DNA of 64,000 nucleotides, taken from positions 22,643,686 through 22,707,685 of the forward strand of contig OU015527.1 of assembly GCA_907165065.1 (NCBI GenBank), read 5' to 3'. The DNA is from Caprimulgus europaeus (taxonomy: Eukaryota > Chordata > Aves > Caprimulgiformes > Caprimulgidae). A program made the translations under genes and the position numbers. The notes below the pieces were generated by a model. It did not search any database. It saw only the letters and a list, made by a program, of their open reading frames with translations, and was not told where the DNA came from. This document shows, piece after piece, positions 1-64,000 of the stretch (the stretch's first letter is position 1; each line of letters starts with the position of its first letter).

Positions 1-229
1 AGGGCATTGACATGGCTGGTCACACACACTGCAAAAGACAAGGCACTGCCTTCAACAGCACCAACATACAGGACTTAGATAAATACAAGGACAGACAGCC
101 AAGTCCCGTCCTTTCCATGGGCTGGCAGAGACTCTGTCAATAGTGCAGCACATACACAACACTCCTCAGGTTCGCAAGCACATGCACATTCATGGATATC
201 TCAAGCACCATCATGGCCTCTTTGCCCAC

Positions 230-555
230 CTGCCACTCCTGCCCCAATCACAGGCTCCCCTCCCGCCAGCAGCTGGCACCAGGCACACAGGCAGGGGGGG
301 ACCTGTGGTCCTGCTCCTGCCTCTGACACCAAGTCTCTCACTTACCCTGGTCCCCCTAATAGCTGGCTTTGGGGAACACATGGTTCCTGCTTCACAGGCT
401 GGCAGACAAGACACTCACCCACCCCAGTAGCTGGTACTGAGACCCCACTTGGTCCACTGACACAGGTCAGGGGTGTCCACATCCCTCATGTGACTCCAGT
501 AGCTGGCACCCAGTCCATTCACATCAGTGCCCCAATAGCTGGCAGTATGGATATA
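230..555. repeat. Degenerate minisatellite, ~36-bp period
   Basis: A short core, AGCTGG followed by CA or TA, recurs at 271, 361, about 398 (as GGCTGG), 429, 501 and 537. The spacings are close to 36 bp or its multiples. Individual units are strongly diverged, with C-rich text between cores (CCCCAGT or CCCCAAT before several of them). No gene is seen in 1-585, and the reading frames across it have no recognisable domain. It abuts the truncated end of the neighbouring hAT element. Period and unit count were judged by eye. Confidence 0.5.
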
Positions 556-585
556 AAGTCTGCAGGAAACCAACAAGGTAATCTC

Positions 586-2212
586 AGACACTGTCGGGGG
601 CCGGACTGTAGTTCGGAAAAAAATGAACGAATTCCTATGCACACTGCACATATTTTATTTGTAGTAGTGCACAAAAACCAGGAAAAAAGAATGCAATATT
701 TTAAAGGAAGAACAATTGTAATCAACAGAAACAAATAATATTTCAATGTGAACTATGGGCCTGCTTTTGGCTAATGAGATGGTCAGTGTGAAGTTCCATA
801 TTTGTCACTGCCAGTCGTAGCAAGTGATGCAAGTGTTCATCAGTCAGTCTGGGTCTGATTGGAGATTTCAGATGTTTCATTCGGGAAAAAGTCTGCTCAC
901 AGACATAGGTGCTGCCAAAGACGGTTGCAATTTTGAGTGCATGGTTCCTGAGATTATGATATGTCTCTGAGGGGAGAGATGCACAGAAATAAACTGAATA
1001 GTTTACCCCAGTCCAGCTCCAAAACATTCACAGTTTGGCAAACTTTCTTGCAGATATCCTCTCCTGTAGTTGTTCCTTTGATGCTTTTCAGTGCAGCAAG
1101 CTCCTCTGTGACTTCGAAAGAATCATTTGTCCCACGAATGAAAATTAGAAGTTGTGCAGAATCACGAACATCATTGCTTTCCTCGAGTGCCAATGAGAAA
1201 TAGCAAAGTTTTTTTGAGGAGTTTTGCAACTGCAGATTCAAATTTTCCCCCATTTCTTCAATCCTTCGTGTAATTGTAGGTCCTGAAAGACTCACTGTGC
1301 TAAATAAATCCTCCTTCTCTGGACACATCTCTCTGGCAGCAGAAAGAGGCATTCTTTAACTAATTCTCCCTCTATGAACGCTCTGCCAGTGTGCGCTATG
1401 AGCTTGGCAACTTGATAGCTTGCTCGAAGTGATGATATATTGAGCTGCTTTTGCTTCATAAAAGTATTCTGCAGAGTTGTCAATCCATGTTTCAGTCTTA
1501 ATATTTTATCTTTTCTCACTTGTCCAACCAAAGAATCATATTTATCTTTATGTTGAGTTTCGTAGTGTCAACGCAAATTGTATTCCTTGAACACAGACAC
1601 TGAATTCTGGCACATCAGACAAGCAGCTCTTTCTTTGTACTCCGTGAAAGAATAATCACAAGTCCACTTTTCTTGGAAGACCCTGCACTCAGAGTCAATT
1701 TTTCTTCTTTTTGACACGATGGTGGGCGCGCTTCCCACTGGTGCTGGCTTGCTTGTCCTGCCTGGAGGCTGGAGGGAGGGAGGGAGAGACGGGGGAGTCG
1801 CCCACCTCGCTGATGCCGCCGCCCCCTTCCTCAGCCCGGCCACGCAGTCCGGAAAGGGCGGCCAGAAGGGACTGAAGGAACTTTGCCGCGCCGGGGCTCT
1901 GGCGATTCGCCCGAGCTGGCTGGACCTCGCAGTCCAGAGGCTGCCGACTGAGCCTGCCCGGCAGAGGAGATGCCCGCGCCTCTCACCCGCCGCAGGGGGG
2001 CCGGTCGAGGACGAGGCGCTGGTTCCAGCCCAGTCCCGGCGGGTGCTTGGGGGCTGCAGAGGCCGGCGTGTAGATTAAGTGTCAGGAAGCCACCTGCAGC
2101 TGCTTGGTTTCCCCCCCAGCCCCCGGCGGGGAGTTCTGTAAATACCGGCGGGCCGGATCGAGGACCCTGGGGGGCCGTATCCAGCCCGCGGGCCGTAGTT
2201 TGAGGACCCCTG
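586..2212 (-). mobile_element. hAT-type DNA transposon, non-autonomous copy 1 (one end truncated)
   Basis: On the minus strand this reads from an intact terminal inverted repeat (CAGGGGTCCTCAAACT, ending at 2212) through a CpG-rich leader of about 480 bp into transposase relics, and stops at 586. It matches copy 2 at 9355-11029 along its whole length but lacks the last ~44 bp, including the second terminal repeat. The sequence runs instead into the minisatellite. A target duplication cannot be tested because one end is missing. The terminal repeat, BED finger and C-terminal hAT dimerisation region place it in the hAT superfamily, probably a Charlie-like lineage. Confidence 0.85.
743..1735 (-). 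pseudogene. hAT transposase relic in copy 1
   Basis: The pieces appear in order on the minus strand. First comes a basic stretch (KRRKID) and half of a BED zinc finger (CLMC, then KEYNLR), broken by a stop at 1568-1570. The finger's histidine half (HYETQH) follows. A central segment at 954-1352 contains a TTGEDI-type hAT motif. Last is the C-terminal dimerisation region at 743-985 (ATVFGST, TFSRMKHLK, HLHHLLRLA). The middle of the transposase, where catalytic acidic residues would lie, is missing, and the last part is in a different frame. The copy cannot encode an active enzyme. Autonomous hAT transposases are usually 600 residues or more. Confidence 0.8.
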
Positions 2213-3689
2213 TGCTAAGCTCTTGAAAGATCAAGGAAACTTGCTTTCTTTTTTGGTGCCCTCTACTGTTTTCTCTTTGTCAGAACATGGAAAGCTAGCA
2301 CTTTTCTGACTGTTAAGAGCAGTAAAATGCTAGCAGCAGCAGCTCTGTAAGAAAGGAAAAGAAGGAAAGGAAGCCCTTTTGCACCTTAAGCATTTTGTTG
2401 GTTGCTGTCCAACCAGTTTCTGGATTGCAGTGGAGCTGTCCCTTACCTTGTAGAAAAATAATTATGCAGCATAAATCTCCTTCACATAGTGACTTCTTTA
2501 AGTATTCCAGCTGTAAAAAGACTGGTGCCTTTGTTTTTCCTCTCTCCGTAAAATAGAGACCTTCTGCCTTTCCACAGTTCTTGTTTCTCAGTGATCACAT
2601 TTCAGATTTGCTGTCCTAGAACTTTTAATATCCTGGTTCACTTGCAAAAAAATAACATTGCTTTTTTTATGTCCTGCTATGAGTTCATAGTATAAAAGAT
2701 GTAGTACTTCATGTGAGTGCTACTACGTACACTGTGTTTTGCTTGCTTTCTGTTTAAGTAGCCTGTTCATCTTCTCAGACTTGCAATTTTGTTCTGTCTG
2801 GCAGTCTTCATTAAAGCTCTAGGAGGTGGTCTTCTCTTCAGACCAATAAAAATTAGGAACTTTTGTTCCTTATTCAGGTTATTTCTGTAGATGATCTGTA
2901 TTGGGATTGTTCTTTAAAGAAGCTATGATGTGCTCAATATTTTTGATGAGCTGCAATTTCAAAATATGTTTCTTAGAAATCATTCTCTTGCAAAGACCTT
3001 TAAAACTATTTTAGTGGTAGGTACTGAACTAGGGCACTTTTGTTTGATGTCCTCTGTGTGTAAGTCTGTTAGGAACATAAAACAAGAGGGGAAATTAAGA
3101 GATTGGAGACATAAAAGTGTAGAAACAAGTATTCATTTTAAGTAATGTTGTGGGAGGAATTTGTGAAGATGAATAGCGAAGTTCCAAGTGGATGACTATG
3201 GATTTGAGGAAAATTTCAGATGTGAACACAAAGAGCCTGGTAAGACCAATATGTAGTTGGTCATTTTGTGTGTGAATCTCTACTAAACATAGGTTAGAGT
3301 TCATATGTGAAACTCTTCCTCTTTATTCCCATTTTCTTTATTGTATCAGAGGTCAGAGCACTCTTTCTCAAATTCAAATTCAGAGACCTAGTATCGTGTC
3401 TGTGTTCTCTGACTCTGCTTTCAGTATGTGGATGTTTACGTGTATCTGTAGTTGACATGTTCATAGCTGTGACGGTGATTTTGTTCAGCAGAGGGCAGAC
3501 CTTGAAACTATTTAAAACAAAAAGTATACATTGCACTGAATTCCTTGTGTGCTTTAAATTCCTGTGTCTTTTTCCTCCCTACTAAAAGTGTGGGATGAGG
3601 TTTGATAAGTCAGCAAACCATGCTTATTTGAGTGCATAAAAGGGAGTGAGGCTTCTTTTCTTTCATGTATCCTCTGATAATTCCTTTCA
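2213..3689. other. Non-coding, no recognised feature
   Basis: AT-rich unique-looking sequence between the hAT element and a CR1 fragment. No reading frame here (longest about 92 codons) resembles a known domain. No terminal repeats, simple-sequence block or splice-bounded exon was recognised. Confidence 0.5.
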
Positions 3690-4410
3690 GTGTCCTTTCA
3701 GGACACTCTCCAGCACCTAAAAGTGTCTTTCATGTAGTGAGGGACCCAGAACTGAACATAGTACTGGAGGTGCAGCCTCACTACTGCCAAGTACAGGGAG
3801 ATTATCTCTTCCCTACTCCTGCTGACCGCACTATTCTGGATACAGGTCAGGATGCTGTTGGCCTTCTTGGCCACCTGGGCACACACTGCTGGCTCATATT
3901 CAGCCGGCTGTCAACCAATACTCCCAGCTCCTTTTCCAACAGGCAGCTTTCCAGCCACCCTTCCCCAAGCCTGTTGCGTTGCATGTGAGTTGTTGTGATC
4001 CAGCTGCAGGACCTGGCACTTGGCCTTGTTGAACCTCATACAGCTGGCTTTGGCCCATCGATGCAGCCTGTCCAAATTCCTCTGTTGAGCCCTTCTACCT
4101 TCAAGCAGATCAACACTCCCCCCAACTTCTTGTCATCTGCAAACTTACTGAGGGTGTACTCAATCTCCTCATCCAGAGCACTGATGAAGATACTAAACGG
4201 AGTTTGCCCTAGTACTGAGCCTTGGGGAACACCACATGTGACAAACTGCCAGCTGGATTTAACTCCATTCCCTACCATTTTTTGGACCCACCTGTGCAGA
4301 CCGTTTTTTACCTAGTGAAGAGTACAACCATCCAAGCCATGAACAGATTCTACAGGACAGTGCTGTGTGAAATGTTGTCAAAGGCTTTACTAAAGTTCAG
4401 GTAAACAATC
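3690..4410 (-). mobile_element. CR1 LINE fragment (RT region)
   Basis: The minus strand encodes CR1 ORF2 reverse transcriptase pieces: GVPQGSVLG and the catalytic FADD box (frame 4036-4278), then an AQKAN-like segment ending in YVQFW (frame 3698-3886). Several frameshifts separate them. Both element ends are missing, including the CR1 3' terminus. This is an old dead-on-arrival copy. Confidence 0.92.
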
Positions 4411-7400
4411 ATTGAAATAGAGCCCTAGTTTTGTACTGTTCTGCAGCATAAATACATAAATTTTAAGAAGAAATTAGTTAACAAGATGCCAACTATAATA
4501 TTATACTCATTGGGCATTCCATTATGTTCAGAGTTTATTTGTCCTAAACTGTATGAATGACAAAGTAAAGCCTTTGTGTTTGTTTCAGTTGTGAAAATTT
4601 CCTTTTGTGTGGGAAATGGCCTGGAAGAAGGAAAGAACAAATTACATGTTGGAAATGGTAGAAGGAGAGAACTGAAATACAGGGTGAGAGGAAACCTGAC
4701 ACTTCACTGTTGGAGACTGCTACGGCAGCTACATACTATTGCAGTTGAACTGTGTGCCATTTAGGACGTTTTTTCCCTCATTTTGCGGGATCTCCCCAGA
4801 GAAGAAGGACATTGAAAATGGTAGAACTTAAAGTGCCTTGTCCTTAGAATTAAATGTCTCTGCCCTCTTTGAATTTTCAGGCCTGTGCTTAAATAATTTT
4901 TTTTTTTTTTTTTGCGTTGGAGGCAGTGTTTTTAATTGTAGTGTATTGAAGAACATTCCATATCTGTGTGACTATTTGGTCTTAAACAATTAGGTAGGTA
5001 GGTTCTTTTGTGGACTCATTATGTAGTTTCTAAAACAGATTAAGAACATTTGTTGAGGCTTCAAATTTGTAGCAATATGGAGAGACTGGAAGAATGTAGA
5101 GAGCAAACTGTGGTACATTCCTGAAGAAATTATATCCTGATTTTCCTCAGTTTCTGAGAACATGTAATACTGCATTATATACAGAAATTTTTAACAGGAT
5201 GGTGTGTTGAGCTGAGACATCTATCTTGCTAATGCAGCTCAGTATTGTGATGACAAGCAAAGCCAGTCAGTCAAGGCAGCCAAATGGGAATATACTCTGC
5301 CACAACAATTGCTGAGGTATTGTGCCAGTAGTACTCTTCCTGAGCACAAATTTCTAGTGCTTATGTTCTCACTGCAGTAAGGACCTCAGTTACAACAGTA
5401 TAAGTAACATTTGTATCAGTGTAAATGTTATCTCTTTGGGGGCTGAAGTTTGGGGAGGATTGATTTAAATAATTTATGTTAATTGCTGTTTAAAATGTAT
5501 GCTGTCAAACACTGGTTTGTGCCTCTGTAAATACTAGTTCAGGTGCTGAGGTTGCAGTATGCCTCAGTTCAGTGTCTGGATATTAACACGTGGTCAACAA
5601 ATACGGTCAGCTTAATAGTAATTTAAACTATGTAAGAAGTTTCAGCCTTCAGTGCTGAAATGCTAGCTTGTCTCTATTTACATATATTTGTTTCATATAT
5701 GCATGTGTATGCTTATATATGTATATATAAGCGTTTGATGTAGGGGGAAAATTTTTAAGTTGAAAGAGTGTGATTATTTTTAATAATTGTTTTCATTACC
5801 TTATCTCTGTTGATATACATTTAAGTTAGTTTCACATATCTTAATGCAGAAGTCAGTAGTGAATACACACTATACATTCAGACTATATGTAGAGAAGATT
5901 TTGGTATGAAAGACAACTTTGGGTCAGGCTTCTCTTCAGACTCCTTGTCCCATCAGCTAAAAGTGCAGAATTATTTTTAAAACTGAAAACTTGATCTTTT
6001 TGAAATGTGGTTGTATATAAATACCCTGTCTTGATTTCACCACTTCCCTCTTGCCCTGACATTGTTTTAAGTATATGAATTTCAGTATACTTCATAACAG
6101 TTAAAGTAATTTCTTTATAGCAATGAACATATTTTAATGGTACACATGCAAAGTTTGATGTTTCAGCCTTGTATATAGGGAAATTAGCCTTCTTTCTATA
6201 GCTACAAATTTCTAATTTTAATTAAAAACTTTTCTGTTTTCTTTACACACCACAATAGGAGTTCAGGACTCTGTGTATGCTAAGAAGTTGCTGTTAGCAC
6301 CATCTCCTGAAATGACACTTTCTGTATTGTGTTAGGTAGTGGTGATGTCAAAACGAGGACACTTTAACTCAGATCTTGGTAGGCAATCTGGAGATGAACC
6401 GGCAGGAAATGATAAATCGAAAATATTTTTTAAAATCTTATTGGATATTAGTACGATTTGTTGCATAATATTTAAACCTAACAGTTTTAAGAAAGAAAGC
6501 TTACAAATATTTAGTACAGCACTAAGTGTATGTAACAGATTTTGCTCACTACCATAGTGCATGTTAACTGCAGGAAACATCTGCAGGAACAGCACGAATT
6601 ATTTTCACTTTATTATTACCCACACCATTGACAAAGTTGAGTTCAAAACTGAGGCCATAAATTGGTATTTAAAAATAAAATTAGTATTTTTCCAACAACT
6701 TTGTTTTTTTAATATAGAGAGGTATAGCTGAGTGTTTTCCCTGTACTGAAGTTTGACTGTTTTGGGTTATGAGAAGTAATGATTCCTATTTTGAAAAAAC
6801 ACCTTGATGTGATATAAAAATAAACACTGATTATCTTTTTTGTGCGTTTAGCAGCATGGAAATTGCTTTGACTAATTTATCTGAAAAATGATTGCAAAAT
6901 CTTCTAATATTCTGAAGGATTCTTGTTTGCCCGCAGCAAGTACTGCAATCAATAGCAAATACTAATAAAACTCAATGTGAAGAACTTTGGGATGGCTGTG
7001 TGTTTCCTTGATTCTTAAACCTGCTTCAGTATTAGAAAAGGAGAGAAGCCTCAGATGTGATATGTGGGTTGCACTGTCCTTTTTGTATAAGCGGTATAAC
7101 TTGAAAATGAGAAATGGACACAGTACTCTAGGTGCTGTCTTTTAGGGCTTTTAAACCTACCCCTAGAACTGGCCTTGCTTTCAACCAGCTGATTTGTCTG
7201 AGCCAGCTTTCAGATTTGGGAAGGACTGGATTTCTTTGCTAGTTTTTCAGGAAGTTGTCTCTTATGTCCAAACACCAGTGTTTCCAAGTTGTCTCTTGGT
7301 CACAACTCTGAAATCACAGCTTGGCTAGAAAGAAATGGTTCTGAATATTAATGGTAGTCATGTTTTTCAGTAAAGTCTGAATGGGGCTTAGAAAAGATCT

Positions 7401-8626
7401 GATACATTGTTTAAAGCAATTGTCTTGAATGTTTACTCTCTAAGGTTTGTATTTGGTGCCTGGATGATGCCAGGTGGAGAAAGCAATATTAGATTTTTTA
7501 TTTTCTCACCAACTACCCACTTTAACACTTTGTTGTACCAGATTGTACTCATTATCAACAGCCATAAAATTTTCCAGTTCTAAGCAGAAAAGTCATGGTG
7601 CCTGTTTCAGGATTATTCATGAGAACAGGCAAAATGGTGATGTGAATGTGGTGGGTTGAAGCAGAGGTTCTGAATCCTGCTTAGCACTGCAGAAGTTCAG
7701 CAAGCAGTGTTTTGTGCTCTAGCTGAACTGGCATACAGTTGGAAGAATGAAAGTGATCAGTACATAACCAATGTGACTAAGCCAGCAAAACTCTTTGGGC
7801 AAATGCAGTTATACTGGCAAAAGATTCTCATTGCTGATGTTTGTTCTGTCAGCTGAAGTTCCTCTAAAGAGCTTTTGCCAGTAAAAGCTGTGTGGCATCA
7901 CAGTATGATTCTGCTGGCAAATCCTTATACATAGACAAGTCCTTTGTCATGCAGCCCTGTGTCCAACTGGATAATCTTTGTTTATTTTGTCTTGGAAAAA
8001 GAACAGAAGTTAGGCTTTCCATAAAGCCATATGTCCGTCTTTCCATAAAATCTGTAACCTTTTTGCCACTTGTGGCACAGGGCTTTTGATTTATTGCACA
8101 TATTTGCTTCTTTTTAGTAGATCTTTTCTATATTTACTTAGAAATAGAATTTCAAGAGTATATTTAAAGGAAATGTCAAGCTTTATGTATAAACTCCAAG
8201 AACTTTTCATCTGTCACCTTACAAGTTAATATGATCACACATTTTGCCTCCTGTTTCTTTTTTCCCCACTGTATCAAGCAAAATGTAGGTGCAGATCCCT
8301 CAGGGGCAAGACAAAACACTCTGCAAGTGAAAGCTTTGGGTTTAATGAAAGCCCAGTGACCGTTGTGGGAGCCCTCGGACAAAAGCTCTAATCAAAAGGA
8401 GACCAGAGACAGTGGAGCCCTGTTCAGGAATGAAGCTGAAGGGAGAGCACCACAGGGATGGATGATTAAACTTGTGCTGATTAGCATATCCTACATCTGC
8501 AAAGTCCTGTTTTGCTCATTAGTGAACTTGCTTATGTAATACAGGTACGGTTGTCCAAATTCTGACATCCACAGCAGGCTGCCATCATTGGTGCCCATGC
8601 AGAAGTATGTGCAGATGGAGGGGCAA
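4411..8626. other. Non-coding AT-rich region
   Basis: No gene or mobile element was recognised over about 4.2 kb. A poly-T run of about 17 bases lies at 4897-4913, and an alternating TA-rich stretch at about 5690-5735. Several AATAAA hexamers occur (for example about 6964), as expected from base composition. They do not follow a recognisable reading frame, so no transcript end is called. Confidence 0.5.
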
Positions 8627-8762
8627 GTGAACTATCCCGGGTTACCTTAACAAGATAAGATGTGCTCCAAACTCTGCATGCTCAGTTATGGGAGGTGAAC
8701 TTTCCTGGGTTTACCATAACAAAGTCTTCTCTTGCCCTGCATCCACCCTTTAAATTTTTGTT
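8627..8762. repeat. Two-copy tandem duplication, ~68-bp unit
   Basis: GTGAACTATCCCGGGTTACC at 8627 recurs as a diverged copy beginning GTGAACTTTCCTGGG at 8695, a period of 68 bp. The clearest similarity is in the first ~28 bp of each unit. Duplicated units of this size are common in LTR U3 enhancers and the surrounding 8365-8880 has an LTR-like feel, but no matching termini or target duplication was found, so only the duplication is annotated. Confidence 0.5.
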
Positions 8763-9040
8763 AAATACTCTTGTTTAGGGCAAGGGATGAGTGGCTGGGG
8801 TTCTTTCCATATGCTAATTAGTTCTTACTCTTTTTGGTGGTAGTCTTAATCTCACTCTTCTGGGACCGCAGTATGTGACAGCATCCTTAAAATTTTTCTG
8901 TCTGCCATTAGTGGAAGAGTTATTTGATTTCTGTAAGGGTTTGTGGAAGGAGAGTGCATCGGCTTGTGTGTCAGGTCAAGGACTTTTTCAGTGCTAAAGA
9001 GGATAATAAGAAAAAGGGGAATAAATAAGAACATTCTGAG

Positions 9041-9290
9041 ACACAAGCCTGACCAACAAAAAGTAATGGAGGCAGTAACAAGGACGAAACCTGGCCAGTC
9101 ACGAATTGATGAGGGTATGTGGAATGTGAGATTGTTTATTTCAGTTACATTATTTGATCAAAGACTTTGTCAAATGAGATTATAAGGAAAACAGGGAAGT
9201 CATAAACAAAATTTATGGAGACACAAACCTGCCAGGCAGATTCAATGGAGACAAACACAAACCTATTCAGTCAGACTAACTGATGGGCTG
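9041..9290. repeat. Degenerate dispersed units around ACACAAACCTG
   Basis: Four diverged units share a core close to ACACAAACCTGNCCAG followed some 15-20 bp later by ATGGAGG or GATGGG. They start near 9041, 9083, 9221 and 9255, so the pattern is a pair of units repeated after about 175 bp. No coding potential is evident. It lies just upstream of hAT copy 2 but outside its terminal repeat. Confidence 0.4.
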
Positions 9291-9354
9291 TCAGGAAACT
9301 GCATGCAAACAAGAACTTTGTGACTGATAAGGATGTAAACCTGAGGGTCTAGGA

Positions 9355-11029
9355 CAGGGATCCTCAAACTACGGCCCGCGGACTGGATACGGCCCCCCAG
9401 GGTCCTCAATCCCGCTCGCCGGTATTTACAGAACTCCCCGCCCCGCCGGGGGCTGGGGGGAAACCAAGCAGCCGCAGGTGACTTCCTGCCACTTAATCCA
9501 GCGCCGGCCTCTGCAGCCCCCAAGCACCCGCCGGGACTGGGCTGGAACCAGCGCCTCATCCTCGACCGGCCCCCCTGCGGCGGGCGAGAGGCGCGGGCAT
9601 CTCCTCTGCCGGGCAGGCTCAGCCGGCAGCCTCTGGACTGCCAGGTCCAGCCAACTCGAGCGAATCGCCAGAGCCCCGGCGCGGCAAAGTTCCTTCAGTC
9701 CCTTCTGGCCACCCTTTCCGGACTGCGTGGCCGGGCTGAGGAGGGGGGCGGCGGCATCAGCGAGGTGGGCAACTCCCCCGTCTCTCCCTCCCTCCCTCCA
9801 GCTCCCAGGCAGGACAAGCGAGCCAGCACCAGTGGGAAGCGCGCCCACCATCGTGTCAAAAAGAAGAAAAATTGACTCTGAGTGCAGGGTCTTCCAAGAA
9901 AAGTGGACTTGTGATTATTCTTTCACGGAGTACAAAGAAAGAGCTGCTTGTCTGATGTGCCAGAATTCAGTGTCTGTGTTCAAGGAATACAATTTGCGTT
10001 GACACTACGAAACTCAACATAAAGATAAATATGATTCTTTGGTTGGACAAGTGAGAAAAGATAAAATATTAAGACTGAAACATGGATTGACAACTCTGCA
10101 GAATACTTTTATGAAGCAAAAGCAGCTCAATATATCATCACTTCGAGCAAGCTATCAAGTTGCCAAGCTCATAGCGCACTGGCAGAGCGTTCATAGAGGG
10201 AGAATTAGTTAAAGAATGCCTCTTTCTGCTGCCAGAGAGATGTGTCCAGAGAAGGTGGATTTATTTAGTACAGTGAGTCTTTCAGGACCTACAATTACAC
10301 GAAGGATTGAAGAAATGGGGGAAAATTTGAATCTGCAGTTGCAAAACTCCTCAAAAAAACTTTGCTATTTCTCATTGGCACTCGAGGAAAGCAATGATGT
10401 TCGTGATTCTGCACAACTTCTAATTTTCATTCGTGGGACAAATGATTCTTTCGAAGTCACAGGGGAGTTTGCTGCACTGAAAAGCATCAAAGGAACAACT
10501 ACAGGAGAGGATATCTATGAGAAGGTTTGCCAAACTATGAATGATTTGGAGCTGGACTGGGGTAAACTATTCAGTTTATTTCTGTGCATCTCTCCCCTCA
10601 GAGACATATCACAATCTCAGGAACCATGCACTCAAAATTGCAACCGTCTTTGGCAGCACCTGTGTCTGTCAGCAGACTTTTTCCCGAATGAAACATCTGA
10701 AATATCCAGTCAGGTCCAGACCAACTGATGAACACTTGCACCACTTGCTACGACTGGCAGTGACAAATATGGAACCTAACATTGACCATCTCATTAGCCA
10801 AAAGCAGGCCCATAGTTCACATTGAAATATTATTTGTTTCTGTTGATTACAATTGTTCTTCCTTTAAAATATTGCATTCTTTTTTCCTGGTTTTTGTGCA
10901 CTACTACAAATAAAATATGTGCAGTGTGCATAGGAATTCATTCATTTTTTTCCAAACTATAGTCTGGCCCCCGACAGTGTCTCAGGGACAGTGAACTGGC
11001 CCCCTGTTTAAAAAGTTTGAGGACCCCTG
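9355..11029 (+). mobile_element. hAT-type DNA transposon, non-autonomous copy 2 (both ends present)
   Basis: The element is bounded by 16-bp terminal inverted repeats: CAGGGATCCTCAAACT at 9355-9370 and the reverse complement of CAGGGGTCCTCAAACT at 11014-11029, with one mismatch. The flanking 8-mers are GTCTAGGA (9347-9354) and GCTTAGTA (11030-11037). Five of eight positions match, which suggests a decayed 8-bp hAT target duplication. It comprises a CpG-rich 5' leader (about 9360-9850), transposase relics, then a short AT-rich 3' tail. At 1675 bp it is too short for an autonomous element, and it shares its internal deletion junction with copy 1. Confidence 0.9.
9853..10825 (+). pseudogene. hAT transposase relic in copy 2
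   Basis: The order is the same as in copy 1: KRRKID basic stretch and BED finger first half (about 9853-9999), stop TGA at 10000-10002, the histidine half of the finger, then a central segment (10216-10604). After an internal deletion near 10600, the C-terminal hAT dimerisation region follows in another frame (about 10604-10825). Over the 132-residue central segment the two copies differ at 7 residues. Copy 2 also has a 2-bp deletion near 10178 relative to copy 1. It cannot make an active transposase. Confidence 0.8.
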
Positions 11030-13229
11030 GCTTAGTAGACAGAGGAACCTATCCACTCCAAACTGAAGCTAAAGAGTAAAAACTATGAAAATCATCCAGT
11101 TAAACCAGAGACCTAGACAAGTGTTGCCCACAACGGAATTTAAATAGGCCATATTATATTATTTAACCTGATATAGATGCTTACATAGAGAAGGAAACCA
11201 CATGTTGTATTTCAGCATAAAATGGCAAAGTCAAACCTGTAACTTTCCAGAATTTTCAAGAATCAGTCCTCCACAGTCAAAACAACTCCCTGACTAAAAA
11301 TAGGAAAAAGGACCTTTCACATCCCACCTGTTGCCTTTATTCCTACCTTTCAAAGACCTTTGGGGCAGAGGGTGACTGGATGGGGTGGTGGAGCTACATT
11401 CAAAGATCAAATGTGAAAACCTTTAGAAGTCTAAGACTCGCTCTATATAAATTCTCATTAGAATCACTAGGAATTTAGCCCATGTAACTTCTATGGACAA
11501 AAATGTACAACTGCTCTGAAATGCAACAAGATTTCAATTTAATTTTCAACTCAATAGTAGCCCTAAAGAAGTAACTTGTCTTCCTAACTGCACAATTTTT
11601 ATACTGTAGTAATAGCTTACCTACAAAATATTTAATTCTTACAGACTTTCTTAGTAAAGAGTTGAAACAGCAACTTGACTTAATCAACTATATAACTTTA
11701 AATCATATAAATTATCGTTATAATGTCAATAAACCATTTCGAAAAAAATAATTTAGATACGCTGATGCACAAACTTCAAAAATCACAATAGCCAGTCTCT
11801 GAGCCACAACCTATCTTTCAGAAAAAGAAAAAACAATTTTATACCATGACTCCCACAGTAATGTAGGTGCAAAGCAAGGAGTGATCAACCTGGAATTTCA
11901 GTTTAGGATTTATTATACTTCTATCACAAAAATCAAGGTGAACTAGAGGTGAATCAAATAGTTTAACCTGCTCTATAGGTCAGGGAGATGACAAAATAAG
12001 TTTCACATAGGAGAACCTGGAGATCTCTAATAAGCCCCTTTAATTAATATACTACTTCTAGAAATTGCAAGTCTTAAAATGTGCATGTTCACCTGGTAAA
12101 AAATTCCCCAGAAACCTTCTTCACATTGTTATTCTATGTAAACATAGGGAGTTTCTTCATAGAGAATTGGTGATTAAGGAAGATCAACAACATTCTCAGC
12201 TTTCACTAGCCAATATATCTGCCATGACACCTATTTGCTCTCCTGTCTCATACTTAAGCCTCTAAAACTGCATCCTCATTTTTTTTACTGCACACTTAAG
12301 TATCTGAATGGAGTTTTTTCCTCTTTCTCAGAACAACAAGTCTCTAATACCACAGCTGCAATACCCCCTTAAAGAGAAAAAAGGTTTGTATTTTTTATTC
12401 TTGTGGTGCTGCAGTTAAGGACTCTGTTGGACCAGTAAATAGCAAAATCTCCAGGATGATGGTAAATACCACGTTTGTCAACTGAAACCAAAGTAGTTGC
12501 CTCAGCGAATGGCACTTAAGGTCAGGCACATCAGCAGCAGTAGCTAATCAATTAGTGAGGAACATCTGGATAATGCAGACTATTAGTAATCATGTTCATC
12601 TTATCATTCCAGTTGCCTCACTACACATTTGAAGAACTTATCAGAACATACTAATTTGCTTCACATACTACCCTCAAAAATCCATTTCAAATGCTACACA
12701 TTCATAAACATTCTCACAAATTACACTTCAATGAACACCTGTGTGAGGAATAACTAAATTACTTGCTGTAAAGAATTATAACTTAAAATGGATGCCTCCA
12801 GAAAACATCTTAGAGAAGAATCAGTTTTAAAATACACTTCTTGAGGAAACAAGAAGCAACTTTGGACTAAGTATAAAAAAAATCTTTGTGTTATACACAA
12901 ATAGAAATTAACTCATATATATTGAAAAATGCTATCAGAATGTCCTACAGTGTATGCTTGCTAACAAAGATGTTTCCTTGAACAGTTGTTCCTTATCAAC
13001 TAACTTGAGAGGATTAAAGACACCTAAAAATTTAATTATACTATAGGAATGGGAGGACAATCAGTTGTTTGCTACTTCAGAAATACTTGCTATCTCCTTG
13101 CACACAGCACATTGAAATGGCTTGTCTTGAGAACAGCACACAGCAATTCAGTTCTGGATAGTCAGCTGATTTTTCAGGTTCCAGTTCTACCTTATACTAA
13201 AGGAGATAAAACAACCTGAACAGGATCAG
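11030..13229. other. Non-coding region left of the CpG island
   Basis: AT-rich, unique-looking sequence. No exon, repeat family or RNA gene was recognised. If the adjacent CpG island fires leftwards, this would be the first intron of that transcript, but no splice-bounded coding segment was found. Confidence 0.45.
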
Positions 13230-13765
13230 ATGCTTATGTCTCCCGAATTAACCTCGCTGAGCTCTCGTTCACCTTGCAGGCCACCCCATGCAGAAGCAAG
13301 GCTTCCACCCGTGTGGGTACATGAGACCCCTCGGGATTCCCAGCGACGACCTCACGCCCAGGCTGTGGTCTCCTTTGCCCTCTACATTTACGAACGGCGG
13401 CTGAACAGCGCCGGCGGTTAGGCACGAAACTGGCCCGGGGCGCTCGCTGCCCTACTGCCGGAGATCGCCCCCTTCCCCACCTGCGCTGCAGGGCCCAAGG
13501 ATGACGAGTTGGGGGCACCGGGCGGCGCCTGTGAGGTCCCGCCCCGAGCGGGCCCACCGCCCTCCTCCACCCCTACCTGCAGTACCCACGCCGGTACCTG
13601 AGGCCGCGCCTCCGCCTCCTCCGTGCGCCCCGCAGTCGCTGCCACGGCTCCCGCGCCGTCTCTTGCCGAGTCGGTCGGGGGCCCGGCCGCTGCCGTCCGG
13701 GCCGGGCCTACACCGCCTGCCCGTGCGATCGCTTTCGGGAGCGTCGGCCCGGCGTCCTCCACCCA

Positions 13766-13858
13766 TCACAGGGCGAATTCCCCGCGCGCCCTTGGCCTGT
13801 TCTGCGCCCGCGCCGCTGTCGCATACTTCCGCGCTCCGCGACCCTCGCCGTCCGCCAT
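13766..13858 (-). CDS. Short ORF with strong start context in the CpG island (uORF or first exon?)
   Basis: On the minus strand an ATG at 13858 lies in a strong Kozak context (A at -3, G at +4). It starts a 30-codon frame beginning MADGEGRGARK and ending in TGA at 13768-13766. The start codon overlaps the YY1 motif, an arrangement seen at many housekeeping first exons. A weak donor-like GTATGC follows the Lys codon, so the frame might be the start of a spliced protein rather than a complete 30-residue peptide. I do not recognise the peptide. It could also be chance. Confidence 0.25.
   Translation of the reverse strand: MADGEGRGARKYATAARAQNRPRARGEFAL
13825..13831 (-). promoter_or_regulatory. 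ETS/GABPA-type motif
   Basis: ACTTCCG on plus, CGGAAGT on minus, which is the core of ETS-family sites. It lies 25 bp from a YY1 motif within the CpG island. Confidence 0.5.
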
Positions 13859-13861
13859 GTT
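13852..13861 (+). promoter_or_regulatory. YY1-type motif
   Basis: CCGCCATGTT matches the YY1 consensus CCGCCATNTT exactly. Such sites often lie just downstream of transcription starts and overlap an ATG on the opposite strand, as here. Confidence 0.5.
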
Positions 13862-14004
13862 CTACTCCCCTGGGTCGCTGCGGCCCGCCCGCACAGTACC
13901 GACTCCGGGGGCGGGTGACGCGCTGTGAAGCTGGACCAGCCCCACGAAGGGCGGGACGGAAGGGACCAGCCCTGCCCCACAGAGCGCAGGGAGTCTGGCC
14001 CGCC

Positions 14005-14011
14005 TACGTCA
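14005..14011 (+). promoter_or_regulatory. CRE-like site
   Basis: TACGTCA contains the CRE half-site ACGTCA (ATF/CREB family). Its position inside the CpG island supports a promoter role. Confidence 0.4.
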
Positions 14012-14085
14012 CCGCCACGCGCAGAAGAGGCGGCGACGCAGCCAAGCCACGCGCTGGCAGCAGCGGGGTGCGCCGACAATCTCAA

Positions 14086-14096
14086 GCGCCTGCGCA
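14086..14096 (+). promoter_or_regulatory. NRF1-like palindrome
   Basis: GCGCCTGCGCA is one base away from the NRF1 consensus GCGCATGCGC. NRF1 sites are enriched in CpG-island promoters of housekeeping genes. Confidence 0.4.
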
Positions 14097-14515
14097 CTGG
14101 GGTGCAGGCCGTTGGCCCCCGGTCAGCGGCCGGGAGCGGAGACGGGCGCGTCCCCCGCCCCTTTAGTTTCGGTTTATTGCCCTCCGCCCGTGCCGCAGCA
14201 CGGCAGAGACCACAGGGCAGACCGGTGCTCTCTGGCCCCAGCAGCGGGTACAGCGCCTGCGCCCGGGGCCATCGGGGGGATTCCCACTCCGACAGCCCCT
14301 GCCCGCTGCGACGCTGCTCCGTCCCCAGAGCTTACAACGGAGCAGAGCAAACACTCGCAGGCAGCGCGGAACTGAAGCACCAGGCAGGAAACACCCCCGG
14401 CAGGAAACACGAGGGTGGGAAGCAGGCTAAAGGGACGGCTGTGCCTTGGAAGTCCGTCCTGCTGCCGCCGGCGGGGGGTACCGGGGCCTCTGTGATCTTA
14501 AACGAAAGATGACAA

Positions 14516-15065
14516 AAGCCATCGAGCCTCCCAACAACGGCTGCGTGCAGTCTGCTCAGCTCATACCTACAGGCTCTGGCTTTTCATCTGCTTTCCTGAG
14601 ATGCGAAAGGGGTGAGACTGACTAGACTAAAGTCAGCAAAACCCAGAGAGCAATGTTACCTGCTGATGAGTCTAAATTAGAGAAACATGATCAGCCTTTT
14701 GCTACTAGTGTGAGAAAGGAGACTATCAGTTGATGAAGAACTGCTCAGCAAATGGAACAAATAAAGTATCAGAGACCTGATTTACTCCATCTATTCCCTT
14801 CAAGTAACATAACATTACCCTAACTATTTTCACTGTTCAAACCTGCCTCCATTCTCTGTACTTTAGTCTAATTTTTAGTTTCCCCAAATCTGATCCAGGA
14901 AAACAAAATATACCATTGGCTGTCGACATAAAGAATTAATGCTATAAAGGAGATAACTCACCAGGCATAACAGCGGTTTAAAATCAGTAAATTATATCCT
15001 TGCAGCTACTAGAGGTGAAATGAAAAAAGCATGAAGCTACTGAGACAGTATAGGCAAAATTAACT
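14516..15065. other. Non-coding spacer
   Basis: AT-rich sequence between the CpG island and a CR1 fragment. Nothing was recognised. Confidence 0.45.
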
Positions 15066-15412
15066 GAAACTAAGGAGCAGCTCTGAAGAGAAGGGCTTGG
15101 GAGTGGTGGCAGATAAGAAGCTCAACATGAGCCGGCAATGTGACCTTGCAGCCCAGAAGGCCAATAACCGTATCCTGGGCTGCATCAGGAGAAGCGTGGC
15201 CAGCAGGTCGAGGGAGGTGATTCTCCCCCTCTACTCCGCTCTCGTAAGGCCCCATCTCCTCCCTGGAAGTGTTTAAGGCCAGGTTGGATGGGGCTTTGAG
15301 CAACCTGGTCTCGTGGAAGGTGTCCCTGCTCATGGCAGGGGGGTTGGAACCGGATGATCTTTAAGGTCCCTTCCAACTCTAACCATTCTATGATTCTATG
15401 ATACTATATTGA
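15066..15412 (+). mobile_element. CR1 LINE 3' end with internal deletion
   Basis: The first part (15066-15253) matches the CR1 ORF2 tail seen at 46215-46390. At GGCCCC (15248-15253) the sequence jumps directly to the element's 3' UTR segment and proceeds to the terminal ATTCTATGATTCTATGAT repeats. About 350 bp present in the copies at 46.1 and 49.1 kb are missing. The copy is otherwise close to those two. Confidence 0.93.
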
Positions 15413-17182
15413 CTAATCAAAGATATGAAGGCATGCTTTACATAAAGTTTCTAGAATAAATACAAAAAAGTCCAACAATTAATAAAAATTTTTAGATAAA
15501 TAAAAAATTAAATCCTGCATTTTATCTTTAAATTATATTCCTACCAAAATGAACAGATGCTGTCTCTTAGTAATAGCAGAATAAATCAGAACTCTCAGTT
15601 TCTAAGTAATTCATACTGAAAACCAATAAGCAGTTCAAAAACTGACACAAAAATATAGGCATATGTGAAATACAAGCAAAGAGTGGCAGAGAATTGAAGT
15701 TGTACCCTTGTACTGTAACCAGCTGCTTTTAGGAAGCACTGCTCATGATTTTTTTTTTTTAAAGGTATATCCATATACACAAGCCCTTCAAAAAATTAAA
15801 AACCAGAAGAGACATCCAGTTGGCCTATCCCCTCCAGTGACACTAAGTGAGTATTACTGCTCTATTTTCTCTTTCAAAACAAGAGCACAAGTTAAGTGGC
15901 ACATCTGAGAAAAGCACAGATGTCTGTTCTGAAGATTGCTCACTGTTTTTCCAAACAAGTTGTCATTTTAATCAGAGGATCAACTAGAACTTCCTATAAA
16001 ATGCAAGGCAAACAGCTTCATGTATTCTCACAGAAAAATCAAAGCTCATACCAAATAAAACTGACATTTGAGGCAAAACATGTCTTTAAAATACACAAAA
16101 CCCCACATTCTTTGTTTTTTTGTACTAGTTCCATTTTAGTCAGCTTTTGCAGTTGGAGTTCTCATTTGGTGCAGAATGAATGTCAGTGAGAAAGATTGCT
16201 TTCTCCTACCATCCCTAAATATGCAAAAAAGTAAAGTTGTGGCCCAGGTTCTCCATTAATACGGAGGCAGGTGGTGTGCCAAACAACTGAAAAGGCTATG
16301 CACTCTTCTGAAATTTCAACCTAGGTAAGCTGCCACACCCCTTCCCACTCCCTCCCCCCAAACCTGTGAAGCACCCAACAAACAGAGTTTCAAACAAGGC
16401 TTAAAACGGTTATAATTACAGAACAGATCTAATTCTATGAAATAGAACTAAGGGAAGACAATCAATATATCACAGAGGTGATCTTCCCTGTAATGACAGA
16501 AAAGGAAGAATGTTAAAAGGGAATACCAGTGTTAAGTTGGTGTACTAGGATGGTTCCAAAAGAAAATTTCCCCCACCTGCTCCTCACTCAAGAATCTTAC
16601 AGGAACCAAGTGAAAAAGGACAAAAAAAAAAAAAAAAGGCAGTAAATACTACTGAAAATAGTTAACCAGTTAATCAACTGGAAACTTAAAATAATTTTGC
16701 TGTGTTCTGGATAGCATGCTTGACTAATAACTGTAGGTTAAACCAGGCCCCAAATCTAGGATGTTACCTAAAAATAAAATTACATTTTAAAAAAAGAAAA
16801 AAAGAGGATGGGGAAAAAGAGTGAGAGGGGGGAAAAAAAACAGGGAAGAAGAGCAATAAAAGAAACTTGCAAACAAATGTAGCTCTGAGATAAGCTGGAA
16901 CAACTATAAGATTAACTTACTCGAGAATTTCAAAAGAAGTATTTATGCATTTATCAAGATACTGTGATGCAAGTCACATTCTACTTCCCAAGAAAGATAA
17001 GTTAAAATTTGACTATTACATGCCCTTTTCCAGGCATGTCAAGCCAAAAAAAAGTTAGTTAGTTTACTGCCAAGTGTCACACTTGCAAACAATGTAATAC
17101 ATGTTACATGTTGAACAAATATTTATCAATTTGCATTATTTAAGGAGAGGCAAGCTTAAGATAAAACCATCAACAACAGCAG
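15413..17182. other. Non-coding AT-rich region
   Basis: No gene was recognised. Homopolymer runs occur at about 15750 (T) and 16622-16637 (A). Purine-rich text lies at about 16785-16865. The A-run is not preceded by any recognisable cDNA-like sequence, so no processed pseudogene is called. Confidence 0.45.
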
Positions 17183-18399
17183 TGTCCTGGTTTTGCTGGC
17201 ATAGAATAATAGAATTAATTCTTGGTCAGAAAAGCTGCATTTTAAGAACACTGCAGCACCCAGTTTGATGAGAACAAAGTTGATAAGATGCTTGTGTGTG
17301 ACTACTCAAGGTATGTGGGTTTCCATAGTGATCAAGGTCTTTAGCAGTTTACAGTTAGCCTGGTGCTAAGGCCAGGAGGAGTGAAAGCCGGGGCAGCTGA
17401 CCCAAGCTGGCCAACAGAAGTATTCCATACATAAATGTCAGGCTTACAAATTGCAAAGTTTGTGTGGTGGTTTGAGTGGATTCACCCTTTTTGCTTGCAG
17501 CTTGCAGCCAAACACAGCCTGCTCTCTCACCCTCCCCTCACCCAGGAAGCAGGGGAGAGAATTGGAAGGAAAAGGGCAAGGAAACTCATGGGTTGAGATA
17601 AAAACTATTTACTAATTAAAATTAAATTATAATGATAACAACAGTGATAACAGAATTATACAAATGAGTGATGCACAGTGCAGTCACTCACCACCCACTG
17701 ACCGATGCCCGGCCTGTGCCAGCCAGCGATCCCAGAGCCGAGACAGCCCCAAAACTGAAACCCCAGAAGAGCGAGAGCACAAGCGATCCCCGAGAGAATC
17801 CCCCTGTCTTCCAGCCAGCCCTGGTTCATATACTGGCATGATGGGATATGATCTGGAATATTTCATTGGCACATCCAAATGCCAGTTCTGGGCTTTGCTA
17901 TTCACTGCGCTTCTCCCTCCCAGTCCTAATGCAGCTGGGAACCAGCCAAACATGGTGGCCTTGAGCTCCAGCAGCAACTAATGACTTTAGTACTTTTATC
18001 AACATTCCTCTCATAACAAGTCTTACACTGAAACTAAAACACAGCTATTCTAACTGCTAAGAAGAAAATTAACTCTGTCCTAGTCAAACCAGGACAGTTT
18101 GCTATGGATGACCTCTCTTCCTCAATGGCCATCATCCCTGGAGGATCTTGCCCATCTTTCTGCTCCCAAGACCTCCCTTCCTGCTTGTTGTGACCATTGT
18201 GTTTTTGTCAGCTGAGTATAACTTTGTGTATTTTATATTAGTATTAGTATTAATAATAGATTAGTAATATAAATAATTAGTATTATTTCACTGAATGTTT
18301 TCATTTCAACCCACAGGTCTCCTTTCTTTTTCCCCAATTCCCCTGCCTAGGGGTGGGGAGGGGTCACTGAGTGATAGAACAACTGCCTAAACCAACACA
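17183..18399 (+). mobile_element. ERV LTR (outer), split by a nested LTR
   Basis: The 5' half (17183-17462) begins TGTCCTGG and contains the avian LTR text around 17430 (TATTCCATAC). The 3' half (18097-18399) contains the CAACCCACAGG region and ends AACACA. Together they form a solo LTR of about 580 bp. Flanks are AGCAG (17178-17182) and AACAG (18400-18404), a target duplication with one mismatch. No internal retroviral genes adjoin it. Confidence 0.75.
17463..18096 (-). mobile_element. Nested solo LTR, opposite orientation, TSD GTTTG
   Basis: The element has TG...CA ends (TGTGGTGG at 17463 and CCAGGACA ending at 18096 on plus). It is flanked on both sides by GTTTG (17458-17462 and 18097-18101), a perfect 5-bp target duplication within the outer LTR. 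On the minus strand it closely matches the LTR at 33474-34113. A 105-codon plus frame and a 97-codon minus frame run through it, but these are LTR sequence, not genes. The insertion is younger than the outer LTR. Confidence 0.9.
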
Positions 18400-21300
18400 A
18401 ACAGGAACAAGAAAGCAAGTCTTAAAAGCAGTTCAGTGTCAAACCGTTTCCCTTCGGTATGCCACACTTATGCTACTGATCCAAGTATCCTTCAGCATTT
18501 AACATCCAGCACTCTACTGACTTAAAGCAAGGTAATCTGAGAATGTGTCAAAAAAAGGTTAGGAAAACGCTGGCACATTACTAGACAGGTTGGTATTTTA
18601 AGGCTGCAGCACTGAACAGAAGTTTATTTTATGTAAAACCTGAAGTTCTCAGCTCCAATACAGGAAATACAGCTACTGCAAAAAGGCTTTTAACACTAGT
18701 TAAGTGCTCTGTATAAAGCACTTACAAGGCTCTAAGGCTAGGGCTTTATAAACTAGAGCCTTATAAGCTTAGTTCATTAGATAAGGCTCTAAAGGCAGAA
18801 GCAACAAGATATCCCACCTTACCGAAAAAATTAGCAAAAACATTGCTGTTCTTTATTAACTGAGGGTGTCAAATAGCAAATCACAAACATTTAGGATAGC
18901 AAAGCAATACAAGCAAAAATAAAAACAGCACTAAAGACAAACTTCTCCTTAACTGACTGAAAGATTGTCTTGAGTAAAATGTATTTCTTAATATGCCAGA
19001 GAGACAGTTCAAAGAGTAACTCTGAAAAGTGACTCCTATACCTGCAAAACAAACAGTCTTTGTATAGTAAAAGCAATGCATAAAAAACTCCAATGCATAT
19101 GTATCTTGTGAAGGAAACATTTATGTAAGCCTCACCTTTTCACTGTCATCATTACAAATGTGATCTTGATGGATTGAGTGGCATTGAAAGGATGTACCAA
19201 TGCTACCTACAAAAGGGGAGGGGGAGGAAAAAAACAACATTAAAATGATAACCCAGTTTCTATGAATGCTGAAAATAAAGAAAAAATTAGCAAACATTAT
19301 TTTTTCCCCACACAGAACAGAGATTTTAGTTGCCAAACAGCTATGTCTGACAAGTCATGCATTTAATTTTGGTAACGGAATAAGCATCAGAGAGACATTT
19401 TGCACAATGTGCCAACAATGTCTTCACATATATTTTTTCTAAACATTTAAACCGAATAAAATTAGAACTAGTTCATCAATCCAAAACAAACAAGTGCAGT
19501 GAAATACATAAGAGCACATATACACAAGGAGAAGCTACACACATACTTCAGGTTTAGGCAGTGTGGTCCTGACCCATATCCTTTACTACAGCAAATTTTC
19601 AGCACCCTTAGTAGCCACAAAACAGCAGTCTCTTTACAGTGATAAGAGTGAGTGGAAAAATACAAGGTCAAAGCAGAAAACTTTTACATTTTTCTGCTCT
19701 TCCCCACAAGTTTCTTGTGGTCCTTCTGTTAAAATTTTAAAATGTTAGTAGTCCTGTTCTGTAACATTTACAACAAATTCCAACACAAAAAGTTTGTCAC
19801 AAAGCATTTCAGTCCCTGTGTTGTTTTGGACCTGGAGAGAACCGATCAAAGAAGATGATAATCATTTAAGCAGGCAGCCAGTGATAGCCAGAAATCATGG
19901 CAAATTACACAAGCCCCTGCTAATCCCTCTGTATGGCTGGGGGCAGAGAGGGAAAGGAGAGTTTATCACTGCTTACTGTCGTTACTAGTCAGGTAAGAAA
20001 CAATATATTTAGCATTACAATTGCATTTCCCCCTCTGAATTCTAGAACAGAAAGTAAAGAATGGGAGAGAGGGAAAATCAGTTTCCTTCTCCTTCACTCA
20101 TTTGAGTTATGCACAGACACACACACTCACTCTTTAACCAGACTGGACCTGCTTGAAGAATAAGTTCCTGAACTCAAAGGAATTTACTGTCTGGTATTTC
20201 AACCTCAATTGCTACCACTATCATCATGCCACATGAATTCTATCTAAGTTCATGGTGGTAGATTTCCCTTCTTATCTTAGCAGTAGTACACAGTATGGAA
20301 AAAGTGGTAGTGTACTGCACAGGCAACTGCCCCAGCATTCAGCAAGAACATGTTGCGCCCTATCCAGCACTCAGCATCTGGATGTTGCTCATTCATGAGC
20401 TTGAGTCAATTCACATAATTTTAGGCTTGATTCACACTACTTGCAGACTAGCTGGCTTTACCACAGCTACTGGGAAACAATTCATGTCACACCTGCATGT
20501 AGATACTGTCTTGGGGCTTCCAAGATCCACTGAACAGCTAATAGTGTCCATTTTTTTTCCGTTCAAAACTGTGAAGTCGCACATGCTATCTGAACACAAT
20601 TCAATCAGACAAACTTGTAAAAAAGTTTCCTCATCCACTTAATTATTTTTCCAAAGCAAAACTCCATCAAATCAAATTTAATCCACAAGAAAATTCCAAC
20701 ACACCCTGGCCTTATTAAAAGGAGAGCATTCAATTTCCTTTTTTCTCTGAAAGGTACTATTAAAACTTTCATCCCAAAATGCAATACACTTACGATTTCT
20801 TTCTTTTTCATACCTGAGTTGCTTTTAAACCAAACAATTCTTAAATCAGTTTTCAATGTGTAAGAGTGCACACTGCTATCTTAAAGAAGTTCACCAGTAG
20901 CATATTTTATCACATATGCTTCCTAAATCTCCTAAAAGGGGTGGTCAAAAAAGGCAATGTATAGCTCTATATTTGGGAACATACTGAGGAGGTAGTTTAC
21001 TTGCTTTGACTTTTATACCAACATAAAAAGTCTCTAAGACTTGATTGGGGGAGTGCTAGTGAAAGTGATAGACCTCTCAGTGCTTATTGAATTGTAATTC
21101 AAGAGTCGTAGATGTCAGTCATTGGACTTCAGGTTTATAATCCACAGCGTTATAGATGAGCAGAATAATATGCATTGTAGTATCATGGAAAATTGATTTG
21201 ATGGCCTACCATTGACTATTTTACTGCACTACTAGTTTCCTAATAATGTGTTCATTAACTGATAAACTTAATTGCTTTGCATCAACTATGTCTCAAGTCT

Positions 21301-22238
21301 CCCATTACAGGCGTGTCAGTAGGGCAGACGTGGTGCAGTAAGATCAATGCCACTTATCTCTGTATGTCCCTTACTTACACCACAGTTACTAGGAAGGTAA
21401 TTATGGACTTAGTTAAGGATCAGACAGCAAGACCCTATGAACAACTAAGAAAGTCTGGTTTTAGGTAAGGTCTGTAGTTACGTAAGAATCCTGAGAAACA
21501 CAGTAAATGTGATTTCTGAGCAAAACTGTCTCCAAAGCCTTGTTACTTATTACTTGGAGATCTGCAGAGAGAAACATGTTCTTTGACAGAATGGTGTCTC
21601 TGGGCAAAATACAGCCCATGTTAAAACATGAAAGTTAAGAAAAGTCTTTGTTGGAGGGAATAGCAGACAGATAAGATAGTAATGCATTACCACAAGAATG
21701 AAATTATTGAACTAGGTAAGCATAAATAATTAGCAACATGAATAGGCAGGCTATGTAAAAGAAGACTCATGAACACTGGAAAATAGGTAGGCTTGCAAAT
21801 TAAAATATTACATATATAGTTTATATAAAATGCCAGTTCATACTCCCAGGCTTTAATACTAGAAATGCAAGGTTCATTGTCTTGTTCCCTCTGTCTCTAC
21901 AAATCGCTGCAGAACTTGCAAGCTGACAGAGATTCTGTAAGCAAAATATCCCCAACATGGAAACTGACTTTTATTCAGAGTCATTAGGTTTAAAAACCAA
22001 AAACTCCTCAAAAAAACCCCTTACATTGTTGTTAAAATAACAAGTGTCAGGAAGACACTTGAAGGGGAAAGAGAGAGTTTACTACAACAGTCAGAGCTTC
22101 TCCACATACTTTGCTGTAAAGGCTAAGAAGACAATGCACATCTCAATTCAATCCTCTAGCATGTCCTTGTAAGACTGCAAATAACCACACCCAACATTTA
22201 CAGTAACATTAAACCTATATTGTCCATTATGCCTTTTG
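18400..22238. other. Non-coding AT-rich region
   Basis: About 3.8 kb in which no exon, RNA gene or repeat family was recognised. Frames of up to 115 codons (for example 20295-20642 plus) lack domains and have overlapping shadow frames. Confidence 0.45.
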
Positions 22239-22341
22239 TTTAAATTTTTGCTGGAGATCACAATGAAGCAAACCCACATTTTTTATATCATTGTTGTTTA
22301 AACTTTTTTGTTCATTTAAGTTTTTGCTGGAGATCACAATG
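22239..22341. repeat. Short direct repeat, ~27 bp, ~76 bp apart
   Basis: TTTTTGCTGGAGATCACAAT occurs within both 22239-22265 and 22314-22341, with one substitution in the lead-in. It is probably a local duplication. It sits immediately upstream of a perfect inverted repeat. Confidence 0.7.
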
Positions 22342-22350
22342 CATCAAAAT

Positions 22351-22409
22351 TCTGGCTTCTGAGAATTCACCGCCACTTCTGCACTACTCAGCATTTCTCA
22401 GAAGCCAGA
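22351..22409. repeat. Perfect 15-bp inverted repeat (hairpin)
   Basis: TCTGGCTTCTGAGAA at 22351-22365 pairs perfectly with TTCTCAGAAGCCAGA at 22395-22409 across a 29-nt loop. One wobble and two A-U pairs extend the stem outward. It could be the core of a decayed palindromic element or a structured RNA segment. No supporting context was seen. Confidence 0.7.
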
Positions 22410-23817
22410 GTTACCTTAAGGCCACCAAGAAAGTTTAAGAAATAATGCACTGAGAACAGAAAGAGACAATAAACTGAATCCTGGAAAAGAAAAATCAACA
22501 ACAGTAATCCTGAGGGACCTTTCTGATTGTAACACAACCAACAAGACACATAAAAACATGAAACTGATTTATTTATTTTCATAGTTCTTAGGGAAACATG
22601 ACAATTGATTTAGTTCTTTTCATGGGGAGGGGGAAGAACCCCAAACAACTTCAAAATTATAATTTTGGACAAAACCCTACTTCTGCTCTACAGACTTACC
22701 AGTATATAGTCCAAAACACAAGCAAGGTTTTTGTAATCAAATTCCATAAGGAATGCCAGTTAGGTTCGTTGGTAAAAATTTTATCAATACAGATGTAAAC
22801 ATTGGCTACAACATGTTAAAAGTTAGAGTTAGAGCTGGCTAGCTGGCCTCTTCAGACACAACTGACAAGTTTGTCGAGAAAAACAAAAAAAGAAAAATGA
22901 AAAGATAAAAATGAAAAAAGAACAAGCTGATTTTTGGATAATTATTCTTTTGAAAAAAAATTTTTGCCCTCAAACACAGAGCTTCATAAAATTACCTTTG
23001 TTCTGTTTCATCACTTCAGAAAAAAAAAAGTTATTTTGTCAGAGGAGTCATTGACTCTGGCTGTACTTGCAAGCAGAGCATGCATATACTGTGTACTTTT
23101 GCAGGAAGAAAGAGCAAAGAAGAAATTATTATACAGTGGGACTTTCAAGGTGAGAAGGGAAAAAAGCACCAGTTTTAAACTTCAAAAATGCAAAGTTAAG
23201 GATAAGGCTTGACAGCTTTCTGCCTACTACCCCAGATGTAGAGCTAAAGTAAAATATGACCTCATGGATTAGTCTAAAATAAAGTAAGAAAGGCAGTAAA
23301 TAATGAAAATACTTCAGTTCTGCCAAATTACTTGTTTTGGGCATTTAGATAATTAAATAAATTTCCAGGGATATGGACCTTGCATTACAGGCTACATTAC
23401 AGGCTTTACAGATAGGATTTTCAAGAACAGCCAATTTACAGTGCCCTGATTGCAGGGAGTGGAGAGAAACTTGGTTAAACTACCTTAATATCCCCAAATT
23501 TACACTGAAGACTAATTGCACCTTAGGGCTAACAGATTCTAGGGCTATTATAAGCAAGGCTTTAATTCTGTCTAAAGCATTATCTCTGCTACAAAGCTGT
23601 CTGAGGGCGGGAAAAAATGCCAGTGAGACTCCTAGGTAAGCGACAGAATGTGGCACATGGGCCACCACCCACAGCACCTTCACAAATGTATTTCCTTGCT
23701 GCAGTGCTCAGGAGGTGCAACTCTGAGGTCTAATGCCCATCATCTTCTCAAGCAACATTCCAGCCTGAACTCACTCTTGCCTGCAATCCAAAGCAGTCTT
23801 ACTGCTGTGTGAGTAGA
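22410..23817. other. Non-coding region
   Basis: No recognised gene or repeat family. A-rich runs occur at 22880-22980. A minor duplication of ACATTACAGGCT-like text lies near 23390. Confidence 0.4.
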
Positions 23818-24988
23818 ATCATAGAATTGTTTTGGTTGGAAAAGACCTTTAAGATCATCAAGTCCAACTGTTAACATAGCACTGCCAAGACTACCTCTAA
23901 CCCCTGTCCCCTAAGCCACCACATCTACATGTCTTGGGTGACAACAACCCCATGTGCTGCTATAGTCTTGGGGAAGAGTGACTGGTAAGCTGCCCAGCAG
24001 AAAAGGACCTGCGGGTGTTGGTCAACAGCCAGCTAAATATAAGCTGTGACCCCATACAATACCTCCAGGGATGGTGACAAGGCAGTGGGTTCCAGTGTGC
24101 GACAACCCTTTTAGTGAAGAAATTTTTCCTAATATCCAATCTAAACCTCCCCTGGCACAAGTTGAGGCCACTTCCTCTTGTCTTATCACTTCTTACTTGA
24201 GAAGAGACCCAGCACCTACCTCACTACAACCTCATTTCAGGTAGTTGAAGAGAGCAGTAAGGTCTCTCTTCAGCCTTCTTTTCTCCAGACTAAACAACCC
24301 CAGTTCTCTCAGCTGCTCCTCATAAGACTTGTCCTCTAGACCCTTCACCACTTCGTTGCTCCTCTTTGGACATTCCCCAGCACCTCACTGTCTTTCTTGT
24401 AGTGAGGCGCCCCAAAACTAAACACAGTACTTGAGATGCAGCCCCACTAGTGCCGAGTACAGGGGGAGGGAGGATCACTTCCCTAGTGCTGCTGGTCACA
24501 CTGTTTTGGATACAGGCCAGGATGCTGTTGGCCGTCTTGACCACCTGGGCACACTGCTGGCTTATATTTAGCTGGCTGTTGACCAACACCCGCAGGTCCT
24601 TTTCTGCCGGGCAGCTTACCAGTCACTCTTCCCCAAGACTATAGCAGCACATGGGGTTGTTGTGACCCAAGTGCAGGATGTGGTACTGAGTGTTGTTGAA
24701 CCTCATACAATTGGCCTCAACCCATCAACCCAGCCTCTCCAGATCTCTCTGTAGAGCCTCAACCAAATCAACACCTCCACCCAGCTTGGTGTCATCTGCA
24801 AATTGACTGAGGGTGCACTCAATCCCCTCATCCAGATCACTGATAAAGATGTTAAACAGAACTGGCCGCATGACTGAGCCCTGGAGATCACCACTTGTGA
24901 CCGGCCACCAACAAGCTTTAACTCCATTCCCCATAACTTTTTGGGCCTGGCCATGCAGCTAGTTTTATTACCCAGCAAAGAGTAACAG
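23818..24988 (-). mobile_element. CR1 LINE fragment with inverted self-duplication
   Basis: The plus strand shows the reverse complement of a CR1: the 3' terminus at 23818 (AATCATAGAATTGTTTTGG), then the 3' UTR, then ORF2 tail, with a FADDTKLGG catalytic box in the minus frame 24725-24934. It is 5'-truncated near 24988. A segment at 23933-24044 is in the wrong orientation and duplicates 24560-24672. Confidence 0.93.
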
Positions 24989-27201
24989 GGCACTTTGTTA
25001 CAGTCAGCTTGTTTACTCAGACTCACAGCTTCTAAAACCTAGGTAGAAAAACTGCAGCCTCAATTCATGCTGACACCCCTCCAAGAGAAAACAGGCATTA
25101 ATGAAAGATCAGACGAGCCACCGCTTCAGCATTGCCAGTATCAGGACATGGTACAGAGTAATGCCCTTGAAGTGATGCACATAAAACTTGCAGTTGTATG
25201 TGTGTGTACGCAAATCTATATGTAATACACAGACACACAGAGTCTCAAAAGAGTTAAGGAGAAGCTTTTACTTCTTAAATGCAGTTAAATTATTTTTTTA
25301 CTCCCTTTTTCAAATAAAAATGAGGTATGTTACTTAACATTATGTCTTGAACTCAGGGAAAACCATAAGTTCTTTTGTAATAAGCAAGAAAGAAAGAGTA
25401 CTGTGCACCCCAGCTACCACAGGAAAGGGATTGTTTTCCTCCTAAATCCACACATTAAACTGAACAGCAAAAAAAAAAAAAATCTTCAGAATCTCAGTTT
25501 CTGCCTAACTTGTACGTTGTAATAAAAAGAGAATCAACATCAGGTTTGAATGGCTTGCTTCATGCCTGCCAATATTAAACAGTCCAAATTCACACAATGC
25601 TCATTCACGAGAAGAAGAGAGGGGTGTTCAATCAAATGAATGATACTGATTAGTACACTGATTGTCTCCTCTTTCCAGCACCAGTCTGTTTAGGAAAACA
25701 TTTGTGATGCTGTTGAGCCTCACTCACTTGCATGAATCAGAAGAGTTCTCGGCTAAGTGTTAGATTTACAGATCAGAGTTTGCAAAGTAGCAAATGCATG
25801 GAAACAATTAAGTTTGAATTATTCTGGTGAGATATAGCCATGGATGGCGAGTCTACTTCAAAAGATTCCAGGAAGAGAATCACAAGGTTAAATTATCTGT
25901 GATGTAGCAGCCTCAACATCCAAAAAAGGTAACGCAAACCACTCCTGCAGATGTCTGCCATCTGCTAGTCAACAATACTCTTCTGTTTGCAACATGCTAT
26001 TTAGATTTTAGATGTTCCTACTAATTCAAAAGCCTTTCAAACTGCAATGAAGAAGTTACTTAACAGGTAAAGAGAATATTCTGCTATTACAATGAAAAAC
26101 TTAGAGGTGAGTTCAAGAAATAATAGCTACTTAGGCTCATCAAGTAAAAGGTGGCTGCAAATTAACTATATTATAGCACTTATCAATTTTCTCTTTCCTA
26201 CGCATGCAAACCTGGCCATGAAGAAGAAACATGTTGCATCTTGCCTGGGGCTGGAAACACACTGCGTGTTTCAGTTTTTAAGGAGCAGTTCAGCAGTAAG
26301 TCACCCAGGGTAAAATTTTACAGCAGCAATAAAATTTCAGGAAATTAGGTTAGTGAAGAAATACTGTTACACCCATAAACATAGTACCATTATTTTACTG
26401 ATACACTTAGTACTTAAAATGTCAAGAGATTAAGTATAACTCATGAGACTACACATCAAAGTGTCAACAAAACCTGTTAGCAGGTTGTTACATCAGGTTC
26501 ATAATAGTAAGACACAATCAGAGAAGAAACAACTACATTTTGCAGTAAGGTAAAAGCACTATTTGTGTCAAATAAGCTATTAAATCATACCACCAAAAGT
26601 ACAAAGTCACTTTCTATTCTGAGGACAATCTCTATGATCTGAGACTAAGAAGTGATCTTCCTGAAGTGATACCAAATAGAAATTGCTAATCTGTTATTAT
26701 AAGACTATTCTAGAAAAATGCTGCCACAATTATGCATGCATTAACAGGTATATACTATACCCCCTCAGATGTCATTTTATATTTCAATCAAGGCCTACTT
26801 TAAAATAGAAATTTTAAAGCCATTTCTTCAATGTGGATACAATATGACTCTGTTCATAACATCATTCCCATCTGTTTTGCCACAACAGAGTAATACTTCC
26901 ATCAATATACCCTGTTTATAAACAGAAGCTCTACAAAGACAGGTTAGATTACAGGACAGAGTTAGATCACTCCCGCTTTCTTACCTTTGTATCCTCCTGT
27001 CTCTGGTGAATTGAGTTATAAAAATCACAGTTTCTGGCTATTGCATGCAAGTGTCAAACACTGAAGATTGCCACTAAATTGCAAATAGGAGACCATTTAA
27101 GAATTTTGTAACCACAAGCATCAGAAGACTGCTCAAGTAGTCCTCAGAAATATTAACTGAGGTTTCCATTCAATAGGACACAAGCTTATTACAAGGAATG
27201 A
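24989..27201. other. Non-coding AT-rich region
   Basis: Nothing was recognised beyond a short TG/CA-rich stretch near 25195-25240 and an A-run at about 25470. Confidence 0.4.
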
Positions 27202-27740
27202 TAAAATGGTTTGGGTTTGAAGGGACCATTAAAGATCACCTAGTTCACCCTACCTGCCATGGGGACACCTTTCATCAGATCAGGTTGCTCAAAGCACTGT
27301 CCAACCTGACCTTGAACATTTATGATGGGACATCTACAGCTTCTCCACAACATCCACAACAGGGCAACCTGTTCCAGTGTTTCTCCACCCTCATTATAAA
27401 ACCTTCTTCCTTATATCCTCCTTATAGTCCTAAATTTACCCTCTTTTAGTTTAAAACCATTGCCCCTTGTCCTGTCTCTACAGGCCTTGGTAAAAAGTTT
27501 CTCCCCATCTTTTTTATAGTCCCCTTTTATGTATTGAAAGGCTGCAATAAGGTCTTCCCAGAGCCTTCTCTTCTCTTCTCTAAGCTTAACAACCCAAACA
27601 CTTTCAGCCTTTCTTCATAGAAGAGGTCTTCCAGCCATCTGAACATTTTCATGGCCCTCCTCTGGACCTCCCACCCAAGTGCCTGTGGGTTTACTAACAA
27701 AAGATACATGAATCTGAACCATCTCAGGTACTCCCTGGAC
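27202..27740 (-). mobile_element. CR1 LINE 3' fragment
   Basis: The plus strand begins with the reverse-complemented CR1 3' end (AATGGTTTGGGTTTGAAGGG at about 27206) and continues through the 3' UTR to the end of ORF2 (GCCCTCCTCTGGACCTCC near 27652). It is a diverged, 5'-truncated copy of a different CR1 subfamily from those at 46 and 49 kb. Confidence 0.88.
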
Positions 27741-30700
27741 ATACAGAAATACCACCTACACCTAACACATATGCCAACCTTTGTGTGGGGGAGGAAACAA
27801 TTTTATAAAAACCTGCTTATTCCCACAACCAGTTAATGTTTCTTAAGGGGTGATCTACCTGTACATTCTGGAGACAATTTCCATGCTGATGGGGACAAGG
27901 TCTATGGATTCAGAGGATGTTATTCCCACTAGACCTGGCAGTCAGGTACTTGAACCAAATGCATAACACAAGAATCAGTTCCTGCCATTTGAGCTGTTTT
28001 TCTCCTTAGATCTCCTCTCATAATCAAATCATTCTGAGGTTATTTTCTGAAGAACTGACATCATCTTAAATTGCAGCTTAAAACATACTACCTCTGCTGC
28101 TAGAGCACAAAAACATACTTCCTCTTAGCTGCTATGTTACAGGACACTTACCAGACTTAGCCACACAAGAACTTATACTTGAGAGACAACAGAGAATAAG
28201 GACAAGTAATGTTTTATTTTCCACTCTCCTCTCCTACACAGTAAGATTCACAGCCACTACACTGGAATTATCTCTAATTTTTATCAAAAGGAATTAATAA
28301 TTTATTAACAAACTAAAAGGAACCTCACTTTCTGCATTAAAACTCTGCAAGAGACTGACACTATTGCCAACACACTCTGAACAGCATTTCCAGTTTCTGG
28401 TGTCTGGCCCCTGTGGCAGCTTTGGTTGGAGGTTCGTTACTCAGTCTCCTTGCTGTTCCCTGGTGGCTATTTCATCGGGTATGCACCTGCACAAATACAG
28501 TCTAGTAGAGGATGCTCTCACCCTGCATATGCACATTTGATGCTGTTCCACAGTGAAGCACAATATTCATCTGTACAGACAGATAGTAGGTGAGACCCAT
28601 CACAGAAAGTACTATCCAGGAGCCAAAACACAGCAGTGCTTTTTCAGATAAAGCTCTCCTCCAGAAAGTTCAGCATCTACTAGAAAGAAGGAAACTCTCT
28701 TCCTGTTCTTGTCATCTTACAAAAGGAGGCTAAATAGCAGTACCATAAGCTCAGAGGATATCAAGAGTTACTTAAAAGCATATTCAAATAGGTATAGGGA
28801 GAAAGAAAACAAATATTTAAATAACTCAAGGCTGACTTTTGCTGAAAGTAAATCAATACTAGAACAAAAAATAAAACTGGCAAGCCACAAAGCATTTAAA
28901 AAAAAGTAATAATTTTTTACTCATCACAAAATTCAGGTTTTACTACAAGCTGCATTGGAGCTGAAGTAAGAGATGCAGACAAATACCCAGCACAAAGCAC
29001 AAGTACATTAAAAGCCAGGTATGAGCAGATAAGAGCACACAGATAACGTCAACAGTGCCCTATTCGCATCCTGATAGGACTTTATATTAATGGTTTTGAA
29101 GATTCAGCTTCTGAGCCTCCTGAATGTAAGTTACTTTACAAAAGCTACCTGAAACTTCAAGCTATTTGTTTTTCTCTATTTGTAACTAAACTATTAGACT
29201 GATTTTCTTGAAATTAATCTTCTCTTGAGAATCTTATTAAGACTCTGAAAGGTCAAAGACTGCTTATGCAAATTGTCTAGCAGCTTCTTTTTGGGTGCAA
29301 TGAATAAAGTGCTTTCTTTGGCTTAAATTTATTGCAACCATTACGACATAAACACATTATCATCACAACAAAAAACAAACACAGAAGCACAGCTTCAAAC
29401 ATTAAACTCTAAACCTTAGCTTGTTGCCTCCCTCCTGTTTCTTTATGGCATCACCCACCAAACCTGCTGTTGTGGGGTTGGGCTTGGTTTGACTGGTTTG
29501 TTTTGTTTGTGTTTTCCCCCCTTCCTCCACAAATAAAAACATTAAAGCTCCCACACAGCGTAGTCTGGAGAAGAGAAAAGCTTCAGTGGTCAAAATGTTA
29601 CTAGTGCTGCCTGACTTATGTAGCCTTTAACACAGGAAATTGCAATCCAGACCATACATTTATGATATTTTTTTTTGCAGTTTCCTCCTTTTATCAAGTA
29701 ACAATGTCAGTGAAATCCTGGAACCAAACTTTTAACTATACCTCAGCTTTTATTTTTTTGTTTATTTATTTTTAAAAAATATTTTTTATTTTCACTTTAT
29801 GTTTAATCTAGACCTAACACAAACAGCAGTGATGAGGCACTGCCTACTAAGGAACTGACCTTGCAAATATGTGTTTGGAGGAGTATCAATTCTGAAAGCA
29901 TAGTTAAAGGTGTATGACCATCTTTAGGAAATTATTTCAAGGGAAAGTCCAAGCTCTCTCTAAAGATGGCTCATCTGCTGCAATAGGAAAACCTGATAAC
30001 AATTAAAATTGGTCTCAGAGAGAAGCCAGAGTTAAGTAACACTTTGTTACTGTGTATGAGCTTTCCACAACCCCCATCTCCCTGCAGCTGATAGGTGCTT
30101 ACCATTGCAATTTACATGAATAAGCAGTGGGAATTACTTCCTCAGACAAAATGAAAAAATTCATTCATATTTGATGGGCCATGAAACAATTTTCTCTCTT
30201 CCTGTCTTTCTTGGTTTTGCTCCAATTAGCAAGCATTTGTCCCAGTCTTGTTTCCAAGAAGGAACCATGTTAAAAGGCTATTAGCAGCCAGAGACAACAC
30301 ACCAACTTCTTTAAAAATTAAAGAAAATATTTATTAATATTTTTGTTTTCTGAACAAATAGGTTACCGTGATAATACCCAGGTTACTTGGAATGGAAAGA
30401 AGAAAACGTTGACAGCACACCTCGTTTATCCCAGTGCTTCATGTACATGGTAACAGAGATTTCAGTTCCACAATATCACAGTTTCCTTCCCTTTCTGGAT
30501 ACATCATGTCTCAGTCTGAAAAGGTTTTCACAAACGGCAAAACTTTCTAAGGAACCTCAACTTGCTCTATCACAAGCAGTAGTATCATTGCAATGAATGA
30601 CATGAAGATTCTGAGAAAAGGAAATTTTGCTATCTACACAGCTGAATGTTTCTCTGGAAAACCAGGTTCTGCTTTTTTGGATTACCATATGGTAAGTAAA

Positions 30701-33347
30701 TTAGACCAAGCTTCACGGTACAGTAATTCTGTGCTAATTTGTTGTGCCCCTGATGAGGAAACGCTGTAATTCCTTGTGACTCTTGTTTTTCTTCTCTAGC
30801 TTTTAAAACCAAGATGCACTACCACACACTTCATCCCATCTTGGTATTCTTTTCCCAGCTACTCTCTCTAACTACGTTTGCCTAGGCATCTCCACAGCTC
30901 CCAGCCTCTCTCACCCTCTAGCTTACTCTTGTCCACACTATGCTCATTTGCAAAACCTTTTTCTTCCACATTGTCTATCCTGAGGAGGAAGGACATCAAC
31001 AGGCAAAGTCCCTAATTTTAGATTCAGTGCAAATACAGGTCACAGTTATTACAGCAGCTGCTTGTAGTTAAAACTACAAGTAAATCAGCCAGATATGCAG
31101 AAAACACCATGTTTGTTGATTTCAATTTCCAGCATTTCTGAATTCTGATTTTTCTTGTGATGATTTTAATTTTTAAAGGCTCTTTACTCTAATTGAAATG
31201 ATTTCTATGAGGATGGTAAGTCAGAACGCTGTCACAAGAGTCCAGGCCTCTGCCAAGTTTCAAATCCCAAGAGCATGTTACGTAACTAGAAAATTTATCA
31301 TGAAGAAATACTCCAAGAAACTTATCTAAGTATCTATCTGCATTTCTGTTTGTCCTGGATCTTGGAGATAGCAGAACATTTCTTCTGAAGTCTTCTCAAA
31401 TGTTGCACTGGAAAAATTCCATCTAACGTGTCACAATTTGAGAAAAAAGGCATGAAAATTCTGTGAAAAACTGAACATTATCTTCAGCTTTTCAGGGAAC
31501 TATTGCACTCTGACCAGCTCAGCTATAAGGTAATTAAACATATACTTCATCTGCACAAATAATTCCCTTTTCAAGTAACACCACCTGCTTATTTCCAGGA
31601 CCTTCAATTTCTAATTCAATTTCAAAATTAAAAAAATTTGCACAAATTACATTAAACTCTTTTCCCATCATACCTCACTGTATCTGTTTGAAAAGGCAGC
31701 CAGTCAACATTTAATGCGCATGCTACCAAACACTGTGTCTTGCCGCTCCAGACTGTTCATCTCATAATAACATTTCTTCCTTTGAGAGCAGATAACACAC
31801 TTTACATTCTCCAGCAATACTAACAGATAGAAAAACTGCCCTGAATACATGCTATGAAAACAACCATACGCCCTAGGATGGAGGTGAAAAGCTTCCAGGG
31901 TTCAACAGGCTTCTTTTTCACTGTCAGCAAACACCCTGCACTGCCCTACTTAATAGCAGTAAGGCAACTTTTCAGTACGGTTATGTCAGTCACTTTCTGC
32001 ATGCTGTTGCCTTTTCTTTTTTAAAAATATAGAAATTCTTTGCCTATCTTTCCTGCTTCCACAGGCTACCAAATCTTACAAGTTTATTTGGTGTTAACAG
32101 AGGCACTCTTTTTATACATATCCGACACCCATTACTGTCAGCCATGGAATGGGTTAATTTTGCAACCTGGAGCAAATGGAGAAACTAAAAGAAAAATTGA
32201 TGTCTACATTTATTTTGCCTTGTTAGACATTAGTAACTCTAGTAAGGGCAATCTGTAAGCTTACTACCTAAGAACAAAAACTCAAGCTTAAATGGATGGC
32301 TTGTCTAAACCTGAATCTTGTCCCAGTGCTGGTGAATGACAAATGTGTCTGCAGTAAGAACAGAATAGACCACTTAATTTCACCTTATTTTGGCACAGCC
32401 TATCAGCTCACAACAACCAGTAATTCTAGGATCACTGATCTGCAGGTTGCATGTGGATGGTGTTGATTAATGAACAGTGACAGATTCACCCCTCATGAAT
32501 TTGTTCAACCATTCTGAGTCCCTTGCTTTTCATAACAATTTGAACTTCATTCAAATCTTCCCTTCTGATAAATCCTTACCTCTTTCAAAATTCACTTAAG
32601 GTTCTTACCAAGGGCTATAAAGGTTTTCAGCAGAGAATAATCTTATTTTGGAAAGAGCACATTAAAAAAATTAACAGGTTTTCCTCCATTCTTAAATATG
32701 CTATTAATTTAAGCAGCTAAAGAGATGCAGAACTCAAAGCCTGACCTGTGATAAAGGAACATTGTTACAAATAAGTCTGACTTCTCATTTACTTCTTAGT
32801 TATTTGGAATTAGCTGGTTTAGGTGATTCTGAAATCACTGCAGTTAATATCTATCAGAAAGTTAATTTACCTTTCTGCCAAGTATCTAATCAAGCAAGAC
32901 CAGCTGGGTTGTACCCATCCATCTGTTAAAAATTTTGAATCAAATGGCCTAACATTACCAGGATCAAAATCAGTAGGGTAAATAATACTAAAAGTAAGGT
33001 CCCTTTTGCTTCTGTAAAATATCCAGCATACAGGCAGGTTCTCATTAATTCACAGCATGCAGAAAGATTCTTCCATCTGGAGGTCCCCTGAGTCTCAAAT
33101 AGCCACACAGTCCCACTTTTTGAACTGGACATTCAACTTCCCCGTATTTTAAAAGATGATGATTACTCAGGAGCTATCAAGAGAGCATCTCCATTCCAAA
33201 CCCTTTTCACAATAAAGAAGAAAAATGCAGAACAATTAAATTCCATACCAATACACTGCCCAAGAAAAATAAAGATGCACCAAAATAAAGATTGTATGTA
33301 CAACTTTGTTTCCAGTCCTTGATCCAAGGAAGAGTCTTTGAACATAG
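27741..33347. other. Non-coding AT-rich region, 5.6 kb
   Basis: No exon, RNA gene or mobile element was recognised. A Lys-rich 66-codon frame at 28709-28909 lacks homologues known to me and has no convincing splice signals. A very AT-rich block lies at 29745-29800. This would be consistent with an intron. Confidence 0.4.
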
Positions 33348-33473
33348 CAGGCAAAGAGATACAAATTTAAATTAAGACACTGAATTTAAACATAAAAAAT
33401 TGCAATTCCTCCAAATATTTTTGTTTTAGTTTTCCTGATTTTCCTAAGCTGTTTTATTCTCAGCACACTAACA
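33348..33473 (+). repeat. Left copy of the long direct repeat flanking a solo LTR
   Basis: This ~126-bp segment (starting CAGGCAAAGAGA, ending CAGCACACTAACA) matches the sequence immediately right of the LTR: 34114-34161 for its first part and about 34552-34618 for its second. The right copy has about 390 bp between the two parts that the left copy lacks. Confidence 0.8.
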
Positions 33474-34113
33474 TGTCCTGGTTTTGCTAGGACAGAGTTA
33501 ATTTTCTTCTTAGCAGTTAGAATAGCTGTGTTTTAGTTTCAGTGTAAGACTTGTTATGAGAGGAATGTTGATAAAAGTACTGATGTCATTAGTTGCTGCT
33601 GGAGCTCAAGGCCACCGCGTTTGGCTGGTTCCCAGCTGCATTAGGACTGGGAGGGAGAAGTGCAGTGAATAACAAAGCCCAGAACTGGCATTTGGATGTG
33701 CCAATGAAATATTCCAGATCATATCCCATCATGCCAGTATATGAACCAGGGCTGGCTGGAAGACAGGGGGATTCTCTCGGGGATCGCTCGGGCTCTCGCT
33801 CTTCTGGGGTTTCAGTATTGGGGCTGTCTTAGCTCTGGGATCGCTGGCTGGCACAGGCCGGGCATTGGTCAGTGGGTGGTGAGTGACTGCACTGTGCATC
33901 ACTGATTTGTATAATTCTGTTATCACTGTTGTTATCATTATCATTTAATTTTAATTAGTAAATAGTTTTTATCTCAACCCATGAGTTTCCTTGCCCTTTT
34001 CCTCCCAATTCTCTCCCCTACTCCCTGGGCGAGGGGATGGGGAGGGTGAGAGAGCAGGCTGTGTTTGGCTGCAAGCTGCAAGCAAAAAGGGTGAATCCAC
34101 CCAAACCACCACA
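33474..34113 (+). mobile_element. Solo ERV LTR without a short target duplication
   Basis: It begins TGTCCTGG and ends CCACCACA, the same termini as the LTR at 17463-18096, and resembles it throughout. Its inner text includes the CTCAACCCATGAG region typical of avian LTR 3' parts. Immediate flanks (TAACA left, CAGGT right) do not form a 5-bp duplication. Instead, the LTR lies exactly between long direct repeats. No gag or pol adjoins. Confidence 0.9.
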
Positions 34114-34618
34114 CAGGTAAAGAGACAAATATTTAAATTAAGACACTGAATTTAAACATAATCAGAGGTATTTCAAAATGTACTTGAAGTTGAAGCCTCA
34201 GTTGTCAAGAATTAAAAAAACCAAAGAAACAGTAATTTAATATTTCAAATGCTGTATGTTAGTCTTGAAGTTTTAGGATTAGTCAAGTCTCTGGAGGAAG
34301 TTCTTGGCTAACCAAATTAAGTCAAAGTTGTTTAGGGTGTTCTTCCAAATGCTGAAGCCTTTTTTTCCTCTTTCAGTTGAAAACAAGAGTAATTTCTCTC
34401 AGTTTAATAGCTTACTCATTCAAAGTCAGGAAATGTACTACAAATTGTAGGAGAAAACAGTCTAATTTTTATAGATTGGAAAAAGAAGGCAAAGAGCAAG
34501 TGAACACTAAATCAGTAGTTCTACAAATATTACATATCAAAAAAAATGTTGAATTTGCAACTCCTCCTAATATTTTTGTTTTCATTTTCCTAAGCTGTTT
34601 TATTCTCAGCACACTAGC
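34114..34618 (+). repeat. Right copy of the long direct repeat flanking the solo LTR
   Basis: It starts exactly at the LTR end with CAGGTAAAGAGA and ends near CAGCACACTAGCA at 34618. It equals the left copy at both ends but contains an additional ~390-bp middle. Confidence 0.75.
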
Positions 34619-35299
34619 AAGTAAATACATCTGCCTTTTAGGATGGTGTTAACAAGCTTATTGTCTGAATTTAATTTTATGTTTCTACTCAACAGGAGCT
34701 CAGCATCAAATATGAAATAAAAACTAATCTTACCAAGGGAACAAAAAAAAGCTATTTTCCAAAAGTCTAAAACACATAACATAAGAAGTCAATAAAATGC
34801 TAGTTACTTTAATTGCTTAAGTGTGTCCCTAAGTTACCTCCTTTCCTCACAAAATTTAGCAAATATGGTACAAAAGCTATGTTCAGTTGGAAATGTCATA
34901 GTTATTAACTGTAAGATTCAAGTTTTCTTTAGATGAATGCTTCAAAGTTAAACTGAGAAACATAATTCAAATAAGTATCCTACTTGGCAATGTGAATTAA
35001 TTAAAACAAATTTAACCTAGTTTGTATGTGGAGATGTTTTTCTGTGGTGGTCTAAGGGTTTTATTTGAGGCTTTTTTCCCCCCCACTCTAATGGTGGAAA
35101 GAAAGCGTGCACAAATTGGTATTTGTTGTCAGATCGAGACATGGAATCTCCTAATTGCATTCCCCTGTTTTTCACACGGCCATTTCTTACCAGTGCTGAG
35201 ATGTTTCCCTGTTAGTTAATATATTTTGATATGCTTGTTCTCTGTTCTGCAAGATACACTGGTAATTTAGCAACATCAGAAACGCCGGGCTGTGGTGTT
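34619..35299. other. Non-coding spacer
   Basis: AT-rich sequence leading up to the second CpG island. Nothing was recognised. Confidence 0.4.
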
Positions 35300-35570
35300 T
35301 TAACCTTGGCTAAGCGCACGGCGCGGGACCCAGCCGAGGGCTCCTGTCCCGTCCTGCCCGGTCTGGCCCTGCCCGGCCCGGCCCGGCTCGCGGCGCCGCC
35401 GCGGGTCTCCCACCGAGCCGTCCCGCCCTGCGCGGGCAGCCAGCAGGGGGCGCCCTCGGCCCCACGCGATGGCCAGGGAGCCGGCCCCGCCCCCGCTCTG
35501 CTCCTCCCCTCCCCCCCACACGGGCTGCTGCTCTCTGCCGCCCGGCTGCCCCGCGGCCTCTCTTACTGCG
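35300..35570. promoter_or_regulatory. Small CpG island
   Basis: About 270 bp of very GC- and CpG-rich sequence with GGGGCGG-type Sp1 boxes on the minus strand (CCCCGCCCCCG at about 35483) in AT-rich surroundings. It contains a CTCF-like core. Frames across it on both strands overlap and have no domain. It may be an alternative promoter or an insulator. No exon was recognised on either side. Confidence 0.6.
35440..35453 (+). promoter_or_regulatory. CTCF core motif
   Basis: CCAGCAGGGGGCGC fits the vertebrate CTCF core consensus (CCASYAGRKGGCRS) at every position. It lies in the middle of the small CpG island. Confidence 0.6.
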
Positions 35571-38483
35571 ACCCAATTCAACTCGGTCAGCAACAAAGCA
35601 AGGGGCATTATAGCTTGTCTTTAAACAGCATTTATTTATAAGGCATAAAGCTGTAAAACCCAACTGGATTGTTCCCCTGAAATGGAAAGGAAATTGCCAA
35701 CTTGTTACTGGGGCGGAGTGGGCGCTGGAAGCACCACCAGGTAAGAAAAGACCTTTGAATGGAGCAATTACAAGATCACAATACAGTTACTTTGAAGTGC
35801 CTGCAAGTTGATTATTAAAAATGTTCCTGTCAAAGTAATTAAACGGCTCAAATGTTTGATCTATAGATGCCTGGTATTTGAGAAGTTTTCCAGTTATCAG
35901 CCTCCTCTCAGATACACTCATGCCTATGCACCAGTGCATATATGCAAGTCCAGGCACCAGGCACTTGCTGAGCCTTCCTTTGCTGCCTCATACCTACTCC
36001 TACAGCTATCAGCACAAACAACCTGTATGCATACAATGGCAAGAATGATCTGTGATCAAGAATTTGCACAGAAAGTCCTGGACCTTGCTGCTACCTTCCT
36101 TTATCAACCTCCAACAGACCCTCTTGGGGACTCCTCACATTACCTCTCTCCACAATACCTCTCTCCAAGCATCCACGGTCTTCCCAGATATCATTTTAAC
36201 TTCATGCTCACAAGTCACAACTGACCAAAAGGGACATCACCTGGAAAGCTGGCTTAACATTACCAAGCTCAACTGTAAATGAGATTGTCTCACCTGGAGC
36301 AACTTTGACCAAAGTTGCCACAGTCCATCTATCTGGTATGGGCAAAATAGCGTTCTTCGGGGTACTTTTTTACCCTTTCTTTACCAGTCTACTATATGGA
36401 GAGGTATCATGAGAAGGGTAACTTAAACTACTGTTTATTTTTCAAGCATCAAAAGTATGTTCAGTATAATGAAGATTTTTATCTCTGTCCTAAAGATTAC
36501 ATCCACTTTGACTTTAAGTCTGTATCCTAGAGGAATTGACTAACATAAATTTCCCAGTGTGGAACTTCCCCTGGATGTAATTATAACAGCCTTGTCATTT
36601 CATTATTCTTAGAAAAAATAATGGGACAGAAAATCAAAGAGCCGCAAATCCTTCACTCACAAAATACGCGTGGCACAATTTGCCTTGAACATCTCCCAGC
36701 CCTGTTCCACTTGGCACTACAAGGAAACTAAAATGCATAGTAAAAATAGGAGTATGATGGTTTACACTAGATGGGTTTGTCAGATGTTAGGCAGAAGGCA
36801 AAGTGCCTTCAGCTACCAAATAAGGCAACTAAAATCCTAAACAGACTACAGTGAGCTTATTTTTTTTTTCTTTAAATCTGCATATGTAACCATACCCACC
36901 TGTTCAGCAGTTTGTAAAACTTCAGGAGCTGCCTGAACACAATGCACAGTGCGATACAAATTATAACTCTTACTTTCCCATCAGCCTTAAAAGGACAAGG
37001 CAACATGAACATATTAAAAAACCCCAAACTATACAATACTTCGTTTCAAAAGCAAACTTAGGTTAAAGATAATTTTTATGGATCAGACTGACGCAGCTTT
37101 TACTGTCAGAATGTACTTTTCCCAAAATGCGCTGCTTTAGTGCTGGGGACCTGGCTTTCCTAATCATACCAGCAAACCCGTACTAGCTAAACTCTTGTCA
37201 TACAACACACCTACGACTCCCTACAAAACAAAGTCTTGTTGATAGTCCTACTCCAGCTATTTCTCCACAACCTTGACTCTAAATCGCACTTAAGAGTACA
37301 TAAGGTTAATCTACACTTTTCCAAAACTGGAAGCTTCTGTTTTTTGCTAGCAAGCAAAACCAGAACTAGATACAGAGCTACCTACAGCTGTATAGTAAAG
37401 ATCAGGTGAACTGGCTTCTCTCAAAAACACCCTCTTGCAAAGTAATTCACAAATAGAGACCTGCTTTTAATCATCAGCCTGAACCACCGGGATCACTGCA
37501 CAATGTCTGCGGCAAGAGCTGAAGAGAATGAAAAGTAGTCAGAAATTTCACATGGCAGGAGATGCAGCTGTGCTATTTGTCTCAGTGGAATCAGCTGAGA
37601 GCACACACAGGCAAACTGAAGTTGCTGAAGTCACAGTTCTCTTCGTTGCAGCTATGACAAACTGTGCATGCACAGGCTGTTTCTGTTTGTGTGTTTATAG
37701 GGAAGCATTAAAACAGGTATAAAATGAATCCCCAAGATGTTCTCTTGACATGTTTTACTGTTAGTTAACAGCAAACATTCAAGTAAAATTTTAACAGTGT
37801 ACACATAATGGAAACAAATTAAATCACATTATTGAATTATTAACCCAACAATTATTATACAGGAACCACAAACATGAGCCAAATCCGCAAAACCTCTACT
37901 ACTTAGGCTCTCACAAATCAAAACTAAATAGTATTTTTAAATTAAAAAAGAAACAAAGAAACCAAACAGCAGTATTTCCTCAGGCTCTGTCCAGGAATGC
38001 CAAGTTCTATTGCCTGCAGTATGTTTTCAACACAAAGTAATATATTCTGCCATGGATGAAGTTATAGTGGCAGCAGCATTTTTAACTACAGTACTAGTAA
38101 TGGGAACAGCTTCTTACAGTTTTCATGAAACTATCAGTTTTATTTTAAGATTTTAGTAACAGAACATTGTTCCTCTTTTCCTTTCCTTAAGCAGTCTTAA
38201 AAAAAGACAGACACCAAAACCAATAAACAAACTCAAATAAACAAACTAACACAACAAGATTTTGGCAAGAGAGGTATCAGTGGAGGCAAAAGGCAGAAGG
38301 TAGCCTGCAGGAACGGATGAAAGATACTATATTCCACTTACTTCTTTGCACACCAACATCAGTGAAGGCAGTACACCAGTTTTTTCAGCAAAATTACTTT
38401 TGAACTCACACCATCTCCAATTGGAAAGTGAGATTTTAATCTACATTTAAATGAAAATTGGAGAGACAGCAGTAGAAAGTAAA
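35571..38483. other. Non-coding region
   Basis: A 138-codon plus frame at 35808-36224 is the longest here but has no recognisable domain and no flanking splice pattern I could defend. A T-run lies at 36860-36870. No repeat family was recognised. Confidence 0.4.
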
Positions 38484-40090
38484 GGAGTCAGAGTGACAGG
38501 AACAAGAGACACTTCAGGAGCAATGAATTACATGCTGAAGGGGCACCTATCTGAAATGTACATGCACAAACACATGCAGCCTGGGAACAGATAGGAGGAA
38601 CAAGAGCTATGCATTTAGTCACAACAGAATGTGTAAAATACTGCAGGAATGACTGAGTTGTGATGGACAGACAGATGCCCTTCAAGAAATGCAGACAGAG
38701 AAGGTGAAGGGGTGCCTTCATGAAGAGGAGCAGTTTGGATATATGGAGCTCTTTCAGGGGTCAATAACTGGGTGAGAGCTTGTGGATCTACATCGAAAAA
38801 GAGGCCTGTAAGTGTGGCATCACAGCAGAAATGGCTTTCTTACAGAACTCCCAAGTAGATGAAGCACCCTAAACCACTTGAGGATTGCTCTTCTTAGGTT
38901 AAAAGAAAGTCCTGGTTCTTAGGAAGGATTTTAATCTCCTTGATATCTGCTGGAAAAGCAAGAGAGCAAGTGAGACACACACTGGTAAGATTTCTAGAAA
39001 GAGTATCTCCTTGAAATAGGTACCGGATAGGTTAACCTGGGATGGCACACAGCTAAGCACATCTTCTATTCAGTAGCAGGGAAGTACTGATTAAGGATAC
39101 AAAAGTCACTGGCAGCCTCAGTGGTAGTGACCATGACACAGGGGAGTTTAAGATCCTGAGGGCAGAGAGGAATGAGGGTACAGACTCACAGACTTTAGGA
39201 AAGCAGCCTTGAGGAGTGGTAGGTGTGATCCCATTGAAAGCTGCAATGAAAGGTAAAGGATCACAAGAAAGCTGGAAGGTCTTACACAGGAACAGTCCAG
39301 CCAATACTCAGGAAATCGAGCAGACATATCAGTAGACCAGCCCAGACAAGGAAGGAACTCGTGATGAAACTCCAGTGCAAAAACACAGTATATAGGAGGT
39401 GAAAGCAAAGTTAGGCTACAAAGGAGGAATTCAGAAACATTGCCTGGGCATGCAGAAATGGTATCAGGAAAGGCAAACCTCAGCAGCAGCTGCCCTGCAA
39501 GCATCATAAGAATAACAAGAAGAGCTTCTACTGCTACATTAAAAGACTGAACAAGGAAAACATGGAACAGTTACTGAATGAGTAGGTGATTTAGTGACAA
39601 TAGAAACAGATAAGGCAGAGGTACTCCTTTGCCTTTGTCTGTCACCAGCAGGGTCTTCCAGTGCCTGTTCTTACAGACAAGATTTAAGGCGGAAAAGGAT
39701 GCCACCAGTTGACGATGACTTAGTCAGGAATTGCTAAATAGAACATAATCCATACAAGTCCCTGGGATCAGACCTGCTGCATCCAAGGGTACTGAGAGAG
39801 ATGGGCAATGCCATGGCAAGGGTGCTCCCTCTCACATTTGAAGTATCATGGAGATCAGGGAGGTCCCTGATGACTAGGAAAAAGCAAATGTTGTACTAAT
39901 AAACAATAAAAAAGTAATAATTTTTTTGAAAAGGCCCAAAAGACAACATGGGGAACATCAGCTTCACTTTGATCCTCAGTGAAATCATGGAGAAAGTGAG
40001 GGTTTTTTTAAGGATGTTTCTGAACATACAAATGAAGAGGTGACAGTGAACAGTCAACATTCGCTCCTGCAGTCCTCACTCTATTGCTAG
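38484..40090 (+). mobile_element. Old CR1 LINE, 5' block (5' UTR, endonuclease, start of RT)
   Basis: The sequence follows the CR1 order on plus: GTGACAGGAACAAGAGACAC near 38494, the CTGATATCTGCTGG endonuclease region near 38940, AACAAGAAGAGCTTCTACTG near 39514, then TCCCTGGGATCAGACCTGCT near 39760. Frameshifts and stops are numerous, so it cannot be functional. With the 41047-42060 block it represents one nearly full-length ancient copy. Confidence 0.82.
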
Positions 40091-41046
40091 TCACCAGGTA
40101 GAAAGTTAATATGGAACCTCATGCATATCTGTAACCTGTGCCTGAAAGAAATTAAGGAACTAACATATGGAGGGAGGGATGAGAAAGGAAGATGAACATG
40201 AGTCAAAAGCACACACCTCTAATTGGAAACGTCCACTTAAGAGTTGGCTATGGAAGTATAAATCCAGATCCTTACATCCACTTTGAACACTTTTTTTAAG
40301 CAAACCTGCAAAATGACAATGAAATAAATGAGACAAATATCCAGGAAAGTCTATTTTTAGAGATGCAAGTTTTATCACAAGCTTTAATGCAAGAAGAACA
40401 GAAAAACCTCCATCAGAAATTCAGACAAATCTCAAGTATTTAGAAAAGAAAATGCTCCTTTAATTGTCAAACAATGCAAGGGGAAACATCCTAATAGCTC
40501 ACTGTAATTTGCAAAAAATATTTTATGCAGCTCTTGTCTGCCTTCTCACCATTACTGCAAGCCAAACCATGTGGCATTGAAATCTGCCAACTACAAACAT
40601 TCAAACTGCCACACAGCGTCTAAATAGAAAGAAAGAGCTGTTCTTTTTGAACTGTGGAGTATCTGCAGATGCTCATGAAATTTACTGTTGAAGCTCCCTC
40701 TGGAAGCTGTAGGTAGATCTGAAGAACTCCGCCAGAACTGAGAGGCCTTCAGCATCCTCCCTAGTCTTAAAGCATGGCATGACAGTACTCCTCAGGTTCT
40801 GACAGACCACCCGTCAGAGAGGAAAGGCTTGCATTCTCCAAATGTCAGCTTCTCTCTCATTACACTTCCTGTCCAAAAACATTTACTAAAAGCTTCTGAG
40901 CAACCTGCCATTTTGCACATGTCCTCTCTCATTCTGTTTTTACGCTGCCCTTCCTTGTGTATCATCCTGGCTTAAAGTCACTCACTGAAAATCTGTGCTC
41001 AGATCACTGAGAATCTGTGGTGCTTCTAAAGTCTCTCCCCTCGCCA
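40091..41046. other. Segment separating two halves of one CR1
   Basis: No similarity to CR1 is seen here. About 200 bp of the expected RT sequence is replaced by about 950 bp of unrelated AT-rich DNA without recognisable terminal repeats. It was probably created by insertion and deletion after CR1 integration. Confidence 0.45.
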
Positions 41047-42060
41047 GGGTTGTGGTGAATGGCTCTATGCCCAGGTGGAAGCCGGTGACAAGCAGTGACC
41101 CCTAGGAGTCTTGGGACTGGTGCTCTTCAACATCTTTATCAATGACCTGGACAGTGGGATGGAGGGCACCCTCAGGAAGTTTGCTAGTGACACCAGTGGT
41201 ACAGTTGATACAATAGATGGAAGAAATACCATCCAGAGGGACCTGGACAGGCTTGAAAAGTGGGCCCATAAGAACCTAATGAGGTTCAACAAGGCCAAGT
41301 GCAAGGTTCTGCACTTGGGTCAGGGCAATCCCAGGTATGTGTACACACTGGAGAAGAACTCATTGCGAGCAGCCCTGCTCAGAAGGACTTGGGAGTCCTG
41401 TTGGATGAGAAGCTTGATGTGAGCCAGCAGTGTGTGACTGCAGCACAGAAGGCCAACTCTATCCTGGGCTGCATCAAAAGACAGGTGGCCAGCGGGGCAA
41501 GGGAGGTGACTGTCCCCTTCTACTCCACCTTGTAAGGCCCCATCTGGAGTACTGCGTCCAGTTCTGGAGCCCATAACGCAGGAAAGACGTAGATCTGTTG
41601 GAGTGGGTCCAGAGGAGAGCCACAAAGATGATTAGAGGGCTGAAGCACCTCTCTTACAAAGAAAGGGTGAGGGACCTGGGTTTGTTCAGCTTGGAGAAGA
41701 GAAGACTCCAGGGAGACCTCATTGCAGCCTTACAGTACTTGAAGGGAGCTCATAAACAGGAGGGAGAGCAATGTTTTACATGGGTAGATAGCAATAGGAC
41801 AAGGATAAATGGTTTTAAACTAAGAGAGGGGAGATTTAGGTTGGATATTAGCAGGAAATTTTTTACCCAGAGGATGATGAGGCACAGGAACACATTGCCC
41901 ACAGAAGCTGAGGATGCCCCATCCCTGTAGGTATTCAAGGCCAGATTGGATGGGGCCCTGGGCAGCCTGATCTAGTGGCTGGCAACCCTGTCCACAGCAG
42001 GGACGTGGGAACTAGATGATCTTTAAGGTCCCTTCAAACCTAAGCCATTCTATGATTACA
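41047..42060 (+). mobile_element. Old CR1 LINE, 3' block (RT to 3' end)
   Basis: It encodes [10 protein letters not shown], then a catalytic box mutated to FASD (family form FADD), then [20 protein letters not shown] and EWVQRRATKMIRGLKHL in successive frames. It ends with the 3' terminus CCATTCTATGATTACA at about 42060. The same orientation and complementary content mark it as the continuation of 38484-40090. Confidence 0.92.
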
Positions 42061-43424
42061 TGGCTGCCATCTTAGCACACACTGAGAACTGCTCTATGGA
42101 GTTTTTAGAGCTAAGGTAATCACAAGCATCTCAGGGTCAGGCTTTAACAATATATGTTCTCAGTGTGTTGGCCACAGAGAGGGCAACAAACCACACAACA
42201 GACACCAAGAGAAGCCAAGTTAGGAGCCACAAAACATAAGGCAGGTTAGATCCATCACAGGTTTTTCTCTCATGGGAGTATGAGCATACTGCATGAATCT
42301 AGCACATACACTTCAAGATGTAAGAGGATAGAGAGGCCTAAAGAACTGATGCTACAACCAACATCTGCTTGGATGAAAGCTGAGAGTTTGGAGATCAGGT
42401 CTATGTGATAACTTTTCACCAGCATGGCTACACAGATCAGTTTGAAGAAGATATAATCCTCACCTACGGTAATGCTGCCAAAAAGAACGGGTAGAATGTA
42501 TGCAGCAATACTAGCAAAACAGTTTTCCTAGTATCTTGACTTTTTTGCACAGACAAGCTTTGTCATTACTGCAGCATTCATCCAAGAAGTGCTTTGCTAC
42601 CTCAGCATACTGAAGTAGTTGCTTTTGCCATGGAGTCTGAGGGAGTTAGACATAGTGCCAGGTAACTATGGTTGATGCACAAACCAGCTGGACAAGGAGT
42701 AGCACAAGCAATAGGCCAGGAAAAGTAGTGCTGACTACAGTGTATCAGATTGGACACTAAAGACTGGATCCTGCTGTCTACTGCCCAAACAAGTAAGGAT
42801 AAGAAAGCATCCACATTATACTTTACCTGCAAAATAGACATTGTGCGGTGGATTCGACTTTGTTAATGTTTTGGGGGTTTTTTTGCTTTTTTTTTTTTTG
42901 AGAGGAAAGGCTTGCTGCCTGAGCAAAGCCAGCATGAAAGCTAGTCTGAGAAAAGCCAGTATGTGGTCTGACAGAGTTGTAGAGCAGAAGAGTAAACCCA
43001 AGGTCTGCACTTTAATCATTTCAATACCAGCTAGAGGTGGGTAGAGGAATCTATCCACCAACTCTCAGCAAACAGTAAAACTGCAGTTAAGTTTGAGGAC
43101 CATCTCTATATGAGTCAGAAAGCTTTGGATGCCTCCTCTTTGAGGCTTGGCTTTGAGAAAGGAAAAATGGAGAATGAAGGACAACCATCTCTTCTCAAAA
43201 ATACCTGTGAGCACATGGTCGCTTATTTTTCATTTGTGTGTTTGTTTGTTTGTTTGTTTTTTACTATTATTATTTCCCCCTCACTCTCCAAAGTTTGAAT
43301 GAAAAAAAACCCAACAAAACAAAAACATAACAAAACAACACATAATACCCTACTATGAGCAAAATTACACAAAGTTGGCATCTTAATCGGGTTGATTAAT
43401 TTTCTTAGTTTTTGGGTTGTCAAG
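42061..43424. other. Non-coding region with simple repeats
   Basis: A (TTTG)n tract of about five units lies at 43238-43258, followed by AAAAC-rich text at 43300-43345. T-runs lie at about 42870-42900. No gene was recognised. Confidence 0.5.
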
Positions 43425-43600
43425 CATTGGATTGCTGCCCAGGGAGGTGATGGAGTCACCTTCCCTGTTGGTATTTAAACAATGGGTAGATTAGGTGCTT
43501 AGGGACATGGTTTAGAGGTAGAATTGATAGTGTTAGGTTTATGGTTGGACTCAGTGATCTTAAAGGTCTTTTCCAACCACTATGATTCTGTGATTCAATA
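43425..43600 (+). mobile_element. CR1 LINE 3' terminus
   Basis: A short 3' fragment running from CTGCCCAGGGAGGTGATGG to the CR1 end (GATCTTAAAGGTCTTTTCC, then ATGATTCTGTGATTCAA). The text matches the subfamily at 23818-24988 better than that at 46 kb. Confidence 0.88.
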
Positions 43601-44337
43601 CCTTATCCTCTTTGAACAACTGCAAGTAATTCTTTCATCATTATAAAGGGAAGAAAGGAGGCCTGTGATAAAAGAGTTTCCCATCATGTTCCATACACAG
43701 CACCAAAAGAAAAACCTAGAAGCATAGTATATCCAGGCATAGGTGTATTAATCAAAGCAACAGAAACTGGACGTCAAAACACAAAACAAAACCTCTGGGT
43801 ACTCCAGCTGAAGTAGGCTAGGTAGTAGGAACCATTCTTACCATCCTGGCTTACTCAGAAAAGTTGAAGTACAACCAGCTAACATTCAAATCTCAAAATG
43901 ACACCACTCCCGCACGTCCAATATTTAAAACAAATAGAAAAGGAATGAAAGAATTATATACTGGTAAAAATAGAAAGGTCTTCCCCAGCAATGTACAGAG
44001 CTTCTTTTAAGCCATGAGTACTGCAGTGTACAAATTCTGTCTTCAGTGAGTAACCACGTCCAATAAATCACACACACAAAAAAAGGGAGGAAAATACTAA
44101 TTTAAGCATCTGCTACAGGCAGGACACGCTGTCCCTCAAGCAATATGTTTTCTAATTCTAATGTGAGATACACAACCATAAAAACAGAAACCGAGAGCTG
44201 CAGGACATTTTACTGAGCTTTATAAAGTAGAGAAAGCTAACAATTAACCCAACCTTAGCTAATGAAAGCCAGCGTAAAAGGAAGCTAAACTGCACTTCCA
44301 AAGGAAATTCATTATATGGTAAGGCACTTGTAAGGAA
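43601..44337. other. Non-coding spacer
   Basis: Between a CR1 end and the truncated ERV. No LTR was recognised here, so the ERV's 3' side is missing. Confidence 0.4.
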
Positions 44338-45988
44338 TCACTTACAAAAAATAGCTTCATTCAGGCCACAATAGTCCACTGTCAGTCTCCACTCCCCATT
44401 CGACTTCCGCACAGGCCATATGGGGCTGTTACAGGGAGAGCGAGTCCTGCTGATCACTCCTTGGTTCTCCAGCTGACGAATCAGTTCATGGGTGGGAATT
44501 ACGGAGTCTCGGTTGGTGCGATATTGCCACCAGTGCACTGGTGTGGTAGCGATGGGAACCGGCTGGTCTTTGGCACTTAGCAGTCCCACAACAGAAGGGT
44601 CCTCGAGAGATAAGGCAGAGCAGTCAGCTGTTTGATTTCCTCTGTTTCCCAGGCAGCTATGCCAAAAGCCCACTGGTACTCTCCTGGGTCCTTGAAATAC
44701 CCTCTCCTGAGGTAACCTATGCCAAGGATGCACGGAGCACCTGGGCCAGTCACAATGGGGTGCTTTTGCCATTTCCTCCCAGTCAGGCTCATTTCAGCCT
44801 CCAGTACGTTCAGCTGTTGAGACCTACCCTATCCCTCCAGAAATACGGATGGATTCTGTCCCTTTAAAGTCTGATGGCATCAGGGTGCATTGGGCACCAG
44901 TGTCCACTAAAGCTTTATACTCTTGCGGGTCAAATGTGCCAAGACAATAAATCCACATAGTCCAGTAAATTCAGTTACCTCTTTCCTCCACCTGGCTGGA
45001 GGCAGGGCCCCTCTAATTCAGGGTATCATATTTGTCATCAATAAATGGGTTAGTGTGATATCTGTGGGTCTCCTCGTGCTTGGTCACTTCTTGTGAATAG
45101 GAATCAAAAGTTCATCCTGTAGGACTGGGTGTAAATTTGACTCTTCTGTTCTGTCTGAGGAACGAGTTTCTGGAATCGGAGCAATTCTCCTAAAAGGATC
45201 TCTAGTTGTATTTTACTTTCCTTGCAACTCACATACTCATTTTTCTAGGATCAGGGTAGGGTTTCCATCCAATTTTCTCACGTCTTCTCCATCGTCACAC
45301 AAGTAAAACCACAATGTGTCTCTTGCTGTATTTTGTCTCTTTTGCACAGGAGAACGCTCACCTTTAGTGGCTGAGACACTGGTTTTTATAGGTAGAGAGC
45401 ACAACTGGCACACTTTTTCAGTCAGTTTCTCCACAGCCAAGACAAGGGAGGGTGACATACTTTCTTTCCATTGCTGGAGTCAAAGAGCCAATTAATCTGT
45501 TGTTGGTTCCTTTTTGTCTTTCCATTCCAGTACTGCCAAATAGCTGGCATATAAGGTGGGTGCGCTCCATATGAGCTTCTGCCACATGGGTACTGTGCAT
45601 CAGACTTCATCTGGATCTGCAGGTAACTGCACATTGTCTGGATCATCATAAATCAGTTTTCACACAGCCATTTCCCTCAAAAGCTGGATACCTCTATCCA
45701 TGGTAGTCCATTTGCCTACTCCTGGTTGCAACACAATATCATCCTTGATGGGATACCTTTTCCTCACGCCTGACAGGAGACACCTCCAGAGGCTGAGGGT
45801 TTGTTGTTTATTTCCAATTGCTTTATCAATTCTGCTTTTTCTGGCAAGGGAATCCAGCTGCTTGGCTTCCCTGCCCTCCAGTTCCAAGCTACCGGCTTCA
45901 TTATCCCAGCATCAGAGCAACCAAGTAGTAATTTGCTTGCCTACATGATGACGGGAATCTTTTTGTGTATCTCACAGCTCACTCGGAG
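44338..45988 (-). mobile_element. Degraded ERVL-like provirus fragment (gag, protease, RT start)
   Basis: On the minus strand the order is retroviral. Gag-like frames lie at about 45237-45887. An aspartic protease core with the active-site DTGA is encoded at about 44890-44907, and the N-terminal RT fingers (WPVRK, then WRLTVDY) in the frame 44338-44772. Stops and frameshifts interrupt each gene. RT stops short of its catalytic domain, and no LTR is attached at either side. The overall character suggests the class III (ERVL) group common in birds. The piece ends at the U1/CR1 chimera on the right. Confidence 0.8.
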
Positions 45989-46084
45989 CTACTTACCTGG
46001 CAAGGGAGACACCATGATCAGGCAGGTGGTTTTCCTAGGGCAAGGTTCATCTCCTGCACTCCAGGTCTGCTGACCCTTGTGATT
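45989..46084 (+). pseudogene. U1 snRNA 5' fragment (nt ~1 to ~98), retrocopied
   Basis: The segment reads ACTTACCTGGCA, then ACCATGATCA, GGTGGTTTTCC, AGGGC, TGCACTCC and TGCTGACC in the order and spacing of vertebrate U1 snRNA stem-loops I and II. It starts at or within two bases of U1 nucleotide 1 and stops at about nucleotide 98, inside stem-loop III. Differences are mostly C-to-T or G-to-A changes, as expected of a decayed copy. No U1 promoter elements (PSE or 3' box) are evident and the 3' half is absent, so it is not a functional snRNA gene. It continues without a gap into CR1. Confidence 0.92.
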
Positions 46085-46915
46085 AGGGACCTTGACAGGT
46101 TTGAAAGGTGGGCCTGTGCTAACCTCATGAAGTTCAACGAGGCCAAATACAAGGTCCTGCACCTGGGTCAGGGCAACCCCAAGCACAAATACAGGCTGGG
46201 CAATGAGTGGCTTGAGGCCAGCTCTGAGGAGAAGGACTTGGGAGTGGTGGTGGATGAGAAGCTGAACATGAGCTGGCAATGTGCACTTGCAGCCCAGAAG
46301 GCCAATAACCGTATCCTGGGCTGCATCAAGAGAAGCGTGGCCAGCAGGTCGAGGGAGGTGATTCTCCCCCTCTACTCCGCTCTCATAAGGCCCCACCTGG
46401 AGTACTGTGTCCAGTTCTGGAGCCCCCAACACAAGAGAGACATGGACCTGTTAGAATGACTCCAGAGGAGGCCACAAGGATGATCCAAGGGCTGGAGCAC
46501 CTCTGCTGTGAGGAGAGACTGAGAGAGTTGGGGCTGTTCAGCCTGGAGAAGAGAAGGCTCCGGGGAGATCTTATAGCTGCCTTCCTGTACCTGAAGGGAG
46601 GCAACAGGAAAGCTGGGGAGGGACTTTTTATAAGGGCAGTTAATGACAGAACAAGGGGAAATGGCTTTGAATTGGAAGAGGGGAGGTTTAGATGAGATAT
46701 TAGGAAGAAATTCTTCACTGTGAGGGTGGTCAGACACTGGAACAGGTTGCCCAAGGAAGTTGTGGATGCCCCCTCCCTGGAAGTGTTCAAGGCCAGGTTG
46801 GATGAGGCTTTGAGCAACCTGGTCTAGTGGAAGGTGTCCCTGCTCATGGCAGGGGGGTTGGAACTGGATGATCTTTAAGGTCCCTTCCAGCCCATTCTAT
46901 GGTTCTAAGATACTA
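46085..46915 (+). mobile_element. CR1 LINE 3' part of the chimera
   Basis: It begins AGGGACCTTGACAGG and encodes [20 protein letters not shown], then [19 protein letters not shown] and [18 protein letters not shown] in the plus frame to 46459. The 3' UTR follows, ending near GGTTCTAAGATACT at about 46915. It is close in sequence to the copies at 15.1 and 49.1 kb. Confidence 0.95.
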
Positions 46916-49057
46916 TGTTTTTTCCCCATGGAACAACCTGTTAATAAAAAGTAAGACTTCTAATTAATTACAACAATATAGAACACTGTGCCACGCGAGT
47001 ACTCAAAATAACATATAAACCCACTGGATGATTACCAGCCCCAAGTCAACTTACTCAGCTAGGATTTGAGTGACAACTAAAATTAATTTTCCTGGTTTTT
47101 GCTAAATAGAAAACACCAAGCTTAATTTTTTTAAAAAAGAGAGAGAGAGAGAGAGAGAGAGATAATAAAAAGAGCACTTCAACCAAAAAATGTGAAGGCT
47201 TTAAGAGTTACAAAATATCACAGCGGCCATAGAAAGAAAGCCTCCATATATTATTAGAGGGACACTGGAAGTTAGTTACTGAGGTCAGCCATTTGGGTAG
47301 ATAGAATGCAGAAGAGCATTAAAACTGAGGAAACACAAAGCATGAATTGAGACTTAGAAGTAGAGCAGATCAGGAAAAATTCCTATGCAGCATTATTTAA
47401 ATTGGAATCTGCCAATTAGTCAAAATAGTTTGTTTTTGACAATGCTTCAATTCTTTTGGTCTCACACCACAGCATTTCCCTGCTCCTTGGTGGACTGCCA
47501 GCCAGGTTCTCCAGGAGTCTGGACCACAACACTCCCAAGCTATGCCTCTGAGGCCACTTGCAGGACTACCCTCAGGCTCCCACCTATTTACAAGCTCAGC
47601 AGTAACCACTTCCTCCATAAAAGCCCAACCTCCTCCTTCTCAAATCATCCAGAACCCTGATTAGGGAGCAAATGGACAGAGTAACTACCATCTAAGTATT
47701 CCCTTATTGTCACCCCTGTGTCTGCATGCCTCAGGACTAAAAGCAAATGTAACAGAAAAGAGAAAAAAACCCCATGTACGTAAAATTCCAAAATGTGGTA
47801 ATACAAACATACATAAAGTAAAAGGGAAACTCTGATGAGACATCTGTTAGAAACACTATCTGACCAGTTAAAGGGTGAGAGCATCCGGGGACAGAAGGGT
47901 AGGTCAAAGGAAAAGTAAAGTTTCTGACTGATTTTGAAGAAGGACAAGGTAGTTTTGTAATGAGGGAGAATTTTTGCATGGAGGGTAACGCACTTTTAAC
48001 TCCTACCTGTAGCTGCCTTTGCCCCTTACAAAAAAGTATCCCATGCCAATGAAGAAGGTCCACCAAAACATTCCAACAGCAGAAGTATCTTTTACCTTTG
48101 TGTAAAAAGAAAACTAAAACTAAGAACTTCTGTGCTCACACCCTAAAGCTAGACTGACAGCCCCCTGAGTTGTTTGGACAGAGTCCCTTTCACTATAGCA
48201 AAGATATAGAACATTAGAAAAGGCTTTTCCCTGACACAGAACAGTATCAGAAATACCTCTTAAGTATCGTGACCCAGACTGGTGTTCTTCACACTCATTA
48301 ACACTTCCTGAATGCTTCAGGTATTAGAGTAACGTTTTCTAATACAAGACATAGAATTTGCCGTTGGAAGAAATGGAGGCTGCATTGGCAAGGAGCAATA
48401 ACACCATATGAAAATTTGATCTCACTTTAAATTCTTTTAAATACAATAGGACACACAGCACTCCATCTGCAGCACTGCTATACCACGGCATTACTAAGTC
48501 ACTGCACAGCAGCTGGAGTGTACAAGCTTGCAGTAGGTTGCTGGAAATTCCATGGCTTGATAAACTTGTCAGTGGACCTAGCATGCAAAGGAGGGCCGTG
48601 GAAACTGGAAACATTAACTGCTACATGCAAATCAAATAACCATGTATGTGACATGCTGGTGGGCAGGAAAACTTCAGGAAGCAGCCTTTGACAGAGCTCA
48701 GTCATGCCTCTGGCACTGCACTTCTGGCCAGCTGGAGCTCCAGTTTAGCCAAAAGGCAATTAATATTGCTGAAGTGTTGGTGCAATATTTTGGTAGCACG
48801 TTGTTAAGAGAGAGAGCTCAAAGAAAATACCAGAATAATAGAATTATAAACCATTTCAGTTGGCCTGACTTCAAAATCACAGCACAGAGTCTACTGTAGG
48901 ATGTGAGCAGTTTGATATAAACCATCAAAGCTGTTATAAAACATGAATACTCAGTTTCTAAAAATAATAAAATGCTTTAGATTACTTCTAACAGAAACTC
49001 CAACCAACTCTTCACCAACTTTCCCCAATACTTGATTACATAAACCAAACAATATCA
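46916..49057. other. Non-coding region with (GA)n microsatellite
   Basis: A (GA)n tract of about 12 units lies at 47139-47162. Otherwise AT-rich, with no recognised exon or repeat family. Frames of up to 109 codons have no domain. Confidence 0.5.
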
Positions 49058-49830
49058 AGAAGGCCAAATGCAAGGTCCTACATCTGGGTCAGGGCAACTC
49101 CAAGCACAAGTACAGGTTGGGCAATGAGTGACATGAGACCAGCTCCAAAGAGAAGGACTTGGGAGTGGAGGTGGATGAGAAGCTCAACATGAGCCGGCAA
49201 TGTGCGCTTGCAGCCCAGAAGGCCAATAACCGTGTCCTGGGCTGTATCAAGAGAAGCGTGGCCAGCGGGTCGAGGGAGGTGATTCTCCCTCTCTACTCTG
49301 CTTTTGTAAGGCCCCACCTGGAGTACTGTGTCCAGTTCTGGAGCCCCCAACACAAGAGAGACATGGACCTGTTAGAATGACTCCAGAGGAGGCCACGAGG
49401 ATGATCCGAGGGCTGGAGCACCTCTGCTGTGAGGACAGGCTGAGAGAGTTGGGGCTGTTCAGCCTGGAGAAGAGAAGGCTCCGGGGAGATCTTACAGCGG
49501 CCTTCCAGTACCAAGAAAGCTGGGGAGGGACATTTCATAAGGGCAGTTAATGACAGAACAAGGGGAAATGGCTTTAAGCTGAAAGAGGGGAGTTTTAGAT
49601 TAGATATTAGGAAGAAATTCTTCACTGTGAGGGTGGTGAGACTCTGGAACAGGTTGCCCAAGGAAGTTGTGGATGCCCCCTCCCTGGAAGTGTTTAAGTC
49701 CAGGTTGGATGAGGCTTTGAGCAACCTGGTCTAGTGGAAGGTGTCCCTGCTCATGGCAGGAGGGTTGGAGCTAGATGATCTTTAAGGTCCCTTCCAACTC
49801 TAACCATTCTATGATTCTATGATTCTAAGT
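49058..49830 (+). mobile_element. CR1 LINE 3' end
   Basis: It starts within AAGGCCAAATGCAAGG of ORF2 and covers [19 protein letters not shown] and [13 protein letters not shown] (frame 49159-49380). It ends at ATTCTATGATTCTATGATTC near 49830. It lacks about 20 bp near 49512 relative to the copy at 46 kb. It belongs to the same subfamily as 46085-46915. Confidence 0.95.
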
Positions 49831-51744
49831 TAGAGATATATCACAAAGAATGTAAAGTCTAACAACCACACAAACACAAAAAAATCCTTGTTTTCCTTAT
49901 GTCCCCAGAACAACTTTCAGAGTCAGAGTGGCTGCAATGACCAGTTACCAAGCACAGGGCCTCCAGCAAATATTTTTGTTGGCAGCAATGCACAAAACAG
50001 ACAGGTCTGAAGTGACCAGTGGATTTCCACAGCACATGAAAGGTGTTCACCTTATTCAGGAACACCACCTTCACTAACCAAGGTGAATTTGTTATGACCT
50101 CTACAACTGAAGACCTTGTAGCTGTTGCAAGGTCTGATGTGGTTAATTTTTCTGCAGAACTCTACATTTCTTTAGGTACTGCTCTGACAGTGTCCCAGGC
50201 TAACTCTACAAGAATGTCCAGAGTTCAATTCCTTATGAAAGCCCCCGTCAACAGTCTGCCCACACCACCTCCAGATAGCAAAATGCTTCACACCCCATGT
50301 CCCCAGTCATTTTGGCTGATAAAACCTAAATATCTTATGTATGGTCTTTCCCAAAAGCTATGTGGAGAAGTGACAGTAATTAAGAACTGTTCCAACAGAT
50401 CTTTTTGTCTTGTACATTTCCCTAGAATTGTATGATTTTCTTTTTCTAGCAGCTCTTCTTTCTTACTGAAGGGAGAAAGTTCTTTCAAGATAAAGTGCTA
50501 CATCAGCACTGAATTAAAGAACAAATGAACAGATATTCCTCAATGATTAGCAACTTATACTGCTGACACATCTGAATATGTGCCTTGGTCAGACCACCTC
50601 ATCTATTTGCCACTTCAGAAGGAGAATATATTTTTTCACTTTACAGATTAATCAGAAATACTTTATTTTTCAAATAATTTCTTTTTTTTTTTTTCTTTCC
50701 TGAAAGCTACTTTTTTCCACACATAAAACTGAAAAGCCTTAAAAACTCATAATCTCAACCTTTCAAAACTTTAGACTCAGATGCCACCTAGTTCTTGACA
50801 ACCCAGAACAGGAAAACAAGGATATCACCTTGCCTTCAAAAAGACTGTCATAACAAAATAAGATGCTTCTGCAATAAAGCCAGCTGTTTTTTGAGCCAGC
50901 TAAAAAGCTTAGAAGGTTTCACTCTCATTGTAGGAAATCTTGCATCGCTTCCTTTTTCTCCATGGAGCAGGAGTTTTTCCAGAGGGTTAAAAGTTAGGCT
51001 ACATACTTGCCTATGGACAAAACTTTAGAGGGATTATGCTTTTCAGCAACAGAAAAAAATATTAACAGGATGACAAACCCAGCCATTAAATGAAAGCATA
51101 CCCCTCACTTTCATTCATAAAATTCATCTGGTATGTCAGAAGAGACAGTCAGAAAACAGTATTTCTGGTCTGTGAAAAGCTGTCAATTTTTATTTAAATT
51201 CCAAATTAGGACAGCAGTGACATGCTGAAAAAATTTAGAAGTTTAAATTTTTAACCAAATATATTACCAAGGTACAAATGCTCTAACAGAAATCTGTATT
51301 TGCTTCAGTTTTCCCTCTCCTTTAAAGAGCTCATCATGGGAAGATGCCTTTGACATCTGCCATTACAATCAGGCATGCAGTCAGAGGTAGCAAAAGTTAT
51401 TCTTCTGCAAGAGGGCTTCCAACTGCAAAGCAGAAGGTGGGATGCTCTGCCTAAACTGATATTCATCTACAGCCATCAACTGAAATTTAACAATATTTGA
51501 TTTTTACTTTCTGAAGCTAGTTTAAATAAATTCCTGGGTTTTTTCTTCAAAATACCTTAAAAATCACCTCCAAGTATTAGAAGAGAAAGCTCTTCTGGAA
51601 GAAACACAACATTTTCAGAGGTAGTAACTTCACATGTCATGCTTCAGAGGAAAATGTTGACACTCCTTTTAATGTGGAAGAAATGATCCATTATGATTGC
51701 TAATTACTATGGAACAAAGTCTTTGCTATGAAAAAGACTGAAGA
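49831..51744. other. Non-coding region
   Basis: A 130-codon plus frame at 50043-50435 has no recognisable domain. A T-run lies at 50681-50695. Nothing else was recognised. Confidence 0.4.
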
Positions 51745-51995
51745 ATCACAGAATAGTTGAGGTTGGAAGGGGAAGGGATCTCTGAAGGTCATCTTGTCCA
51801 ACTCCCCTACTTAAGCAGGGCCACCTAAAGCAGGTTGCCCAGGACGATGTCCAGATGGCTTGTGAATATCTCCAAGGGGAGAAACTCCACAATCTCCCTG
51901 GGCAACCTGTGTCAAACTTCAGGTCACTCTCACAGTCTTCTGATGTTCAGAAGGAACCTCCTGCGTTTCAGTTTGTGCTCCTTGCCTCAATCCCA
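51745..51995 (-). mobile_element. Old CR1 LINE 3' end
   Basis: The plus strand begins GAATCACAGAATAGTTGAGG and continues AGGTCATCTTGTCCAACTCC, the reverse-complemented terminus of an older CR1 subfamily. It continues through GCAGGGCCACCTAAAGCAGG to about 51995. Only the 3' ~250 bp is present. Confidence 0.85.
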
Positions 51996-52718
51996 CAACC
52001 AGAGTTGTCTCAACTGATGGCAATACAGTTACATTTTCCTCCATATTTCAGCTGTGTTGGCCACTTCTCAAGACAGCATGTAACCCACAAATGAGGATGC
52101 AAGAATATAATATACTGTCCACTTGCTTTAGGGTGAGAATATATTGAGGCAGTAGAAAATGAAACTATTCAAAAACCACAATGCTGTCTGCCTATTTAGA
52201 GACAGCAATGTGGTTTCAATGTGCATTTGCAATGTTCCCAGTATAGAGTCACATCAAAATATAAAAAAGGATTTTTATCTTCAGTAGGAGGTAAGTATAC
52301 CAGAAGAAGAGAAATGTACAAAGAACAGTTTCCCAACTACACACATTCAGACAATCAAAAGCTGCAAATTTACAAAACATGTTTTTAATTTCTGCTCAAT
52401 TTAACCCTAGCAAAGTTCAATGCAAGAACTACTAATAACTATGTCTTTATTCTTTTTTGCTTCTTAAAAAAACCCCACATAATTTGGGAGAAACTTGCTG
52501 ACCTTACTGGGTTGTAGTCAAAGTTCTGAATCCACAATTTTAAGCATGCAGAATCTATTAATTTTGGTATGTATGTGACAGACATAGAAGAGGCTACAAG
52601 CTTGAATAACCATTGTTCATTAGAACTTGGAAACCTTATGAAGGCCTTCCACAAAATCTTCCTTTTTCAGCTTGCTGATTTCTTAAGTTTTAAGCAAGAG
52701 CACCAGCTACCAAGAGGA
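51996..52718. other. Non-coding spacer
   Basis: AT-rich sequence between an old CR1 end and a solo LTR. Nothing was recognised. Confidence 0.4.
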
Positions 52719-52724
52719 GGACAC

Positions 52725-53133
52725 TGTTGGGGCCTTAGCATTATTACATGGCTGTGATACTGGCTAGGCCGCAGCTAGGCCGCTTTCAACAACTGCCAGA
52801 AGAGATAAGCTGAGGAAAAGAATGCAGCTACGTATGAAAGACGTGCGAAAGTAATAAACAACTGCTGGCAACATGGATCCCAGCTGGAAGTTACGTCGAC
52901 CAGGAAGTGAACCTGAACCAAGATAAGAGTGAACCAGTGAGACTGAGAAAGACTGAGAGGTCAAAGTGTGAATAGTGCTATTATCCAATAATAATTAGCT
53001 TTGTAGTGTGTGGACACGTATGAGGAACTTAACGGGCTATATAACACGCAGGTTTCTGATAATAAACGGATTTGAGTTGCATCTTGTGGATGTGTGAGTC
53101 ACTCATTTCTCGCTCGCCAGATAGCCCACGACA
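52725..53133 (+). mobile_element. Solo ERV LTR (class II-like), TSD GGACAC
   Basis: The element starts TGTTGGGGCC and ends GCCCACGACA, with GGACAC on both sides (52719-52724 and 53134-53139). This perfect 6-bp target duplication is typical of alpha/beta-retrovirus-like elements. Within it are CCAAT (52984-52988), TATATAA (53038-53044) and AATAAA (53061-53066) in the order expected of U3-R. This sets the orientation as plus. No internal genes remain, so it is the product of LTR-LTR recombination. Confidence 0.92.
53038..53044 (+). promoter_or_regulatory. LTR TATA box
   Basis: TATATAA sits 17 bp upstream of the AATAAA at 53061 inside the solo LTR, giving the short U3-R layout typical of class II avian LTRs. 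Confidence 0.6.
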
Positions 53134-53139
53134 GGACAC

Positions 53140-56100
53140 TATATAACTGACTGCAAAATAACTGAGATGGAATGCCAAAGACCTTATCAATGTAAACAAT
53201 GAATCCGCATATCCAAATGTTCTTCCTGCAGAGTCATAAAACCTGTGCCACAATTTATTTGTATTAAAGAAATTCACTACGACATTGTTTACTATCTACG
53301 TTCTTGTCTGAAAACGGTGTAATTCAATATAGTGATCCAATATAAGGATTAACAACTAATGGAAACAAGCAAATTAAGTTTTCTGGATTAAAAATGGTTC
53401 TCTTCCAAAAAATAATTATATATATTGGTGGGCCCCTGCATCAAAGATTCTGTTTCTCATGACCTTAGAAGTCCTATTAATGTCAACCAGAAAAGGTGAA
53501 CACACCATGCTCTAAGAGCAGTAAAAAGATTGTCAGCACTGCTCAGAGATGGGAGTCAAGTGCTATTCCTTGCACATACTGTTTGCTAGTTCAGACTGAC
53601 AAAACTTTCTTATGAGGTCACATATGAGTGACAAATAACTCAATCTGGCCTTCATTATTTACTACAAGGCAAAATGAAGAAAGAATTCAAAGACATTTTG
53701 AGTTCAGGATGAATTTTGCTTTGCAGTCAAGAAAGTCTTTGTACCCTCCAAATTACTATATTTGATAAGTAAACGAAGAAACACTGAGAATCCAATTGTG
53801 CAACCTTCCCACAATTAGTATGATTTCTGAATCACTCCCTATATGAAAAGAAAAATTACAATTAATGAAGTTATTTATCGAGGTACATGGATAACCACCT
53901 GTATACAAAACAAGATATTCGCCTGGATTTCAGTGCAGCCTACCCATGACAGACATCAAGCTGCACAAAGTCTACTACCTGAGGCAAGGCTAGCTGAGGG
54001 TTATATAGCTTACCACATTTACCAGGAAGCTTTAACAGATCATCTATGAACAAGATGCCAGAGCAAGGCTTGAAAGGTTAAGAGAGAATAAGTTGGTGGC
54101 AGCAACACGCTCCAGCTACAGATGAATATACCTCTCCCCTTCACCAGCCCTCAGGGAATGAGGTGGGAAGACTTACAAGAGAGACAAATTTGTCAAGGAG
54201 GCAGCTGCAGAGCAGCAAGAGTCAAAGGCATAAACCAGGTTATGACTCAAACCTGACAGACAGTACAGAGACTTGCAGCAAGAATGACCAGGATATGAAG
54301 AGATCATAAAGAAACCAGTACATTTCAGTAAGGGGTGCTACACTTAAGCCTAAAAACATTTGCATGATGAAAATAAGTAGAGAATAATTTCTCACTACTT
54401 CTCTCAGGACACTTAAGTCATAATTTTCCTACACAATCCCCCTCTCAGCTGTGGAAATTTCTGCCATAGGATGCCACAGACAGCTGTAGATCAAAAGTGC
54501 TTATAGAGCATGAGATCATCATCCCTGACTAGTTGCCAAAATTTAGAAGCACAGACCCAAGAAAGTATCCTTCACTGCTTCTTTTACTCCTAAGCTTCTC
54601 CTGAAGCATCCACTAGTTGCTACTCAGTGAAATGAAAGGCTTAAGGAAAAGCAAACTTGCCCAAGGACTCCTGGTCTTTTTTTCCCACACAAACAGAAAT
54701 AACGGATATAATCTCACTCTTCTACAGCCACAGCCAGCACGTGCCAAAAGAAAAGCAACGACTTCCCAAATTCTACTCTAAACTCTACTCAGCAAAAGTC
54801 AATCCCAAACTCAAACTACTTATCTTCCTATGATGGTTTGGCAGCTTCAGCACTCTTGAGAAAAGGCATGACACTTTTGCAGCCAGACTGATCTGCTTCT
54901 GCTTATAATACCCACCAGAGTCAACAGTGCACTTGTTACCTGAACACCCATGAAAGCCAGAAATCAAGGAAGAAGCAACAAGAATTTCAACTGATATCCT
55001 AGGCCAGCTGGACCATTCTCTGCAATCCACTGAACGTAGTGTCACTATTGCAAATTACTATTATAGCAGAGAAGATGGAGTTACTGCAAGTGCTGCAGAG
55101 AAATTAGAGAGCCTTCAGCCCATTTATCAAAATGCAGAGCCTGTAGTTCTTGCTTCCCACTGCATTTTAGTAAGTAAGGCCTGCAGAAAGTACCCTGCCA
55201 AACTTACTCACCAGATACCGTAAGCAGATTTCTTTTTTCATTATGTTTTATGGCTACCAGAAGAGACTGTAAAATACCTTTAAAAAAGCATGGGGGGAAC
55301 TGGACCTGAGGTTATAAAGACAAATTCCTGTCCTGGAGACAGCCTTGCAATGGAACATTGAATTAAGTCTCCTTGTGCCCAAACCCCCAGCTACCACAGA
55401 GTAGGGACTGCAGCCTACAATTTTCTCCAGTCATTGGCTCAAAATATTAACTCTGCAGAGTGACAACCCCAAACAGTTGTCACCAATGGAAATCCTAAGT
55501 TATTCACAAGTTAATGCTCCATTTTCATTTTTGTCTGTTTGCCAGCATGAAGACTGAAAAACCCGATCAGTTGCATCAAGTTGTTTCTGTTCCTGCTACC
55601 TTGTTACAGAAGTACTCAGATGCTTAGTCATTAAATCAGCTTAAAGCAGAAGGCTGAAGCATTTGAACTGCCTTGTTTTGGGAACACAAAGAGACAGAGA
55701 ATTATGGATTTTTTTTTTTTTTAAAGACTATTCTAAAGATGTTTTTGTGCATGGCATATCCAGGTGCCCTGTCTGGATTCCAGTGAACAGAGCAGGCTGT
55801 AAGGTACATTACTTTCATAGCAGATCTGCTTTGCAGCTGTGAGGAATTATTTGCAACTGGACAGCCTGCATTCCTCTACACTCTGCACATTTAAAAGGCA
55901 CTCATAAGGCATATGGGAAATTCTGTGTTTTCTAAACATGTTTCATACCTGATAATTTAAAAGCTGATCAGCTGCCAAGGAAGTTGAGGCCAATTTATTT
56001 CTCCATGGGGGAAACGATGGAAGTGCATGTATGTCCAAGCATGGGTGTGCGTACAGGAGACTAACACATCAACCTCTACATTTTCTACCAAGGTTCTTAC

Positions 56101-56158
56101 TCTGGTTTGTCTGTTCCCAGGGGGATGCAATGTTAGATGCATGACTTTCTGAATTAAA
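53140..56158. other. Non-coding region
   Basis: About 3 kb with no recognised exon, RNA gene or mobile element. A T-run lies at 55710-55724. Confidence 0.4.
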
Positions 56159-56739
56159 TGGTTTAACTTGGCTGGCTGCCAAATACCATACAGCTGCTTG
56201 CTCTCCCCACACCTTCCCTCCACCCAGGGAACAGGGCAATTGGAGGAGTAAAGGTAAGAAGACTTGTAGGTGAGATAGCAATTTAGTAATTGGAGTAAAA
56301 TAAAATTAAAGTAAAGTAAAATAGTAACAACAACAATAATAATATAGATATAGATAAATGAGTGATGCACAGTACAATTGCTCGCCATCTGCGATAGCAA
56401 TCCTAGAGGAGTGGAAAGGAAGTCCAAACCCAAAACCTGGAAGAGCAAATCTGAGTGATTCCTGAGAGAATCCACCACTTTCCAGTCAACCCTGGTTACT
56501 ATACTGAACATGATATAATATGATATCAAATATCTCACTGGCACACCCAAATGCCAATTCTAGATTTTGCTAATTACTACTCTTCCCCCTTCCCAGTCCT
56601 CTGCACTTGCAAATTAGCCAAACGCATGGTCTTGTACCTTATCAATATTCTTTTTATATCAAATCCCATACTTAAACCAAAACACAGCTATTCTAGCTAC
56701 TAAGAAGAAAACTAACTCTATCCTAGCAAAACCAGAACA
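56159..56739 (-). mobile_element. Diverged ERV LTR
   Basis: It matches the order of segments in the LTRs at 17463 and 33474 in minus orientation: CTGCTTGCTCTCC near the left end, GAGTGATGCACAGTAC near 56359, CTGGCACACCCAAATGCC near 56537, and AACCAGAACA at the right end. It is clearly older, with many substitutions and short insertions. No target duplication is evident. A 197-codon minus frame starting inside it is accidental. Confidence 0.82.
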
Positions 56740-57952
56740 CTACTCCTAAACTGTTATCCTCATAATCACTGTCAGGTAGGCTCTGAAATCATGACAGTGA
56801 TAGCTAGCCAGCCACAGTCTACATTCTGACAGACAAGCTACCAAGCACAACCTTTCTGCCTTATCCCTTTCCTGTGCAGGCACAGGTTAATCATCCTTCA
56901 CTTCCCCAAAGTCTCTGGGAAGGCAGTAAGTGCTGACAAACTAAGTAGACTACCTCTGCACTTACCTCTGTATCCCCCAGCTTTCCCTGTGCTGTGATTT
57001 CTGCTTGCATTCCTTACAAGATAAACTTGCAGGCAATGTTTTAATCCTGAGCAACTTGGAACAGTGTTACACTCCAACACAGAAACAAGAATACACACAC
57101 ACAAGAGCTGCCATTACGAAAGCATTGCATTAAAACTGAAACTAAGATGGCAGTTAAAGCTTTTTTGGTTTTTAACATGGTTTTGAATAGTATTAACACA
57201 AAAGACAGCACAAATAATGTAATTGCATAGAAGGCTTTGTAGTCTGTACAAATACTAACAACGCTGACTTGGCTTGTACCACGTGTGGCATCCTGTATGT
57301 CCTTGGACAGGAGGAATAGACAAGTTTCAAAGAGAAAAACTGAGAACTCATAAGACAGGACAGAGTTTAGTTCCATGAAAGGCATAAACACAAATCAAAT
57401 TAGTCTGCTGCAGAAATTTATGATGGAAACAAGTCACAGAGTAGTAAGTTTAGATAACAGAATGAAAGTCAGTGATAACTCAGGGCCGAACCTCTGAAAA
57501 CTACAGGAAAGACAAAGCAGTAGAAAAAGCAAAAGGTCAAAGGGTATAACATAAGTTAAGGAGGGCAACCTTGCAAAAGTTCTGAAAGAAATTACCCAGA
57601 AGGTGCTGTGATACAGGAGGAACTGGAAAAAGTACAAAGTGCATTTGGCATAAAATAAAGATTATAATAATTATATTGTTAAATAATATAACAAAGATTA
57701 TAACAAATTACAACAATTTCTGGGAAAATCACACACCACAATATTTAACCTGGAGTTTCCTAAGTTACTCACAATGCTTTAAAAGACTTTACAGGGACAA
57801 GAAGCTGCTGATGCTGTTCACAGGATAAAAACTGCAGTAGAGGAAAAAAAAAGGTCAGATAATTGCCTTAACACTGAGGAGCTGAACTGTGTTCACAAAC
57901 CTGTTTTTTCTTACTCAGAACCCACAAACAGAAAAGGTATCCTATATTTATA
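56740..57952. other. Non-coding spacer between LTRs
   Basis: AT-rich, no recognised feature. It does not resemble retroviral internal sequence, so the two flanking LTRs are not a provirus pair. Confidence 0.45.
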
Positions 57953-58829
57953 TGTGGTGGTTTTACCCACAGGCAAGACAGTGCAGTCCTGCATTTGCTC
58001 CCCCCCAGCCGATGAGACGGGATGGGAGACACGACAAAGGGGCACGGGATTAGGAATGAAGGACAGGGACGGCTCCCTCACCAGTTACGGTCATGGGCAA
58101 AATAGACACAACTTAGGGAAGAAAAATCAAACTCATTTGTTGCCATTTGAGTAGCACAGTGAAACATAACAACCACAGTACCTTCCCTCCACCTCTCCCT
58201 TCTTCCCAGGCTTCCTATGGAGTCACAGACATCTTTGGGTACAGCTCCTGGCTTCAGGGACATCCACAGGTTGAAGACAGGCCTCTGGTCCAGCATGCCT
58301 CCTCACCCCCTGGCTCTGGGGACCCACCCTCGCTCTGGTGTTGAGTGTCTCTGGGGTCTCAATACAGTTATACCTGCCCTTAGGCCTGACTTTCTGCTCT
58401 GGCATGGAATCCTTCATGGTCTACATGAGGGCATCTGCTCCACCATTGAACTTCCATGGGCTACAGGGGACCTCATTTACCTTCTCCTACTCCATGGGTG
58501 TTGAACTGGGTACCTGAGGTTCTCTGTCCTCCGCCTCCTCCTTCCTCCCTCCTGGCAAGGAAGCTCTTTCTTTGTTTAGGTCAATGGCTGTTTTTTGTTC
58601 TGGTCAGTGGCCTCTCCTCCAGGTTTTCTCCACCTTCTTCTTTTCAGGACAGTCCTTCCCCTCAGAAATATGGATTTGCAGAGGTGTTTCTCTATTTTTA
58701 ATTAGCTCAGGCTGGGCTGGTGGGGGTATGCTTTGGAGCCAGGGGAGCTTCTCAAAGCTTCTCACAGGGTAGTCCCTTCTCCCACTACCAAAAATGCGTT
58801 CCCCCTTCCCTGCCCCCAAACCCAACACA
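57953..58829 (-). mobile_element. ERV LTR, long avian type
   Basis: On the minus strand it begins TGTGTTGGGTTTGGGGGCAG and ends AAAACCACCACA, so both termini resemble those of the LTR at 59717. It contains CTGGGGTCTCAATAC-like text (58350-58372 on plus) that I associate with avian LTRs. The flanks TTATA and ATATG do not form a clean duplication. Frames of up to 95 codons inside it are not genes. Confidence 0.75.
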
Positions 58830-59716
58830 ATATGGCTATAACAAAAACTAAACCACAGCACAGAAGTTTCTTGACCATTCTTGGAAGCTCACCCTTTAAG
58901 CATGCAGTTGTTCAGTACCACACATACTGCGTTTACTCTTCAATTTTCTTTCTTTTTCAATCCTAAATGTGCCAGAAATCTTTGCTACTATGTCCATTTC
59001 TCTCATTGCAGTGCTTTGTTGTTGTTGTGGTTTTTTTTGTTTTGTTTTGTTTTTTTGTTTCCTTTTACTCATCCTTTTTCCAGGCTGGATATTACCGACC
59101 ACCTAAGGCATACTGCCAAATGATACAAGATTGATAACATGAAGTTAAACATCCAGCCACTAACGTAGGCCAATAAGCTAATGATAGTCTACATCTCACT
59201 GAGGACTTATTTTTATTAGAACGTAGTAATGCTACCCAGGCAGGCCACTTCAGCTTTCCCATCTATCAGGAGACTCAAATATTCACTCATTTCTTAAGTT
59301 GGACAGCAAGCAGATCATAACTCCAGTTAAAGCTTATTTGGGAAACATGAAGGACGAGGCTGCAACATCGATGAAGTACAGCAGCTCCTCAGGGTGAATC
59401 CTTTTGCCTTTTCTCTTCCCACCAGCTCAACTGCAAATGCAAGATATGAATTCTGCCTCCAGTATTTCCACTACTGCAAAAGTCCACAAGGGCTCAGCCC
59501 ATGCCTCTTTTGTGACACTGAATCAAAAAGAAGTTAATATATTCACAAGTATATTGTCAGAACATGGTTTACTTTGCCTCTGAAAAACAAAGTTCTCCAG
59601 GCACGGAGACTGCCCAGTGTGCCACTACCAAATTCAGTTACATTCAGAATACTTTTCCTCAATAGCATTGTTTAAACCTTATTCAAGAAATTTACACAGC
59701 TCTCAGGATAATTACT
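58830..59716. other. Non-coding spacer with T-rich simple sequence
   Basis: A (TTG)/(TTTTG) simple-sequence block lies at 59017-59060. Nothing else was recognised. Confidence 0.45.
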
Positions 59717-60845
59717 TGTATTGGGTTTGCGTGGCAAGGTTTTGGTAGTGGGGGCAGACATAGGGGTGGTTTCTGTGAGAGAAGCTGCCAGAAGCTTCCC
59801 CCATGACCAACACAGCCAATGTCAGCTGGCTCCAAGACAGACGTGTCGCTGGCCAAGGCCGAGCCCATCAGTAACGCCCCTGTGACAACATAATTAAGAA
59901 AAAAAAAGGGAAGAGAGGAAAAAAAAAAGCAGCACACTTTGCAGCTGGAGAGAGGAGTGAGAAGATGTAAGAGAAAACAACTCTGCAGACACCAAGGTCA
60001 GTGAAGAAGGAGGGGGGGAGGTGCTCCAGCGCCGGAGCAGAGATTCCCCTGCAGCCTGTGGTGAAGACCAGGGTGGAGCAGGCTGTCCCCCTGCAGCCCA
60101 TGGAGGTCCATGGTGGAGCAGATGACCACCTGTTGGCCATGGAGGACCCCACGCCGGAGCAGGTGGATGCCTGAAGGAGGCTGTGATCCCTCGGGAAGCC
60201 CGCGCTGGAGCAGGTTCCTGTCAGGACCTGTAGCCCGTGGAGAGAGGAGCCCACGCAGGAGCAGGTTTGCTGGCAGGACTTGTGACCCCGTGGGGGACTC
60301 GCGCTGGAGCAGTCCCTTCCTGAAGGACTGCACCCCATGGAATGGACCCAGACTGGAGCAGCTCGTGAAGAGCTGTCAGTCATGGGAAGGACTCATGTTG
60401 GAGAAGTTCGTAACTGTCTCCCGTGAGAGGGACCCCATGCTGGTGTGGGGGAAGGAGTCCTCCCCCTGAGGAGGAAGGAGCGGCAGAAACACCGTGTGAT
60501 GAACTGACCCCAACCCCATTCCCTGTCCCCCTGTGCCGCTGGGGGAGGAGGTGGAAATCGGGAGAGAAGTTAAGCTCGGTAAGAAAGGTGGGGGGGAGGT
60601 GTTTTAAGATTTGGTTTTATTTCTCATTCTCCTTTGATCTGATTGGTAATAAAGTAAATTTGTTTTTCTCTTCCAGGTTGAGTCTGTTTTGCCCGTGCCA
60701 GTAACTGGTGAGTGATCTTTCTCTGTCCTTATTTCCATTCGTGAGCCTTTAGTTATATTTTTCTCCCCCTGCCCAGTTGAGGAGGGGGAGTGATAGAGTG
60801 AGCTTTGGTGGGCATCTGGCATCTAGCCAGGGCCAACCCACCACA
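59717..60845 (+). mobile_element. Solo ERV LTR, long avian type, TSD TTACT
   Basis: The element starts TGTATTGGGTTTGCG and ends AACCCACCACA. TTACT lies on both sides (59712-59716 and 60846-60850), a perfect 5-bp target duplication proving a complete solo LTR. AATAAA is at 60648-60653. A central tandem array carries the coding-like frame 60110-60469, which is LTR sequence rather than a gene. Confidence 0.93.
60075..60460 (+). repeat. Tandem array within the LTR (TGGAGCAG units)
   Basis: Units of about 45-60 bp, each containing a form of GACCC...CGCTGGAGCAG, recur about seven times from 60075 to 60460. The same array, more eroded, is in the LTR at 62839-63882 (about 63160-63475). Open frames across it give repeated Arg-Trp-Ser-like peptides. 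Confidence 0.75.
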
Positions 60846-60850
60846 TTACT

Positions 60851-62838
60851 GTGTGGAAAGGAGACTTTTGTTCTCTGTTTAAAAGACAAAAAAAAGCAGA
60901 CTTGAGACACACTTTTTGGTATTGACAATTTCAAGGAAGCAGCAATTTGATTTAATTAGGGGCCAGAACCCAAACTTCCCAAATAGGTGCATAAAAACAC
61001 AAGCTAAAATTGAAATAAAGCAAACAGCTGGAAGCACTCCTTATAGCAAAACACTAGATTTCTGCAGGCATTTTAAAATCTTCCAATCTCCATCCACCTC
61101 TAGTGAAATTACAGCTTTTTGCACTCTGGCTTGACAGCAAGATTATCTACTAGGATCTCTCTAAGAATGACATGGAGAAGAGGCAATCTCAGCAGTGTAA
61201 CGTGGAGTGGACACATTCCCACAAGGTGCCTGATACAACTTCCAGCTCAGAAATTACCAGGACTTCCTGAAGCTTGGGAAATATCGTAGGAAGAATTACC
61301 TTGTTTGTGCCTCACTGAAATTCTATTGTTAAGCATCTCCTGAGGGCCACAAGTAGCAACCAGGAACAATCTAGACTGACCTAGGACTAACCTGTATCTG
61401 ACAATATAAGAACAATTTGTTCCAAAACAACAATTTGTTCCACAAACATCCCTCCAGATTTTTGAGTCCGGTTGTAGATAGGTTCCAGGTTTTGGAAACC
61501 ACTTCAGTACTTTTGTGTGGCCTCAGTAAAGTTGCAAGAGAGAACAGGATAACACCAGCGGGATCAACAGCAGCCTCTCTTAGCATAGAAAACTGATCAA
61601 TAGACACTGCGTGGCTTACTGGGCACAGCAGCTTTCCACAGCCCTAGCAGTCCTGTTACAGACTGTGAAGTGCCTGATCAAGGCAAAAGAAACCTCCTGG
61701 CATCAAGTCAGATAATATCTATATGACACTTTCTCCCTCCTCTGAAAGCAGCCTGCTTGATTACCAGTTTTTCTTTTCAAGCTATCCATTTGCAAGCACT
61801 TGGCAAAATGCAGCCTCTCCAAGCACAACAGCAATGCAAGTAAAAAGATTATGCCCTATGAGGTAATAAGGTGTGGCATGTTATTTCCTGGTTCAGAACT
61901 CAGGTACCAAGCCTATAATTTTTCTTGAACAAGATCAACAGTCACACGTTGAATTCTAGCAGGATGAAAGGGCTGAGGAAAGTCTGAACATTCTTTAGAT
62001 TGCCTAACACTTAGCACATGACAGATCCTTCCGTGCTCAGGTACCTGGAAACTTAAACTAGAGGAAGGAACAGCAGATAAGATTAGGACTGGAGAAGTTA
62101 AAAGAGAAGAAAGCAATAAACAAAATAATATGTCCACAGTCTGGAAATGTCATCTTTGTTTCTCTTCCTCCTCAAGACACACCCCACCGGGTTGGGGCAG
62201 TGAATGCAGGACCGTATGGTCCCACTGTGGGTCATACCACCCCAAGAAGATTCTCGCAAAAATGCACACAAAAATCTAGGTACTGCATTTACAAAAAAAA
62301 TAGACAAGGTGCAGCAATTTTGTCAGATGACAGAGCAGCAAGTCACTTCTAAGTATATGTTACTGCAAATCGCAGATCAGTCTGAACACTACTGGTTACA
62401 TTCCATTTATAAAGCTGGAGTATTTGTGCACCCTTTTTAGTCCTGCAGTAGCTTTCTCTCTGCTGTTTGGAAATAAACCAACAGCAATAACACAAAAACA
62501 ACACAGCTCTATGGAAGTCACCTTGTTAAAGTTAAAAATTTGAAATCTCCCAAAAGCTAAGCAAAAGACAAGATACATCAATCTCTCTCTACATCAAAAG
62601 GTTCTAGTTTAGCATTTCACTTTGAATTTTATAATTTTATTTTCTTTACAGTTCCAGACTTTTCCCCCCATGGCAAACTTACAAGTATATACAGTAGCCC
62701 CTTGGCGCTGTGACAAAATTACAAGTTCAAATTCCTTGTGTTAAGTCAAAAGAGAGATAAGTACATAAAGATAGGCAACATTTGTCTGTATTGGTTATCT
62801 GTCTGAGTAATTCCAGATCTCTTTATTCCAGGCCATCT
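60851..62838. other. Non-coding spacer between two LTRs
   Basis: Host-like AT-rich sequence. No gag, protease, RT or primer-binding site was recognised, and the left LTR has its own target duplication. The segment is therefore not the interior of a provirus. Confidence 0.6.
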
Positions 62839-63882
62839 TGCATTGGATTTATGTGGCAAGGTTTTGGTAGTTGGGGGCTACAGCGGTGGCTTCTGTGAGA
62901 AGATGCTAGCAGCTTCCCCCATGACTGACAGCCAGTGCCACCAGCTCCAGGACAGACCCATCACTAGCCAAGGCTGAGCCAATCAGTGGCAGTGGTAGCA
63001 CCTTTGTGATAACATATTTAACATGTTGCACAACAGCAGCCAAAAGAGAGGGGTGAGAAATACAACTCTGCAGCCACCAAGGTCAGTGAAGTGGAGGTGC
63101 TACAGGTGTCAGAGATGCCCCAGCAGCCTGTTGTGAAGATCATGGTGAGGCAGGCTGTCCCTCTGCAGCCCACAGAGGTTAATGGTGAAGCAGATGTTCA
63201 CCTGCAGACCAGGGAGGATCCCACACTGGAGAAGGCTCCTGGCACCACCTGTGGCCCCACGGACAGGAGCCTACACTGGTGTAGGTATTCTGGCAGGACC
63301 TGTAGTCCTGCAGGGGACCTACACTGGAGCAGTCCATTCCTGAAGGACTGCACCCTGTGGAAAGGTCCCATGCTGGAGCAGTTCATGAAGAACTGCAGCC
63401 CGTAGGAGGACTCATGTTGGATAACTTCATGGAGGACTGTTTCCCATGGGAGGGACCCTATGCTGGAGCAGGGGAAGAGTGTGAGTTCTCTCCCTGAGGA
63501 GGAAAGAGCAGCACAGACAATGTGTGATGAACTGAGCACAACTCTCCTTCCCCACGCGCCTGTTCTGCTGGGGCAAAGGAGGTAGAGAATTTGGCAGTGA
63601 AGTTGAGCCTGGGAAGAAGGGAAGGGTAGGGAGAAGGTGTTTTAAGAATTGGGTTTATTTTTCATTATCCTACTCTGATTTGATTGGTAACGAACTAATT
63701 TTTTTTTTCCCCCAAGTCAAATCTGTTTTGTCCATGATAGTAATTGCTGAGAGATCTCCCTGTCCTTATCTCAACTCAGGAGCCTTTCCTTGTCTTTTTT
63801 TGTCTCCCCTGTCCAGTTGAGGAGGAGAGTGATAGAGCAGCTTGGTGGGCACTGGATGTCCAACCAAAGCTAACTGACCACA
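62839..63882 (+). mobile_element. ERV LTR, same family as 59717-60845, older
   Basis: It starts TGCATTGGATTTATGTGGC and ends AACTGACCACA. The layout matches the LTR at 59717, including the tandem TGGAGCAG array, but with more substitutions, and the AATAAA has been lost (GGTAACGAAC near 63687). Flanks CATCT and ACATG do not match. Its greater decay marks it as the older insertion of the two. Confidence 0.88.
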
Positions 63883-64000
63883 ACATGATAACCTTCTTTC
63901 TCCACAAGATTTCACTTTATTTTCCATAGTTTCTAATTTTTTATGTTCTGTGCAAAAGAATTGCACTCTGGAACTTTCTTCATATCTCCTAATTCAGTAA

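Follow-up and report, generated by a model that had tools for sequence, protein, structure and literature searches.

CR1 is the main LINE of birds, and at the locus described here, from the nightjar Caprimulgus europaeus, it is joined to the 5' part of the U1 small nuclear RNA (snRNA). The closest described systems are chimeras of small RNAs with other LINEs. Specifically, chimeras of U6 with L1, L2, and RTE are explained by template switching in the accessible text of PMC4476161, which also states that a U1/L1 chimera formed by template switching was not seen and that many L2 chimeras have short or no duplications. The accessible text of PMC13174262 places U1-U6 among the partners of L1, with U3 and 5S also reported in mammals, and counts 253 chimeras, 70.9% of them with U6. 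For birds, two prior cases were found in the available parts of the sources: from turkey, a 5'-truncated U6 adjacent to a CR1-like element, a single copy with an assembly gap on which the authors were undecided (PMC4476161), and a switch of a CR1-tailed SINE to tRNA, proposed for the passerine PittSINE (PMC5729268). Moreover, template jumping by the R2 reverse transcriptase needs non-templated addition according to the accessible text of PMC8857657, and snRNA-derived SINEs are mentioned in the accessible parts of PMC8010984 and PMC7245038. A described U1/CR1 chimera was not found in the openly accessible literature, a search outside which most subscription papers lie. Lastly, Kojima, in a 2015 study cited in PMC7245038, is said to have described the SINEU, snRNA-headed SINE families with U1 or U2 heads that are reportedly moved by Tx1-type LINEs in crocodilians.

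The join was studied in a window of 64,000 nucleotides (the whole stretch of DNA analysed, on contig C37, with the join near 22.69 Mb), whose positions are counted from its first letter. A copy of U1 nt 1-96, identified by its Rfam match and by alignment to the U1 of the same genome, occupies 45989..46084 on the plus strand and passes at 46084..46085, without a linker and without bases common to both parts, into a 5'-truncated CR1 on the same strand (46085..46917). The latter consists of the end of ORF2, with a stop at 46457-46459, and the 3' UTR, and its 3' end at 46917 lies in three imperfect terminal octamers of the ATTCTATG type (46894..46917, plus strand), as the octamer is defined in the accessible text of PMC2612034, which also gives TTCT as preferred at the insertion site. 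ORF2 end, 3' UTR, and octamers together mark the element as a CR1 LINE, and the pair has the build of a chimera, an snRNA 5' and a LINE 3' part directly joined in the same orientation. The exact border comes from a similar CR1 at locus L009, in which CATCCAG precedes AGGGACC where U1 reads GATTTCCCC; the CR1 sequence before AGGGACC thus sets the end of U1 at 46084 (nt 96) and the start of CR1 at 46085, with no linker between them.

An earlier note on this DNA had described an ungapped, co-oriented passage from U1 into a 5'-truncated CR1 with its 3' end, and this description is borne out, its coordinates being good to a few bases: the 5' start of U1 stands, while its end is moved from nt ~98 to nt 96 at 46084 by the comparison with the L009 CR1, and the orientation of CR1 stands, while its end is moved from 46915 two bases on to 46917. 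The alignment to the Rfam U1 model (RF00003) that it had proposed keeps the U1 identity, with 48.6 bits and an E value of 3.1e-10 on 45989-46129 (5,001 bases searched); the score lies under the gathering score of 69.5 because the U1 part is the first 96 nt only, and with 96/164 nt present the copy is not a full-length functional U1 gene. No family reached its gathering score in the Rfam search of the window. When compared with an intact U1 gene from this genome, the copy aligns without gaps over nt 1-96 with 10/96 differences, one of them at nt 1, and its left border is U1 nt 1 or 2, so that the U1 5' end is present. The U1 and CR1 identities at the join are not chance likenesses. A second CR1, at 49055-49831 in the window, is 90.8% identical to the joined one over 791 aligned positions. 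Another of the same kind, at 15078-15410, carries an internal deletion by which the blocks matching CR1 135-314 and 688-835 adjoin.

The genome searched comprises 1,177,730,439 bases in 121 contigs. The U1 model search gave at least 28 places (42 of 21,274 first-look candidates scored), and a nucleotide search using U1 nt 1-105 as the query gave 28 places (28/28 candidates scored). Ten of the listed places form a cluster of apparently intact genes on C2, the eight inspected among them showing no difference from one another over 164 nt, and the dispersed copies listed number 25 with the window included, 18 from the model search and 7 more from the DNA search. These 25 copies were aligned to the U1 of the same genome, and up to 1 kb to either side of each was compared, on both strands, with eight CR1 references. 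A co-oriented CR1 lies 0 to ~36 nt behind a U1 copy with its 5' end in six of the 25, namely the window, L011, L012, L014, L024, and L046; the search that the earlier note had suggested for U1 upstream of co-oriented CR1, run on this bird's own genome, thus yields five loci besides the window. The CR1 starts 0 nt after the aligned end of U1 in the window, 6 in L014, 6 in L024, 11 in L012, and 32 in L011, and the foreign linkers judged by eye measure 0, 11, 6, ~16, and ~36 nt, respectively. At L046, U1 runs to nt 84 and is followed by ~27 nt of T-rich sequence and then by the end of a CR1 3' UTR; this tail was missed by the tabulated BLAST comparison of the 25 copies, was spotted by eye, and was added after a control-scored test in which it reached 45 versus 27 for the highest control (3,088 stretches; best of six references), with P <=0.003 for five of the six references and 0.08 for one. 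L020, in which U1 runs to nt 105 and a CR1-like stretch follows, was left uncounted because 2% of controls score equally (best of three CR1 references), and at L021, where U1 runs to nt 72, no CR1 was found with the eight references.

Conversely, in the three other side and orientation classes no CR1 lies 40 nt or less from any of the 25 copies; the nearest cases are at 104 nt on the 5' side and the same strand (E 0.004), at 112 nt on the 5' side and the opposite strand (a clear CR1, at L012), and at 123 nt on the 3' side and the opposite strand (E 0.001). With the CR1 density taken from 22 pieces on 132,717 bases (17 loci and the window), a count that includes the chimeras themselves, about 0.08 joins are expected by chance at the 24 other loci over 41 positions each, while five were seen (P 2.8e-8); with only the four found by BLAST at these 24 loci, P is 1.7e-6. 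Five co-oriented, nearly flush joins elsewhere and their one-sidedness argue for a coupled process and favour template jumping, and such jumping by the CR1 reverse transcriptase is the best account of the U1-CR1 joins across the genome. The earlier note had proposed a jump from CR1 RNA to U1 RNA for the window; at the genome level, the proposal is upheld by the five further joins among the 24 other dispersed copies, whereas for the window itself a single event is favoured rather than demonstrated.

Compared with the snRNA/LINE-1 chimeras of mammals, as the accessible texts describe them, the joins likewise have the small RNA 5' of a 5'-truncated LINE with its 3' end, in the same orientation; unlike those chimeras, which mostly carry U6, they involve CR1, U1 is entered internally, and no duplication flanking the whole unit was found. 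The U6-L2 and U6-RTE chimeras of platypus and lizard are similar in that a LINE other than L1 switches and that duplications are short or absent, but they pair U6 with other LINE clades, as opposed to U1 with CR1 (PMC4476161, accessible text). The turkey case has, as here, an snRNA beside a CR1-like element in a bird, although in the available text it is a single truncated U6 copy, and for PittSINE the available text proposes that a bird CR1 reverse transcriptase switched to a small RNA, yet this was a tRNA and the product a multiplied family. The join in the window is one of the six found in the genome and is best interpreted as template jumping by CR1, an event of a known type with a new LINE partner and an internal entry into U1. 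With six such joins in one genome, CR1 would be added to L1, L2, and RTE as a LINE that switches templates, and its jump sites, linkers, and target structures could be counted; the joins would also show a way in which new small-RNA heads, the first step of a SINE, arise in birds.

The break points differ among the joins. U1 ends at nt 72 in L024, 84 in L046, 91 in L012 and L014, 96 in the window, and 146 in L011, the CR1 start positions vary as well, and pairwise differences among the CR1 parts of L011, L012, L014, and L024 amount to 7.8-19.1%. At the other end, five of the six U1 copies extend to nt 1, 2, or 3, the first six nt of L011 being imperfect; the match is imperfect in the first 2-6 nt of U1 in L011, L024, and L046. 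The differing break points point to separate events and not to copies of one composite retroposon. The earlier note had foreseen a new composite retroposon should the same junction occur elsewhere, and that idea is not supported: no junction is common to two of the six loci, as it would be in a SINE family. A U1-CR1 unit multiplying as a SINE-like family, already disfavoured, would account for the order and orientation common to the six copies and for the end of U1 at nt 91, followed by CAATTA, in both L012 and L014, but six loci with no junction in common and different CR1 starts make it very improbable. The SINEU families have in common with the joins a retroposon head from U1 or U2; SINEU, however, are amplified families, while here separate events with CR1 tails are seen.

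In the proposed mechanism, the CR1 reverse transcriptase would begin target-primed synthesis at a nick, on the 3' end of CR1 RNA, would quit this RNA after ~830 nt in the case of the window, and would then jump into U1 RNA internally, at nt 96, and copy it to the U1 5' end. The cDNA would be closed against the left target, which in the window is a fragment of an old retrovirus, and some target DNA would be lost. We infer the CR1 enzyme as the agent and the loss of target DNA as part of the process, and a single event of this kind in the window, a CR1 template jump to U1 RNA, has a probability of roughly 0.6. The recurrence of joins favours one event in the window, while a difference in age between its two parts favours two.

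What speaks most strongly against a single event in the window is this age gap. Nine of 95 sites of its U1 differ from the U1 of the same genome when nt 1 is set aside. Its CR1 has 12/833 private sites, differs at 37/832 from the majority of the other copies compared and at 26/769 from three other copies in the window, and thus diverges from its relatives by 1.4-4.4%, depending on the comparison. In one-sided Fisher tests, U1 at 9/95 versus CR1 gives 9e-5 for 12/833, 0.010 for 26/769, and 0.038 for 37/832; outside CpG sites, U1 at 6/87 versus CR1 at 21/749 gives 0.052, the 87 U1 sites being counted on human U1 (own-genome U1 would give 89). On 96 bases and a few CR1 copies, the U1 part of the window looks older than its CR1 part. 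Among the other joins, the differences from own-genome U1 amount to 2/91 (2.2%) in L012, 8/91 (8.8%) in L014, 4/72 (5.6%) in L024, 17/146 in L011, and 11/83 in L046. The CR1 branches from three-way distances, of which there is none for L046, are 1.7% in L012, 6.1% in L024, and 6.7% in L011, with 10-15% as an upper bound in L014. The two divergences roughly agree in L012, L024, and, with the CR1 upper bound, L014, while in L011 U1 (17/146) is more changed than CR1 (6.7%) and appears to be the older part, less clearly than in the window. A stronger age gap, obtained with human U1 (17/96 differences), was discarded since the U1 genes of this genome carry seven of these differences, leaving 10/96.

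The more diverged U1 of the window would be expected if an older U1 pseudogene had been severed or truncated around nt 96-101 and had received a younger CR1, next to or within it, while the part that followed was lost. The right flank (46918..46960), which begins with TTTTTTCCCCATGG... and is non-retroviral, fits such a history in weakly resembling U1 from nt 95 onward: against human U1, P is 0.006 from nt 95 and 0.027 from nt 97, uncorrected for the choice of start. The direct-repeat search of the flanks found no target-site duplication around the U1-CR1 pair, which counts against a single event, and inner repeats at L012 and L014 (see below) suggest that one site sometimes receives separate insertions. 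Two events in the window nevertheless require that a CR1 came to lie co-oriented by chance and that the 3' half of U1 was lost, this half being absent above chance behind CR1, and a coupled process gains in likelihood from the five joins elsewhere in the genome; two events are a doubtful explanation, if the foremost rival of the template jump. A CR1 lying amid a complete U1 pseudogene was a separate candidate and was rejected, the U1 3' half behind CR1 scoring at chance level with 42% of controls scoring as high (query human U1). As to the missing duplication, the short or absent duplications of the L2 chimeras in the accessible text of PMC4476161 indicate that it is not decisive for CR1, and no outer target-site duplication was found at the other five joined loci either.

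The left flank is an endogenous retrovirus gag-pol fragment (44355..45988, minus strand) that abuts the U1 5' end. A search with 45600-45988 found at least 39 other copies of this retrovirus (40 of 772 candidates scored), of which, among the 39 listed, 37 are on C36 and 2 on C8; C36 (22.5 Mb) may be the W chromosome. The listed matches stop at 45982-45988, which places the border between retrovirus and insert at U1 nt 1, and the fragment differs from the other listed copies by 10-13% over the compared stretch. The continuation of the retrovirus expected behind the window CR1, judged by one copy read onward (L054 on C36), was not found, so that either target DNA was lost or the fragment had been broken earlier. 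At L050/L054 (C36, ~1.868 Mb), U1 to ~nt 53 lies inside gag of the same retrovirus family without CR1; in L050, it is 98% identical over nt 9-53, replaces ~130 bases of gag, and lies in the same orientation and at most ~135 bases from the matching place of the retrovirus. The U1 piece of the window might accordingly have been acquired while the retrovirus was reverse-transcribed or its gag region repaired, with CR1 inserting beside it later, and the 10-13% divergence of the fragment is nearer the age of U1 than that of CR1. This origin is improbable, however, since the 39 other listed copies lack U1 at the border seen in the window, within the matched stretch (adjoining sequence was read in L054 only), and the joins elsewhere showed no tie to this retrovirus. 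Partial U1 copies also lie beside apparent retrovirus LTR ends at L045, L049, and L052, an impression gained from their flanks.

Two of the joins carry repeats of the target inside the unit. Between U1 and CR1, L014 has a repeat of eight bases from the right flank (P 0.005). L012 has a longer and blurred one at the corresponding place (P 0.0005), which is weaker than its P since it partly coincides with the sequence of CR1 itself and its A/T run differs; neither inner nor outer repeats are present in the window, L024, L011, or L046. One reading of L012 and L014 is that the target overhang was copied up to the nick before the jump to U1, while two insertions at one nick site are the plainer reading, and the inner repeats make both loci weaker cases of template switching. 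More speculatively, U1 could be a favoured last template of the CR1 reverse transcriptase in this bird, entered internally (nt 72-96 in five of the six joins) just as target-primed synthesis finishes. In some insertions the target overhang would be copied to the nick first, so that U1 would directly abut the nick and lie beyond the CR1 duplication, an arrangement that L014 and L012 appear to show. Such a preference is an unlikely proposal on present evidence, and if it held, a switch to a spliceosomal RNA would be a frequent part of closing a LINE insertion.

Word searches with the junction, U1, and CR1 gave no match in viral_contigs, nor did one with U1 in genome_contigs, neither of which is a bird collection. 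Elsewhere in the window, 954-2074 (minus strand) and 9331-10728 (plus strand) hold near-identical inverted sets of reading frames with a protein-like stretch, ..IVSKRRKIDSECRVFQEKW.., that looks transposon-derived to judge by the translations. A repeat of 1.1 kb is present at 59715-60819 and 62837-63855, its copies being 69% identical, and the former matches part of L054 (C36) at ~90% identity. Lastly, the intact U1 genes L001-L008 (C2, ~124.41-125.02 Mb) differ from human U1 at seven positions in nt 1-96, four of which lie in the loops that bind U1-70K (GATCAGGCAGG) and U1A (CCTGCAC for ATTGCAC). The altered loops were rejected as a sign of decay, as they are normal for the U1 of this genome, and if the difference is real and general, both U1 protein sites would be altered in this bird.
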